From assembly GCA_938002955.1 (NCBI GenBank), contig CALLAA010000045.1, positions 19,470 to 83,469 of the forward strand: a stretch of DNA of 64,000 nucleotides, in the 5' to 3' direction. The notes beneath the pieces were generated by a model. The model was not told the origin of the DNA and did not search any database. It saw only the letters and a program-made list of their open reading frames with translations. This stretch comes from an uncultured Acidimicrobiales bacterium. GTDB lineage: Bacteria; Actinomycetota; Acidimicrobiia; Acidimicrobiales; SHLQ01. Position numbers and translations under genes: made by a program. Positions 1 to 64,000 of this stretch are shown here, in pieces (the first letter of the stretch is position 1; each line of letters opens with the position of its first letter).

Positions 1-417
1 GCCGCCTCCGCGCATCATCACGACCTTTTTCAGCGACGGAAGTTCATCCCAGACCTCGAGCACCCGACCGAGCTGCTCCTGGGTCTCGACGACCAGAATC
101 GGCGATTCGGAGTGGCCGACGATGTATCCGATTTCTTCAGCTGAACAGGTGGTGTACACGCCAGCCGAGATGCCCCCGATGCGGATCGCTCCCAGCGCGG
201 AGATGACCCACTCCGGCCGGTTCGCGCCAAGGATCGTTACGACGTCGCCCTCGCCCAAGCCCGCGGCCATCATGGCGCGACCGGCACGACGGGTGAGGTC
301 GTTGTATTCCTTCCATGACGTTGTCCGCCACGTCCCGTTCAATTTGTCGTGTAACGCAGCACGGCCTCCCGTCGCTGCGGCGTGACGCTCGAGGTGATCA
401 ATGATTGTCGTAGTCAT
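1..417 (-). CDS. AMP-dependent acyl-CoA synthetase/ligase, N-terminal part (runs off the left edge)
   Basis: Reverse-strand frame open from ATG at 417 to the window edge: MTTTIIDHLERHAAATGGRAALHDKLNGTWRTTSWKEYNDLTRRAGRAMMAAGLGEGDVVTILGANRPEWVISALGAIRIGGISAGVYTTCSAEEIGYIV..., typical long-chain acyl-CoA synthetase N-terminus. Not in the ORF track because it has no stop in the window. Confidence 0.88.
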   Translation of the reverse strand, partial: MTTTIIDHLERHAAATGGRAALHDKLNGTWRTTSWKEYNDLTRRAGRAMMAAGLGEGDVVTILGANRPEWVISALGAIRIGGISAGVYTTCSAEEIGYIVGHSESPILVVETQEQLGRVLEVWDELPSLKKVVMMRGGG

Positions 418-529
418 CGAGTTCTTTCTGTGGTCTGAGTCACATGATTCCACGTAGATCTCGATCGTGCATCTACCAACCACAGGTCTTTGTGCTCAAT
501 CTTGGGAACGTCGTGCCGACCGAATCTGT

Positions 530-979
530 ATGACAGCCATCTCTCCTGGTGCAGAACCCATCCGTATTTTGCTCGCTGACGACGATGAGGATGACCGCCT
601 CATGGCGCGGGAGGCGTTCGACGTCAGCCTGCTGACGAACCCTTTGGACGAAGTTGTTGATGGCGTCGAATTGATGGAGCACCTCTATGAGCTCCTTCGC
701 CTTGGCAAACCCTTGCCAGGCCTGATCCTCCTCGACCTGAACATGCCACGCAAGGACGGCCGAGAGGCGTTAGCCGAGATCAAGAGCCACGCAGAACTAC
801 GGCGCATTCCGGTCGTGGTCCTCACAACATCGAAAGCCGAAGAAGACATCTACCGCACCTATGACCTGGGCGTGAACAGCTTCATCTCGAAGCCGATCAG
901 CTTCGATGGACTCGTTGCGGTTATGTCGGAGCTCGGTCGCTACTGGCTCGAGATGGTCGAGCTTCCAAAGGCAAGCTGA
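530..979 (+). CDS. Response regulator, Rcp1-like receiver domain
   Basis: IRILLADDDEDDRLMAREAF...LILLDLNMPRKDGREAL...VVVLTTSKAEEDI...GVNSFISKPISFDGL: receiver Asp, Thr and Lys motifs. ATG at 530 preferred over 467. Confidence 0.88.
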   Translation: MTAISPGAEPIRILLADDDEDDRLMAREAFDVSLLTNPLDEVVDGVELMEHLYELLRLGKPLPGLILLDLNMPRKDGREALAEIKSHAELRRIPVVVLTTSKAEEDIYRTYDLGVNSFISKPISFDGLVAVMSELGRYWLEMVELPKAS

Positions 980-980
980 G

Positions 981-2234
981 ATGGCCGAGTCGTCGACCAA
1001 CGACGAGTCCGGCTACGACGAACGGTCACTCGCGCTCGTCAAGCAGCTCATTCATGAAAAGAGCAGTCCGCTCTTCGCCTACCGGCCCGACGGCACGTTG
1101 GTGTACGTCAACGCCGCCTACGACGAGTTGTTCGCCGACCGCTGGCCAGACGGCACCCTCGGCAAAAAGGTCACCGAGCTCGAGCCCGAAAAAGAAGAGC
1201 TTCTCCATGAGATGGTCGAAGCAAACCTCGCCCGCAAGCCTGGCGATGATGACCTGATCATCGAAAGCCCAAGCATCAACGCTGCCGGCGAACCGCGCTG
1301 GTTCGAGTGGCGCTGCATGCAGGCGTTCAACGACGACGACGAAGTCGAGCTCATCATTGCCATGAGTCGCGACCTCACCGAGCAACGGCTCGCAGAGTTC
1401 CGCTCGCAGCGCGTGGCGGAGCGTCTCGAAGAGAGCAACCGTGACCTGCTCGAGTTCGCGCAGGTGGCGAGCCACGACCTTCAGGAACCCCTCCGCAAGG
1501 TGACCGCGTTCAGCGGCCGGCTCGAAGCAAAGGTCGACGGCAAACTCGATGAGCAAGGCCAGGACTATCTGCGACGGATGAATAGCGCAGTTCACCGCAT
1601 GCAGAACTTGATCGATGATCTCTTGACCTTCGCCCGTGTCACGACCCGAGGCACGGCAATGGTGAACGCGCCGCTGCGCGAAATTATCGAACGCGTACTG
1701 TCGGACCTCGAAGTCGCAATCGATGAATCCGGTGCCGAGATCGATCTTGGGCGCATGCCAACGCTGCCCGTCGACTCGAGCCAGATGGCACAGCTCTTTC
1801 AGAACCTGATCGGCAACGCCCTGAAATTTCGGCGAGAAGACGTTGCGCCGAAGATCTCCATCAGCGCCCGACATGTGCTCCCCAAGAACTTCGGATCGGA
1901 CGAACCTCCGAAGGGCTGGTACGACATCTCGATCGTCGACAACGGCATCGGCTTCGAGGAGGAATACGTCACGAAGATTTTTGCGCCGTTTCAACGTCTA
2001 CACGGCCGCTCGGAATACGCCGGTACCGGCGTTGGCCTGTCCGTTTGCCGTCGGATCGCAGAGCGCCATCAAGGTGCGATCGTTGCGTCGAGCGGCGAAG
2101 GTGAGGGCGCGACGTTCGTTGTGCGGCTCCCGACCGCTCACCTCGATGCGGTGCCGATCGGCGCCGATGCGCTCGACATCGACCACAGTGCACTCGACCT
2201 CGCCCATACGGTCATCGACACACAGGCGGCCTAA
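981..2234 (+). CDS. PAS domain sensor histidine kinase
   Basis: PAS-like N-terminus; HisKA motif EFAQVASHDLQEPLRKV; HATPase motifs LFQNLIGNALKFR, DNGIGFEEEY, GTGVGLSVCRRI. Starts 1 nt after the response regulator stop. Confidence 0.9.
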   Translation: MAESSTNDESGYDERSLALVKQLIHEKSSPLFAYRPDGTLVYVNAAYDELFADRWPDGTLGKKVTELEPEKEELLHEMVEANLARKPGDDDLIIESPSINAAGEPRWFEWRCMQAFNDDDEVELIIAMSRDLTEQRLAEFRSQRVAERLEESNRDLLEFAQVASHDLQEPLRKVTAFSGRLEAKVDGKLDEQGQDYLRRMNSAVHRMQNLIDDLLTFARVTTRGTAMVNAPLREIIERVLSDLEVAIDESGAEIDLGRMPTLPVDSSQMAQLFQNLIGNALKFRREDVAPKISISARHVLPKNFGSDEPPKGWYDISIVDNGIGFEEEYVTKIFAPFQRLHGRSEYAGTGVGLSVCRRIAERHQGAIVASSGEGEGATFVVRLPTAHLDAVPIGADALDIDHSALDLAHTVIDTQAA

Positions 2235-2239
2235 CGGGT

Positions 2240-3367
2240 TTACGCCCGAGGTTCTCGAGGCAGACCGAGCACACGCTCGCCCAAGATGTTTCGCATAACC
2301 TCGCTCGTCCCGCCGGCGAGCTTGTAGCTCGGGCTGTAACAGAGCTCGCGACTCTGCTGGCTGTCGAGCGTCATCTCCGGTCCGAGCACCGATGCCGCAA
2401 AGTCAGCGACGCGCACCTGATGTTCAGTACAGAAGACTTTGGTCGCTGCACTGAACCCCTTTGGCGCCTGACGAAGAACTTCGCGATACACCAGCAGCCG
2501 GCCAACGTGATAGTCCGCTTCGAGTCGAGCGATTTGTTGTCGGACGACGGGGTTGTCGGTATCGGCCTTTGCTTTCGCAAGCTCGTACAACGGCCGGTTC
2601 GAGACGAGACGGTCGATGCCACCACGCTCGTGCTCGAGCTGCACCATCGTTTGCTTGAACGCGCCGCCCTCTACACCGACCAGATTCTCTGCTGGAACTT
2701 CGACATCGGTGAAGAAGATCTCGCAGAAGTGGGTGTTGTCGACCATGTCTCGAATCGGTCGGACTTCGATGCCCGGGAGGTCCATCGGGACGATGAGTTC
2801 GCTCACCCCTTCGTGGGGTCGGCCGGTGGCGTCCGTGCGACAGATCAGATACACGTAGTCAGCCAGCGCGCCGCCCGACGTCCAGATCTTTTGGCCGTTC
2901 ACGACAAAGATGTCACCTGACCGAACTGCAGAGGTCTTGAGGCTGGCCAGATCGGATCCGCTATCGGGCTCGCTCATACCGATGCCCCACGTGGTTTTCC
3001 CAGCGAGCATGTCCGGCAGATATTCGGCCTGCTGGTCGGGCGTTCCATAGGTGAAGAGCGATGGCCCAAACTGGCGATCGGCGAACCAGCTCGCAGCGAT
3101 CGGGGCTCCGGCCCCGATCATCTCTTCAGCCATGATGACTCGCTCGATGTTGGGTCGCCCTCCCCCACCAAATTCGACCGGCCACGTCATGCCGACCCAA
3201 CCATTGTCGGCGAGCGTGGCCGAGAACTCTTTCGAGAACCCGTTGATCCAGCTGTCGTTGTGCACGCCGTGGTCCGCAACGCCTTGTTGGGCAACCTGAC
3301 GCGACCGGTCACGGAGGTCCTCGAGCTCGGGACTCAGGGTGAAGTTGAAACCATCGCCCATCGACAT
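2240..3367 (-). CDS. Acyl-CoA dehydrogenase
   Basis: GIGMSEPDSGSDLASLKTSAVRSGDIFVVNGQKIWTSGG...GGTSEVMRNILGERVLGLPRE. ATG overlaps the upstream ECH stop (TGATG). Confidence 0.92.
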   Translation of the reverse strand: MSMGDGFNFTLSPELEDLRDRSRQVAQQGVADHGVHNDSWINGFSKEFSATLADNGWVGMTWPVEFGGGGRPNIERVIMAEEMIGAGAPIAASWFADRQFGPSLFTYGTPDQQAEYLPDMLAGKTTWGIGMSEPDSGSDLASLKTSAVRSGDIFVVNGQKIWTSGGALADYVYLICRTDATGRPHEGVSELIVPMDLPGIEVRPIRDMVDNTHFCEIFFTDVEVPAENLVGVEGGAFKQTMVQLEHERGGIDRLVSNRPLYELAKAKADTDNPVVRQQIARLEADYHVGRLLVYREVLRQAPKGFSAATKVFCTEHQVRVADFAASVLGPEMTLDSQQSRELCYSPSYKLAGGTSEVMRNILGERVLGLPREPRA

Positions 3368-4122
3368 CACTTGGTCGAAATGCGCGACTTCAACGAACTG
3401 ACCATGTCGACGAAGGCTGCTTCGCCCATCGACCAGACCTGCGTGTCGAGCTCGTTGTCGATCGCAGCGTCGCTCTCGCTGATCGCGATCGTGTTGTGGA
3501 TCGTGTCCTTGGTCCGCATCAGCAACTCGCGAGGGGCCTTGGCGGCCTTGGCAGCGAGCTCCTCTGCAGCGCTGATCAACTCGTCGTTCGGGACGCACTT
3601 CCATGCGAGACCGATATCTGCCGCACGCTGACCATCGAGCACCTCCCCAAACAAGACCATTGCCTTGGTCGCCTGAAGGCCGATGTTGTTCCGAAGACGC
3701 CACGTGTGGCCGCCGCCAGGGCCAAGACCGATCTGCAGGAACCGGCTGTCGAATTTGGCCGATTCAGCCGCGATGACAACGTCGCACACCAACAGTGCGT
3801 TCATGCCTGCTCCTACAGCTGCACCGTTGACGGCGGCGATCGTTGCGAGCCGGCTGTTCGCGATGCGAACGAAACCAGCGTAGATCTTGCGCATACCGTC
3901 CGGTCCGGGGTTCTCGAGCAGTTCGTCGAGATGCCCACCGGAACAGAATCCCTTACCGGCTCCAGTAATGATCACGGCGTTGATCGACGCATCGTCTTCG
4001 AGCTCGTCGAAGAGCTCCTGGATTCGAGCGCTCATTGCCAGCGTAAAGACGTTTCGTCGATCGGGATCGTTCAATGTCACGATCGCATATCCATCGCGTT
4101 TGTCGATCAGTACTTCGTCCAC
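3367..4122 (-). CDS. Enoyl-CoA hydratase/isomerase family protein
   Basis: MDEVLIDKRDGYAIVTLNDPDRRNVFTL...GAGKGFCSGGHLDEL...AAVNGAAVGAGMNALLVCDVVIA: crotonase fold motifs. Confidence 0.92.
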   Translation of the reverse strand: MDEVLIDKRDGYAIVTLNDPDRRNVFTLAMSARIQELFDELEDDASINAVIITGAGKGFCSGGHLDELLENPGPDGMRKIYAGFVRIANSRLATIAAVNGAAVGAGMNALLVCDVVIAAESAKFDSRFLQIGLGPGGGHTWRLRNNIGLQATKAMVLFGEVLDGQRAADIGLAWKCVPNDELISAAEELAAKAAKAPRELLMRTKDTIHNTIAISESDAAIDNELDTQVWSMGEAAFVDMVSSLKSRISTK

Positions 4123-4234
4123 CCTGGCTCCACTCGTCGGCGTCGTACAACGATAGATCCTGGACGGTCGATCGACAGCACCGACTCGACCATGTGAGTC
4201 GGCCGTCGAGCGAACTAGCCCCTACCATTGGGGT

Positions 4235-5647
4235 ATGACCCTCGCTCCAGAGTCCAGCACGACCGACCATCTCGCCGATCTCGGTTCGACGATCGACCGA
4301 CTGCGATCCACGGTTCTCGATGGGACTACCCGTTCGGTCGCCTGGCGCGAGACGCAGCTCGATGGTGTCATCGCGTTTGCCAAAGACCACACCGATGCGC
4401 TCATCGCTGCCATGGGCGAAGACCTGGGCCGCCCAGAGATCGAGGGATGGCTCGCCGATGTGGGTTCATCGATCACCGAAGCTGAGCACGTCCGCAAGAA
4501 CGTTCGCAAGTGGGCAAAGCCGCGACGAGCGAAAATTCCCCTCGTGACCCAACCGGGATCGGCGAAGATCATCCCGGAGCCACTCGGCGTTGCCCTGATC
4601 ATCGCTCCGTGGAACTACCCGGTGAATCTCGTCCTCGAACCGCTCGTCGCCGCAATCGCTGCTGGCAATGCCGTCGTCGTCAAGCCATCCGAGCTCGCAC
4701 CGGCTACCTCTGGACTGATTTCTCGGGAACTTCCGAAGTACCTCGACGAACGGGCCTTCGCCATCGTCGAGGGCGGCATCGAGACATCGACCGCGCTGCT
4801 CGAGCAACGATTCGACCACATCTTCTTTACGGGCTCGACCACCGTTGGTCGCATCGTGATGCGCGCCGCAGCCGAGCACCTGACACCGGTCATCTTGGAG
4901 TTAGGGGGAAAGTCGCCTGTGGTGGTCGCCGATGATGCTGACCTCGATGTCGCCGCAAACCGGATTGCTTGGGGCAAGACCCTCAACGCCGGCCAGACAT
5001 GTATCGCCCCCGACTATGTGTTGGTGACCGAGAAGAACCGCGATGCTCTCGTCGACAAGATCGCTGACGCCTGGGGAAGCTTCTACGGTGCGGACCCCGA
5101 AGCGAGCCCGGACCTTGGCCGCATCATCAGCGAACGGCACCACCAGCGTCTGGTGGGGCTGCTCGATGATCAGACCGTGGTTCTGGGCGGGCAACACAAC
5201 GCAGCAACGAAGTACCTGTCGCCGACGATCGTCGTCGATCCTCCCCTGGATTCCCCGCTCATGACCGAGGAGATCTTTGGCCCGATCCTGCCGATCGTCA
5301 CCGTCGACGACACCTTCGCCGCGATTCGATTTATCAATGAGCGACCGAAGCCGCTCGCGTTGTATGTCTTCTCGAGCAACGATGACACGGTCGATGCCGT
5401 GCTCGGACGCACGAGCTCTGGCGGTGCGTGCGTCAACCACACATTGCTGCACTTCACACCGAGCGATCTGCCCTTCGGCGGCGTCGGACCGTCGGGCATG
5501 GGCCGGTATCACGGTAAGTCCGGTTTCGAAGCGTTGTCGAATATGAAGGGTGTCTTGCGCAAGCCTGTCTTCGGCGAAACTGCCGTCACCTACCCGCCGT
5601 ACACCGAACGCAAGGTCAGCCTGTTGCGCAAGGTCACCGGAGGATGA
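4235..5647 (+). CDS. Aldehyde dehydrogenase family protein
   Basis: IIAPWNYPVNLVLEPLVAAIAAGNAVVVKPSELAPATS, FTGSTTVGRIV, ELGGKSPVVV, NAGQTCIAPDYVL: ALDH signatures including catalytic Cys. Confidence 0.95.
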   Translation: MTLAPESSTTDHLADLGSTIDRLRSTVLDGTTRSVAWRETQLDGVIAFAKDHTDALIAAMGEDLGRPEIEGWLADVGSSITEAEHVRKNVRKWAKPRRAKIPLVTQPGSAKIIPEPLGVALIIAPWNYPVNLVLEPLVAAIAAGNAVVVKPSELAPATSGLISRELPKYLDERAFAIVEGGIETSTALLEQRFDHIFFTGSTTVGRIVMRAAAEHLTPVILELGGKSPVVVADDADLDVAANRIAWGKTLNAGQTCIAPDYVLVTEKNRDALVDKIADAWGSFYGADPEASPDLGRIISERHHQRLVGLLDDQTVVLGGQHNAATKYLSPTIVVDPPLDSPLMTEEIFGPILPIVTVDDTFAAIRFINERPKPLALYVFSSNDDTVDAVLGRTSSGGACVNHTLLHFTPSDLPFGGVGPSGMGRYHGKSGFEALSNMKGVLRKPVFGETAVTYPPYTERKVSLLRKVTGG

Positions 5648-6432
5648 CGAACACGCCCGAACGGTCCCCTGAGCGCCCGGCCGAGGAAGAGATTCGTTTC
5701 GTTGGCGGGTCGGCCGCTGAGCTCTCCGGGGTGCTCCATCGACCCGTCGAACGGGCCAAGGGCTCGGTACTCCTCGCGCACTGCTTCACGTGTTCCAAGG
5801 ACATTCACACCATGACCCGCCTGGCGAACGCATTGTCAGACGCTGGATTCGCAGCCTTCCGCTTCGACTTCACCGGGCGAGGCGACAGCGACGGCGACTT
5901 CGCAAAGAAGACGCTTAGTGGCAACGTCTCCGACGTGGTGCGGGCAGCGACGACGCTCATCGAGATGGGCTTCGGACCGTGTGGTCTGATCGGTCACAGT
6001 CTCGGTGGCGCCGCAGCGATCCTCGCTGCGAAGAAGCTCAAGACGGTGCGGTCGCTCGTGACCATCGGGGCGCCGAGCAATGCGAACCATGTCCGCCACT
6101 TGTTTGCTGATTCCGAAGCGGAGCTCTTGCGCGAGGGCCGCGCCGACGTTCGCATCGGTGGGCGGACCTTCGAACTCGAGGCTGGCTTTGTTCACGATCT
6201 CCAGACACACGATGTACTCGATGCCGTGTCGTCGCTCGATCGGCCGTACCTCGTCGTACACGCGGATGACGACACGACCGTCCCGGTCACCGAGGCCGAG
6301 GCGCTGTTCGCAGCGGCGACCGGGCACAAGTCGTTCGTGCGTTATGCAGACGGCGGCCACCTCTTTGGCGATCGTGCGCTTGCCGATCGGATGACCGGTG
6401 ATGTGGTCGAGTGGTTTGAGGCGACCTTGTAG
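5644..6432 (+). CDS. Alpha/beta hydrolase
   Basis: LLAHCFTCSKDIHTMTRLANALSDAGFAAFRFDFTGRGDSDGDF...GLIGHSLGGAAAI; ATGA overlap with the ALDH gene. Confidence 0.9.
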   Translation: MTNTPERSPERPAEEEIRFVGGSAAELSGVLHRPVERAKGSVLLAHCFTCSKDIHTMTRLANALSDAGFAAFRFDFTGRGDSDGDFAKKTLSGNVSDVVRAATTLIEMGFGPCGLIGHSLGGAAAILAAKKLKTVRSLVTIGAPSNANHVRHLFADSEAELLREGRADVRIGGRTFELEAGFVHDLQTHDVLDAVSSLDRPYLVVHADDDTTVPVTEAEALFAAATGHKSFVRYADGGHLFGDRALADRMTGDVVEWFEATL

Positions 6433-6464
6433 CGTTGGCTTTGCCGAGGTAGCCGAGGTAACAG

Positions 6465-7265
6465 CTACTTCGTTTTGTAACGCGCTTTCATCGCCGCGTC
6501 GGCGGCGAAGAGTTCGTTGGCTCGATCGAGGTCCAGGGAAGACGCTGGCGATGCTTCGGGCCGGTAGAAGCCAAAGCGATCTTCGCCGCGTACCAATGTT
6601 GCGGTCATGTCACCGCTTGCTTGGTCATTGTGAGGAGCCACGTACTGAACGTTGAGACCGATGCGTCGATCGCTCGTCGTATTTGGACCGGACTGGTGAA
6701 CAGTCCATCCATGGTGGAACGACGCCTCGCCGGGAGCGAGTGGGCACGGCGTGCCTGCCGACGCATCGAGTCCTTCGATCTGTTGTCCAAGAAGCAGGAC
6801 GTTGCCGTCTCCTGGCGCCTCGGCGTGTTCGACCAGGCCATCGAGATGGCTGCCCTGCACCATTGTCATGCATCCGGCCTCGACCGTGGCTGGCGCCAGC
6901 GCAAGCCACATTGAAACCTGTGCGTCATCGTCGGCCAAACCCCAATAGGTGAGATCCTGATGCCAGGCGACGTACGCCTCAGAACCAGACTCCTTGATGA
7001 TGTAGGTGCTGCTGTAGAGGAGGATGTCCGGGCCAATGAGTTCCTCGACCAGATCGAGGACAGCCGGCAGCGTTGCGAGATCGTAGGGCGATTGCATCAC
7101 CGTGTGGATCTTGTTGACGTAGTGCAGGTTTCCGAGCGCACCCTCTGCTCGCTCAAGCTCCTCGCGGTGATGATTGGCCTCGTCTCGGGACAGCAGTGCT
7201 ACCGGAGAGAGAAAGCCATCGCGGAAGTATTCGTCTCGACGACTCGTCCGTGTTGTCATAGACAA
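6465..7265 (-). CDS. Phytanoyl-CoA dioxygenase (PhyH) family protein
   Basis: YFRDGFLSPVALLSRDEANHHREELE...EAYVAWHQDLTYWGL...FHHGWTVHQSGPNTTSDRRIGLNVQYV: HxD...H Fe/2OG motif. Confidence 0.88.
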   Translation of the reverse strand: MSMTTRTSRRDEYFRDGFLSPVALLSRDEANHHREELERAEGALGNLHYVNKIHTVMQSPYDLATLPAVLDLVEELIGPDILLYSSTYIIKESGSEAYVAWHQDLTYWGLADDDAQVSMWLALAPATVEAGCMTMVQGSHLDGLVEHAEAPGDGNVLLLGQQIEGLDASAGTPCPLAPGEASFHHGWTVHQSGPNTTSDRRIGLNVQYVAPHNDQASGDMTATLVRGEDRFGFYRPEASPASSLDLDRANELFAADAAMKARYKTK

Positions 7266-7304
7266 ATACTGGACGATCGTTCAGCGAATATCAATGACCA
7301 AATA

Positions 7305-8552
7305 TCAACGACCGAGCAACGCCCGGATCCCGCCGCGTCGAACCAGCCACACCGTCACCCCTGCACAACTCGTCATCGTTGCAATGCCGATGACCAGTGG
7401 AGTCACCGACGTCTGCACCTGTTCGCTGAAGAAGCCGCCGAGCAACGCTCCCATGGAGATGCGGACCGCTCCAGTAAGCGCCGAACCCGACCCGGCAATG
7501 GCGCCGAGAGGTGTCATCGACGCCGAAGTCAGGTTTGGCATGAGGAACATAAACGATGCAAGTGCGAGTCCGATGACCGGCATGAACAACCAGAAGTTTG
7601 GCGTTCCACTACTCGTGACGGTGAGCACCGTCAACGCGGTCAGCAAAATGGCGAGGGCAACGAAGCCACGATTAACGACCTCGTCTATGCCGAGCCGCTC
7701 GACGACGCGTCCATTCACAATGGCACCGACACCGAACAACACCGCAACAGCACCGAAGACCACCGGGAACTGTGCCTCTCTATCGAAGATCTGGCCAATG
7801 AGCAGTTCAGAGCTTGCGAGATAGGTCGTGAAGGACGCCTGAATGAACACCGTCGCCATCGTGTAGCCAAAGGTGACGGGGGTGCGCGCCACCTGCCAGT
7901 AGCCCGATGCGATCGTCCGCGGATTGAGGTCACGACGGTTCGCGGGGTCGAGGGTCTCGCGCATCCGAAAACTCCACATCACGATCACGGCCGCAAACAC
8001 CGCGCAGAACCACAGCACGCTGCGCCATGGCGCAATCGCGATAATCACCGCGCCGAGCGACGGCGCAATGATCGGCACGAGGACGAACACGGCCATGACG
8101 TTAGACATGGCGCTTGCCATCGCTGGACCTTCGAACCGATCTCGAATGATCGATGTTGCGACGACTCGCGCACCGGCACCACCGATCCCCCACACGAAAC
8201 GTCCAATCAGGAGCGTTTCGAATGTGGGGGCAAAGACACACCAGACGGCGCCAAAAATATAGATCGCTGCTCCTGCGTACAGCGCCCGTTTGCGGCCGAA
8301 ACGGTCAGCGACTGGCCCGTAGATGAGCTGACCGCACGCAAGACCCAACAAGAACACGGTGACCACACGGCTGGTCTCAGTAGACGATTCCCCAAGCCCG
8401 AAATCGTCCCGAATGTCTCCGAACGCCGCGAGCATCATGTCGATCGCCATGGCGGTGAATGCCATGATCGCGGAGATGATCGCGAGGAGTTCCTTGCGGC
8501 CCATCCGATACGACATTGGAGCGTCTTCGCGGAGGGCTGCGGGCGTTGTCAC
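7305..8552 (-). CDS. MFS transporter, Bcr/CflA-type drug efflux
   Basis: Multi-TM protein with FLLGLACGQLIYGPVADRFGRKRALYAGAAIYIFGAVWC (DRFGRR-type motif A). Start may be internal (MSYRMGRKEL). Confidence 0.87.
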   Translation of the reverse strand: MTTPAALREDAPMSYRMGRKELLAIISAIMAFTAMAIDMMLAAFGDIRDDFGLGESSTETSRVVTVFLLGLACGQLIYGPVADRFGRKRALYAGAAIYIFGAVWCVFAPTFETLLIGRFVWGIGGAGARVVATSIIRDRFEGPAMASAMSNVMAVFVLVPIIAPSLGAVIIAIAPWRSVLWFCAVFAAVIVMWSFRMRETLDPANRRDLNPRTIASGYWQVARTPVTFGYTMATVFIQASFTTYLASSELLIGQIFDREAQFPVVFGAVAVLFGVGAIVNGRVVERLGIDEVVNRGFVALAILLTALTVLTVTSSGTPNFWLFMPVIGLALASFMFLMPNLTSASMTPLGAIAGSGSALTGAVRISMGALLGGFFSEQVQTSVTPLVIGIATMTSCAGVTVWLVRRGGIRALLGR

Positions 8553-8655
8553 CCTCTGACCCTAGAGCCACAACTGCGGCGCTTGGGTCGGGTGTGACCA
8601 ATGGTCTTGAGCGCCGATCCTCGGCATCGCTCGAGGTTGAGGCTAGACATCCACC

Positions 8656-8979
8656 ATGAGCACTTCCGTCGCCTGTCCAATCTGCACCATGCCCGACCCC
8701 CTGATCGCCGAAGAGGGTTACGAGTGCGGAACTTGCGGTCACGAATGGTTCGACGAGAGCGACGACATTGCCGAGGTTCGCGATGTAAACGGCAAACTGC
8801 TCTCGCCTGGCGATGATGTCGTGATCATCAAAGACCTCAAACTCGACGGGAAGTCCGGCGGCATCAAGGTCGGCACCAAAGTCCGTTCGATCCGTCTGGT
8901 CCCAGGCGATCATCCGATTCAGGGCAAGGTCGATGGCCGCACGGTCCTGATCATCGCCGACAAGGTCAAGTTGGCCTAG
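8656..8979 (+). CDS. PhnA/YjdM-like zinc ribbon protein
   Basis: VACPICTMPDPLIAEEGYECGTCGHEWFDESDD...DVNGKLLSPGDDVVIIKDLKLDGKSGGIKVGTKVRSIRLV: zinc ribbon plus PhnA C-terminal domain. Confidence 0.9.
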   Translation: MSTSVACPICTMPDPLIAEEGYECGTCGHEWFDESDDIAEVRDVNGKLLSPGDDVVIIKDLKLDGKSGGIKVGTKVRSIRLVPGDHPIQGKVDGRTVLIIADKVKLA

Positions 8980-9008
8980 CCACAATCGCCCGGACAACCC
9001 TGAGGGAG

Positions 9009-9917
9009 CTACTCGCCGGCGATGAAGCGATTCAGGATGTCCACCAGCTCATGGCCACGATCCTCCTGAACGAAGTGCCCACCGCCGATCACCGTCGTGT
9101 GTGGTTGCCCTTCAGCTCCCGGAACCTTGTTTCGAAAGACCTTGTCGCCGCCGGCCGTAACCGGGTCCTGATCGCTAAAGCAGCACAGCACGGGGTTGTC
9201 GTAGGAGTACAAGACCTCCCACGCCGCCATATTGGCCGCTGACTCGGGGTCGTCGGTAGATGTCGGGACAAGTGCCGGCCAGATTCGCGCTCCGGCCTTG
9301 TAGCTGTCGTCGGGAAACGGCGCGTCGTAAGCCGCTTGCACGTCGGGGGTCAGACTCGTGGTGGTTGCCATGTCGAGCAGAGCGCCGACGGCAAAGTCCG
9401 GCGTGGACTGGGAGAACCGTTGCCAGCTCAAGAACGCGTCGCTCGGCGTACCTCGCCCATCTGGCAGACCTGTATTCGAGACGGCGAAGCGGGCAAACCG
9501 TTCCGGTGCCGCCGCGACTAAGCGCAACCCGATCAGCCCGCCCCAGTCTTGGCAGAACAGCGTCATGCTCTGAAGGTCGAGGTGGTCGAAGACCAGCTCG
9601 GACATCCACGCAACGTGGCGCGCATAGGTGTAGTCCGACTGCTCGGTTGGCTTGTCCGAGCGACCGAAACCCACCTGGTCGGGGACGATCACCCGATGAC
9701 CTCCAGCAACGAGACCGGGGATCATGTGGCGATACAGGTAACTCCAGGACGGCTCCCCGTGCATTAGCAAGATCGGCGCAGCGTCTGCAGGCCCCTCGTC
9801 GAGGTAGTGGACACGAAGCGTGCCGCCGTCCTGATCGTCGATCTCGGCGTAGTGCGGCGCGAAGTCGAAATCGGGGAGGTTCTCGAAACGCTCATCTGGG
9901 GTCCGAAGAGTCTGCAT
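9009..9917 (-). CDS. Haloalkane dehalogenase-like alpha/beta hydrolase
   Basis: LLMHGEPSWSYLYRHMIPGLVAGGHRVIVPDQVGFGRSDKPTEQSDYTYARHV...TLFCQDWGGLIGLRL: HGEPSW, GRSDKP and QDWGG motifs. Confidence 0.9.
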   Translation of the reverse strand: MQTLRTPDERFENLPDFDFAPHYAEIDDQDGGTLRVHYLDEGPADAAPILLMHGEPSWSYLYRHMIPGLVAGGHRVIVPDQVGFGRSDKPTEQSDYTYARHVAWMSELVFDHLDLQSMTLFCQDWGGLIGLRLVAAAPERFARFAVSNTGLPDGRGTPSDAFLSWQRFSQSTPDFAVGALLDMATTTSLTPDVQAAYDAPFPDDSYKAGARIWPALVPTSTDDPESAANMAAWEVLYSYDNPVLCCFSDQDPVTAGGDKVFRNKVPGAEGQPHTTVIGGGHFVQEDRGHELVDILNRFIAGE

Positions 9918-9989
9918 GTGTTCTTTCTAGCCGCTCCCCGGTCCTCACCAGGCAAGCGAACCACCGAACGGACCCTCTACTGTTGGCCC

Positions 9990-10793
9990 ATGACAGTTCG
10001 AATCGAAAAGGACGGCCCCATTTGGACCGTTATCAACAGTCGGCCCGAAGCACGCAACGCAGTAAACCCCGAGTCGTCGAAGGCCCTCTTTGAAGCGTTT
10101 GTTGACTTCGAACGAGATGCCGATGCAGCCGTTGCAGTTTTCTGGGGAGAAGGTGGGGCCTTCTGCTCGGGGTGGGACCTGAAGAATGCTGCCGGACTCT
10201 CCGATGACGACGATGGCGTCAGCGTCTTGTCCTTCGACCGCTCGACAGACGATGGACACACGCGCGGGCCGATGGGTCCAAGCCGGCTTGAGCTTTCCAA
10301 GCCCGTCATCGCCGCAATTGCCGGGCCTGCGGTCGCGGGAGGGATGGAGCTCGCCATGTGGGCCGATATCAGAGTGATGGAAGAGTCCGCGTACATGGGC
10401 GTCTATTGCCGACGATGGGGCGTGCCGCTGATCGACGGAGGCACGGTCCGGCTCCCGCGGCTGGTCGGCCAAGGCCGAGCCCTTGACCTGATCATGACCG
10501 GTCGCCAGGTGATGGCGGAGGAGTGCGAGCGGATTGGCTTGGCCGAATACGTCGTCCCCGAAGGCGAGGCTCGGGACGAGGCCGAATCATTGGCTCGCGA
10601 CATCGCGAAATTTCCGCAGATGTGCATGCGATCCGACATGGCTTCGGCCAAGGCCTCCCACGGAGTGGATCTGCGTCAGGCCCTAGAAAACGAATACCAG
10701 GGCAGCAAGGCGATGATCAGAGCAGAAGGCATCTCTGGGGCGAGACGGTTCGCTGACGGGGCTGGCCGCTCCGGTGACTTCTCCGCGATCTAG
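9990..10793 (+). CDS. Enoyl-CoA hydratase/isomerase family protein
   Basis: MTVRIEKDGPIWTVINSRPEARNAVNPE...GEGGAFCSGWDLKN...IAAIAGPAVAGGMELAMWADIRV; the ORF-track start (9807) is too long. Confidence 0.9.
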   Translation: MTVRIEKDGPIWTVINSRPEARNAVNPESSKALFEAFVDFERDADAAVAVFWGEGGAFCSGWDLKNAAGLSDDDDGVSVLSFDRSTDDGHTRGPMGPSRLELSKPVIAAIAGPAVAGGMELAMWADIRVMEESAYMGVYCRRWGVPLIDGGTVRLPRLVGQGRALDLIMTGRQVMAEECERIGLAEYVVPEGEARDEAESLARDIAKFPQMCMRSDMASAKASHGVDLRQALENEYQGSKAMIRAEGISGARRFADGAGRSGDFSAI

Positions 10794-10802
10794 GCTCTTG
10801 GG

Positions 10803-11474
10803 ATGACGCTCGACGTAGGACAAAAAGCCGAGATCGCGCACGATCGCTCCGCGCTCCAGCGGTGGCGCAGCGAGCATCCAGATACCGAGTCGGTCGCGCA
10901 GTTCACCCCCGGCCCAGGCATTCAGCGGTTACACGTCCGTTTCGACATCGACCGGTTGAGAGATGCGCTAGATACCGCACTCGAACGGGTGCGGTTCAAG
11001 GGAGCGGTCGAAGACGGTTTCGGCGCGTTCTCGCTCACCCGAAGGCCGGGGGTCGAGGTCGAAACCCCCAACGACTTGTCCGGGTTGTTTCATACCAGGG
11101 TCGACGACTCCTACGAGGAGGTCCAGCGGGAGGAACCCGTCGACGAGTTCGCGTTCACCGAGTTCGTGCCGATCTTCGACGATCTGTACTTCAAGACGGT
11201 CTGGCAGACGCTGAGCCAGCTCGCACCGATCGGCCGCACCCGCGTTCTGTCTAAAGGGCTGTACAACTGCAATTCGTGGCATCGCGACCCCGAACCGAGA
11301 TTGCACGTACCGATCATCACGAACCCTGGGTCGTTGTTCGTCGTGAACCATCACGTCACCCACCTGCCAGCGGATGGTTCGGTCTACTTCACCGACACCC
11401 GCGGCTATCACACCGCGCTCAATGGCGGCGAAAGCCAACGGGTCCACTTGGTCGCAGCCCTACCTCAGCACTAG
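10803..11474 (+). CDS. Aspartyl/asparaginyl beta-hydroxylase-like 2-oxoglutarate oxygenase
   Basis: NCNSWHRDPEPRLHVPIITNPGSLFVVNHHVTHLPADGSVYFTDTRGYHTALNGGESQRVHLVAAL: HxD...H and R arrangement. Confidence 0.72.
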   Translation: MTLDVGQKAEIAHDRSALQRWRSEHPDTESVAQFTPGPGIQRLHVRFDIDRLRDALDTALERVRFKGAVEDGFGAFSLTRRPGVEVETPNDLSGLFHTRVDDSYEEVQREEPVDEFAFTEFVPIFDDLYFKTVWQTLSQLAPIGRTRVLSKGLYNCNSWHRDPEPRLHVPIITNPGSLFVVNHHVTHLPADGSVYFTDTRGYHTALNGGESQRVHLVAALPQH

Positions 11475-11597
11475 TCCGCCACCGACGGTCGACACACCCG
11501 ACTTCTTGACGATTCACGACCGCTGTTACTCTGCGAATACGTCAGGCTGAACACCACGTGGTCAGCACACTGACAAGCAAGGCGGGAGCGGGAGCGG

Positions 11598-13181
11598 GTG
11601 ACCAGGTTACTTTTTGAAGATGTTGAGCGTTGGGCGATCGATCGACCCGACGCAATCGCGGTACACGACGAGTATGAATCCGTCACGTACCAGGAGCTCT
11701 CCATTCGCTCGCACCAGATTGCTGCCCTGCTCCTGAACCATGGTGTGCAGGCCGGCGACCGGATCGCCATCTGTGTGCCGAAGGGGTGGCACGCCATCGC
11801 TGCGATGTTGGCGAGCGCGAAGGTCGGGGCGCCGTATGTTCCACTCGACCCAGACTCCCCAGCAGCGCGCATCCAACTCATTTTGGAAGCATGTCAACCA
11901 GCGGTCGTCATCGCCCATCCAAGCGCGGTCAACACGGTGTCAGCAGCCGTGACTGCCAACCCAGACGCACTCGTCGGCACCCTTGCGTCAGCTCAGGACA
12001 CGACGTGGCCGGTCGACCCAGCGTTCACCGAGGCCGACCTTCCCGACTCGGACGGGATCGCCCCTCTCCCGATGCCCAATATCGATAGCGACGATCTTGC
12101 CCACGTGCTGTTCACATCGGGGTCCACCGGCATTCCCAAGGGCGTCCAGATCACACATCAGAACGTGATCTCCTACATCGATTGGGTCGTCGAGCACTTT
12201 GGCTATACCAGCGACGACCAACTCTCTGGGCACTCGCCGCTGCACTTCGACCTGTCCACGATGGACATCTTTGCGACGTTTGCGGCAGGCGCCACGTTGC
12301 ATCCTGTACCGGCTGGTCTGAACATCAACCCCGTGAACCTCGCCGAGTGGATTCGCGAGCGCAATCTCACCCAGTGGTTCTCGGTTCCGACCGCGCTCAA
12401 CCATCTGCTTCGGTTGGGCTCATTGGCCGAGTCCGAGTTTCCGTCACTGCGCCGCTTGCTCTGGTGCGGCGAAGTACTACCAACCCCGACGTTGATCGGC
12501 CTGATGGACGCCTTGCCGGGTGTCGAGTTCACGAATCTGTACGGACCCACCGAAGCGACGATTGCGAGTAGCTGGTATCAGGTACCGGAGGTTCCGGCGG
12601 ACCCGGCAGCGTCCATACCGATCGGTGTGCCGTGCGCTGGGGAGAACCTGCTCGTGTTGCGAAAGGATGGCCAGCCGACCGACGACGATGAGATCGGCGA
12701 TCTGTACATCGAAGGTGTCGGCCTGAGCCCGGGCTACTGGCAAGACGAGGACAAGACAGCGGCGGTATTCCGGACCGATCTACTACCGGGTAGGCGGGTT
12801 TACTACACCGGAGATCTCGCCTGGCGGCGAAGCGATGGCCAGGTTGTATTCGCTGGTCGTGCCGATAGCCAGATCAAGAGCCGCGGACACCGAATCGAAC
12901 TCGGCGAGATCGAAGCCGCCCTCGAGACGCTCGATGCTGTCGGTTCGTCAGCGATCGTCGCGATCGAGGTCGACCACCTGACCGGCTCGGCGATCTGTGC
13001 GGCGTTCACCGCCGACGCACCTATGAAGCCTGCCCTCTTGGCCAAAGAGCTCGCAGAACTCGTACCGCGCTACATGCTTCCCCATCGTTGGCTGCAGCTC
13101 GATGAGCTACCGACCAACGTGAACGGAAAAGTTGACCGGCCGGCGCTACGCACCTCGTTCCTCGCAATGGAGAAATCATGA
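11598..13181 (+). CDS. Stand-alone amino acid adenylation (NRPS A-domain/DltA-like) enzyme
   Basis: GTG start. Core motifs: LAHVLFTSGSTGIPKGVQITHQN (A3), HFDLSTMDIF (A4), NLYGPTEATI (A5), YYTGDLAWRRSDGQVVFAGRADSQIKSRGHRIELGEIE (A7/A8), NGKVDRPAL (A10). Confidence 0.93.
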   Translation: MTRLLFEDVERWAIDRPDAIAVHDEYESVTYQELSIRSHQIAALLLNHGVQAGDRIAICVPKGWHAIAAMLASAKVGAPYVPLDPDSPAARIQLILEACQPAVVIAHPSAVNTVSAAVTANPDALVGTLASAQDTTWPVDPAFTEADLPDSDGIAPLPMPNIDSDDLAHVLFTSGSTGIPKGVQITHQNVISYIDWVVEHFGYTSDDQLSGHSPLHFDLSTMDIFATFAAGATLHPVPAGLNINPVNLAEWIRERNLTQWFSVPTALNHLLRLGSLAESEFPSLRRLLWCGEVLPTPTLIGLMDALPGVEFTNLYGPTEATIASSWYQVPEVPADPAASIPIGVPCAGENLLVLRKDGQPTDDDEIGDLYIEGVGLSPGYWQDEDKTAAVFRTDLLPGRRVYYTGDLAWRRSDGQVVFAGRADSQIKSRGHRIELGEIEAALETLDAVGSSAIVAIEVDHLTGSAICAAFTADAPMKPALLAKELAELVPRYMLPHRWLQLDELPTNVNGKVDRPALRTSFLAMEKS

Positions 13182-13426
13182 GCACACTCACGGTCGATGC
13201 AATCATCGACGTTCTCGAGAACAACCTGTTTCTGCTCGTCGAAGACGCCGACCAGGATCTGGTCGAATCCGGGCAGCTCGACTCCCTGGTGTTTGTCGAA
13301 TTGCTGCTCGCTGTCGAGCAACTCACCGGTCAACAGCTCGCGCCAAAGGATCTTGACCTCGACGACCTTCGAACACCCGAACGTATAGCGAAGGCGTTCA
13401 ACGAGCTCCTCCTGCAGGCCGGCTAG
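13178..13426 (+). CDS. Acyl/peptidyl carrier protein
   Basis: 82 aa; DQDLVESGQLDSLVFVELLLAVEQLTGQQLAPKDLDLDDLRTPERIA, with Ser in the DSL motif for phosphopantetheine attachment; ATGA overlap with the adenylation gene. Confidence 0.9.
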   Translation: MSTLTVDAIIDVLENNLFLLVEDADQDLVESGQLDSLVFVELLLAVEQLTGQQLAPKDLDLDDLRTPERIAKAFNELLLQAG

Positions 13427-13428
13427 CC

Positions 13429-14532
13429 GTGGGAACTGTTCGCCCCATGGAGATCGCCGACGGCCCGCGTGTCGCAGAGATCCACGCGAACGTCTTCGGG
13501 CATGTCGGGAATTCAGAGGAGGAAATCCGCGAGGCGTACTCGCCTTCCTTTCTCTCCGAGCTGCTCGACCATCGCTACGCGGAACACTCAGCGCCACCGC
13601 TCGTCTTCGAACAGGACGGCACCATCGCCGGCTTCGTTCTGTGCTTGTGCCGCCCAGCGATCTTCAACGGCGAGAACATCTGGGTGTCGAGCACATCACA
13701 CCTCGGTGTCGACCCCGAATACCGGTCATCGCTCGCAGCGGTCCACCTCCTTCGGGCAATCGCCGACGGCCCACAAGACATGACCTACATCGACCGGTCC
13801 AATATGTCGGGCAGAAAGGCCGAACAGGCCGCTGGGTTCACCGCAATTCCGGAGTACTCCCTTCGGTGGACGCGCATGCTTCGGCCTGGTGAGGCCGCGA
13901 CCAATCGTCTCGCAGATGCTGCGGGAAAACCGGTCCTGCGCAACGTCGGGCCGTTCATTGAACGGGCGCTTCCCAAGCCAATGCGCAGTCAACTCGCGGC
14001 GCCGATCCCACCGCGCCCACCCGCGTTGGCTGTGGAGACGCTCACGCTCGACCATGTGGTTTCGACAGGACACTCTCTGCTTCCCGAGTTTGATCTGCAC
14101 CCCGTGCTCGACGATCCCGACCACGTCCAGCACGAGTGGGACCAGCTCGACCGGCTCCAAAGCAGCAGCCGGATACTTCGCCACGTTCTGCTCTCGAAAC
14201 GAGGGGACGTCGTTGGCTGGTACATCGTTTCGATCAGCCCGTTCGGCTGGGCAGAAGTCATGCAGTTCGTCGCCAAGCGGCCAGCCCAACGAATGGCCAT
14301 GATCAGCCTGATTCACGACCTCGCCGAGTCCGAGGCGACTCGAGTCTCTGGGCATCTCCCGCCATGGCTTCTCTACGACATCGAAGGACTCGGCTGCAAG
14401 ATCACGGCTCACGAATCCACCGTTGCCGTCCACTCGCACACGCTCGAACTTCTCCCAGCGTTCGCCAACAACAAGGTCTGGTTGAGTGCCTTGGAAGGTG
14501 AAACTGTGATGAGCCCGCTGACGGCTCGGTGA
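13429..14532 (+). CDS. GNAT-like acyltransferase, two-domain protein
   Basis: MGTVRPMEIADGPRVAEIHANVFGH...IAGFVLCLCRPAIF...VSSTSHLGVDPEYRSSLAAVHLLRAI: GNAT-like core. C-terminal about 190 aa unassigned. GTG start 2 nt after the ACP stop. Confidence 0.65.
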   Translation: MGTVRPMEIADGPRVAEIHANVFGHVGNSEEEIREAYSPSFLSELLDHRYAEHSAPPLVFEQDGTIAGFVLCLCRPAIFNGENIWVSSTSHLGVDPEYRSSLAAVHLLRAIADGPQDMTYIDRSNMSGRKAEQAAGFTAIPEYSLRWTRMLRPGEAATNRLADAAGKPVLRNVGPFIERALPKPMRSQLAAPIPPRPPALAVETLTLDHVVSTGHSLLPEFDLHPVLDDPDHVQHEWDQLDRLQSSSRILRHVLLSKRGDVVGWYIVSISPFGWAEVMQFVAKRPAQRMAMISLIHDLAESEATRVSGHLPPWLLYDIEGLGCKITAHESTVAVHSHTLELLPAFANNKVWLSALEGETVMSPLTAR

Positions 14533-15398
14533 ACGGCTTGCGCATCATGCTCGCCGCCGACGAGGCGATCGGACCGCGCGTCGCCACGCTCATCTCACGC
14601 TCGGCCCATGACCTTGCCGCGATTGCAACACCACCGTCGACGGTCGACAACCCGAGGAGCCTCTCCTCGACCGCACGTTCTTTGGCGATCCCGTGCCTCG
14701 ACGCACGCCAGCTCGATAGCGAGTCGCTGGTCGACGACATTCGATCCGTCGACGCCGACGTCTTGGTAAACGTCCATTCGCTGACGAAGATCTCCACGAA
14801 TGTGTTGGACCTCTTCACCGTCGGCGCGTGGAACCTGCACCCCGGCCCGCTGCCCGAGGGTGCCGGCGCGAACGTCCCGAGCTGGGCGATTGCGCTCGGG
14901 TGGGAGTCCCACGGGGTGACCCTGCACAAAATGACCGCCGAATACGACGATGGCCACATCAGCTATGAGGAACGCTTTCCGATCGCCCCCAATGCGACGG
15001 GCCTCACACTCTCGGCTGAATGCAGTCGCCGAGGCCTTGGTCTGCTCGCACAGCTACTCGCCGCCCTCGAGCGTCCAACGACGGTTCCAGCGATGCCTCA
15101 AGATCGATCGCTGCGGCGATATTTCGGCCGGAAGCAGCCCCACGACGGCATCGTTGCGTGGAGCTGGCCCGCTTCGCAGATCGAGGCGTTCGTGCGTGCG
15201 TGCGACTTTCGCCCGTTCCCAAGCCCATGGGCACCGCCGCAAGCAACGATCGGCACGACCGTGTACGAGTTGCTGTCGGTCGAGATCGGCGAACACACAA
15301 CAGAACCAGCAGGAACCATCATGGCGGGAGATTCACTCTCCATCGCCACCGCAGACCGCTGGATCACACTCACCGAGGTGAGAGAGGTAGAGACATGA
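14529..15398 (+). CDS. Formyltransferase-like protein (methionyl-tRNA formyltransferase/ArnA-type fold)
   Basis: VLVNVHSLTKISTNVLDLFTVGAWNLHPGPLPEGAGANVPSWAIALGWESHGVTLHKMTAEYDDGHISYEE: NxHPGxLP and DxGxI keep the Asn-His-Asp set of N10-formyl-THF transferases. GTGA overlap with the previous gene. Confidence 0.82.
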   Translation: MNGLRIMLAADEAIGPRVATLISRSAHDLAAIATPPSTVDNPRSLSSTARSLAIPCLDARQLDSESLVDDIRSVDADVLVNVHSLTKISTNVLDLFTVGAWNLHPGPLPEGAGANVPSWAIALGWESHGVTLHKMTAEYDDGHISYEERFPIAPNATGLTLSAECSRRGLGLLAQLLAALERPTTVPAMPQDRSLRRYFGRKQPHDGIVAWSWPASQIEAFVRACDFRPFPSPWAPPQATIGTTVYELLSVEIGEHTTEPAGTIMAGDSLSIATADRWITLTEVREVET

Positions 15399-16405
15399 CG
15401 AAGGAAACGCCAACACGGTTCGAGACGTTCTCGACCTGCCCACAGTCGTCGGCGGTTGACCAGCACGTGTATCTCGACAAGGTACGTGAGGCATCCCGAT
15501 GGTGTGATCGGTATGGCTACGACGGGATGCTCGTCTACTACGACCATTCGCTTGTCGACCCGTGGCTCGTTGCCGCAGAGATACTACGTGTCACCGAGAC
15601 CCTCGCTCCCCTCGTCGCCGTCCAACCAACAGCGATGCCCCCGTACAGCGTGGCCAAGATGCTCGCGTCGATGAGCCACCTCTATGAGCGCCGCCTCTAC
15701 CTCAACATGATCGCTGGAGGCTTCAAGGGCGACCTCCAAGCAATTGGCGATGAGACGCCACACGACAGGCGGTACGACCGGTTGAAGGAATTCACCGAGA
15801 TCGTCCTCGGACTCACCGACGGTGACGCCGTTACCCACCAGGGCGAGTGGTACACAGCGAACGCACTCAAGCTCGCGCCAGCCATACCTGAAGAACTTCG
15901 ACCGGGATTACTGATGTCGGGCTCCTCCCCCGCTGGCCTCGCAACCGCGTCTGCCCTCGGCGCAACCGCTATCCAATACCCAGAACCCGCTGGCCAAGAG
16001 ACCACCACCGCCCCGGAGGGCACGACTACCGGGATCAGGGTCGGGATCATTGCTCGGCCAGATTCCGCCGAGGCCTGGCGCGTTGCCCACGACCGCTTTC
16101 CGCCCAACCGCCGGGGCGAATTGCTCCACGGGATGGCAATGGCCAAATCTGACTCCCACTGGCATTCGACGCTGTCGCAGCTGGCTGAAGAGTCGGCGAG
16201 CGAAGGAAACTGCTATTGGCTCGGGCCGTTCCAGAACTACGACACGTTCTGCCCCTACCTCGTCGGCAGCTACGACGAAGTTGCCCCACAGCTGGCGGCG
16301 TACTGGGAGGCCGGCCACCGCACCATCATTCTCGATTCGCCACGCGATGAGGACGACCTATCGACCACGGCCGAGGTCCTCAACAGGGTGGCCCTACCGG
16401 CGTAG
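15395..16405 (+). CDS. LLM class flavin-dependent oxidoreductase (SsuD-like)
   Basis: FETFSTCPQSSAVDQHVYLDKVREASRWCDRYGYDGMLVYYDHSLVDPWLVAAEILRVTETLAPLVAVQPTAMPPYSVAKMLASMSHLYERRLYLNMIAGGFKGDLQAIGD: alkanesulfonate monooxygenase-type. ATGA overlap with previous gene. Confidence 0.88.
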   Translation: MTKETPTRFETFSTCPQSSAVDQHVYLDKVREASRWCDRYGYDGMLVYYDHSLVDPWLVAAEILRVTETLAPLVAVQPTAMPPYSVAKMLASMSHLYERRLYLNMIAGGFKGDLQAIGDETPHDRRYDRLKEFTEIVLGLTDGDAVTHQGEWYTANALKLAPAIPEELRPGLLMSGSSPAGLATASALGATAIQYPEPAGQETTTAPEGTTTGIRVGIIARPDSAEAWRVAHDRFPPNRRGELLHGMAMAKSDSHWHSTLSQLAEESASEGNCYWLGPFQNYDTFCPYLVGSYDEVAPQLAAYWEAGHRTIILDSPRDEDDLSTTAEVLNRVALPA

Positions 16406-16409
16406 GTCG

Positions 16410-17624
16410 TTACGACTTCTTGGCGGCTGCAGCCTCGGCGAATGCCAGCGCATCATCCCACGTGGCCCCTTGGGTCATCTGCATGCGGTACTGCATGACG
16501 TGTTTGGGACGGTTCAACCCGAACACTCCGGTGAGCATGCCGTTGCGACCAAAGATCGCGGCGAACCGCTTCTCCTCGATCGATCCATCGATGATCTTCA
16601 TATCGTCGGTGCCTGTTGGTCGTCCAGCGAGCTGGAGCTTGTAGCTGTACTGGTCGCTCCAGAACCATGGCACCGGCGCAAACGCCTCAGTCTCGATACC
16701 GGCGATGCGACGCCCGACATAGTTGCCTTGCTCGACCGCATTTTCCCAGTGCTCTACCCGCATGAGTTCGCCGGCGAACATCGGATTCGTCCAGCGGGCG
16801 ACGTCGCCGGCGGCATAGACGTTGGGGGCGGCCTCGCAGTACTCGTTCGCAACGATGCCGTTGTCGATTGTGAGCCCAGACCCGTGGAGCCATTCGGTGT
16901 TTGGTACGACGCCGATCCCGATGACGACGATGTCGGCATCGAGGACCGAGCCATCGTCGAGTTCAACGCCGGTGATCGCATCGTGTCCGAGGAGACTCGT
17001 GACGCCGGTCGAAAGTCGGAGGTCCACTCCTTCCTCGCGATGCAGATCACCACAGATCGTGCCGATGACCGGACCAAGTCCCCGTTCCATCGGAACCGTT
17101 GCAGCCTCGATAATCGTTACCTGGTGTCCAGCCCGGTGCGCCGTTGCAGCCGCTTCGGCTCCGATGAAGCCCGCACCGATCACGACGACCTTCTTCGCCT
17201 CACCGCCGAGTTCTGCGCGAAGCATCGACGCGTCGTCGAGCGTACGAAGCACATGGACCCCGGCGAGGGCATCGGACCTAGGCAGCGTTCGCGGACGAGC
17301 GCCCGTGGCGAGAACGATCGCATCACCAGCGATGACAGACCCATCGGCGAGCGTCACCGCGGTTGCGGCAACGTCGAGTGCAACAGCCGCGTTAGACGCG
17401 TGAAGCGTGACGTCCAACTCGTCCCACGCGTCAGGTTGGACAAGGTGTAGACGGTCGACATCCCAATCGCCGTTGAGATACTGCTTGGACAGAGGTGGCC
17501 GATCATAGGGGCGATGTGGTTCGTCCCCGACGAGTGCGATACTCCCGTCGAAGCCGGAGCGACGCAGGCTGCCGGCACACCGAATACCAGCGAGGCTCGC
17601 TCCGACGATCACGACGCTATTCAC
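16410..17624 (-). CDS. FAD-dependent oxidoreductase (ferredoxin/rubredoxin reductase type)
   Basis: VVIVGASLAGIRCAGSLRRSGFDGSIALVGDEPHRPYDRPPLSKQYL...VVVIGAGFIGAEAAATAHRAGHQVTIIEA...VYAAGDVARW. Confidence 0.92.
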   Translation of the reverse strand: MNSVVIVGASLAGIRCAGSLRRSGFDGSIALVGDEPHRPYDRPPLSKQYLNGDWDVDRLHLVQPDAWDELDVTLHASNAAVALDVAATAVTLADGSVIAGDAIVLATGARPRTLPRSDALAGVHVLRTLDDASMLRAELGGEAKKVVVIGAGFIGAEAAATAHRAGHQVTIIEAATVPMERGLGPVIGTICGDLHREEGVDLRLSTGVTSLLGHDAITGVELDDGSVLDADIVVIGIGVVPNTEWLHGSGLTIDNGIVANEYCEAAPNVYAAGDVARWTNPMFAGELMRVEHWENAVEQGNYVGRRIAGIETEAFAPVPWFWSDQYSYKLQLAGRPTGTDDMKIIDGSIEEKRFAAIFGRNGMLTGVFGLNRPKHVMQYRMQMTQGATWDDALAFAEAAAAKKS

Positions 17625-17629
17625 GAGAG

Positions 17630-18850
17630 CTACCCCTGTTTGTAGTTCGCCAGGAACTTCTCCAGGCGCTCTAATGCGTAGCGCAGATCACGGACTCGCG
17701 GAAGGAACACGATCCGGAAATGGTCGGGCTCGGGCCAATTGAACCCGGTGCCCTGGACCATCAGGATTTGTTCGGATCGCAAGAAGTCGAGCACGAATTG
17801 CTGGTCGTCGGTGATGTTGAACCGAGCGGTGTCGATCTTCGGGAACAGGTACAAGGCACCAGCGGGCTTGGTGCAGGACACGCCTGGGATTGCGTTGATC
17901 ATCTCGTATGCAACGTCGCGCTGCTCGTACAGGCGCCCACCTGGAGTGATGAACTCGCTGATGCTCTGGTAACCGCCGAGCGACGACTGGATCGCGTGCT
18001 GGGCTGGCACGTTGGCACAGAGTCGCATCGACGCCAGCATGCGCAGGCCTTCCATGTAGCTGGCAGCGCGCTTTTTGTCACCGCTCAAGGTGAGCCAGCC
18101 GGAACGGAAGCCTGCAACGCGGTACGTCTTTGAGAGGCCGTTCATCGTGAGAAAGATCAGATCATCGGCGAGCGAGGCAATGCACGTATGTTGCGCGTCG
18201 TCGTACACGATCTTGTCGTAGATCTCGTCGGCCATGACCACGAGGTCGAACTCGCGGGCGACGTCGACGATCTGTAGGAGCAGTTCCTTGGAGTAGACAG
18301 CTCCCGTTGGATTGTTCGGATTGATGACGACAATGGCTTTGGTTCGGTCGGTGATCTTTGACCGAATGTCATCGATGTCGGGGAACCAGTCCGCTGCCTC
18401 GTCGCAGCGGTAGTGCACGGGCACACCGCCGCCGAGGGTCGTGGTCGCAGTCCACAGGGGGTAGTCGGGGCTCGGGATCAGAACTTCGTCGCCGTTGTTG
18501 AGCAACGCGCCGAGCGCCATGCCGATGAGCTCGCTCACGCCATTACCAATGAAAATGTCGTCGATCTCGACGCCCGTGATCCCCATGCGCTGGTTGTATT
18601 GCATGACCGCTTTGCGCGCGGAGTAGATGCCCTGGGAGTCCGAATAGCCCTGAGCCGTCGGCAGGTTCCGCATCATGTCGACGAGCACCTCGTCGGGCGC
18701 TTCAAAGCCGAACGGGGCGGGGTTGCCGATGTTCAACTTCGTGATTCGGTGTCCCTCGTGTTCGAGGCGGTTCGCCTCGTCGAGAATCGGACCTCGAATG
18801 TCGTAGAGGACGTCGTCGAGCTTCGTGGACTTCTGCACGGACTTAGCCAT
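17630..18850 (-). CDS. Class I/II pyridoxal-phosphate aminotransferase (AlaA-like)
   Basis: HRITKLNIGNPAPFGFEAPDEVLVDM...GYSDSQGIYSARKAV...AIVVINPNNPTGAVYSKELL...MADEIYDKIVY...NGLSKTYRVAGFRSGWLTLSG. Confidence 0.93.
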   Translation of the reverse strand: MAKSVQKSTKLDDVLYDIRGPILDEANRLEHEGHRITKLNIGNPAPFGFEAPDEVLVDMMRNLPTAQGYSDSQGIYSARKAVMQYNQRMGITGVEIDDIFIGNGVSELIGMALGALLNNGDEVLIPSPDYPLWTATTTLGGGVPVHYRCDEAADWFPDIDDIRSKITDRTKAIVVINPNNPTGAVYSKELLLQIVDVAREFDLVVMADEIYDKIVYDDAQHTCIASLADDLIFLTMNGLSKTYRVAGFRSGWLTLSGDKKRAASYMEGLRMLASMRLCANVPAQHAIQSSLGGYQSISEFITPGGRLYEQRDVAYEMINAIPGVSCTKPAGALYLFPKIDTARFNITDDQQFVLDFLRSEQILMVQGTGFNWPEPDHFRIVFLPRVRDLRYALERLEKFLANYKQG

Positions 18851-18886
18851 GCCCTTCAGGCTAGGAGATCTGCGACGTATCGGGAG

Positions 18887-19474
18887 TTAGCCCCCGGCGA
18901 CGGCCCAGATGCCGAGCCCGAGCGTTGCCAGGCCGCCGACCTGGGTCCCGATACGCAGGACCTGTGGGGTGAGCCGCGGTCCAACAACACCAGCGCTCAT
19001 TCCGAGGATCGGGTGCCACACCGCCGAAACCAGCACGATCCCGAGCGAAAAGGCAATGAGCGCCGGACGGTCTCCCGCAAACGGCATGGCGGACAACATC
19101 GCGAGCCAACTACCGAGGGCCGTCGGCATGAGCGACGTGAGGAGCAGAAACGTTCGCAGGGGCCGCGACACCGTGGTTGCGCGTTCTTGAATAACCAATG
19201 GCCGGGTCAACAGCGCAATGCCGAAGCCCACGAGAAGTATGGCGGTGAGGAGCTGCGCAACGTCGAAGAAGCGTCCAGGCAACGCCGCGCCCATGGAAAC
19301 CACAGCCACCGCCACGGCTCCCAAGATTGCGTCACCTCCGGCGATTCCAGCAGCTGCCCGAACACCCGATGATCGACCTTGAACGCTCGCCACCTGGACC
19401 AGCGAGACGCTGATCGGGCCAGGCATTGCGACGGTTAGCAGTCCGAAGGCGATTCCAAGAACGAGAATTTCCAT
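18887..19474 (-). CDS. LysE family translocator
   Basis: MEILVLGIAFGLLTVAMPGPISVSLVQVASVQGRSSGVRAAAGIAGGDAIL; about 6 TM segments; divergent from an Lrp-type regulator. Confidence 0.78.
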   Translation of the reverse strand: MEILVLGIAFGLLTVAMPGPISVSLVQVASVQGRSSGVRAAAGIAGGDAILGAVAVAVVSMGAALPGRFFDVAQLLTAILLVGFGIALLTRPLVIQERATTVSRPLRTFLLLTSLMPTALGSWLAMLSAMPFAGDRPALIAFSLGIVLVSAVWHPILGMSAGVVGPRLTPQVLRIGTQVGGLATLGLGIWAVAGG

Positions 19475-19556
19475 GACCACAGTATCGAGGGCCGACGACC
19501 GCAAAGGCAGCGGACTTTGCTGGCGAATTCCGCTACTTCCCGTATATTTGTTTGTC

Positions 19557-20003
19557 ATGGATGCCTTGGACCACAAAATGCTCGGCCTACTTGCTCAGGA
19601 TGGCCGTATGTCGATCACCGACCTTGCCGACGAGTTACCGCTGAGCATCTCCGCGACACGAGATCGACTCAAGCGGCTCGAAACGTCCGGCGTCATCGAT
19701 GGATTTGGGGTGCGGGTCAACGCAACGGCTCTCGGCCGAACGATCGAGGCGCTCGTGGACGTTCGGCTCGGCCCGTCGATCCTTACGTCAGACGCTGAGT
19801 CGTCGATCCGGGCAATGGATGCCGTCGTCGATGCCATGCATCTCACGGGACGGTTCGATATGCAGCTATACGTCGTTGCTCGTGATGTAGCCGAACTCGA
19901 CCAACTTCTCACGCAACTTCGCGAAGACGTCGGCGCAGAAGAGACCAATAGTCGCCTCGTACTACGAACACTCGATGGCTTTCCGCGCACTCCAACCGGT
20001 TAG
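19557..20003 (+). CDS. Lrp/AsnC family transcriptional regulator
   Basis: MDALDHKMLGLLAQDGRMSITDLADELPLSISATRDRLKRLETSGVIDGFGVRVN plus RAM-like C-terminus. Confidence 0.9.
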   Translation: MDALDHKMLGLLAQDGRMSITDLADELPLSISATRDRLKRLETSGVIDGFGVRVNATALGRTIEALVDVRLGPSILTSDAESSIRAMDAVVDAMHLTGRFDMQLYVVARDVAELDQLLTQLREDVGAEETNSRLVLRTLDGFPRTPTG

Positions 20004-20077
20004 CTACGGCGTCCAGCCTCCGACGAACATATACACAATCATGCTCCAGAAGCCGCCTCGCACGCCGATGCAATACT

Positions 20078-20686
20078 GTGCGATCACTCCGAAACGTCAC
20101 CTCGATCACCATGACCACGATGTGCGTCGTGTTCATGGTTACGGCGTGCTCCAATAGCGCATCCGAGGACACCCGTGCACCCGTCGACTCGATCCCATTT
20201 GCGGGCGACGACCTCGTCGACTCCGAGGCGCTCGACAACGATCTTGTCGATCCAGACGCGGACCTCACCGAAGACATCGACGACCTACCGCTCGACGTCG
20301 CTCCCGACGAGCCAGTGACCGACGATGTCGCCGCCGCCCTCACCGATATCAGCGCTGACGACAGCGCAACATCCCCCGTCGAAATCGGCGCTCCGGTACC
20401 CGACCCCACCCACGTCGGGACTACCGCGGTCACAGTCGAGGCGCTGATGCGGGAACTATCGGTCGCTTATGCAGGCACGGGCGAACTCATTGGCGAGGTG
20501 CACCGGACGGCCGGAGGCGGCACGTTCACATTCTCACTCACCGGCGGAACGACATCCGACCTGGTGGGCGCCCACCTCGTAACGGTTGGGTTTTCCACCG
20601 TGGATGACCCCGACCAGCCATCGATGATCGTTGGGCATCGCGCCGAGACGATCACGCTCGCCAAATACGAACTCGCCACTGGCTAG
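20078..20686 (+). CDS. Hypothetical acidic lipoprotein
   Basis: Signal peptide with lipobox ...[17 protein letters not shown] followed by an Asp/Glu-rich stretch; no family recognised. Confidence 0.55.
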
Positions 20687-23600
20687 TTCTCCGGCGTCCA
20701 GCCTCCGCCGCCCGGGGTCTCAATCTCGAAGCGGTCCCCGGGAGCGACCGTGGTTTGGGTTACGCCTGGCAGCTCTTCAACCGATCCATCGGACCGGATC
20801 ACACGGTTGTGTCCGATCGCCCCGTCACCACCGTTCTCGAGCCCGTAAGGAGCCACCGATCGGTGGCCGGACAAGACGTTGACCTCGAATGCCTCATGGA
20901 ACAGCATGCGGCGAACAACACCATCGCCACCCCGATGTCGCCCCTCTCCACCGGAACCTGCACGCACGTGGAACGTCTCGAGCTGGACGGGAAAGCGCCA
21001 CTCCAGCACCTCGGGGTCGGTGAGACGGCTGTTCGTCATGTGGGTGTGGACAGCAGAGCACCCTGCGGCTCTCGGAGTGGCTCCTGCTCCCCCGCAGATC
21101 GTCTCGTAATACTGATGCTCATCGTTGCCCCAGATGAAGTTGTTCATCGTTCCCTGCGCTGCAGCGAGCACACCGAGCGCTCCGAACAGCGTGTCGACAA
21201 TGAGTTGGCTGGTCTCTACGTTCCCAGAGATAACGGCCGCCGGGTAGCTCGGATTGATCATCGAGTCGTCGGGCAAGATCAGTTCGAGCGGCGCCATACA
21301 GCCAGCGTTGAGCGGAATGTCGTCGTCGACCATGCATCGGAACACGTACAACACAGCAGCGTGCGCAATCGCTGATGGAGCGTTGAAGTTCCCGGGATGG
21401 GTGCCGCTTGATCCGGTGAAGTCGATCGTCGCCGACCGACTTGCTCGATCGACGGAAATGTCAACGCTGACCTGGTAGCCATCGTCCATCGCATAGCGAA
21501 ACGAGCAATCGCTGAGCACATCGATGACGCGACGAACCGATTCCTCGGCGTTGTCCTTCACGTGTCCCATGTAGGCGTGCACAACCTCGAGTCCGAAGTG
21601 GTCGATGACGCCAAACAGCTCGGTGGTCCCCTTCTCGCACGCAGCGACCTGCGCCTTGAGGTCGGCGATGTTCTTCGCCGGGTTTCGCGCTGGCCACTTC
21701 GCCGAGGTGAGCAGATCGTGCAGTTCGGCCTCACGGAAGCGGCCTTCGGAGACCAGCAGGAAGTTGTCGATCAAGACTCCCTCGTCGTCGACGTTCGTCG
21801 AGTCCGCTGGTGCGGAGCCGGGAACACTGCCCCCGATGTCTGCATGATGACCGCGGGACGCAACGTAGAAGATCGGCGACGTCGATTCGCTCGTCTGGAA
21901 TACGGGCTTGATCACCGTGATGTCGGGAAGGTGGGTGCCTCCGTTATAGGGCGCGTTCATGACGTAGACATCGCCATCGACCATGTGCGGATTCTGCCGG
22001 ATGATCGACTTGATCGACTCGCTCATCGACCCGAGATGCACGGGCATGTGGGGAGCATTGGCGATCAGCTCCCCGTCTGGATCAAATATTGCGCACGAAA
22101 AGTCGAGACGCTCTTTGATATTCACCGACGCAGCGGTGTTCTCGAGCACGACCCCCATTTGCTCTGCGATGTTCATGAAGAGGTTGTTGAAGATCTCGAG
22201 CTGGATCGGGTCTACCGTGGTGCCGATCGCTGCCGCGTCATCGGCCACCGACACCCGATCGAGCACGAGGTCTCCGGTGGCGTTCATGCCAGCGCACCAA
22301 CCGGGCTCGACAACGGTTGTGCCCGTCTCCTCAATGATGATGGCCGGCCCCGAGATTTCGCAGCCGTGCGCGAGGTCGGAGCGGGAGTAGAACGGGGTCT
22401 CGTGGAACGCGCCTTTCATCCACGTGCGATGGGTAGCGATCGGCTCAGGGTCGGAGTTTCCGCTCAAATCAGCGGCGTGCAGCCCTGCAATAGCTCCGGA
22501 GGCCCCGATGGTCTCGAGTTGCATGGACTCGACGATCAATGCCTTCTCGGGGGCGATGAAGCCATACCTCGCCTGGTGGACCCGCTGAAACTCGCTGATC
22601 ACTGCGTCCTGGTCGCCGGCTTCGATGGTCAGAGAACTGTCGGAACCTTCGTACCGGACGCTCAGTCGACGCACCGTCGTGATGTTCGTTGCGGGAACTC
22701 CTTGGCCCTCGACCGCAGCGTGCCCGGCCGATGCAAGCGCTGTCCAACGTGGTTCGAGGTCGGAGAGCAGCTGCGGCGCTAGAGGTGCCTCGATCGCCTC
22801 GTCGGCGACGTGACGCACATCGGCGAGTCCGATTCCGACAGCGGACAGGACGCCTGCGAGCGGATGGATGTGGACGCGTTCGATTCCGAGCCGCTCCGCG
22901 ACGAGACAAGCGTGCTGCCCGCCGGCACCTCCGAAACAGACGAGCGTGTACCCGGTGATGTCGTACCCGCGCTGCACGGAGATCTTCTTGATGGCATTCG
23001 CCATGTTCTCGACGGCAATGGCGATGAAGCCCTCTGCGAGCTGCTCTGGCGATTGCACGGTGCCCGTTGCGGCGAGGACTTCGGCCGCGAGCTCGTCGAA
23101 GCGAGCTCGGACCACGTCGGCATCGAGACGTTCAGCACCGTCGGCTCCAAAGACCGCCGGGAAGTACTCGGGTCGCAGCTTGCCTTCGAGGACGTTGCAG
23201 TCGGTGACGGCGAGCGGTCCTCCGTTGCCATAGCTCGCCGGACCCGGGTTTGCTCCGGCGGACTCGGGCCCAACGCGCATTCGGGAGCCATCGAACCGGA
23301 CGATGGAGCCGCCGCCGGCAGCCACGGTGTGGATGGCGATCATGGGCGCCCGGACACGGATTCCGGCAACCTCGGTTTCATAGACACGCTCGAGTTCGCC
23401 CGCATAGTGCGATACATCGGTAGAGGTCCCGCCCATGTCGAAACCGATTTGCTTGTCGAACCCTGCAGCCGATGCGGTTTCGATCATCCCGACAACTCCC
23501 CCGGCAGGGCCGCTAAGCAGCGCGTCCTTCCCCTGGAAGTGACCGGCGCTCGTGAGCCCGCCATTGGACTGCATAAACATCAACCGCGGAGATTTGTACA

Positions 23601-24339
23601 GATTTTGGACCCCCACAGGTTCCTTTTTCTGTACAAATCCGGGGGTTGGCTGGAGTTGGGCGGACACCTGGTTGACGTATCGGCGAAGGACCGGGGAGAG
23701 GTACGCGTCGACGACCGTGGTGTCGCCGCGGGAGACCAATTTCATAAGCGGACTCACCTCGTGGCTTACCGAGACTTGCCCAAAGCCCATCTCGCGAGCA
23801 GCTGCCGCGATCTGTGCTTCATGATCGGTGTAGCGATAGCCATGGAGCAGAGAGATTGCGACCGACTCGATGCCTTCGTCGAGCAACGTTTGCAGCTTGG
23901 AGAGGACTTCGTCGAGGTCGAGTTCGATCTGCACCTGACCAGCGGCCGAGATGCGTTCGTCGACCTCGACCACGGTTTCGTAGAGCATTTCGGGAAGCGC
24001 GATGTCGAGCGCAAACAGGTCCGGGCGTGCTTGGTACCCAATTCGTAGGGCATCGGCGAAGCCCGTGGTGGTGATCAAGGCAGTTCGGGCGCCTTGGCGC
24101 TCGAGGAGCGCGTTCGTCGCGACCGTCGTACCCATCCGAATCGCGTCGATCACGTCGGTTGGAATGGGCTCGCCATCGGCGACATCGAGCAGCTGCCGGA
24201 TGCCTTCGATAGCAGCGTCGGGGTAATGCTGTGGGTTCTCGGACAGCAACTTCAACGTCGCCGTCGACCCGTTGGGGCGACGCGCCACGATGTCGGTGAA
24301 CGTGCCACCTCGGTCAATCCAAAATTCCCAACCAGCCAT
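20683..24339 (-). CDS. 5-oxoprolinase/hydantoinase, fused HyuA-HyuB type
   Basis: 1218 aa; [25 protein letters not shown]...[25 protein letters not shown]...MQSNGGLT...[11 protein letters not shown]-terminal HyuB half [20 protein letters not shown]...GGGGWTPEN. Confidence 0.95.
23581..23648. repeat. Inverted repeat inside the oxoprolinase CDS
   Basis: CAACC-cgcgga-GATTTGTACAG (23591-23601) / CTGTACAAATC (23629-23639) ...GGTTG (23644-23648): 11-bp perfect arms plus outer 5-bp arms. Confidence 0.8.
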
Positions 24340-24359
24340 CGCGGAATCCTACGCCCGCC

Positions 24360-24414
24360 AAAGATTTGTGAGCGATTCCGCGGGCTGAGCGAGCGCGATC
24401 GCTCACAAATCTTT
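24360..24414. terminator. Perfect 16-bp inverted repeat between the M24 peptidase and oxoprolinase genes; possible terminator
   Basis: AAAGATTTGTGAGCGA (24360-24375) and TCGCTCACAAATCTTT (24399-24414), 23-nt loop; overlaps the stop codon of the upstream minus-strand gene. Confidence 0.7.
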
Positions 24415-25564
24415 AGTTGATGACGAGGTCCAGGCTCGAACGGCTGAGTCGCTCACATCCGTCTTCAGTGACGACCACCGAATGGCCAAGATTCATTGCT
24501 CGACCATCGTCCAGGTTGAGCAAAATCATGTGCAAGAAGTAGACCTGATCGACTTCAAAGGTCAGCGGATTGCCGTGATAGAGCATTGGCCAGTCCACCC
24601 AGATCGGGGCGTACACGGCCCCCATCCCGTAGCCGCAAGCGTTCATGCGATGGTCGGCGAATCCAGCGTCGTCGAGAACCGTCGCGTGAACGTCGAACAC
24701 CTCACCGAGCGATACCCCTGGCCTGATTGCTTCCTCACACGCCAGTAGCGCATCCCTGCAGGCCCCATGCATCGCCACGTGCTCGGGCGATGCCGTCCCC
24801 GTGAGCAGCGTGCGCATCATGGCCGCGTGATATTGGCGCTCGACCCCGCACCATTCGAGGGTCAGTTGGTCGTCGTTGCCGATCGTTCGGCGGCCACTGG
24901 TATAACGCACCATCAACGCAGCGGGCCCGGACCCGATGATGAGGCTGTTGCCGGCGTAGTCACCGCCGTTTCTCAAGATGACATCTTGCATGTCAGCGAC
25001 GACTTCGGCCTCGGACACTCCGGCTGCGGCGCGGTCGACCGCTGCATCCCATGCGTCGTCGGCCAGCTCTGCGGCGCGTCGAATGTACGCGAGTTCGGCT
25101 GGGCTCTTCGTACGACGCAGTTCTTGAATCAGAGACGACGCATCGTTCCAGGTGCAAAAGTTGGCGAGCGCAGCTTCGAGCAGGATCCAGTTCGATGCTT
25201 TGAGTCCGTAGCTGTCAGTCTCGATGCCGACATGAGCGCCACGGAGCCCCATATCGTCGAGCATCGCGACGAGGTCTTGGGCGGGGTTCATCCCTTCGAC
25301 ATCTGTCCAGATACGGATGTCAGTGAGGTTCGAGGTGTACTGCGCTGTGCCGCGGTCGGGCATGCGCGTCAGCAACGTTTGGCGACCATCCGCGGTCACG
25401 ACAAGACACTGGAACATCGCGAATCCAAACGTGTCGTAGCCACTCAGCCAGTACATCGACTCCTGCTTGAAAACGAGGAGCGCATCGATGCCTGCACCGG
25501 CGACAGCAGCTGCGGCCCTTGCGCCTCGTTCGTTCATCTCGGCTTCGCTGAAGTGCACTGGCAT
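24413..25564 (-). CDS. M24 family metallopeptidase (Xaa-Pro aminopeptidase/creatinase-like)
   Basis: MPVHFSEAEMNERGARAAAAVAGAGIDALLVFKQESMYWLSGYDTFGF...AELADDAWDAAVDRAAAGVSEAEVVADMQDVILRNGG...MNACGYGMGA. Confidence 0.88.
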   Translation of the reverse strand: MPVHFSEAEMNERGARAAAAVAGAGIDALLVFKQESMYWLSGYDTFGFAMFQCLVVTADGRQTLLTRMPDRGTAQYTSNLTDIRIWTDVEGMNPAQDLVAMLDDMGLRGAHVGIETDSYGLKASNWILLEAALANFCTWNDASSLIQELRRTKSPAELAYIRRAAELADDAWDAAVDRAAAGVSEAEVVADMQDVILRNGGDYAGNSLIIGSGPAALMVRYTSGRRTIGNDDQLTLEWCGVERQYHAAMMRTLLTGTASPEHVAMHGACRDALLACEEAIRPGVSLGEVFDVHATVLDDAGFADHRMNACGYGMGAVYAPIWVDWPMLYHGNPLTFEVDQVYFLHMILLNLDDGRAMNLGHSVVVTEDGCERLSRSSLDLVIN

Positions 25565-25628
25565 CTCTGCCCTCCTCTAGACCCGGCTGGTATTCCACAC
25601 GCTTCGGTGGCCGTTGTAGCCTCGGCCG

Positions 25629-26858
25629 ATGGCCATCGACTTCACTCTCCCACCCGACATTGAAGAACTGCGAACTCGGGTGCGGACGTTCGTCACCGAT
25701 GTGATACTCACCGCAGAGCCCGAGATCGAGGAGCTCAAGGCGACCGATAAGGCGGCGTACATCGACAAGATCGTCGGCCTCCGAAAGCTCGCCTTCGCTG
25801 AGGGCCTGTGGATGCCGCACATGCCGAAGGACTGGGGCGGGATGGAACTCGGCCATGTGGGTCTCGCGATGTTTCAGGCCGAGGCGGCCAAGGCGTACTA
25901 CGGGCCGTGGGTCATGAACTGCCAAGCGCCCGATGAAGGCAACATGCACACGTTGCTTCATTGGGGAACCGACGAGCAAAAGGAGAAATACCTGAAGCCG
26001 TTGTGTGCTGGCAAGACGACGTCGTGTTTCGCGATGACCGAACCCGAGGTCGCCGGGTCGGACCCAACGCTTATTCGCACTACCGCTTATCAAGACGGCG
26101 ACGAGTGGGTCATCAACGGCCATAAGTGGTTCATCTCCAATGCGCATCGTGCGCACTTTGCGATCTTGGTGTGCCGCACCGAGGACGACCCGGACCTCCC
26201 CCAAGCAGCAAACAGTGCCTTCATCATCGACATCCCTCACGACGGCTGGACCGAAGCGCGCCAGATCGAAACCATGCACGGCAGCACCGGCCATAGCGAA
26301 ATCCTCATCGAGGATCTTCGGGTGCACAACGACCAGATGCTCGGCGGCCGGGGTCAGGGGCATCTGCTCGGCCAGTACCGTCTCGGCCCGGCACGACTCG
26401 CCCACTGCATGCGCTGGATCGCACAGGCTGAAACCGCCCTCGACATGATGGTCGACCGGTCGCTCGACCGGTTCAGCCACGGGTCCATCCTCGCAGAGAA
26501 GCAAGGCGTTCAATGGATGATCGCCGACTCCGCAATGGAGCTGTACCAGTGCAAGCTCATGGTCCTGCACGCAGCATCGAAGATCGACGCAGGCGAGGAC
26601 TTCAAAAGCGAGGTATCGATGGCAAAGCACTTTGTCGCGAACAGCCTGGGTCGCATCATCGACCGGGCCATACAAGTCCATGGGGCGCTCGGGTACTCGA
26701 CTGACACGCCACTCGCACACATGTACCAGCACGCCCGCTGGGCCCGGTTCGCCGATGGGGCAGACGAGATCCATCAGATGCGCATTGCCCAGCGCACGAT
26801 CGCGGCGTACAAGGACGATGGCAGCACCCGCCGCGCCACCGGAAACCTACCGATCTAG
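25629..26858 (+). CDS. Acyl-CoA dehydrogenase family protein
   Basis: MAIDFTLPPDIEELRTRVRTFVTDVI...CFAMTEPEVAGSDPTLIRTTAYQDGDEWVINGHKWFISNA...IIDRAIQVHGALGYSTDTPLAHMYQHARWARFADGADEIHQMRIAQ. Confidence 0.94.
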   Translation: MAIDFTLPPDIEELRTRVRTFVTDVILTAEPEIEELKATDKAAYIDKIVGLRKLAFAEGLWMPHMPKDWGGMELGHVGLAMFQAEAAKAYYGPWVMNCQAPDEGNMHTLLHWGTDEQKEKYLKPLCAGKTTSCFAMTEPEVAGSDPTLIRTTAYQDGDEWVINGHKWFISNAHRAHFAILVCRTEDDPDLPQAANSAFIIDIPHDGWTEARQIETMHGSTGHSEILIEDLRVHNDQMLGGRGQGHLLGQYRLGPARLAHCMRWIAQAETALDMMVDRSLDRFSHGSILAEKQGVQWMIADSAMELYQCKLMVLHAASKIDAGEDFKSEVSMAKHFVANSLGRIIDRAIQVHGALGYSTDTPLAHMYQHARWARFADGADEIHQMRIAQRTIAAYKDDGSTRRATGNLPI

Positions 26859-26861
26859 CCC

Positions 26862-27344
26862 ATGACCACCAGCGCAGGTCTCCTGTTGTGGCGAGCCCGC
26901 GACGGCGTGGTCGAGGTCCTTATTGGCCATATGGGTGGACCGTTCTGGGCACACAAGTCGGACCATGCCTGGTCGATCCCCAAAGGTCTCGTCGACGTTG
27001 AAACAGACGAGGAGCTCCTCATCGCCGCCGAGCGTGAGTTCGCAGAGGAGATGGGATCGGCTGCACCGGGCGGCGAGAGCATCGACCTGGGCTCGGTCAA
27101 GAGCGGCACCAAGACGATCACGGTCTTCGCCCGCAGCGGGGACTTCGATGCTGGTGCGGCGACGAGCAACACGTTCACGATGGAGTGGCCGAGAGGTTCG
27201 GGGCGTATCCAGGAGTTTCCCGAGATCGATCGAGCCGAGTGGGTTCCGCTGGCCAACGCAGAGCGATACCTGACCAAGTCACAAGCGCCCTTGCTCGAAC
27301 GACTTGCAACTGCGATTAGCGCTTCGGGCGAAACGAGCCCCTAA
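26862..27344 (+). CDS. NUDIX hydrolase
   Basis: SIPKGLVDVETDEELLIAAEREFAEEMGSA: Nudix box variant. Confidence 0.85.
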   Translation: MTTSAGLLLWRARDGVVEVLIGHMGGPFWAHKSDHAWSIPKGLVDVETDEELLIAAEREFAEEMGSAAPGGESIDLGSVKSGTKTITVFARSGDFDAGAATSNTFTMEWPRGSGRIQEFPEIDRAEWVPLANAERYLTKSQAPLLERLATAISASGETSP

Positions 27345-28492
27345 CGCACAGGATCGCTGAGATCGATCGCTGGCATTCCAGCCGCCTCAAGGACGAGGTC
27401 GACGATTCGTCTACCGTTGACAGCAGCGTCGAAACGCTCTTCGGCTCGCTCGCGCGCGGCGCTACCCATCCGCCGTCGTAGCTCCGGGTCTTCGATGAGC
27501 GCGGCAAGTCGGTGAGCCATATTCTCCGGGGTCTGTTCGGCCGCGGCGAATCCCGTGACCTGGTCGACGACGATGTCGCGTAGCCCGCCGGAGTTGGACG
27601 CCACAATCGGCAGACCCGAAGCGCTCGCTTCGGCGGCCGCGATGCCAAAGGCTTCGGCTTGGCTTGGAAGTGCGAACACATCGCATGTTTGGAACAGCGA
27701 AAGCAGCTCGGGCGAGTTGGGCATCATGTCGTTGTGCACGACGATGCCGTCGGCGTCGGGCTGGTAGCGGTCCCGGGTAACGAGGTGCAATTCGGCCGAG
27801 CCTGGAGCGAGACGCCGAAACGCATCCACGAGCATCAGACCCCCCTTGCGTTCGAGGTCACCGCCAACAAAAAGGATCCGAGGCACCGGGTTCTGCACAC
27901 TGGCGTCGCGTTGTCGCCACATCTGAAGATCAACGCCCGGCGCTACGACGGCCACTCGGTCCTCGGCTACCCCGTACTCCTCGATCACCGACTCGGCGCA
28001 CCAACTCGACCAACAGACCACCCGCTTCGCACCACGAAAGACGCGAACGTTCACCGCGTGTTTCGCCGCCGCGACCACCCGATTTCGATCGACGGTGTGG
28101 TCGTACTGTTCGGCCATTCGGTCGTATTGACGCGGAGTGATATCGGTTGCCAACACATACGGGAACTTCCGGAGCTGCTCGGCGCTAAGAACGGCCGGAA
28201 CCTGAGTGTTGAAAAAGGCAACATCGGGCCGACCGCTAGAGATACCTTCGAGCGTCTGGGCGCGACCGGCCGCACTTCCAAAGAGCGACGAGCCAACAAC
28301 AGGTATCTTCGCCACGTTCGGTGTTCGTTCAGGCTGATAGTCCACTTCGACCCAGTCTGCGCCGACGCGCTCATCGGTGTCGATGTACTGACGAAGGTTC
28401 CGGTAGTAGGAGTAGTGGCCGAGGTGTTGTTCCATCACGAAGGACGCCTTCGCCACGTGTTGCCTCGTCTGGACACGCTCGATTGACTTCAC
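27341..28492 (-). CDS. Glycosyltransferase family 4 protein
   Basis: VAVVAPGVDLQMWRQRDASVQNPVPRILFVGGDLERKGGLMLVDAFRRL...CDVFALPSQAEAFGIAAAEASASGLPIVASNSGGLRDIV; probable GTG start at 28492 or ATG at 28435, not 28921. Confidence 0.87.
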   Translation of the reverse strand: MKSIERVQTRQHVAKASFVMEQHLGHYSYYRNLRQYIDTDERVGADWVEVDYQPERTPNVAKIPVVGSSLFGSAAGRAQTLEGISSGRPDVAFFNTQVPAVLSAEQLRKFPYVLATDITPRQYDRMAEQYDHTVDRNRVVAAAKHAVNVRVFRGAKRVVCWSSWCAESVIEEYGVAEDRVAVVAPGVDLQMWRQRDASVQNPVPRILFVGGDLERKGGLMLVDAFRRLAPGSAELHLVTRDRYQPDADGIVVHNDMMPNSPELLSLFQTCDVFALPSQAEAFGIAAAEASASGLPIVASNSGGLRDIVVDQVTGFAAAEQTPENMAHRLAALIEDPELRRRMGSAARERAEERFDAAVNGRRIVDLVLEAAGMPAIDLSDPVR

Positions 28493-28645
28493 AGATCCCA
28501 CCCCGCTCGGTGCTGCCCGCCGAAGTCCGCATAGCGAGCAACACTCCGATGGTAGCGAATCGGCCCCGTCCTCGCCGCATCGAACCAGCAGAGCACCTGA
28601 CGTATCGAGCGAGGACACCAATGCAGCTGGGTCTACGATCGGACC

Positions 28646-29674
28646 ATGACCCACGGTGCGTTCGACGCTGAAGCCAAAGAAGCTGCCCTTCGCGCAGAAT
28701 CCGAGACCTGGGATACGACAGCTCCCCAAGACGCAGTCGATGGCGACATACCGGTCATCGACGTTTCGGCCTACTTCTCGACCGGTTCCTCGGCGGACCG
28801 CGAATTCGTCGCAGCGCAGCTTCGTGATGCGTGCGAGACGGTCGGCTTTTGGCAACTGATCGGCCATGGCATCGACGGAGATGACATCGCAGCGACCTTC
28901 GATGCCGTCCGGCGCTTTCATGGGCTGCCGACTGCGGTCAAAGACGAGATCAGAATGGATCGCGAAGGGTGGCCGCTTGGTGGCGTTGGCTACATGCCTG
29001 TCGGTGAGCGAAAACTGCCTCGACGAGCGCAGGGGAACCTAAACGAGGCGTTCATCATGAAGTCGGATCGCGGCATCGATTCCGACGACAACCAGTGGCT
29101 GTCCGAGGAGCGCGCACCCGGATTCCGACGGACCGCTGAACGGTTTGGACAGCAGCTCGAGCAGTTAGCACGGCGCCTGTTACCGCTCTACGCGACGGCC
29201 CTCGGCGTCGATGATGATTTCTTCGCTCCCGCGTTTGAACGTCCCTTTTGGCGTCTACGAATGACGCACTATCCAGCGGTTGCGCCACCAGCACGCGATG
29301 CGTTCGGGATCGCTCCCCATGTCGACACCACGTTCTTCACGCTGCTGTTGCAGGATGCGCCGGGCCTCACCATCTATCACACGCCGAAGGACCGGTGGAT
29401 CAACGTGCCGTTGGTCGACGGAGCCTTCGTCGTGAATTCTGGCGAACTGCTCCGCCAGTGGACCAATGACCGCTTCTTGTCGGTTCGCCATTTCGCCAAT
29501 GTCGACGCTGCTGCCGTCGAGTCGACGTCGTCGCGGTATTCGATTCCCTTCTTCTTTAACGCCACCCGGGACTACCCCATGGAGTGTGTTCCGACGTGCT
29601 GCGGGCCCGACAATCCGTCGAAGTATCCGACCATCTCGTATAACGAGAGCCAGGGTGTGGTCCAGGGCGAGTAG
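28646..29674 (+). CDS. Isopenicillin N synthase family 2OG-Fe(II) oxygenase
   Basis: DIPVIDVSAYF...AQLRDACETVGFWQLIGHGID...FGIAPHVDTTFFTLLLQDAPGLTIYHTPKDRWINVPLVDGAFVVNSGELLRQWTNDRFLSVRHFAN. Confidence 0.92.
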   Translation: MTHGAFDAEAKEAALRAESETWDTTAPQDAVDGDIPVIDVSAYFSTGSSADREFVAAQLRDACETVGFWQLIGHGIDGDDIAATFDAVRRFHGLPTAVKDEIRMDREGWPLGGVGYMPVGERKLPRRAQGNLNEAFIMKSDRGIDSDDNQWLSEERAPGFRRTAERFGQQLEQLARRLLPLYATALGVDDDFFAPAFERPFWRLRMTHYPAVAPPARDAFGIAPHVDTTFFTLLLQDAPGLTIYHTPKDRWINVPLVDGAFVVNSGELLRQWTNDRFLSVRHFANVDAAAVESTSSRYSIPFFFNATRDYPMECVPTCCGPDNPSKYPTISYNESQGVVQGE

Positions 29675-29676
29675 CG

Positions 29677-30303
29677 CTAGCGACCGCGTCGTTCGTCGTA
29701 GCGGGATCGTAGTTCGAGGTCCTTGTTGATCGGGTCGTGGGCTTCGTCGGGCGCGGTTTGTGCATCGATTCCACAACTGTTCAAAAAGCCGAACATCTCG
29801 ACCAGGTGGGCAATCCACACGTCTCCCTGCTCACGTGTCGCGAGGTTTGGTTCGTCCAGAATTGAAACGAGGCGGGCCAGCCAGTACCGGTCTTCGTCGG
29901 CTCGTCGGCCACCGGCACGGCTGAGCGCAGCATCGAGTGCGTCGATAACGTCGTCTTGGTCGAGCGCTCCGAGTGCGGTCATCTCGTGCTCATCGAGCGG
30001 GAAGAGCTCATCGAATTGCTCGAACCAGTGGAGTTGGTACGCGTACGCATGTCCGTAGGTGCAGTACTGGCATCCGTTGCTCGCGGAAATTGCGACGGCG
30101 AGCAGGTGCGTACGGAGTGGCCCCCACGACTTGAGGATCTTCTCGTAGGTCGCCATGTTCGAGGCGAACCACTTGAGTGTGCCGCGAGCGCCATGCCGTT
30201 CGACGATGTCGCTCATAAGGTTTGCTTTGAGCCCCCACAAACTGCGGCTTACGGTCTCGAGGATCGTTGTTGCGAGCTTCGACGGGGCGACGACTGCTGC
30301 CAT
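29677..30303 (-). CDS. AhpD-like/carboxymuconolactone decarboxylase family protein
   Basis: LRTHLLAVAISASNGCQYCTYGHAYAYQLHWFEQFDELFPLDEHE: CxxC plus His motif. Confidence 0.72.
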   Translation of the reverse strand: MAAVVAPSKLATTILETVSRSLWGLKANLMSDIVERHGARGTLKWFASNMATYEKILKSWGPLRTHLLAVAISASNGCQYCTYGHAYAYQLHWFEQFDELFPLDEHEMTALGALDQDDVIDALDAALSRAGGRRADEDRYWLARLVSILDEPNLATREQGDVWIAHLVEMFGFLNSCGIDAQTAPDEAHDPINKDLELRSRYDERRGR

Positions 30304-30381
30304 GACTTCTCCATTGTCCTGCGCGCCCAACCCCAACCGTAGCCGCGGCTGACGAGATGCGCAGATTGAACGACTCGGCCG

Positions 30382-31554
30382 CTATCGGTTCTGATGGCGC
30401 GATCTGAACGGTGTGAGGTCGTGGGTGCTGGTGCCGGTTGCGATGCGTTGCGCAACCGCCTCGCCAAGCGCCGTCGAGTGCTTGAAGCCATGGCCGCTGC
30501 ATGGAGACATCACGGTGATGTGCTCCGACCGTGGATCGGTGTCGATCAAGAAGTGATCGTCGGTGGTATTCGTGTACAGACACACCGCCGAACGAATGCA
30601 GTTTCGGGTCACGCCGGTGAACTTCGGGGCCACGTGCACCTCGAAGAATGTATCGATCTCGGATTGGCTCACTTCTCGCTCGACGGAACGAGCGTCGGTC
30701 GTGTCGAGAAACTGCTCCCCGAGGATCTTGACGGCTGGGGTTCCATCGGGAGGCATCGGAAAGAGCCCGATGTAGTCCTCGTCGCGTTGCGCGATCCACA
30801 TAACGAACGGGATTGCTTCGGTGGTGAACGCGTCGAGGTCGTCGACCTCAAACCAATACACCACCTGTCGGGTGACCGAGACCTGCTCTCGATGTTCGGG
30901 CGCGGCCAGCTCGGAGAACCATGGGCCGGTAGCGAGCACCACGTTGGTGGCTTCGTATGCTCCCGCGTCGGTACGCACCGTGACGTAGCCCTCCTCGGGT
31001 TCGATTACCTCGACCGTCTCGCCGGTGTGGATCCTGCCACCTCTCCGTCGTGCCATCGCGAGCTGCACCTCGACGGCGCGTTCGGCCATAACGAGCCCGG
31101 CGGTTCGCTCGAATCCTGCGTTCCGGTCGTCGGGCACGTTGATCCACGGGCGCTCTCGCCGAAGATCGGCTGGGTCGAGCACCTGGTAATCGATGCCGCC
31201 GCGCTCGGCGATCCGTGCGGTTTCGGTGACGAAGTCCTCCCATCGCTGCCCTGGTATTGGCTCTTGCTCGGTGATGATGATGCCGCCACATTCGTGCAGG
31301 AGTTGTACCCCTGCTTCGTCTTCGAGCTCTCGCCAAATCTCGTGGGACCGGGCGACAAAGGGCAGATACTGGGGTCCCTCGCCTACCGCGAGTCGTGTGA
31401 TGCGAGTCTCGGCCTTGGTCGATCCGAGATCGTGGGGTGGTTCGAACTGGTCGATCCCAAGCACGGAAAGCCCGAGGCGACTGGCGTGATACGCAACCGC
31501 AGAACCCATCGCCCCAAGTCCAACCACAACAAGGTCATATCGGGGCATCACCAT
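30382..31554 (-). CDS. FAD-dependent oxidoreductase, monomeric sarcosine oxidase/SolA-like
   Basis: MPRYDLVVVGLGAMGSAVAYHASRLGLSVLGIDQFEPPHDLGSTKAETRITRLAVGEG...CLYTNTTDDHFLIDTDPRSEHITVMSPCSGHGFKHS. Confidence 0.9.
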   Translation of the reverse strand: MVMPRYDLVVVGLGAMGSAVAYHASRLGLSVLGIDQFEPPHDLGSTKAETRITRLAVGEGPQYLPFVARSHEIWRELEDEAGVQLLHECGGIIITEQEPIPGQRWEDFVTETARIAERGGIDYQVLDPADLRRERPWINVPDDRNAGFERTAGLVMAERAVEVQLAMARRRGGRIHTGETVEVIEPEEGYVTVRTDAGAYEATNVVLATGPWFSELAAPEHREQVSVTRQVVYWFEVDDLDAFTTEAIPFVMWIAQRDEDYIGLFPMPPDGTPAVKILGEQFLDTTDARSVEREVSQSEIDTFFEVHVAPKFTGVTRNCIRSAVCLYTNTTDDHFLIDTDPRSEHITVMSPCSGHGFKHSTALGEAVAQRIATGTSTHDLTPFRSRHQNR

Positions 31555-31614
31555 GTGAGCTTTCTAGCGTCGCGGCCCGACGATTGCGTAGCCCTACACC
31601 GATACGATCAAGCC

Positions 31615-32466
31615 ATGTCCGCTGACCAACAAGACGTCGACGCAATAGTTGCCAGTCTCAATCTCGAGGAGATCGATCGAAATCTGTACCGTGGGCATCC
31701 GCCGTACTGGGAACGCGGTCGGCTCTTCGGCGGCATCGTGGCCGCCCAGGCCCTCGCCGCTGCATACGGCACAATCGAGGACATCCATGTGCATTCGCTG
31801 CACAGCTATTTCCTTCGTCCCGGCGATCCGGAGATTCCGGTGATCTACGACGTCGACCGCATTCGCGACGGACGAAGCTTCGCGACCCGCAGGGTCGTTG
31901 CTCGACAACGAGGCGAGGCCATCTACAACTTGTCGGCGTCGTTTCACAAGGTCGAGGAAGGCTTCGACCATCAGGCGGACATGCCCGACGTTGCGGCTCC
32001 GGCAGACGCGCCGAGCCCTGCGGACTTCGGACTCACGCCGCGCGACTACCTGCCGAGCCTGTGGGCGCTCGACGGTGTGCCGATCGAGATTCGAAATTTC
32101 CACGGGCCTGACGACTGGCAGCCCGGCGTCCACCAGCGCAATATGTGGATTCGGGCCAACGGCACCGTGCCCGACGACCCGACCACGCATCGGCTGATGC
32201 TCACCTATCTGAGCGACCTGACCTTGTTGGGAACGGCGGTGAGAATGCACGCGAAAGACTTCGAGCACATCATGGCGGCGAGCCTCGACCATGCGATCTG
32301 GTTCCACCGCCCGTTTCGCGCTGACGAATGGTTGTTGTACTCAACGACAGCCCCGTCTGCATCTGGAGCGCGAGGGTTCAACATTGGCCACTTCTTCACC
32401 GAAGACGGCACGTTGGTCGCGTCTGCGGTGCAAGAGGGCCTCATGCGCGACATCTCCCCCCGGTAG
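31615..32466 (+). CDS. tesB: Acyl-CoA thioesterase II (TesB-like)
   Basis: DRNLYRGHPPYWERGRLFGGIVAAQALAAAYGTIEDIHVHSLHSYFLRPGDPEIPVIYDVDRIRDGRSFATRRVVARQRGEAIYNLSASF; true ATG at 31615, upstream extension is antisense noise. Confidence 0.92.
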   Translation: MSADQQDVDAIVASLNLEEIDRNLYRGHPPYWERGRLFGGIVAAQALAAAYGTIEDIHVHSLHSYFLRPGDPEIPVIYDVDRIRDGRSFATRRVVARQRGEAIYNLSASFHKVEEGFDHQADMPDVAAPADAPSPADFGLTPRDYLPSLWALDGVPIEIRNFHGPDDWQPGVHQRNMWIRANGTVPDDPTTHRLMLTYLSDLTLLGTAVRMHAKDFEHIMAASLDHAIWFHRPFRADEWLLYSTTAPSASGARGFNIGHFFTEDGTLVASAVQEGLMRDISPR

Positions 32467-32577
32467 GAGGTACGTGTGCGGGTGGGCGTTGCAATAGCCT
32501 GGACCGAAACTACTTTGGATCCAAAGGATCTGCTTGCGGTCAGCGTTTCGCGGTCGCGTTCGCGGTAGACAAGAGGC

Positions 32578-34711
<2,134 letters not shown>

Positions 34712-34719
<8 letters not shown>

Positions 34720-35188
34720 CACTACACGCCCGTTCCAGATCCTTGGGGTACAGCAAATTGCGATCGGCGGCGCGAACCTCGATGCCCTCCGATCGTTGTG
34801 GATCGACACGCTCGGCGTAACAAAGACCGGCGAGTACGAGGCTGCGTCAGAGAACGTGGTCGAGGACATCCTGACGTTGGGCCATGGTCCGCATGCGGTG
34901 GAGATCGACCTCATGCAGCCCCTCGACCCCGAGGCCCGCCCACGCGTCGATCAACCGGCGCTGAACCATCTCGGCCTTTGGGTAGATGACCTTGCGGCGG
35001 CCGTCGACTGGCTAACGGAACAAGGCATGCGATTTACCCCTGGCGGCATCCGACCGGGTGCAGCCGGCCACGATGTGTGCTTTATTCACCCCAAAGCAAA
35101 CGATGACTTTCCGCTGGCTGGTGCGGGCGTGTTGATCGAACTTGTCCAAGCACCGGAGAGCGTGCGCGCTGCACTTGGAGCCCCGTGA
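34712..35188 (+). CDS. mce: Methylmalonyl-CoA epimerase-like VOC protein
   Basis: [65 protein letters not shown]; overlaps the mutase stop. Confidence 0.82.
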
Positions 35189-36675
35189 TCGATCCGCTCC
35201 ATCCCGTCATCGTCGGAGCGCACGAGCTCGCCGTCCGAAGCGCCGACGCCGAGCCGGTCGCGATGATGGCCACCGCTGCACGGGCTGCACTCGATGAGAC
35301 GAACGGCCGACTTCTGTCGTCAATCGAGTCGGTGCGTGTAGTCAAGGGAATTTGGCCGTACAAGGACCCAGGCCGGCTGGTCGCCGACGAACTCGGGCTT
35401 TCCGCTGTCGAAACAGGGCTGACCCAAATCGGTGGTAACGCTACCTACGACTTCGTCAACGAGACGGCCGCCGCCATTGCAGCCGGAGAGCTATCCGCTG
35501 CGATCATCTGCGGTGCTGAATCGATGCGGACCCGCCGCAAGGACAAAAGCGAGGGACGGCGTTCGCCGTATCGCAGCGAAGCCGACGGCGCATCTCCCGA
35601 CGTCGTGTCAGGGCTCGACCACGATCTTGCCGATGATGCCGACGCTGCCGCTGGTGTTGGGCACCCGGTGAACTTCTACGCCATGGCCGAGAGCGCAATC
35701 CGTCATGAGCGGGGTGAATCTCCGGGTGAGCACCTCGAGCGAATCAGCGCGCTGTGGGCTGCCGCAAGCGACGTCGCGTCGAGCAACCCAAACGCCTGGA
35801 TTCAGACAGCCCACAGCCCGCACGACATCGCCACGCCGTCGCCGACGAACCGCATGGTCGCAGCGCCCTACACGAAGCTGCTGACGAGCAACATCAATGT
35901 CGATCAGGGTGCAGCGCTCGTGCTGTGCTCCTACGAGGTCGCCCAGCGTCACGACATTCGTGACGACCAGATGGTGTTTCTCGTGAGTGGCGGCGGGGCG
36001 CACGACCCACTGACAATCCGTTTGCGATCCCAGCTGCACCGCTCCCCTGCGTTCGATGCAGCGACTACGGACACACTCGAACGCTCCGGCCACACCATCG
36101 ACAGCCTCGACTACCTCGACCTGTACTCGTGCTTCCCAGCGTCGGTACAGCTCGCCCAAACCAGTCTCGGGATATCCGACGACCGGCCCTTTACGCTCAC
36201 CGGAGGACTCACCTTTGCCGGAGGGCCCTTCAACGGGTACTGCACACAGGCGCTTGCTCACACCGTGTTCACGCTTCGAGGCACCGAGAAGTCCGCATTC
36301 TTGTATGGCAACGGCGGCTTTTTCTCCAAGCACAGCATGCTCGTCGTCTCCGGAGACGCACCAACAGCGCCGTTTAGCTATCGCCGATCCCAGGATGTGG
36401 TCGATGCGTTACCGCAGCGAGCGCTGGCCGAACTTCCCGCACTGGGCACGCTCGAGGCGTATACCGTCACCTACGACAGATCAGGAAGCCCCGAGCGGGC
36501 GATCTGTTCGGTTCTCGACGATCGGGGCGCCCGGCACTGGGCCATATCGACCGAACCAGCAACACTCACCGCACTTTTGCTAGAAGATCGAGTTGGTTCC
36601 CGTGTTCAGCTGGAGCCAGCTGCGAGCGCGGACGCAAACGGTCGCGTTGCGCCACCACACGCCCACCTCACGTAG
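35185..36675 (+). CDS. Thiolase superfamily protein (acetyl-CoA acetyltransferase/SCP2-type)
   Basis: GTG start; [34 protein letters not shown]...[43 protein letters not shown]...[20 protein letters not shown]. Confidence 0.85.
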
Positions 36676-36689
36676 TTTTTCGCGAAAAA
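36676..36689. promoter_or_regulatory. Perfect 14-bp palindrome upstream of a small ORF
   Basis: TTTTTCGCGAAAAA, located just after the thiolase stop. Confidence 0.4.
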
Positions 36690-36741
36690 GACATCAAACC
36701 GTAAACCACCTCCTGTGGCGAAACCATCTCGCGCTGTGGCA

Positions 36742-36755
36742 GTCTGGATCCAGAC
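36742..36755. promoter_or_regulatory. Perfect 14-bp palindrome in the leader of a small ORF
   Basis: GTCTGGATCCAGAC, 18 nt before the ATG at 36773. Confidence 0.4.
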
Positions 36756-36772
36756 AATGCGCGGGAGTCACC

Positions 36773-36949
36773 ATGACAGCTTTTTCCGCCGCAGATTCAC
36801 ACGCGGCGCAGCAGACAAGAGAAACCACGGCAGCTTCACTAACGCTCGTGCCGTCACCTCGAGTCGAGCGCAGCAGACCGTTGAGCCGGAAACAGCGCAA
36901 GGCCTACCGCGCAGCGGCACTCGAAGCCGAATTCTCGGAGTGGTACTAG
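36773..36949 (+). CDS. Small hypothetical protein (58 aa)
   Basis: MTAFSAADSHAAQQTRETTAASLTLVPSPRVERSRPLSRKQRKAYRAAALEAEFSEWY; GCGGGAG ribosome-binding-like site upstream; hairpin after the stop. Confidence 0.55.
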   Translation: MTAFSAADSHAAQQTRETTAASLTLVPSPRVERSRPLSRKQRKAYRAAALEAEFSEWY

Positions 36950-36959
36950 TTCAGCCGTG

Positions 36960-36980
36960 CTCGACGACACCTTCGTCGAG
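36960..36980. terminator. Hairpin downstream of the small ORF
   Basis: CTCGACGA-cacct-TCGTCGAG, 8-bp perfect stem, 11 nt after the stop at 36949. Confidence 0.45.
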
Positions 36981-37057
36981 ACGCCTAGTAGCCAGACAGC
37001 CCCTGATCGGGGCATAAGACTGTTGGACAATTCCAACGACCAGAAGGCGGGAACCTC

Positions 37058-37231
37058 ATGGCTTACACAATCACCCCACGGAACACCCGATGGAACGCAA
37101 ACAGTCATCGGCTGCGAACCCACATCGAGTCGGTAGTAACTCCAGCAGCTCGCTGGGGAGCACACCGAGCCGATGATCGGCCACCGGCGGTTCGCCAAGC
37201 TCTGGCGAACGGCGATTACCTTCGGGACTAA
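37058..37231 (+). CDS. Small hypothetical protein (57 aa)
   Basis: MAYTITPRNTRWNANSHRLRTHIESVVTPAARWGAHRADDRPPAVRQALANGDYLRD; GGCGGGA ribosome-binding-like site upstream; below the ORF track cut-off. Confidence 0.5.
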   Translation: MAYTITPRNTRWNANSHRLRTHIESVVTPAARWGAHRADDRPPAVRQALANGDYLRD

Positions 37232-38463
37232 TTCTTTGGAAGCTCGCTAAACGGCGTCTCTTTGCCAGGACCTGGCTCTCGAGGGAGTCCAAGTCCGCGC
37301 TCACCAATGATGTTGCGCTGCACCTGATCGGTCCCGCCATAAATGGCCGGACCGGGCGAGAACATGACCATCTCCTGAATCTGGGATTCGAGAGAGCCTT
37401 GGGTAGCAAGGGTGGCATCCATGCCGATGACCGACGCACCGAGTTCGCGAGCGGAGCGGAACAGTTCGCTCATCATCAACTTTGAGATGTTCGGCGACGC
37501 TGATGATGCGCCACGAGTACGCCCGCGCATTGCGGTGAGTCGATTGACGGTAGCGAGTTCGTAGAAGCGGACGAACTGATCGCGCAAAACCGGGTCCGTG
37601 ATCCGACCGCTTTCGGTGGCGTGATCGACGAGGCGTTGCCAGAGCGCAAGGTTGGGTTGAGGGACGCCGTCCTCACCTGAACGAGCACGTTCGACGATGT
37701 CGCCCGCTCGCTTGTCGAGGTTGTTCGCAATCGACCCTGGTGCACAACTTCGCAACGGGACCGGGTTCGCTCCGAGGCTCATCCGTTCGAACATCAACGT
37801 GTCGTTCGCAACTCGCCACCCGTTACCCACATCGCCAATCAGGTCATCGTGATGCACTCGGGCATCATCGATGAAGACCTCGTTGAAAATCGCACGGCCA
37901 GTCATCTCGGTGAGCGGGCGGACATCGACACCGGGCTGATGCATGTCGAATGCGAACCACGCAATGCCGCTGTGCTTTGGCATTTGCGGGTCGGTGCGAG
38001 CAATCAGCATGCCTTTGTCGGCGATCTTTCCGCCCGACGTCCAAACCTTCTGACCGTTGACGACGTATTCGTCGCCGTCGCGAACAGCGCTGGTCTGCAA
38101 GCTCGCGAGATCGGAACCCGCGTTTGGCTCAGAGAACAGCTGACACCACGCATCGACGCCGTTGAGAATCGGCTTCACGTACGTTTCGATCTGTGCGGGG
38201 GTGCCGTGTGCGGCGATCGTTGGGGCTGCGAGCATCATGCCGAGACCGGTGGGCGGACCCATCGCTCCAGCGTCAGCGATGGCTTGGCGAACCGCAGCGT
38301 TGCCCGCCCGAGAGTACCCCCGGCCGCCGGCGGCCTCGGGGAGCGTAGGGTGGCTGTATCCGGCGTCAGCAAGACGCTGCCACCACTCGCCCACCGTCAA
38401 GTCCGCATCCCAGTTCTCGGCAACCCAACGAGCTGCTTCTTCTCCGATGTCGGTCTCGGCCAT
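37228..38463 (-). CDS. Acyl-CoA dehydrogenase family protein
   Basis: QLFSEPNAGSDLASLQTSAVRDGDEYVVNGQKVWTSGGKIADKGMLIARTD...GGTDQVQRNIIGERGLGLPREP. Confidence 0.94.
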   Translation of the reverse strand: MAETDIGEEAARWVAENWDADLTVGEWWQRLADAGYSHPTLPEAAGGRGYSRAGNAAVRQAIADAGAMGPPTGLGMMLAAPTIAAHGTPAQIETYVKPILNGVDAWCQLFSEPNAGSDLASLQTSAVRDGDEYVVNGQKVWTSGGKIADKGMLIARTDPQMPKHSGIAWFAFDMHQPGVDVRPLTEMTGRAIFNEVFIDDARVHHDDLIGDVGNGWRVANDTLMFERMSLGANPVPLRSCAPGSIANNLDKRAGDIVERARSGEDGVPQPNLALWQRLVDHATESGRITDPVLRDQFVRFYELATVNRLTAMRGRTRGASSASPNISKLMMSELFRSARELGASVIGMDATLATQGSLESQIQEMVMFSPGPAIYGGTDQVQRNIIGERGLGLPREPGPGKETPFSELPKN

Positions 38464-38474
38464 GAGGTCTCCTT

Positions 38475-40238
38475 CTAGATTTCGAGCAGATCGTTCTCGA
38501 GGATGTGTCCTGGACCTTCGCAGGTCTCGCACGTACGTGACAGGGATTCGACGAGTCCTTCACCGATACGCTTGCGCGTCATTTCAACCAGTCCGAGCTC
38601 CGAGATGTCGAACACCTGCGTTCGGGTCTTGTCCTGAGCAAGTGCTTCCCGGAAGACCCGGACGACTTCGTCGCGGTTCTTCTTGATCTCCATATCGACA
38701 AAGTCGATCACGATGATTCCGCCGACGTCGCGAAGACGAAGCTGACGGGCAACCTCACGAGCCGCTTCAAGATTGTTGCGGTAGACGGTCTCTTCGAGAC
38801 TCGACTTGCCCACGTTCTTCCCGGTGTTCACATCGATCACCGTGAGTGCTTCGGTTTGTTCGATGATGAGCGAGCCACCCGATGGCAGCCACACCTTTGA
38901 GTCAACGGCCTTACGAAGTTGCTCGGCGACGTGGTGACGTTCGAACAAGGAGAGGGCTTCGGCATCGCGGTCGTAGTACTGCACTCGATCGGCGAGCGCT
39001 GGTGTGATCGACTCGACGTAACTCTTCACGTCCTCATAGAGCGCACGGTCGTCGATAATGATGCCGCGGTATTCCTTGCTGAATTCCTCGCGAATCACAC
39101 GAACTGCCATCTCGGGCTCGCGATACAGCAGCGCTGGAGCTCCGCTGTTGTTCGCAAGTTTCTCGATAGCCGCCCACTGGTCGGCGAGTCGCTTCACGTC
39201 GTTAACGATTTCGTCCTCGGTGACGTTCTCGGCTGCGGTACGCACGATGATGCCAGCGCCCTTTGGCTTGACGCGATCGAGGATCTTACGCAGACGCTTG
39301 CGCTCCTTGTCGGGGAGACGCTTGGAGATGCCGTAGGTGTCGCTGTTGGGCACGAGAACGACGAATCGTCCGGGAAGCGAAACTTCCTGAGTCAGTCGTG
39401 CACCCTTGTGCGCGATCGGATTCTTGGTGACCTGGCACAGAATTGTTTGCTTTGGCTTCAGCAGCTGTTCGATCTTGGTGCTGCGGTTCTCGCTGCCCTT
39501 CGCCTGCACGTCGCCTCGGTAGAGAACTGCGTTCTTTGGAGTCGTGATGTCGATAAAGGCCGCTTCCATTCCCGGAAGAACATTCTGGACTTTACCGAGG
39601 TAGATGTTGCCGTGGATCTGGGAGACATCGTCGGCTGGACGTGACACGTAGTGCTCGATGAGCGTGCGCCCTTCGAGGACAGCGATCTGGGTCGCTTCTT
39701 CGCGGACCGAGACACACATCATGTATCGGCCAGCGGGCTTACCCTTGCGTTCACGACCCTTGCGAAGGGCCAGTGTTTCCTCGTCGAGTTCGACGGCTTC
39801 GCCGGTGAGTGCTGTGACCGGGTTCTGCGCAGCGCCGTTGTTGCCGCCTCCGCCGCCGCCACGTCCGCGACCACCGCGACGTCGACGCCGCTTGTTGCCG
39901 CCTTCGCCGGCCTGTTGGCCACCAGACTTCTGTGAGGAGTTGCTTTGTGAAGCGCCGGATTCCCCGTTGGTGTTGCCGCCGCCCTTGCCGCCTCCACGAC
40001 GGCGACGACGGCCGCCGTTTGACCCGGAGTCGTTGTTCGAGCCGCCGTTCGATGGCTCTTGCGACCGTGCGGGCGCCGGCCGGCTATCGCCGATCTTTGG
40101 CTTTCGATTTTCTTGTGGGGCCGATGATTCGCCCCCGTTGTTCGTTGCTGCAGGTGTTGCCTGCGATGATGATTGCGAACGATCAGGTGCGGCTTGGCCG
40201 CTCCCCTGGCGATCTGTCGCCGGTACTTCGTCGGACAT
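38475..40238 (-). CDS. rng: Ribonuclease E/G
   Basis: IYLGKVQNVLPGMEAAFIDI...GARLTQEVSLPGRFVVLVP...GSLIIEQTEALTVIDVNTGKNVGKSSLEETVYRNNLEAAREVARQLRLRDVGGIIVIDFVDM...CETCEGPGHI; N-terminal low-complexity N/G/R/S-rich extension. Confidence 0.96.
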   Translation of the reverse strand: MSDEVPATDRQGSGQAAPDRSQSSSQATPAATNNGGESSAPQENRKPKIGDSRPAPARSQEPSNGGSNNDSGSNGGRRRRRGGGKGGGNTNGESGASQSNSSQKSGGQQAGEGGNKRRRRRGGRGRGGGGGGNNGAAQNPVTALTGEAVELDEETLALRKGRERKGKPAGRYMMCVSVREEATQIAVLEGRTLIEHYVSRPADDVSQIHGNIYLGKVQNVLPGMEAAFIDITTPKNAVLYRGDVQAKGSENRSTKIEQLLKPKQTILCQVTKNPIAHKGARLTQEVSLPGRFVVLVPNSDTYGISKRLPDKERKRLRKILDRVKPKGAGIIVRTAAENVTEDEIVNDVKRLADQWAAIEKLANNSGAPALLYREPEMAVRVIREEFSKEYRGIIIDDRALYEDVKSYVESITPALADRVQYYDRDAEALSLFERHHVAEQLRKAVDSKVWLPSGGSLIIEQTEALTVIDVNTGKNVGKSSLEETVYRNNLEAAREVARQLRLRDVGGIIVIDFVDMEIKKNRDEVVRVFREALAQDKTRTQVFDISELGLVEMTRKRIGEGLVESLSRTCETCEGPGHILENDLLEI

Positions 40239-40532
40239 TGATTTCCCTTCTCATGACGCACCAAAATTTCTGGCGCGCTGCACGCTCACGGTGGCCAAGG
40301 TGGGCGCAATCCGCGGTTGTCCGTGCAAAAACTGGTGAAGCTCTAGGCGAAAAGCCTTCGCAAAGAGCGGCGACAACGGTGCACGGCCACGTGCGGCGAG
40401 CATCTTCGTTGTCAAACTTCTGAGGTTCATTGACACCTTCACAGACGTCTTCTACGTCTTTTGGTTCCTACGCACTGTATCGGCTAGAGGTCGCCGAAAC
40501 TGACATAGCCAGTAGCGGACCCGCACTGTTGG

Positions 40533-41684
40533 CTAGCGCAGACGGTGTGCGTGAACGTTCTCGACCAGCCCAAGCGCGAGCAAACTGGTGAGCATCGACG
40601 AGCCGCCGTAGCTGATTAGCGGCAACGGAATACCGGTAACGGGCATCATCCCCATGTTCATCCCAATGCTCTGGAATGCCTGGAACAAGAACATTGAAAA
40701 CACGCCCACACAGATGAGCCGACCGAAATCGTCCTCAGCGAGATGCGCGACGCGCCAGATGCGCAACAGCAACAGGCCGAACAACGTCAACAGAACGGCC
40801 CCGCCGACGAAGCCGAACTCCTCGCCGAGGACACTGAAGATGAAGTCTGACTCTTTCTCGGGCACGAGCGAGTTGTTGTTCTGCGACCCCTGGAACAATC
40901 CCTTGCCCCGAAGGCCGCCGTTGCCGATTGCGATCTCGCTTTGGTTTACGTTGTAGCGAGCCTCGTTCTCCGGGTCGACGAAGGAGGTAAACCGATTCAG
41001 CTGCGATGCGTTGAGGTAGTCGGCACGGATCATCAACATGATCGAAACACTGACGAGGCCGAGCACGAGCAGTACGTGCCGGACGGCCACGCCAGCCACC
41101 ACGACGATGCCCGCAACGATCGCGGCGTACACCATGACGGTCCCAAAGTCTGGCTGAAGGAGAACGAGCGCTGCGGGGAGGCCGGCCAGACCGAGGCCGA
41201 GCATGACGTTGACGAGTTGCAGCCCGTCTCGCGACTGGACCGAGCTGTACCAGGACGCCAACGCAACGATGAGCGACAGTTTCGCAAACTCCGACGGCTG
41301 AAGCGTGATGAAGCCAAGCGAGTACCAGGACGTGGCGAACGTGTTGAGGTCGGTTCCAAAGACGAAGAGTCCAAGGAGCAACACGATGCTTGCGACATAG
41401 ACGACGGGAACCGCAGCCTTGGCCCGCCGATAGTCGATCGATGCGAGAACCGCCGCCATAAACGTGCCGACGCCAACGAACATCAACTGCTTTTCAAGAA
41501 AGCTGGTGTCGGCGGTATCAAGCTCCGGGTTCACTACGCCACGTGTGGCCGAGTACACCACCACGACGCCCATACAGAGCAGACCGATCGACAACAAGAT
41601 GATGGACACGTCGACCCGGAGCCAGAGCGGGCCGTCGACGTCCTTGTCGCGAAAGTTGCTCGTTCCCGCTCGAAACGCCGTCAC
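40533..41684 (-). CDS. rodA: Rod shape-determining protein RodA (FtsW/RodA/SpoVE)
   Basis: Multi-TM; LQPSEFAKLSLIVALASW, LQPDFGTVMVYAAIVAGI, GNGGLRGKGLFQGSQNNNSLVPEKESDFIFSVLGEEFGFVGG, GIPLPLISYGGSSML. Confidence 0.96.
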   Translation of the reverse strand: MTAFRAGTSNFRDKDVDGPLWLRVDVSIILLSIGLLCMGVVVVYSATRGVVNPELDTADTSFLEKQLMFVGVGTFMAAVLASIDYRRAKAAVPVVYVASIVLLLGLFVFGTDLNTFATSWYSLGFITLQPSEFAKLSLIVALASWYSSVQSRDGLQLVNVMLGLGLAGLPAALVLLQPDFGTVMVYAAIVAGIVVVAGVAVRHVLLVLGLVSVSIMLMIRADYLNASQLNRFTSFVDPENEARYNVNQSEIAIGNGGLRGKGLFQGSQNNNSLVPEKESDFIFSVLGEEFGFVGGAVLLTLFGLLLLRIWRVAHLAEDDFGRLICVGVFSMFLFQAFQSIGMNMGMMPVTGIPLPLISYGGSSMLTSLLALGLVENVHAHRLR

Positions 41685-43948
41685 TGGTCGACCTCCGCGT
41701 CGACGACGGCTGCGAGTTCGGCCTGGGAAAGATCGGTGATGTTATCGACGCCGTAGAACGTGTCGATCTCGTCTTGGGTGAGCGCCCGTGGAATTTCGTC
41801 CTTCGAGATCGCATCGAAGATCCGGGCGACCATCGGTGCAGCGAACTTCGAGCCAAAGCCCGACTCTTCGAGAATGACCGCAATGACATACTCGGGTTCT
41901 TGGACGGCGGTGCCATATGCCGGCGACCCACTCGGACCAAAGCCTGCGAACATCGAGTTATCGGCTCGGCCAAGGATCTCGGCCGTGCCGGTCTTGCCCG
42001 CGACCGGCCAGTTGATGAGGTCCATTTGCACGCCGCCTACCCAGTTGTTCGAGCCCGGAGCTTCGTTAAAGGCGTCAAAGCCAGTGCCGCTCGGTTGTTC
42101 AAGGTTCGGCTTTGGGAGCATGGTCACGCCCAACAGGCCGTCGAGGATTTCCTGCTCGATCGTTTCGGGGATGGTCGCTTGACGAACGACCCGTGGGCCA
42201 AAGACGGTGGGCTCTTCGTCGGCCGTCGGCGGAGCGATCTCGGTTACCACATTTGGGGAGAACACTGTCCCGCCATTGGCGAGCGCGGCGTAGGCGGTTG
42301 CGAGTTGCAGCGGGGTGATTGCGACCTCGCCCTGCCCAATCGCCAGGTTGGTGTTGTCACCCGGACCCCAATCGCCCCGTGGGAACGCATCGGGGTTTGC
42401 CAGGTGGCGAGCGCGGAACTGCTCGGCGTTTGGCATCGAGCCAGCTTTTTCGTTCGGCAACTGAACGCCGGTCTCGGCGCCGAATCCGAATTCTTTGGCC
42501 GTGACCTGGATGCCCTCGGGGTTAATGGTGTTGGCTCCGGCAACCCAGAACGCCTCACCGATCCGGTAGTAGTACGTGTCTGACGAGAATGACAGTGAAT
42601 GGCTGAGATCCACCCCTTCCATAGACGCCCCACCAGCGTTGATCTTGCGACAACCACTTTCGCGGGCGCCTTCGACGTCGCCGGTGAAGTCGATGCTGCA
42701 CGACTGAAGGTCCCAGTAGCCGGGGTCGGAGATGGGCACGTCCCAGTCATCGACGAACTGCCAGCCAAATACGTCGTATACCTCGGCGGCAATGGCGGTA
42801 AATGGCTTGAAGGTTGACGCTGCCGGGTAGATCTCTGAAACAGCCCGATTGAGCAGCGGCTGGTGAGACAGTGGATCGCTCAGCTTGTCGAACTGATCTT
42901 GGCTGATGCCGTCGATGAAGTCGCCGGGGTCGAACGTTGGGTACGAGGCCATCGCGAGAATCGACCCGTCGCGAGGATCCATGATTACCGCGGCGCCCGC
43001 CGGTGCACGGAATGGTTCTTCGTCCTGGAGTACCTCGACGCCGCGCGCCCGTTCGAGTGTGCGCGCCAGTTCTGCTTCGAGCATCACCTGCAGGTCGATA
43101 TCGATGGTGAGGTGCACGTCCGATCCGCGAACGGGGTTTGTCGTTTTGACGTCCTCGACCAGATTGCCCACGTTGTCCACCAGCAGCTCACGTGTTCCGG
43201 GCACGCCGCGCAGGTCGTCTTCGAAGAACGCCTCGATCCCCTGCTTGCCAATCTCGTCGTTGCGCCGGTATTGCTTGCCGTTGGGGTCCTCGATCCGGAC
43301 TGCCGGGTCGTCGCTGTCCGGGTCGTCGATGAGGTAGAGGTTCTCTTTGGCTTCAAGCTCTCCGCCGGTGATCGACCCGACATAGCCGAGGATGTGCGCT
43401 GCGTTCTTTCCGAACGGATAGCTGCGGACGAGGTCCTGGTCGACGTTCACCCCAGGGAAATCGTCAGGCCGCTCCCCGATGAAGATGAGAAGTTCTTCGT
43501 CGACATCTCGGGCGATCGGAATGTCGTCGAACGAGGTGAAGGATTGGTCTGCGTAGGCCCGTTCGAGGTCGGCCACCTTGGTGAGGAGCCCCGACTGTGA
43601 GAGTTCGCGAGCGAGATTGGCGAACATCTCCGCCCGGAACTCTGCACGCTCGTCCGAGGAGCCGTATCCGAGGGCCCGAAGTTCGTTGAGATGTGAATCT
43701 CGATTGATCGTGACCACAGTCGACAATCGATTCTCGACGAGCACGCGGCCTTCACGATCGAGGATCTGTCCGCGCGGGGCCTGTGTTCGAATCGATCGGG
43801 TGATGTTGCTCTGCGCAATAACTTCGAACTGTTCGGACTCGAGCGCCTGGAGATACCAGAGCCGCCCGAAGAGCGCGAGAAACAGCGAGACGGCGATCAC
43901 CCCGAGGACGCGCATGCGAACGCGACTGGTGTCCTCCATCAGCGCCAA
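41681..43948 (-). CDS. mrdA: Penicillin-binding protein 2
   Basis: ALFGRLWYLQALESEQFEVIAQSNITRSIRTQAPRGQILDREGRVLVENR...AVSEIYPAASTFKPFTA (SxxK as STFK)...SLSFSSDTYYYRIG...VAGKTGTAEILG (KTG). Confidence 0.96.
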   Translation of the reverse strand: MALMEDTSRVRMRVLGVIAVSLFLALFGRLWYLQALESEQFEVIAQSNITRSIRTQAPRGQILDREGRVLVENRLSTVVTINRDSHLNELRALGYGSSDERAEFRAEMFANLARELSQSGLLTKVADLERAYADQSFTSFDDIPIARDVDEELLIFIGERPDDFPGVNVDQDLVRSYPFGKNAAHILGYVGSITGGELEAKENLYLIDDPDSDDPAVRIEDPNGKQYRRNDEIGKQGIEAFFEDDLRGVPGTRELLVDNVGNLVEDVKTTNPVRGSDVHLTIDIDLQVMLEAELARTLERARGVEVLQDEEPFRAPAGAAVIMDPRDGSILAMASYPTFDPGDFIDGISQDQFDKLSDPLSHQPLLNRAVSEIYPAASTFKPFTAIAAEVYDVFGWQFVDDWDVPISDPGYWDLQSCSIDFTGDVEGARESGCRKINAGGASMEGVDLSHSLSFSSDTYYYRIGEAFWVAGANTINPEGIQVTAKEFGFGAETGVQLPNEKAGSMPNAEQFRARHLANPDAFPRGDWGPGDNTNLAIGQGEVAITPLQLATAYAALANGGTVFSPNVVTEIAPPTADEEPTVFGPRVVRQATIPETIEQEILDGLLGVTMLPKPNLEQPSGTGFDAFNEAPGSNNWVGGVQMDLINWPVAGKTGTAEILGRADNSMFAGFGPSGSPAYGTAVQEPEYVIAVILEESGFGSKFAAPMVARIFDAISKDEIPRALTQDEIDTFYGVDNITDLSQAELAAVVDAEVDQ

Positions 43949-43964
43949 TCTCCCAGCATCACCA

Positions 43965-44483
43965 CTAGTTCACCACGGTTCTGGCCGGTTCGGAGCGCGC
44001 CCCGGTCGGATCGGCGAGAACCCAGCCATAGGCGGCGCGAACGAGTAACGAGAGGGGCACCGCGAACAACCCAATGGCGAACGCCTTCCACACCAATCCC
44101 CAGGCAACGAACTGTTCGGAGCCGAGTACACCCAGCCCGAATCCGTAGCCGATCGTGGCGAGAAACGCCGACAGCCAGATGATGGTTGGCATAACCCGGG
44201 GGTCATCGGAATCGACCGTTCGAGAGAACTGCCCCGAGAGGTACCCGAACGCTCCATAGATACCAGCGGCCAGCCCGAGCGGCCCGGGAACCACCAGATC
44301 GAGCAGAAGCCCAGCGGCGAACCCGTTGCGGGCCCCATAGTCCGCTCCCCCACTGAGACCCCCGACGAGCGCCGCAACGAGGAGCAGGTCGGGAGCGACG
44401 CCGAAGGGGCGCAAGTGGGCAAAGATCGAAACCTGAAACGCCCACAGGACAACGAGCACAGCGAGCGTCTTCAGGCGGATCAT
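43965..44483 (-). CDS. mreD: Rod shape-determining protein MreD
   Basis: IRLKTLAVLVVLWAFQVSIFAHLRPFGVAPDLLLVAALVGGLSGGADYGARNGFAAGLLLDLVVPGPLGLAAG; multi-TM, between mreC and mrdA. Confidence 0.9.
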   Translation of the reverse strand: MIRLKTLAVLVVLWAFQVSIFAHLRPFGVAPDLLLVAALVGGLSGGADYGARNGFAAGLLLDLVVPGPLGLAAGIYGAFGYLSGQFSRTVDSDDPRVMPTIIWLSAFLATIGYGFGLGVLGSEQFVAWGLVWKAFAIGLFAVPLSLLVRAAYGWVLADPTGARSEPARTVVN

Positions 44484-45343
44484 CGAGCGATCCCTTCGGG
44501 CGCATCCTCAACTTCGGCGCCTGGCTCTACGAGCACGACGCTCACGAATCGCAGGTCGACCGGGTTTGCGGCGAGCTCGACCTTCAACAGCTGATTGGAG
44601 GCTTCCTCGTCGTCCTCTGACCCAGTGACCGTCCCGATGACCAGGTTCGGCGGAAAGAGCGTCCGGTCGCTACTGGTGGTCGTGACTGGATCTCCCACCG
44701 AGATTTCAGCTCGTGTACCGATTCCCTGCGGGATATCGATCTCGGTCGGCGAGCCGGTTCCGCGAGCCAGTCCCACCTCGCCGGCAACTTCGACCCCCAT
44801 CACAAACTCGTTGCTCGACACGAGCCGAACGGTCGAGGAGGTACGATCGGCATGTTCGACCCGGCCCACGACACCGGCGGCGGTGATCACGGCCATGTCC
44901 TTGAGCACACCGTCGTTTTCGCCGACATCGATCTCGATGACCCCGCTGGTGAAGTTGCCCACCTCGCCCGTGCGCACCCGTGCCAGGAGCAACGGGTAGC
45001 CGGCGGGTATTTCGAGGCCGTTGATGGCGAGCAGCGCTTCGTAGTCCGCCCGGTCGACGCCGGACCGTACGATCTCGCCGCGGAGTCGGTCGATCTCCGC
45101 ACGGAGCTCGGCGTTCTCGGCCACAACTTCGTCGTAGTTGGTCGCGCCATCGAAGAGTCCGGTGATTGGTGACGCGATGCGTTCGCCTCCAGCGCGGATC
45201 GGGGCGACGACCTCGCGCGCTCCGCTCTGGATGGTCCCGAGCGGGCCGAAATCTTGAAAGTCGAGTGTGATGAGCGTCGCTGACGCCAGGAAGATCAGCC
45301 CAAGCGTGACGCGGCGACGCCCCGATTGTTGAGGGGCGACCAT
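44480..45343 (-). CDS. mreC: Rod shape-determining protein MreC
   Basis: N-terminal TM plus coiled coil ENAELRAEIDRLRGEIV...VITAAGVVGRVEHADRTSSTVRLVSSNEFVMGVEV...; context. Confidence 0.92.
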   Translation of the reverse strand: MVAPQQSGRRRVTLGLIFLASATLITLDFQDFGPLGTIQSGAREVVAPIRAGGERIASPITGLFDGATNYDEVVAENAELRAEIDRLRGEIVRSGVDRADYEALLAINGLEIPAGYPLLLARVRTGEVGNFTSGVIEIDVGENDGVLKDMAVITAAGVVGRVEHADRTSSTVRLVSSNEFVMGVEVAGEVGLARGTGSPTEIDIPQGIGTRAEISVGDPVTTTSSDRTLFPPNLVIGTVTGSEDDEEASNQLLKVELAANPVDLRFVSVVLVEPGAEVEDAPEGIAR

Positions 45344-45356
45344 AAGCGTGTAGTTA

Positions 45357-46403
45357 TCAGATCGTCTGCGAGCTGAAAAGACTGTGGTTCATCGAATCGA
45401 GGCTCATGCCCGAGCCGAGCGCAACCGCATCGAGTGGATTATCTGCCACGAAGACCGGCATGCCGGTTTCATCGCGGAGTCGTTCGGCGAGGCCATGCAG
45501 CAACGCTCCGCCGCCAGCGAGGCAAACGCCACGCTCCATAATGTCGGCTGCGAGTTCGGGCGGAGTCTGATCGAGGGTCATCTTGACCGCATCACAGATT
45601 GCAGCGACCGGTTCGGCAAGGGCCTCACGGATCTGGACGCTGGTGATGTTGATCGTCTTTGGGAGGCCGGTGACGAGGTCACGGCCGCGGATCTCGGCCT
45701 GCAACTCGCGTTCCATTGGCCATGCCGAGCCGAGCGCTTTCTTGATCTCCTCAGCCGTGCGGTACCCAACAGCGATGCTGTGCTCTTTCTTGGTGTACTG
45801 GACAATGGACTCATCGAGACCATCGCCGCCGACGCGAACGGACTGGCTTGCAACAACCCCGCCGAGCGAGATGACCGCAACCTCGGTCGTGCCGCCGCCG
45901 ATGTCGACGATCATCGAACCGGTGGGGTCCTGGACGGGTAGACCTGCGCCAATAGCTGCGGCCATCGGCTCCTCGATGATGTAGGCAGGTTTGCGTGCAC
46001 CAGCGAACTCCGCTGCTTCCTGAACGGCACGTTGCTCGACGCCGGTGATTCCTGACGGGACGCAGATCACCATGCGAGGGCGGGCCCATTTGCGAGGGTG
46101 CACGCGCTCGATGAAGTAGCGAAGCATCTTCTCGCAGATGTCGAAGTCGGCAATGACGCCGTCCTTGAGGGGACGAACGGCTTGGATATGTGCGGGCGTG
46201 CGGCCGATCATGCGTTTCGCCTCGGCGCCAACAGCGAGTGGCTCGCCGGTGTGGACGTTGACGGCAACAACAGACGGCTCGTTCAAAACGATGCCTTCGC
46301 CTCGGACGTAGACCAGGGTGTTTGCGGTTCCGAGATCAACAGCCATGTCGCGCCCCGACAGGGACCCGAAGTTGGCAATTGAACTAAAGCCTCGGTCAGC
46401 CAT
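45357..46403 (-). CDS. mreB: Rod shape-determining protein MreB
   Basis: GRDMAVDLGTANTLVYVRGEGIVLNEPSVVAVN...RPLKDGVIADFDICEKMLRYFIERV...IIEEPMAAAIGAGLPVQDPTGSMIVDIGGGTTEVAVISLGGVV. Confidence 0.97.
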   Translation of the reverse strand: MADRGFSSIANFGSLSGRDMAVDLGTANTLVYVRGEGIVLNEPSVVAVNVHTGEPLAVGAEAKRMIGRTPAHIQAVRPLKDGVIADFDICEKMLRYFIERVHPRKWARPRMVICVPSGITGVEQRAVQEAAEFAGARKPAYIIEEPMAAAIGAGLPVQDPTGSMIVDIGGGTTEVAVISLGGVVASQSVRVGGDGLDESIVQYTKKEHSIAVGYRTAEEIKKALGSAWPMERELQAEIRGRDLVTGLPKTINITSVQIREALAEPVAAICDAVKMTLDQTPPELAADIMERGVCLAGGGALLHGLAERLRDETGMPVFVADNPLDAVALGSGMSLDSMNHSLFSSQTI

Positions 46404-46571
46404 GATGCTCCAGATACTCGACGGTTCCGGCAGCTCCGGCCCGTACTCCAAGGAGAACTCTACGCACTTCTGTAACCAAGTTGCAAAACGGCAAACGCAC
46501 TACGCGTCACCCCCACCACATGGAGTGAGTCGACCGGGGAAGATCCCCGCCGTCGAGCGGGTTTGGAGGGT

Positions 46572-47612
46572 ATGACGCGGTATCTGATATCAGCATTTTT
46601 CTTGGTCCTGGCGACCGCCTGCGGTGACGACCTCATGACGGAATCAGCCGCGTCGACTTCCGATGACATCGCCGGTGTCCCCGATCGCACGATCTCCGTC
46701 GTCGATATCGACGAGGTGTACTTCGATACGTTCGATGGCGGTTCGATCGCGCTCGGCGACGCGACCGTCGATGACATTGTTGGGTTGCTCGATCGGATCC
46801 CACCGATCGACGCTCCCCGATATATCGAGCCGAGCGAGGATGACTGGCTCGGCGATGACGATCTCGTCCTTGGATATATCGATGCGAGTGGCCAGCCGTA
46901 TGCCTATCCCCACAAGATTCTGAACTTCCATGAGATCGTGAACGACACGCTGGCCACGGTGCCGGTGTTGATCTCCTACTGTCCGTTGTGCAATAGCGGC
47001 GTCGTGTTCGATCGCCGCCTCGACGACCTGCGCCACGATGGTGCACTGACGTTCGGAAACTCGAGCGCGCTGTACGACAACGACTTGGTCATGGTCGATC
47101 GTGAGACGAACACCTACTGGTGGCAAGTTCCCGGACGAGGCATCGTGGGAACGCTGTCCGGAGCGGAGCTCACGGTTCTTCCGTCGACAACCACAACGTG
47201 GGGCCAGTGGTTGATCGATGAGCCCGAGACGCTCGTGCTCAGTCGTGACCTTGGCTTTCGCCGTGACTACGAACGCGATCCATTCGTCGGATACGCCGAT
47301 CGGGTGAATGCAGGCAATACGCCATTCCCCGTCGATGATCGGGCGCTACGCGATGGCCGTTTGGCCCCGGCGACACAGGTGATCGCGATCGAGGTCGGCG
47401 ATGATGCTGCTGCTGTTCCGGTAGCCGAGCTCGTCAGGGAGTTGGCGCTGACCGTCGGCGGGGTCGAGCACATCATCGAACCCGATGGAAGCGGAGGCGC
47501 CCGGGTATACGCGACAACTGGCGACGGGTCTCGAGTACCCGCCGCCAGTCGATCAACGTTTTGGTTTGCCTATGTGGCGTCGTTCCCCGAAGCCCGGGTG
47601 GTCCTCCCGTAA
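46572..47612 (+). CDS. DUF3179 domain-containing lipoprotein
   Basis: Lipobox FLVLATAC|GDD; VPVLISYCPLCNSGVVFDRRLDD...FGNSSALYDNDLVMVDRETNTYWWQVPGRGIVGTLSGAELTVLPSTTTTWGQW. Confidence 0.85.
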   Translation: MTRYLISAFFLVLATACGDDLMTESAASTSDDIAGVPDRTISVVDIDEVYFDTFDGGSIALGDATVDDIVGLLDRIPPIDAPRYIEPSEDDWLGDDDLVLGYIDASGQPYAYPHKILNFHEIVNDTLATVPVLISYCPLCNSGVVFDRRLDDLRHDGALTFGNSSALYDNDLVMVDRETNTYWWQVPGRGIVGTLSGAELTVLPSTTTTWGQWLIDEPETLVLSRDLGFRRDYERDPFVGYADRVNAGNTPFPVDDRALRDGRLAPATQVIAIEVGDDAAAVPVAELVRELALTVGGVEHIIEPDGSGGARVYATTGDGSRVPAASRSTFWFAYVASFPEARVVLP

Positions 47613-47618
47613 GCGGCT

Positions 47619-47683
47619 GGCCTCCGGCCAACTGCCGAGCATCGAGGAGGCGTTAGCCGACGGATTGCGACAGCAGCGAAACT
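47619..47683. repeat. 65-bp direct repeat, copy 1
   Basis: ggcctccggccaactgccgagcatcgaggaggcgttagccgacggattgcgacagcagcgaaact. Confidence 0.95.
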
Positions 47684-47722
47684 CCGGGAGTTCGAAGCTG
47701 CGAAGCCGGTTCGAACGGAGCC

Positions 47723-47787
47723 GGCCTCCGGCCAACTGCCGAGCATCGAGGAGGCGCTAGCCGACGGATTGCGACAGCAGCGAAACT
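47723..47787. repeat. 65-bp direct repeat, copy 2
   Basis: Identical to copy 1 except gttag -> gctag; 104-bp period; ends at the ndk stop codon. Confidence 0.95.
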
Positions 47788-48193
47788 AGAGCCCGGGGAA
47801 CCAGATTGCGATCTCGCGTGCGGCGGACTCGTTCGAGTCGGAGCCATGCACGAGGTTCTCGGTCATCTCGGTACCGAAGTCGCCGCGAATGGTGCCCGAC
47901 GGCGATTCGGCAGGGTTGGTGGCACCCATCATCGAGCGAACGATCGCGAAGGTATCTTCTGGGCCTTCGAGAACCATTGCCATGACCGGCCCGCGGCTCA
48001 TGAACGCCTTGAGGTCGGGGTAGAAGCCCTTCTCGACGTGCTCGGCGTAGTGCTCGTCGAGTGTTGCCGAGTCTGCGGTTCGAAGATCAGCGGCGACGAT
48101 CTTGAGGCCCTTGTCCTCGAAACGGCTCACGATTCGGCCGACGAGGCCGCGTTCAACTGCGTCTGGCTTGCAAAGTACAAAAGTGCGATTCAT
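47786..48193 (-). CDS. ndk: Nucleoside-diphosphate kinase
   Basis: MNRTFVLCKPDAVERGLVGRIVSRFEDKGLKIVAADLRTADSATLDEHYAEHVEKGFYPDLKAFMSRGPVMAMVLEG...GTIRGDFGTEMTENLVHGSDSNESAAREIAIWF. Confidence 0.97.
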   Translation of the reverse strand: MNRTFVLCKPDAVERGLVGRIVSRFEDKGLKIVAADLRTADSATLDEHYAEHVEKGFYPDLKAFMSRGPVMAMVLEGPEDTFAIVRSMMGATNPAESPSGTIRGDFGTEMTENLVHGSDSNESAAREIAIWFPGL

Positions 48194-48314
48194 AGCGGCG
48201 AGTGTACGGCCAGATCCGCACGGTGTGAGGGACAGGCTGCAGATTCGCACGGCGCGGTGACAGCGCGAATCGGCGCTGCCTTCCTTCGGAATTTTCGGCG
48301 GTGCACGATGGGCT

Positions 48315-48770
48315 ATGGTCGAAGCCATGGCATTTGACGGAGAGTACGAACCAAGCACATGGGACTGGGTCGCCGAACAGGTGGCCGAATACGAGGCGTC
48401 GGGTGGGACGAGGGCCAACACGCTTCGCGAGACCGGCATCCCGATCATCATCTTTACGACGGTCGGGCGGAAGTCTGGCAAGGTTCGCAAGGTTCCACTT
48501 ATGCGGGTCGAGCATGAGGGACAGTACGCGCTCGTGGCCTCAAAGGGCGGCGCCCCGGAACATCCCGGTTGGTTCTACAACCTCGAAGCCAACCCCACGA
48601 TCATGATGCAAGATGGCCCAGAGCCCTACGAGACAGCCGTGCGTCTGATCGACGGCGACGAATACGACCTCTGGTGGGAGCGAGCGGTATCGGTCTTTGC
48701 GCCGTACGCCGAATACAAGGTCAAGGCGGGCGATCGAAAGATCCCGGTCTTTCTCACCGCCGAGCAGTAG
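48315..48770 (+). CDS. Nitroreductase family deazaflavin (F420)-dependent oxidoreductase
   Basis: IPIIIFTTVGRKSGKVRKVPLMRVEHEGQYALVASKGGAPEHPGWFYNLEANPTIMMQDG: Ddn-like signature. Confidence 0.9.
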   Translation: MVEAMAFDGEYEPSTWDWVAEQVAEYEASGGTRANTLRETGIPIIIFTTVGRKSGKVRKVPLMRVEHEGQYALVASKGGAPEHPGWFYNLEANPTIMMQDGPEPYETAVRLIDGDEYDLWWERAVSVFAPYAEYKVKAGDRKIPVFLTAEQ

Positions 48771-48806
48771 ACGCCACCGCCACTGAGCAGGGTTAAACGA
48801 GCAGGG

Positions 48807-50090
48807 TTAACCGAGCTCTGCTCGGGCTTCGCCAACCGAATACAGCGACCCGGTGACGATGACCATGCCTTCGACGCCGGCGAGAATCCGAGCTCGATCG
48901 AGTGCATCTTCGATGTCACCGGCGGCCTCGGCGGTCGCACCGGCGGTGGTGGCGGCTTCGGCGATTCGCTCTGCCGAGATGGACCGCGGCGAATTCACCG
49001 GCGTGCCAACGACGTAGTCGCCGGGACCAATGCCGACCTCGGCAATGAAGTCTGCTGGGTCTCGAGGTTCAAGAGTCGCCAAGACGAAAACGCGTGGGCT
49101 CGCTGCGCCGAAGGCGGTCGCCAGTGTGTGTTCGAGCGCTTGGGCAGCCTCGGGGTTGTGCGCCCCATCGAGCACGATGATCGGCTCTTTCGCCACGACC
49201 TCTACACGTCCGGGCAGCGCCAGTTCGCCAAAGGCTTCTGCGACCACGTCGTCTGGCAGCGCTGCGTCGAAGAACTCTTCTGTGGCGGTGAGGGCGACCG
49301 AGGCATTGATTGCTTGATGCGCTCCGTGGACGGACAGGAACACGTCCTCGTAGAGGCCTCGTGCGGTGCGGATGTCGACGAGACGACCGCCAACGGCAGG
49401 CTGGTCGTCGACGAGTTCGAATTCTCTCCCGGCGAGCAACAGCGAGGCTGCCCCTTCGCCGTCGAATATGTCGTACAGGTCCGGGTCGGTTTCCCCGACG
49501 ATCAAGGTCGATTCGGGCTTGGCAATGCCGACCTTTTCGCCAGCGATGTTCCGACGCCAATCGCCCTGTTGGTCGGTGTGATCCGTGCCGATGTTCGTGA
49601 TCACGGCCACATCGGCATCGATGACGTTTGTGGCGTCGTACCGGCCAAGAACACCAACCTCGACAACGGCGACCTCTACGGCTTCTGCGGCAAAGATCCG
49701 ATAGGCGGTCGCGGTGAGTAGCTCGAAGTAGCTCGGCGGAAACTCGCTGAGCTCTGCCACTGCAGCTAGGGAGAGAACCTCCTCAGCGAAGATGTCTCGG
49801 CTCACCGGCTCACCATCGATCTCGATCCGCTCGGTGATCGACGCGAGGTGTGGACTGGAGTAACGGCCGACTCTCAGGCCTTGCGCTTGAAGCAGACGCG
49901 CGATCATCGTCGCCGTTGAGCCCTTTCCGTTCGTGCCAGTGATATGGATCGTGCGGAACGCCTTGTTCGGGTCTCCGGAGAGCTCCATGAGCTTCTCCAT
50001 CGAGTTCAGCGAAAGGTCCTCGAAGTATCCGGCACGCGCCTCGAGGTTGATATGACGATCCAGGTACCGAAGCGCCTCAGTAAAGCTCAT
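48807..50090 (-). CDS. folC: Bifunctional folylpolyglutamate synthase/dihydrofolate synthase
   Basis: IHITGTNGKGSTATMIARLLQAQGLRVGRYSSPHLASITERIEIDGEPVS...NIGTDHTDQQG...IIVLDGAHNPEAAQAL. Confidence 0.95.
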   Translation of the reverse strand: MSFTEALRYLDRHINLEARAGYFEDLSLNSMEKLMELSGDPNKAFRTIHITGTNGKGSTATMIARLLQAQGLRVGRYSSPHLASITERIEIDGEPVSRDIFAEEVLSLAAVAELSEFPPSYFELLTATAYRIFAAEAVEVAVVEVGVLGRYDATNVIDADVAVITNIGTDHTDQQGDWRRNIAGEKVGIAKPESTLIVGETDPDLYDIFDGEGAASLLLAGREFELVDDQPAVGGRLVDIRTARGLYEDVFLSVHGAHQAINASVALTATEEFFDAALPDDVVAEAFGELALPGRVEVVAKEPIIVLDGAHNPEAAQALEHTLATAFGAASPRVFVLATLEPRDPADFIAEVGIGPGDYVVGTPVNSPRSISAERIAEAATTAGATAEAAGDIEDALDRARILAGVEGMVIVTGSLYSVGEARAELG

Positions 50091-50182
50091 ACCCGAAGCC
50101 TAGAAGCACAGCAGAACTGTCCGCTGTGGACGAAGCAGTTAAAAGATGAGATCTGACACCAACCACTCGCGTGGCCGAACGA

Positions 50183-51463
50183 TTAGCTAGCGGCGCGACT
50201 TGGGCGCTCGTCGCCCTTCTTCGGCGGCTTCATCTTGTGCAGCGTCGGCAGAACACCTTCGAGCACAACCTCTTCGGTGATGACGACCTTGCCGACGTCC
50301 TCACGACTCGGAAGGTCGTACATGGTTGCGAGCAATACCTCTTCGAGAACTGCACGGAGGCCACGGGCGCCGACACCACGAGCAAGCGACTGGTCAGCGA
50401 CTGCACCGAGAGCTTCGTCGGTGAACTCGAGCTCGACGTTCTCGAACTCGAAGAACTTCTTGTACTGCTTGATGAGGGCGTTCTTTGGTTCGGTCAGTAC
50501 CCGAACAAGATCTTCCCGATAGAGATTTCCGACCGACCCAAGCACCGGCAGACGGCCGATGAACTCGGGGATGAGACCGAAGTTCATGAGGTCCTCTGGG
50601 CGGATGCGGGTGAGCACATCGCCGAGGTCATCGCGATCCTTGCGGGTAGAGATGCTGGCACCAAAGCCAACGCCACCACGATCTTCTCGCTGGTCGATGA
50701 TCTTCTCGATACCAGCGAACGCGCCACCACAAATGAACAGCACGTTGGTGGTGTCGATCTGGATGAACTCCTGATGCGGATGCTTACGCCCGCCCTGAGG
50801 AGGCACAGCAGCCGACGTGCCTTCGAGGATCTTCAGCAGCGCCTGCTGAACGCCCTCTCCGGAGACATCGCGGGTGATCGACGGGTTCTCGCTCTTGCGC
50901 GCAACCTTGTCAATCTCATCGATGTAGATGATGCCAGTTTCGGCCTTCTTGACGTCGTATTCAGCCGCCTGGAGCAGCTTGAGCAGGATGTTCTCGACGT
51001 CCTCGCCGACGTAGCCAGCTTCGGTGAGTGCGGTGGCGTCTGCAATTGCGAACGGCACGTTGAGCATGCGAGCCAGAGTCTGAGCCAAGAGCGTCTTGCC
51101 ACAACCCGTTGGGCCAACGAGCAAGATGTTCGACTTGGACAGCTCGACCTCGTTGTCGAGGGTCGCACCAAACTCGACACGCTTGTAGTGGTTGTACACC
51201 GCTACGGCGAGAATCTTCTTCGCGTGCTCCTGGCCAATGATGTACGTGTTTAGGAACTCGTGGATCTCGGCCGGCGTTGGAAGGTCGCCGAAGTCAACGT
51301 CGCTCGCCTCGGCAAGCTCCTCTTCGATGATCTCGTTACACAGATCGATGCACTCGTCGCAGATGTACACACCTGGACCAGCGATCAGCTTCTTGACCTG
51401 CTTTTGCGACTTCCCGCAGAAGGAGCACTTAAGAAGCTCTCCCCCTTCACCAAACTTGGCCAC
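50183..51463 (-). CDS. clpX: ATP-dependent Clp protease ATP-binding subunit ClpX
   Basis: [36 protein letters not shown]...[60 protein letters not shown]. Confidence 0.98.
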
Positions 51464-51514
51464 GCGGTTCTCCCGTTCGAAATGAGTTAATGATCGACAG
51501 TTAGTGTCGGTCGA

Positions 51515-52138
51515 CTAGTCGACAGCCTTAATGGGTCCAGAGGTATCAATGGTGTCCCGGTTGTCGATGACTTCGTCAATGATTCCATATTCCTTGGCTT
51601 CATCGGCGGTCATTACGAAATCTCGGTCCGTGTCCTTGGAGATCTTCTCTGCGGTTTGGCCGGTGTGCTGGGCCAAAACGTTCTCGAGAGACACCTTCAT
51701 GCGGTTGATCTCGTTAGCGGCGATCTCGATATCGGAGACCTGACCTTGCGCACCCGAGTACGGCTGGTGGATCAAGATGCGGCTGTGCTTGAGCGCAAGC
51801 CGCTTGCCTGGTGTTCCGGCTGCGAGAAGCACGGCAGCGGCCGATGCTGCTTGTCCGAAGCAGATGGTGGTGATGTCTGGCTTGACGTACTGCATCGTGT
51901 CGTAGATGGCGAACAGCGCATTGATGTCGCCACCGGGTGAGTTGATGTAGATGTTGATGTCACGGTCGGGGTTCTCTGCTTCGAGGTGAAGCAGCTGGGC
52001 CGAGATGACGTTTGCAACAACATCGTCGATGGGAGTGCCAAGGAAGATGATGTTCTCGCGCAGGAGGCGGGAGAAGATGTCTGATCCGCGCTCACCGTGC
52101 GGGGTCTTCTCGATGACATTCGGGATAAGAATGCTCAT
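51515..52138 (-). CDS. clpP: ATP-dependent Clp protease proteolytic subunit ClpP
   Basis: [39 protein letters not shown]...[71 protein letters not shown]. Confidence 0.98.
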
Positions 52139-52141
52139 TGG

Positions 52142-53503
52142 TTACTCTTCCTCTGACCCGTGGTCAGCATGGTCGTGGTCGTGGTCGTGGTCGTGCTCCA
52201 AAAGGTCACGATCGACCGCATTGCCGTTCTCATCGACAATTTCGGCGCGTTCTGTAACCCACTGGAGCGCAGCACGGATCCGCATGTCGGATCGTATGGC
52301 CTTCAAACGGCCAGCGCTGTCCAATTGTTCCCGAATTGTCTCAAGAGGTTGATCGAGCTGTGTTGCGAGCACCCGAAGTTCCTCGTCGAGCTCGTCGTTG
52401 CTGACTTCGATGTTCTCGGCGTCGGCGATCGCCCGGAGCACCAGATCGACACGAGCGCTGACCTCGGCCTGCTCACGAAGCTGCTCGCGGAACATCTCTG
52501 GTGAGGTACCGGTGATCTGCAGGTATTGCTCGAGCTGAATGCCCTGCGCCTGCAACCGCATACCCATGTCTTGAGCCCGGTTTTCCATCTCGTCTTCGAG
52601 GAGCGCTTCGGAGATGTCGTCGGTGACGAGTGCAGCGAGCGCCTCGCCGGTCTTCTCGTCGAGAGCCTGAATGGCTTGTGAACGCTTGACGTCCTCGAGG
52701 CGATGCGACAGGTCGTCGCGCAGCTCGTTCATGGTCTCGAACTCGCTGGCTTCCTTTGCGAAGTCATCGTTAGCTTCGGGCAGGACCGACTCTTGAACCT
52801 CTTTGACCGTGATCGCAAAGTCGATCTGATCGTCTTGGCTCTCGTCGGGGTGATCGGCGGTAAAGGTCAGCTCGTCGCCCGCTTTTGCACCGCGCAGGTT
52901 CTCGTCGATCTCGGCAACGACGGCGCCGGACCCAACCACGTAGTCGTAATCCTCGGCGGTAAGGCCAGGAACTGCTTCGCCGTCGATGGTGCCTGCGATG
53001 TCGATAGTGACGTGGTCACCGTCGGCTGCGGCACGATCGACCGCTCCGAGCTCGGCGTGCTGGCCACGGATGGCATCGACGCGCTCTTCGAGGTCTTGGT
53101 CGGTGACCATTGGCGACGGGATCTCGACGCGAATGCTGTCGTATCCGCTGACCGTGATACTCGGGCGAACCTCGACGACGGCGTCAAAGCTGATGTCGCC
53201 CTCGGACTGGCCACCCGTAATGTCGATCTCGGGTGCGGCGATCACGTCAACGTCGTTGTCGTACACCGCCTTTGAGTAGAACTCGGGAAGTGCTTGACGA
53301 AGCGCTTCCTCGCGAGCCATCTCCGGGCCGTACTGCTGCTCGATGAGCTTGCGTGGCACCTTGCCAGGACGGAAGCCCGGCATGCGGACCTCCTTGGAGA
53401 TGGCCTTGTAGGCGGCGTCGAGCTTCGGTTCGAACTCGGCTGCGTCGATGGTGACGGACAACTTGACCTTGTTGTCGTCGAGGGTTTCAAGCGTGCTATT
53501 CAC
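52142..53503 (-). CDS. tig: Trigger factor
   Basis: VNSTLETLDDNKVKLSVTIDAAEFEPKLDAAYKAISKEVRMPGFRPGKVPRKLIEQQYGPEMAREEAL...; GTG start at 53503; the ORF-track extension to 53590 enters a repeat region. Confidence 0.95.
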   Translation of the reverse strand: MNSTLETLDDNKVKLSVTIDAAEFEPKLDAAYKAISKEVRMPGFRPGKVPRKLIEQQYGPEMAREEALRQALPEFYSKAVYDNDVDVIAAPEIDITGGQSEGDISFDAVVEVRPSITVSGYDSIRVEIPSPMVTDQDLEERVDAIRGQHAELGAVDRAAADGDHVTIDIAGTIDGEAVPGLTAEDYDYVVGSGAVVAEIDENLRGAKAGDELTFTADHPDESQDDQIDFAITVKEVQESVLPEANDDFAKEASEFETMNELRDDLSHRLEDVKRSQAIQALDEKTGEALAALVTDDISEALLEDEMENRAQDMGMRLQAQGIQLEQYLQITGTSPEMFREQLREQAEVSARVDLVLRAIADAENIEVSNDELDEELRVLATQLDQPLETIREQLDSAGRLKAIRSDMRIRAALQWVTERAEIVDENGNAVDRDLLEHDHDHDHDHADHGSEEE

Positions 53504-53525
53504 AGGGCGCAAGCCTACTGCTATT

Positions 53526-53746
53526 CCTCGGGACTGCCGCCCGAGAACCGCGGCGACCAACATGGTCGTCCGCTCCGCTCCCTTCCCCAACAGTTCCGGC
53601 GAAGATCCGCAGTCGCCACCATGGTCGTCCGCTCCGTGAACTTCTCGGGACTACCGCCCGAGAACCGCGGCGACCACCATGGTCGTCCACTCCGTGAACT
53701 CCTCGGGACTACCGCCCGAGATCCGCGGCGGCCAACACGGCCGAGT
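53526..53746. repeat. Tandem repeat, about 4 units of 58-59 bp
   Basis: Units of the form CTCGGGACTACCGCCCGAGAACCGCGGCGACCACCATGGTCGTCCACTCCGTGAACT; anchors atggtcgtcc/acggccg at 53562, 53621, 53679, 53737. Confidence 0.9.
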
Positions 53747-53761
53747 TGCATCGAAAACGTA

Positions 53762-53791
53762 CGAAGCCCGAGCCGTAAGGCCCGGGCTTCG
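53762..53791 (-). terminator. Hairpin downstream of tRNA-Gly
   Basis: CGAAGCCCG (53762-53770) / CGGGCTTCG (53783-53791), 9-bp stem, 6 nt past the tRNA 3' end; on the minus strand followed by TACGTTTTCG. Confidence 0.65.
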
Positions 53792-53797
53792 AAATGA

Positions 53798-53867
53798 GCG
53801 GGTGGGGGTAATCGAAACCCCATCATCAGATTGGAAATCTGAGGTTCTACCGTTGAACTACACCCGC
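53798..53867 (-). tRNA. tRNA-Gly (anticodon TCC)
   Basis: Minus strand GCGGGTGTAGTTCAACGGTAGAACCTCAGATTTCCAATCTGATGATGGGGTTTCGATTACCCCCACCCGC: 7-bp acceptor, anticodon loop TTTCCAA, T-stem GGGGT/ACCCC. Confidence 0.95.
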
Positions 53868-54017
53868 AGGTGAACGAACAGCATAGCGACTGTTCGGCCA
53901 ACACAACTCATAGTGGCAAAGACATATTCCGCAATCCCGGGATTGTTGGCGACACGTTCCTCGTTCCCTCCTTATCAACATCGATACAGCAACACCGTGA
54001 AGAGAAGGAACAGCGCT

Positions 54018-55376
54018 ATGGCTGAACATCAAACAGACGTCATCGTCATCGGACTTGGCCCCGCAGGAGAATCCGTCGGCGGCCAGCTTGGCGAGGCAGG
54101 ACTCGACGTCGTCGGGATCGAAGCCTCGTTAGTCGGCGGCGAGTGCCCCTACTGGGGATGTGTGCCCTCGAAGATGATGATCCGCGCTGCGAACGCGTTG
54201 GCCGAGGTTCGCCGGGTCGACGGCCTTGCGGGCACGGCATCGGCCGCTCCCGACTGGGCTCCAGTAGCTCGCCGTATCCGAGAACAAGCGACCGACACCT
54301 GGGACGACACGGTTGCCGTGGACCGCTTCGTCGGCAAAGGCGGGACCTTCGTCCGCGGCCGCGGCGTGATCACCGGCCCAAATACCGTCGAGGTCAACGG
54401 CGACACCTACGTCGCGAGCAAAGGCATTGTCGTAGCCACCGGCACCCTCGCCGCTGTTCCCCCGATCCCCGGGCTTGCCGAAACGCCGTACTGGACAAAC
54501 CACGGGATCATCGAGACCGAGGTTCTTCCAACGTCGCTGATCGTGCTCGGAGGTGGAGCCATCGGCGCCGAACTCGGCCAGGTCATGGCACGGTTCGGCG
54601 TACGGGTGAGCATCATCGAAGGCGCCGAGCGTCTCCTCCCCCGCAACGAACCTGAAGCCGGCGACACGTTGGCCGAGGTGTTCCGCTCCGAGGGCATCGA
54701 TGTTCACCTCGGACAATTTGCTTCGTCGGTGTCCTATGACGACGGCTTCACGGTCACCCTCGCCGACGGGACCATTGTCGAAGCCGAGCAGCTGCTCGTC
54801 GCAACCGGGCGCAAGACGTTCCTGAAGGAACTCGGTGTCGCCTCGATCGGTATCGACGACACCGCCATGTTCTTGGACTCAGACGAGAACATGCAGGTAC
54901 AAGACGGGCTGTGGACAGTGGGAGACATCGCCGGCGAAGGCATGTTCACGCACCTCGGCACCCGCCAGGCCGACGTCGCTGTGGCGCACATTCTTGGCCG
55001 CAAGGCCGAGCCGCTCAACCTGGACGCGCTGTCTGCGGTGACCTTCACGGACCCCGAGGTCGGAGCCGTCGGCAAGACAGAAGCCGAGGCTCGAGACGCC
55101 GGCGTCGCGGTGAAGACGGCGTTCAAGCTGGTCGGACACACGGCTCGGGGCTGGCTACACCAGGCGGGCAATGAAGGGTTCATCAAGCTGGTCGCCGACG
55201 CCGATCGCAACGTCCTCGTTGGGGCGACGTCGGTTGGCCCCCACGGTGGCGAGGTGCTTGGCCTGTTGTCGCTCGCGGTGCACGCAGAGATTTCGATCGA
55301 CACGCTCCGATCGATGATCTATGCCTACCCCACGTTCCATAAAGGCATCGAAGACGCCCTCAAGGAACTCGCCTAA
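54018..55376 (+). CDS. Pyridine nucleotide-disulfide oxidoreductase (mercuric reductase/lipoamide dehydrogenase-like)
   Basis: DVIVIGLGPAGESVGGQLGEAGLDVVGIEASLVGGECPYWGCVPSKMMIRAANAL (CxxxxC redox motif)...IVLGGGAIGAELGQVMARFGVRVSIIEGAERLLP...WTVGDIAGEGMFTHLG...HAEISIDTLRSMIYAYPTFHKGIEDAL. Confidence 0.93.
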   Translation: MAEHQTDVIVIGLGPAGESVGGQLGEAGLDVVGIEASLVGGECPYWGCVPSKMMIRAANALAEVRRVDGLAGTASAAPDWAPVARRIREQATDTWDDTVAVDRFVGKGGTFVRGRGVITGPNTVEVNGDTYVASKGIVVATGTLAAVPPIPGLAETPYWTNHGIIETEVLPTSLIVLGGGAIGAELGQVMARFGVRVSIIEGAERLLPRNEPEAGDTLAEVFRSEGIDVHLGQFASSVSYDDGFTVTLADGTIVEAEQLLVATGRKTFLKELGVASIGIDDTAMFLDSDENMQVQDGLWTVGDIAGEGMFTHLGTRQADVAVAHILGRKAEPLNLDALSAVTFTDPEVGAVGKTEAEARDAGVAVKTAFKLVGHTARGWLHQAGNEGFIKLVADADRNVLVGATSVGPHGGEVLGLLSLAVHAEISIDTLRSMIYAYPTFHKGIEDALKELA

Positions 55377-55430
55377 GGCTTCCGGTGATGTGACATTGGC
55401 TGTCGGGTCGGCGAAGTGCAAGAGTCGAAC

Positions 55431-56882
55431 ATGGCTGAACATTCCTTCGCTGACCTGCCCGCCGATGGTCTTGTCGCCGTGGTGAAACGGGATTGCGCTA
55501 CGTGCGAGATGGTCGAGCCGGTGCTCGCCCAGCTGCGCGAGACGAACCCCGACCTGATGATCGTGACCCAGGACGACCCCACATTCCCCGCACTCGACGC
55601 CGTAATTCACGACGCTGACCTCAGGCTGTCGTGGCACGCCGACATCGAGACCGTCCCCACGCTCATCATGCGTTCGGCCGGCGAAGAAGAGTCCCGAACC
55701 GTGGGCTGGAGTCGAGTGCAATGGGAGGGCCTCACGGGGGTCTGCGGGCTCGGCGCTGACCTTCCCGATCAGCGGCCTGGGTGCGGAAGCATGAGTGTTG
55801 ACCCCGACCGTGTCGATGCCCTGAACGCCAAGTTTGCCGGAGGCACAGCGAGTCGACGCGTCGAGTTCGCAGAGCTCGAAGATGAGTTCGAAGCAATGTT
55901 CGACCGCGGTTGGAGCGACGGTCTTCCGCTCGTCCCACCGACGCCCGAGCGTGTTGCCCGAATGCTCAGCGGCACGAGCCGCGACCCGTCCGACATCGTG
56001 GCCATCGTGCCACCGAACCTGATCGAGGCATCGGTCGAGAAGGTTGCGATCAACGCCGTGATGGCTGGTTGCAAACCCGAATACCTGCCCGTTGTGCTCG
56101 CCGGCCTCGAAGCGGTGTGCAACGACGACTTCAACATGCACGGCGTCCTCGCCACCACGATGGGAGTCGGGCCCATCCTGATCGTGAACGGACCGATCCG
56201 ACGCGGGCTGGAGATGAACTCGGGCATGAACGTTCTCGGCCAGGGCAACCGGGCAAACGCGACGATCGGCCGTGCCGTCCAGCTGTGTGTGCGCAATCTG
56301 GGTGGTGGCCGTCCGGGCGAGATCGATCGCTCCACACACGGCCAGCCCGGAAAGCTCGGTCTGTGTTTTGCCGAAGACGAAGAGGGGTCGCCGTGGACGT
56401 CGCTCGCCGAAGATCGAGGTTTCGCCACTGATACCAATACCGTCACGGCGTTCTGTGGCGAGGCGCCCCGCATCGTCTTCGATCAGATGAGCCGGACCGC
56501 CGAGTCGCTTACTGCGTCGATTGCTCAGGTGATGCTCGGTAACGTTCACCCACGAATTAGCGGCATGGACACGGTCCTCGTCCTGTGCCCCGAGCACATG
56601 GCTCGGTTCAGCGATGCCGGTTGGGACAAAGCGCGATTCGTGACCGAGCTTCGAGGTCACCTGAACCTCGACGTCGACAGCATCCTGCGAGGGGTCGACG
56701 GGATCGGCGAAGGCATCCCGGCCGGACTTGGCCTCGAGGGTTTGCAACTCCCGAAATTCCCCGACGGTGGCATTCTGCCGGTGCACGCTGGAGGGCCTGC
56801 CGGACTCTTCAGCTCGGTCATCGGTGGATGGGTGAGCGGACCTATGGGTAGTGTGCCAGTAACCAAGGAGATCGTCCGATGA
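55431..56882 (+). CDS. Thioredoxin-like domain fused to a large UGSC-associated domain
   Basis: N-terminus VAVVKRDCATCEMVEPVLAQL...VPTLIM (CxxC thioredoxin-like) followed by WSDGLPLVPPTPERVARML...; ATGA overlap with the UGSC gene. Confidence 0.7.
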   Translation: MAEHSFADLPADGLVAVVKRDCATCEMVEPVLAQLRETNPDLMIVTQDDPTFPALDAVIHDADLRLSWHADIETVPTLIMRSAGEEESRTVGWSRVQWEGLTGVCGLGADLPDQRPGCGSMSVDPDRVDALNAKFAGGTASRRVEFAELEDEFEAMFDRGWSDGLPLVPPTPERVARMLSGTSRDPSDIVAIVPPNLIEASVEKVAINAVMAGCKPEYLPVVLAGLEAVCNDDFNMHGVLATTMGVGPILIVNGPIRRGLEMNSGMNVLGQGNRANATIGRAVQLCVRNLGGGRPGEIDRSTHGQPGKLGLCFAEDEEGSPWTSLAEDRGFATDTNTVTAFCGEAPRIVFDQMSRTAESLTASIAQVMLGNVHPRISGMDTVLVLCPEHMARFSDAGWDKARFVTELRGHLNLDVDSILRGVDGIGEGIPAGLGLEGLQLPKFPDGGILPVHAGGPAGLFSSVIGGWVSGPMGSVPVTKEIVR

Positions 56883-57397
56883 GCGTCACAGTCCTCGACC
56901 CGACCGACGAAACCACGCCCCAGGTGCGTGAACGAGTCTCACGTCCGGAGTCGCTCGCCGGGCTGACGATTGGCCTGCTCGACATTTCCAAACCGCGTGG
57001 CAACGTGTTTCTCGACCAGGTCCAGAACCGGCTCGCCGAGCTCGACGCGACCGTCATTCGATTTTCGAAACCGACGTTCTCCAAGCCAGCCCCCGCCGAC
57101 CTTCGCCACGAGATTGCCTCCCAGTGTGATGCGGTGATCGAGGCCCTTGCGGATTGAGGCAGTTGTACGACGTGCAGTGTGCACGACATCAACAACCTTG
57201 AACGCAGCGGTATCCCAGGCGTCTTCGTCGCCTCAGCCCCGTTTGTCGACGCTGCCGCGATGCAAGCGGAGCGCCTTGGCTTCGATGCAGCACGAGTGTT
57301 TGTGGAGCACCCGATTCAAGATCGGACCGACGAAGAGATGTACGCGATTGCGAATAGTGCCGTGGACGAGCTGATCGGTCTGCTCACCGGCCCCTAG
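56879..57397 (+). CDS. Predicted UGSC family selenoprotein, in-frame TGA at 57155-57157 read as selenocysteine (residue 93)
   Basis: ORF 56879..57157 and ORF 57179..57397 share one frame, separated only by TGA: ...HEIASQCDAVIEALAD[U]GSCTTCSVHDINNLERSGIPGVFVASAPFVDAAAMQAERLGFDAARVFVEHPIQDRTDEEMYAIANSAVDELIGLLTGP*. Confidence 0.85.
57162..57196 (+). promoter_or_regulatory. Candidate bacterial SECIS hairpin
   Basis: GTTGT-ACGA-CGTGCA-GTG-TGCACG-ACATCA-ACAAC: 6-bp perfect apical stem, G-containing loop, lower 5-bp stem, starting 4 nt after the TGA. Confidence 0.7.
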
Positions 57398-57411
57398 CGG
57401 TCTTGTCTTGC

Positions 57412-57470
57412 TCGCTTAGGCGCCGATCTTCGATGCGGCTGTTCGCTTAGGCGCCGATCTTCGATGCGGC
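57412..57470. repeat. 28-bp tandem duplication with 31-bp period
   Basis: tcgcttaggcgccgatcttcgatgcggc at 57412-57439 and 57443-57470; the second copy contains the stop codon of the minus-strand desaturase. Confidence 0.95.
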
Positions 57471-58346
57471 GCGGCGCTCGAGCTTCTCGGCTCGCTCTAC
57501 CAGGCGCCCCGGCATTGCCAGGAGCGCTTCGCGGTCTTCGTCGGCTTCGGGGGTGAGCCCTTCGAGCTGATCGATCTTCCACTCGCGCAAGACCGGGGCG
57601 ATGATCTTCTCAGCGTGGATACGCAGATCGTAGATCTCGGCTCGGGCGGCCATCGCAGCTCGCCGCCGGAAACGAGGCACGACGGTCCCGGGCATATTGA
57701 AGTTCTCGTACACCTTGCGCATCGACTGAATGCATGCCGATGGGTCGAGCTTCAGCATTGCGCTGATGACGCCCTTGTAGAAGATGTAGTGGTAGTTCTC
57801 GTCGGCGGCGACGCGCTTCATGATTTCGTAGGCGACTTCGTCGTCGGCCTTGATGCCGGTGTTTCGGTGGGACACGCGGGTCGCCAGTTCCTGGGCCGAG
57901 GTGTAGACGAAGATGTCGAGCGGGTCGTCCCACGGCGAGTCCCACCCCTTCGTAACCGTGGCGACGCGGTCGTCCTCGAGCTTTACGGGATCGCAGTTGC
58001 GGCTGATCATGAGGTAGTCGCGAATGACGATGGCGTGCTGGCCTTCTTCGGCGGTCCAGCGGCGGGTCCAGCGGGCGATAGCTGACCCCTCAGGGGCCCG
58101 GCTCGCAATCGCATAGTGGTAGAACGGCAAGTTGTCCTCGGTGAGCAGGTTCAGGACAAGCGCTTCGCGAACCTCGGGGCTCACGGTGCATTGCGACTCG
58201 TCCCACGGCTCGTCAACGAAATTGCGGCCCTCTTCCCAACGGATCAGATCGTGCGCGTACCAATCAGGCCGCTTTTCTAAATGGTCTGCCATGAGGCGTT
58301 CGATATCGCCGTCAACCGCAGCCAGGAGTTCGTAATGTGCGTCCAT
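57447..58346 (-). CDS. Acyl-ACP desaturase (fatty acid desaturase type 2, ferritin-like)
   Basis: LLTEDNLPFYHYAIASRAPEGSAIARWTRRWTAEEGQHAIVIRDYL...EIMKRVAADENYHYIFYKGVISAMLKLDPS: EEGQH and DENYHY di-iron motifs. Confidence 0.9.
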   Translation of the reverse strand: MDAHYELLAAVDGDIERLMADHLEKRPDWYAHDLIRWEEGRNFVDEPWDESQCTVSPEVREALVLNLLTEDNLPFYHYAIASRAPEGSAIARWTRRWTAEEGQHAIVIRDYLMISRNCDPVKLEDDRVATVTKGWDSPWDDPLDIFVYTSAQELATRVSHRNTGIKADDEVAYEIMKRVAADENYHYIFYKGVISAMLKLDPSACIQSMRKVYENFNMPGTVVPRFRRRAAMAARAEIYDLRIHAEKIIAPVLREWKIDQLEGLTPEADEDREALLAMPGRLVERAEKLERRAASKIGA

Positions 58347-58473
58347 GCCGCGCCAAATGTAGTGCAGATAGAGCCGAGGATGAACCTGGGACGCTGAAAC
58401 GTGTGCGGCGTCACAAGATTTTTCGGGCCGCTGGTACCAAGGAGACCGCGTTTGCGCGGTACGGTCGAGCTTC

Positions 58474-59088
58474 GTGAACGCACTCCTCATCGGCATTTCC
58501 GGCGGCAGCGGCTCCGGAAAGTCCCGCCTTGCACACGACCTCGCAACCGCCCTCGGGCCGGACCGAGTCTCGATTGTTCCGTTCGACGCCTACTACAAGG
58601 ATCTGCGCGATCTTTCGATGGAAGAACGCAACGCCGTCAACTTCGACCATCCGGATTCCCTCGATGCCGAGATGTATGGCCACCACCTCGACGGTCTCAT
58701 GAACGGCCTCGACATCGCCCTTCCCGTGTACGACTTTGCCCGCCACCAGCGCATGGACGACCTGCACATCCTCCCCGCTCGCGAGATTGTGATCGCGGAG
58801 GGAATCTTGTTGTTCGCGTTCCCCGAGCTCGTCGAACGCTTCGACTACAAGGTGTTCCGAGCCTGTTCGGAAGATCTGCGATTTCGTCGCCGCCTCGAAC
58901 GTGACACGGTCGAACGGGGCCGTTCGGTCGAAAGCGTCACCGAACAATTCGCGGCATCGGTCAAGCCAATGCACGACGAGTTCGTCGAACCGAGCGCTGC
59001 ATTCGCCGACCGAGTCGTCGACCACACCGAGGACCTCGACGTCGTCGTACGCGAGCTCGCGCAACGGGTCGAGCTCATCAACGCCTAA
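58474..59088 (+). CDS. udk: Uridine kinase
   Basis: GTG start; LIGISGGSGSGKSRLAHDLATAL (P-loop)...VPFDAYYKDLRDLSMEERNAVNFDHPDSLDAEM...PVYDFARHQR. Confidence 0.92.
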   Translation: MNALLIGISGGSGSGKSRLAHDLATALGPDRVSIVPFDAYYKDLRDLSMEERNAVNFDHPDSLDAEMYGHHLDGLMNGLDIALPVYDFARHQRMDDLHILPAREIVIAEGILLFAFPELVERFDYKVFRACSEDLRFRRRLERDTVERGRSVESVTEQFAASVKPMHDEFVEPSAAFADRVVDHTEDLDVVVRELAQRVELINA

Positions 59089-59130
59089 GTCGAGTTCGTC
59101 AAGCCAGCCGTGGCCCTCTACCATCACGGT

Positions 59131-59388
59131 ATGCGTACTGGAACCGCGGCTGTGATGAACACGAGCACCGAGAGCGACACCCTCACCCGACCCGTGACGA
59201 CCGACGGCGGAGATCACGACAAGTTCGCCCACTACGTCCGCAAGAACGACATTACCGAAAGCGCTGTGACCGGTTCGGCGGTCACAGCGATCTGCGGCAA
59301 GAAGTGGATTCCGACTCGTCTTCCCGACGAGTTTCCGGTTTGCCCTGACTGCAAGCGAATTTACGACCAGCTCAAGTCGTCAAAGTAG
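59131..59388 (+). CDS. DUF3039 domain-containing protein
   Basis: DTLTRPVTTDGGDHDKFAHYVRKNDITESAVTGSAVTAICGKKWIPTRLPDEFPVCPDCKRIYDQL: conserved actinobacterial small zinc-binding-like protein. Start uncertain (59131 or 59155). Confidence 0.85.
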   Translation: MRTGTAAVMNTSTESDTLTRPVTTDGGDHDKFAHYVRKNDITESAVTGSAVTAICGKKWIPTRLPDEFPVCPDCKRIYDQLKSSK

Positions 59389-59394
59389 CGCACC

Positions 59395-61671
59395 GTGCGT
59401 CTGACGATCGGACGACGCCTTGCTCTCGTCGTCGCCGTAACGATCTTTGCGATCGGAGCGCTCGTCGTGGGGGTCTTGAGCCGACAAGCAAGCAACGCTG
59501 AGGTTCGCGCAACAGACCAACTCGAAGCGGTTGCCGAGCCACTGGCGATGTTCATCGAGAACGAACTCATTGCGGCCGGCCGTCTGCTCGAGGTCGCAGC
59601 TGCTACATCCCCCGACGACGCCACGATGATCGGCGAGGTTCAGAAAGCGAACTTCATCGCCGTAGAGGTTCTGGGCAGTACCGATGAGACCTCTCGTATT
59701 GGGGCAACGAGCAATGTCATCGACCGCTCGAGTGCGGCGTCGACAATCGGTATGACCCGGATCCTGAACGGCGATGTCGGCGTCGTTATCGGCACGCCAG
59801 TTCCCGGCGGCGAGGGCAAGATCTTGCTCGGCGCGTATAACGCGTCGCACATCCTCGAGAGTGTGGCGGCCGCTGCTACGGGGCCGAGTACCGAAGCGCT
59901 TTTGGCGGTCAGGAATGCTGGCGGCGAAGCGGTGATCTTTACGCCGTCACGGCACGGTGATGGAGAGGCGGTGGGGCTACCCGAGCCCGCAACCGCTGAG
60001 CTCATCGATCAGGTTCTTGATGGAGAGAGCAGTTTCGATTCGACCGACGCGGTGATCAACGGCCGACAGTCGGCGGTGGCGATGCGTCGGATTCCTCAGG
60101 TCGAGTGGGTTCTGTTAGTCACGACGGATCGGGATGACATTGGGGCCCAGACGCTTCCGGCGTGGTTGCTCCCTGCGTTCGCACTCATCGGTGCGTTGTC
60201 CCTCGTTCCGATCGCGACGGTGCGTAGCCGGTTGCGTCGGGTGGTCCTCGGCGCCCAGGAGTTGGATCGCGATCGACTGCAGGAACCGTTGTCCGACAGC
60301 AAGGACGACGAGATCGGCATTCTGTCTCGGACGCTGCAGTCCCTCGACGATCGTTTGCACGCTGAGGAGGAGAAGCGGAGCCAGTCCGCAATGACGCTGC
60401 AGCATCGTGCGAGCCATGACCCGTTGACCGGTCTCGCAAACCGGGGTCGGCTGGTTGAGGAGCTCACGATTGCCCTCAATAACCGGGAGCCTGTCGCTGT
60501 GCTCTTCTGCGACATTGACGACTTTAAGGGGATTAACGATTCGCAGGGGCATGAGGGCGGTGACCTGGTGCTCAAGTTCGTGGCCGAGCAGCTGGCCTCA
60601 GCGTGCGGCCCCACCGACCTGATCTCACGCTTTGGCGGTGACGAGTTCTGCGTCCTGTCTCGCAGCGGCCCAACGGCAGCCCGCCAACTAGCTGGCAAGG
60701 TGGAGCGTGCGCTCGACGCGACGTGCGTCGTAAACGGCAACCAGCAGCGTGTCGGCGGTTCGGTCGGTATGGCTATCGCCAAGGTGACCGACACACCCGA
60801 CAGCATTTTGAAGAGCGCTGATCTTGCGATGTACCGCGAGAAGGAGCGCCGCCGCGGCTTGCGGCGAGCTCGTGGTGGCGGCGAAGAGACGGAGATTTCG
60901 GTCGAGCAGATTCGCCTGGTGTACCAGCCGGTAGTGGAGATCGGCGATGGCACGATCGTCGGCGTCGAGGTCCTCGCGCGTTACATGCATCCCGTCTTGG
61001 GCATGCTCGATCCGTCTTCCTTCTTGCCTCCTGGCACCGAGCGCGGCGAGTTCGACAAGTTCGACTTGGAGATCTTGACTCGTTCGATCGCTCAGGTGAG
61101 CGACTGGTTGGCCCATGGCATTGTTGACGAGCGGTTCACGCTGTCGTTCAACCTCAAGCCGGATCATGTTTCGGACTCCGACAGCACTCGGCAGATTTTC
61201 GACATTTTGCGGCAGCATCGTGTTCCGTCGACAATGCTGCAGATCGAGGTCACCGAGCATCGGCTGCATGCTCATGCGGACGATCTGATGCATTCGCTCA
61301 ATCTGTTGCGTGAGCGTGGCATCAAGGTCGCAATCGATGACTTTGGGATCGAGGGGTCGAACGTGGACCGCCTGCTCCAGATCCCGAGCGACACGGTGAA
61401 GATCGATCGGTCGTTCATTTCTGAGATCGATGTCGACGAGCGGGCCGAGGCTCGTCTTAAGGCGATCTTGGACATTGTCAACGGCGAAGGCCGAGTGGCG
61501 ATTGCCGAGGGCGTGGAGCGCACCCGTCAAGCCGAGATTCTTCGCGAGTTCGAGGTGCCGTTTGGACAGGGCTACTTGTGGCACGCCCCGATTTCGGCGC
61601 TCGCGCTCACTCCCCTGCTAGGCCGAGCGTCGCGCTGGACGAGAAGAAAGCCGCCACCAGCATCCGACTAG
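59395..61671 (+). CDS. Membrane-associated GGDEF/EAL protein
   Basis: Two TM segments; DPLTGLANRGRLVEEL...CDIDDFKGINDSQGHEGGD...ISRFGGDEFCVL; EAL-like GVEVLARY...FNLKPDH...IEVTEHRLH...IDDFGIEGSNVDRL...VKIDRSFI...AEGVER. Confidence 0.94.
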   Translation: MRLTIGRRLALVVAVTIFAIGALVVGVLSRQASNAEVRATDQLEAVAEPLAMFIENELIAAGRLLEVAAATSPDDATMIGEVQKANFIAVEVLGSTDETSRIGATSNVIDRSSAASTIGMTRILNGDVGVVIGTPVPGGEGKILLGAYNASHILESVAAAATGPSTEALLAVRNAGGEAVIFTPSRHGDGEAVGLPEPATAELIDQVLDGESSFDSTDAVINGRQSAVAMRRIPQVEWVLLVTTDRDDIGAQTLPAWLLPAFALIGALSLVPIATVRSRLRRVVLGAQELDRDRLQEPLSDSKDDEIGILSRTLQSLDDRLHAEEEKRSQSAMTLQHRASHDPLTGLANRGRLVEELTIALNNREPVAVLFCDIDDFKGINDSQGHEGGDLVLKFVAEQLASACGPTDLISRFGGDEFCVLSRSGPTAARQLAGKVERALDATCVVNGNQQRVGGSVGMAIAKVTDTPDSILKSADLAMYREKERRRGLRRARGGGEETEISVEQIRLVYQPVVEIGDGTIVGVEVLARYMHPVLGMLDPSSFLPPGTERGEFDKFDLEILTRSIAQVSDWLAHGIVDERFTLSFNLKPDHVSDSDSTRQIFDILRQHRVPSTMLQIEVTEHRLHAHADDLMHSLNLLRERGIKVAIDDFGIEGSNVDRLLQIPSDTVKIDRSFISEIDVDERAEARLKAILDIVNGEGRVAIAEGVERTRQAEILREFEVPFGQGYLWHAPISALALTPLLGRASRWTRRKPPPASD

Positions 61672-61709
61672 TGGGAGAGGTGGCGCCCATGGCGCCGACG
61701 AACGACTCG

Positions 61710-61783
61710 TGCCCCCGGCAGGACTCGAACCTGCAGTCGACGGGATAGAAGCCCGTTGCCTTATCCAGTTTGGCCACGGGGGC
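61710..61783 (-). tRNA. tRNA-Arg (anticodon TCT)
   Basis: Minus strand GCCCCCGTGGCCAAACTGGATAAGGCAACGGGCTTCTATCCCGTCGACTGCAGGTTCGAGTCCTGCCGGGGGCA: 7-bp acceptor, loop CTTCTAT. Confidence 0.95.
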
Positions 61784-61915
61784 GAGCAGGTCGAGGTTAT
61801 CGCCCTTCTGGGCGTGCCACTCGGCGTATGGGGTGGCCGAACTTCCCTTTCTGCAGGCGGGCGATGAGCCAAATGGCCCCTGTCAGGAATCAGATGTCAT
61901 GCCGATTTCTTTAGG

Positions 61916-64000
61916 GTGAGGACGGGACCAAACATTCGTGAGTTACCCGTAGGGGTCGAGGACTTCCTGCGTGAGCATCCAGATGCCCAAGTGGCGGTGG
62001 TCGAAGAGCCCCTTCTCAATCGGATTCCGCTGGCGGAGATCAATCCGCTGTTGCTAAATCATGTGGAAGCGCCGTTGCTTCGATCGTTCGGTCGGGCAAC
62101 GCATGCGTCGGTCATTCGGGCGGTTCGTTCTGCTCGCCTCGACGGCTCGGCGCACATCGCGGTCGACATGCATGGCCATACGAGGCATGTGACGGTTGTG
62201 AGCATCGTCGGGACGGCACGAGTTCTGCTGCTCTTGCATCATGACGCTGGCATCGGCGAGTGCACGGAGATGCCCTCGAACCGGACCCTTCCTAGCTTCC
62301 GTGGAAGCTGCGATTCACAGCTCGAGATCACCGAGCTCGATTACGAGCTGACGATGGCAGCTGGCCTCGGTCCCGACGATCTTGCGCTGACGTCGTTGGT
62401 CCATCCAGAGTCCGTGAACGACCTGTTGGACTGCTGGGTCGACTCGTCGGCGCTCGGGGCGGCATCGTGCACGGTTCGCCTGTCGGATCCGTCGACGGAC
62501 ACTCCGGACCGATGGTTCCAGCTGACCTTCATCGCCGATGGAGAACTGACACATTTCTCGTTTGTTGACACGACGAACAATCCACAAGCTCAGCAGACGC
62601 AGGACCACCGCACCCGTCTTCATACGATCACCGAGACCGTGCCTCAGGGCATCTTTCGGATCGACTCGGTCGGCAAGCTGCTGTACAAGAACAGCAAGCT
62701 CGACGACATCTTTGGTCGTGAGCTGAACGACCGCCACGACTTCCGAGATGTGGTGACGCCCGACGGCGAGATGATCGGTCGCGCGATTCAGCGCATACTT
62801 GACGAGTCCGACACCGACGAGGGTGTGCTCGACATTCTTCACCCCGTTGGCGACACCGTTCGAACGATTCGCGTTCGGGTGCGTAGCTATCCAGATCTCC
62901 ATGGCCACCCCGAATACGTCGGTTCGGCCGAGGACATCACCGATGAAGTTGCTCGCCATTCGCAGCTCGAGGTTGATGCGCTCACCGACCCAATGACGGG
63001 TGCGGCGAATCGACGTGCGCTCGAGCTCCAGCTGACAGAGCTTCTCGACGCTCCCGATGAGACCCAGTTCGCGGTCTTGTTGTGCGATCTCGATGGCTTC
63101 AAACAGGTGAACGACTCGCTAGGCCATGGTGCCGGCGATGACGTGATTGCTGAGGTTGGCCGACGTCTTCAAGAGGTATGCCGCGAGGGAGACATGGTCG
63201 CCCGTCTCGGTGGCGATGAGTTCGTCGTACTCGCACGTGATGTGCGCGACTACGACCACGCAATGGAGTTCGCTCATCGAATCCTGCCGCTGTTGCGCAA
63301 GCCGTTCTCGATCGCTGACACCCAAATCGAGCTGAGCGGAAGTGTGGGCGTTGCTGTGTCCGCTCCGAATTCGACGATGCTCGGCGTTCTGCAGATGGCC
63401 GACCACGCCATGTATGAAGCAAAGCGTGCCGGGCGTAACCAAGCCATGCCGTACCAGTCGCCGGACTCGTCCAATGAGCTCTCCCCTCTCGCCCTTCGAC
63501 GCGATCTGCGTCGTGCGATTGCGGCGAATGGCCTCGACCTCGCATTCCAGCCAATCTTCGCAATCCACGATCTGGAGAACGCGGTGTCAGCAGAGTCACT
63601 ACTGCGCTGGGACCATCCAACGCAGGGACGTATCGACCCGTCGACGATGATTTCGATCGCAGAGCAGAGCGGTTTGATTCGTGACCTTGGCGAATGGATC
63701 GTGACCGAATCGATTCGTTCGGCTGCTGCGGTCAATAGTGAGCGTGACGACGGCACCGACCCGATCTCGATTGCCGTGAACGTCTCGGCGTTGCAGGTTG
63801 GCCGTCCGGACTTTTTCGACATGGTCTCGGCGTCGCTCGATTTCCACAAGCTTGCGCCGGGCAACCTGACGATCGAGCTCACCGAGAGCTTCCTGATCGA
63901 CCGGGTCGACAATGCTCGCGCAACGCTGGATGCGCTGACCGGAATGGGTGTGCGTCTTGCGATCGACGACTTCGGCACCGGCTACTCGTCGTTTGAGTAC
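61916..64000 (+). CDS. PAS-GGDEF-EAL protein (runs off the right edge)
   Basis: GTG start VRTGPNIRELPVGVEDFLREHPDAQ..., PAS-like TVPQGIFRIDSVGKLLYKNSKLDDIFGRE, DPMTGAANRRALE...RLGGDEFVVL, EAL-type AESLLRW...NVSALQV...IELTESFL...IDDFGTGYSS; open to the window end. Confidence 0.92.
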   Translation, partial: MRTGPNIRELPVGVEDFLREHPDAQVAVVEEPLLNRIPLAEINPLLLNHVEAPLLRSFGRATHASVIRAVRSARLDGSAHIAVDMHGHTRHVTVVSIVGTARVLLLLHHDAGIGECTEMPSNRTLPSFRGSCDSQLEITELDYELTMAAGLGPDDLALTSLVHPESVNDLLDCWVDSSALGAASCTVRLSDPSTDTPDRWFQLTFIADGELTHFSFVDTTNNPQAQQTQDHRTRLHTITETVPQGIFRIDSVGKLLYKNSKLDDIFGRELNDRHDFRDVVTPDGEMIGRAIQRILDESDTDEGVLDILHPVGDTVRTIRVRVRSYPDLHGHPEYVGSAEDITDEVARHSQLEVDALTDPMTGAANRRALELQLTELLDAPDETQFAVLLCDLDGFKQVNDSLGHGAGDDVIAEVGRRLQEVCREGDMVARLGGDEFVVLARDVRDYDHAMEFAHRILPLLRKPFSIADTQIELSGSVGVAVSAPNSTMLGVLQMADHAMYEAKRAGRNQAMPYQSPDSSNELSPLALRRDLRRAIAANGLDLAFQPIFAIHDLENAVSAESLLRWDHPTQGRIDPSTMISIAEQSGLIRDLGEWIVTESIRSAAAVNSERDDGTDPISIAVNVSALQVGRPDFFDMVSASLDFHKLAPGNLTIELTESFLIDRVDNARATLDALTGMGVRLAIDDFGTGYSSFEY

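Follow-up and report, generated by a model that had tools for sequence, protein, structure and literature searches.

Positions 56879-57397 of the window, the whole 64,000-nucleotide stretch of uncultured Acidimicrobiales DNA analysed here, hold what we regard, with very little doubt, as a genuine gene of the UGSC selenoprotein family, to judge from its sequence and from that of its relatives. The near-obligate pairing of such genes with an upstream partner, together with probable homology of the UGSC protein to the selenocysteine (Sec) domain of GrdB, recasts an orphan family as a two-subunit enzyme that can be tested.

One reading frame across an in-frame TGA

56879..57397, + strand: predicted gene of a UGSC-family selenoprotein (172 aa, Sec93, stop codon TAG), each half of which matches NF041046 and PF24696
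57155..57157, + strand: predicted selenocysteine codon, in-frame TGA, U93 of the UGSC motif; TGA in 148/148 Sec-form loci

The frame from 56879 to 57397 contains a single internal stop, the TGA at 57155-57157, and read-through places U93 in the context EALAD-U-GSCTTCSVHD. A sequence-only reading of this DNA had described two ORFs as one frame broken by this TGA alone, and its coordinates, frame, product length of 172 aa and U93 all proved exact. It had also put forward the name 'UGSC family (seleno)protein', which is real and belongs to NF041046. The read-through protein scored 152.2 bits against that model (E 9.5e-45; curated cut-off 125) and 150.6 bits against PF24696 (cut-off 25). Taken alone, the two halves matched adjacent parts of the NF041046 profile, 2-68 and 70-146, and each half likewise matched its corresponding adjacent part of PF24696. 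The [U/C]GSC motif was found at its conserved position as U93-G-S-C96. With a whole-length match above the cut-offs, the UGSC motif and Sec at the same position, the window protein is by sequence a member of a known, functionally uncharacterised selenoprotein family. This family has been known since 2008 as the UGSC-containing protein of the GOS survey, a set dominated by Sec forms (255, against 21 with Cys; PMC2398784).

The same reading had held that coding character continues past the TGA. Consistent with this, pairwise dN/dS against close relatives was 0.06-0.22 on the 5' side of the TGA and 0.02-0.21 on the 3' side (where dS could be estimated), and the 3' half alone matches both family models; ratios well below 1 on both sides indicate purifying selection on both halves. 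The comparison of homologues that it had proposed showed U or C at the Sec93 position, with conservation of the sequence to either side. The existence of a separate gene after the TGA is implausible, because its start, GTG 57179, falls within the SECIS-like hairpin described below and 3' of the conserved G94-S95-C96; the GTG 57179 start is an artefact of plain ORF calling. The read-through gene explains the splitting of such genes at the TGA by plain ORF finders.

Predicted decoding of the TGA codon

A search for the Sec machinery, which the earlier reading had seen nowhere in the window, found all of it elsewhere in the same assembly, which comprises 3.9 Mb and is ~90% complete. The tRNA-Sec, with anticodon TCA, scored over its cut-off, as did SelA, SelB and SelD; all three proteins are encoded on contig C145, SelA and SelB adjacently. 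We then surveyed tRNA-Sec in 45 genomes picked from the search results. It was present in all sampled phylum genomes with TGA-form UGSC (23/23) and in all six named genomes reached through loci, and two of the three genomes with Cys-only UGSC lacked it. In two genomes, tRNA-Sec lies ~1.5 kb from the UGSC gene (G315 contig C3 and G124 contig C39).

Across many assemblies and phyla, the Sec codon was TGA in 148/148 Sec-form loci, a set that was gathered as UGA forms, so that U/C frequencies come from other sets. Among 73 distinct sequences of a first set, 68 had U and five had C at the Sec93 position; an independent set from genome contigs gave 69 U, two TAG and one sequence truncated before the site. 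The two TAG codons are in L145 (Blastococcus) and L184 (Geodermatophilus obscurus). In Geodermatophilus, the one of these two genomes that was checked, the tRNA-Sec anticodon is CTA, and ARAGORN labels this tRNA as tRNA-Pyl. These observations agree with the published UAG-coded UGSC proteins of Geodermatophilaceae (PMC5330540, which cites Mukai et al. 2016), which belong to the same family; the window gene differs from them in having an ordinary UGA.

If the TGA were a true stop, in a decayed pseudogene or between two genes, or a sequencing error for TGC or TGT, the Cys forms in 5/73 distinct homologues would be in keeping with it. Such readings are nevertheless scarcely credible in the face of a same-codon TGA in 148 loci, purifying selection on either side of it, the Sec machinery in the genome and the co-switch of TAG codon and CUA anticodon. 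Independent assemblies carry TGA, so the TGA is no sequencing error; the pseudogene, two-gene and sequencing-error readings were rejected on the TGA in 148 loci and the two-sided purifying selection. UGA 57155 almost certainly encodes Sec, and we infer that it would be decoded as such in vivo.

A putative SECIS hairpin downstream of the TGA

57169..57187, + strand: putative bacterial SECIS hairpin, GACGTGCA-GTG-TGCACGAC, 12-30 nt 3' of the TGA

A hairpin ~12-30 nt after the Sec codon is the commonest arrangement in the family, with 78 of 148 loci having it at the same place. The codon for Ser100, in the apical loop, was AGT in 124/124 cases, and AGT makes up 7% of Ser codons in the partner genes. 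Where position 100 is Cys or Gly, the codon is TGT or GGT and the apical GU is retained. The AGT bias and GU retention point to a constraint at the nucleotide level, the bias not being explained by the protein. Considered alone, the window hairpin was not significant, since 11% of its synonymous shuffles folded equally well, and an Rfam search of the region returned no SECIS or other family at significance. It is the position shared across the family, together with the codon bias, that marks this element as a putative SECIS hairpin just 3' of the UGA.

A near-obligate upstream partner

55431..56882, + strand: partner gene, start ATG 55431 (reading frame open from 55416), 483 aa; N-terminal Trx-like domain plus unnamed domain
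56879..56882, + strand: ATGA overlap of the partner stop (TGA 56880-56882) and the UGSC start (ATG 56879)

The gene directly upstream of UGSC encodes a protein of 483-488 aa, and the ATGA overlap between the two genes suggests their translational coupling. The core of the partner is an unnamed domain of ~370 aa with the motifs GWxDGLPxVPPT ... NAVMAGCxP ... GPGNRANATIGRA. No Pfam or NCBIfam family matched the partner above cut-off, a PDB sequence search with the UGSC and partner profiles gave no meaningful match, and the viral contigs searched held no partner relatives.

The partner domain was adjacent to UGSC, or fused with it in frame, in 87 of 88 UGSC match rows, some places being counted twice among these rows. 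The search was also reversed: the core domain was run against 85,462 species genomes, the 80 best loci were kept, and UGSC was looked for in each. A UGSC gene was found in 72 of these 80 loci, mostly immediately downstream; three of the other eight run into a contig edge, and the remaining five (L156, L187, L198, L201 and L208) lack UGSC in the locus sequence. The isolate that L208 comes from carries a complete UGSC-partner pair at another locus, L168. Copy numbers of UGSC and partner were equal in 20/20 genomes, four of these having neither. The window's own genome has a second UGSC copy (G000:C152:13987-15627; L019 5988-7631), which is an in-frame fusion with the partner domain and has its own TGA, in the motif CUGSCTPAVMRAS. 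This second copy adjoins a gene for an X-Pro dipeptidyl-peptidase (S15).

The near-constant co-occurrence suggests a two-part selenium enzyme. UGSC and the partner very likely form a functional pair, and we infer that they do so as a complex. The 2008 survey mentions a fusion of UGSC to a domain 'Unknown_1' (PMC2398784, Fig. S1); the second copy on C152 resembles it in joining UGSC to a domain of unknown function. The near-obligate pairing is not stated in the portion of PMC2398784 that was accessible.

Probable relation of the UGSC protein to the Sec domain of GrdB

An AlphaFold model of the UGSC protein, built with 51 sequences, had a pLDDT of 93 and a flavodoxin-like alternation of strands and helices, and placed Sec93 just before helix 94-109. 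Foldseek returned weak, generic alpha/beta matches to this model (flavodoxins, WrbA and response regulators; TM-score up to about 0.52), with no thioredoxin among the best 50. The flavodoxin-like model and this lack of thioredoxins argue against the Trx-like fold earlier proposed for the family (PMC2398784, PMC13188914).

In the region of its Sec, TIGR01917 (glycine reductase selenoprotein B) matched 40 of 51 UGSC members with E values of at most 0.1, the best being 8e-6. HHalign aligned UGSC residues 28-166 with actinobacterial GrdB-like proteins with the Sec in register (P 2e-5, probability 77%). The full-length TIGR01917 comparison gave 22.7 bits, far short of the curated cut-off of 602.2, the homology being confined to the Sec domain, and a GrdB search of this genome gave no match at E 1e-30. 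The UGSC protein probably represents the GrdB/PrdB Sec domain in stand-alone form, as a distant homologue and not a GrdB. The domain to which it would correspond, with Sec in register, is the C-terminal Sec domain of GrdB/GrdF/GrdH (TIGR01917/01918) and of PrdB of D-proline reductase. In contrast to these, UGSC consists of the Sec domain only (172 aa) and has UxxC(xxC), whereas the aligned GrdB-like proteins have U-x5-C (UGTGTRC). As the partner is without any Pfam match, it has no match to the GrdE/PrdA proprotein families. Around the UGSC motif, 18 of the 51 members also showed weak similarity to DUF116 (PF01976), with E values of at most 1 and a best value of 9e-4.

A thioredoxin-like domain co-occurs with a second cysteine

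55494..55505, + strand: Cys-Ala-Thr-Cys (CxxC) of the Trx-like domain, its two Cys invariant across 53 partner sequences

The model of the partner (pLDDT 92.5) has an N-terminal thioredoxin-like domain, assigned by fold with Foldseek; among the best 50 matches of the whole partner model only this domain was matched, and none covered the core. Cys99 of UGSC was present in 37/37 proteins with a Trx-bearing partner and in 7/35 with a Trx-less partner. This association may stem from a single ancestral event, following one clade. The co-occurrence nonetheless fits electron transfer from the Trx domain to Sec93/Cys96/Cys99, a path that we consider somewhat more probable than its absence.

A two-component selenoenzyme as the favoured reading

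Glycine, sarcosine and betaine reductases are Sec enzymes that act with a second, substrate-specific subunit. By analogy, a modular two-subunit reductase of similar logic would be the most economical model for UGSC and its partner. In the reading that we favour with some confidence, a Sec gene, a two-component redox enzyme, a Trx relay and GrdB-type chemistry would belong together. UGA 57155 would be read as Sec by the genome's SelA, SelB, SelD and tRNA-Sec, helped by the downstream SECIS hairpin. The UGSC protein would be the catalytic Sec subunit, and the unnamed domain encoded upstream would be its near-obligate second subunit, probably substrate-binding. In the window subtype, the fused Trx-like CxxC domain of the partner would re-reduce the Sec93/Cys96/Cys99 centre. 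The chemistry might be a Sec-dependent reaction that reduces a small substrate or cleaves it reductively, the substrate differing by subtype; the homology with protein B of glycine/sarcosine/betaine reductase, in its Sec domain, points in this direction, and we propose reductive cleavage only tentatively. Set against this explanation are the diverse neighbours, which point to no single substrate, and the moderate HHalign probability (77%) for GrdB homology, along with the U-x5-C motif of the GrdB-like proteins. The five partner loci lacking UGSC, the possible single-clade origin of the Trx/Cys99 association, the window hairpin's lack of individual significance and the non-conserved FAD oxidoreductase upstream also count against it.

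The UxxC motif, the Trx domain fused on the partner and the placing of the family among Trx-fold proteins (PMC2398784, PMC13188914) would also suit a general antioxidant or thiol-disulfide oxidoreductase of the peroxiredoxin/thioredoxin-like type, with the partner as a mere chaperone or docking protein. We consider this unlikely, since the UGSC model (pLDDT 93) is flavodoxin-like with no Trx among its best 50 matches, and since a near-obligate, even fused, partner and varied catabolic contexts suit a substrate-specific enzyme better. Less likely still is a selenium-handling or regulatory module, in which the pair would carry or sense Se on behalf of the Sec system and would not be a metabolic enzyme. 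The finding of selA and/or selB directly beside the pair in several lineages, and of tRNA-Sec ~1.5 kb from UGSC in two genomes, would be in line with such a module. It is countered by divergent subtypes that adjoin catabolic genes and by genomes without tRNA-Sec that have a Cys-only UGSC and its partner (G103, G151), which means that the pair has a selenium-free role.

The two-component enzyme reading can be taken further, to a conjecture that we hold more loosely than the chemistry itself: UGSC and partner could represent an undescribed class of modular two-subunit selenoenzymes, widespread in Actinomycetota, Proteobacteria, Acidobacteriota and Chloroflexota, in which a GrdB-type Sec domain cleaves varied small substrates reductively and some forms have a built-in thioredoxin relay. 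As far as the open-access literature searched shows, the following are additions: the near-obligate pairing with a partner, the lack of a database family for that partner, the relationship to GrdB and the correction of the fold. The co-occurrence of the thioredoxin domain of the window-type partner with the second cysteine is, within the same literature, a further addition.

Genes around the pair

54018..55376, + strand: FAD pyridine-nucleotide-disulfide oxidoreductase of the MerA/dihydrolipoyl dehydrogenase class, separated by 54 bp from the partner gene downstream

Window-type pairs adjoin unrelated genes or selA/selB, and selA and/or selB, recognised by eye from sequence, lie beside the pair in several lineages. 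Divergent subtypes adjoin genes for CoA-transferase, acyl-CoA dehydrogenase, short-chain dehydrogenase, thiolase and a TRAP-type binding protein; further neighbours of these subtypes are an isocitrate-dehydrogenase-like enzyme with an aldolase, an amidase, a hydantoinase and a P450. G425, a genome of the same order, has ten UGSC matches, several of them divergent, beside different catabolic or transport genes. The FAD oxidoreductase was considered as a conserved part of the system and rejected, as elsewhere it was found near UGSC only in a same-genus genome. At 57397-57470, a ~30-bp tandem duplication carries TCGCTTAGGCGCCGATCTTCGATGCGGC twice and repeats the 3' terminus, stop codon included, of an acyl-ACP-desaturase-like gene on the - strand (57447-58496).
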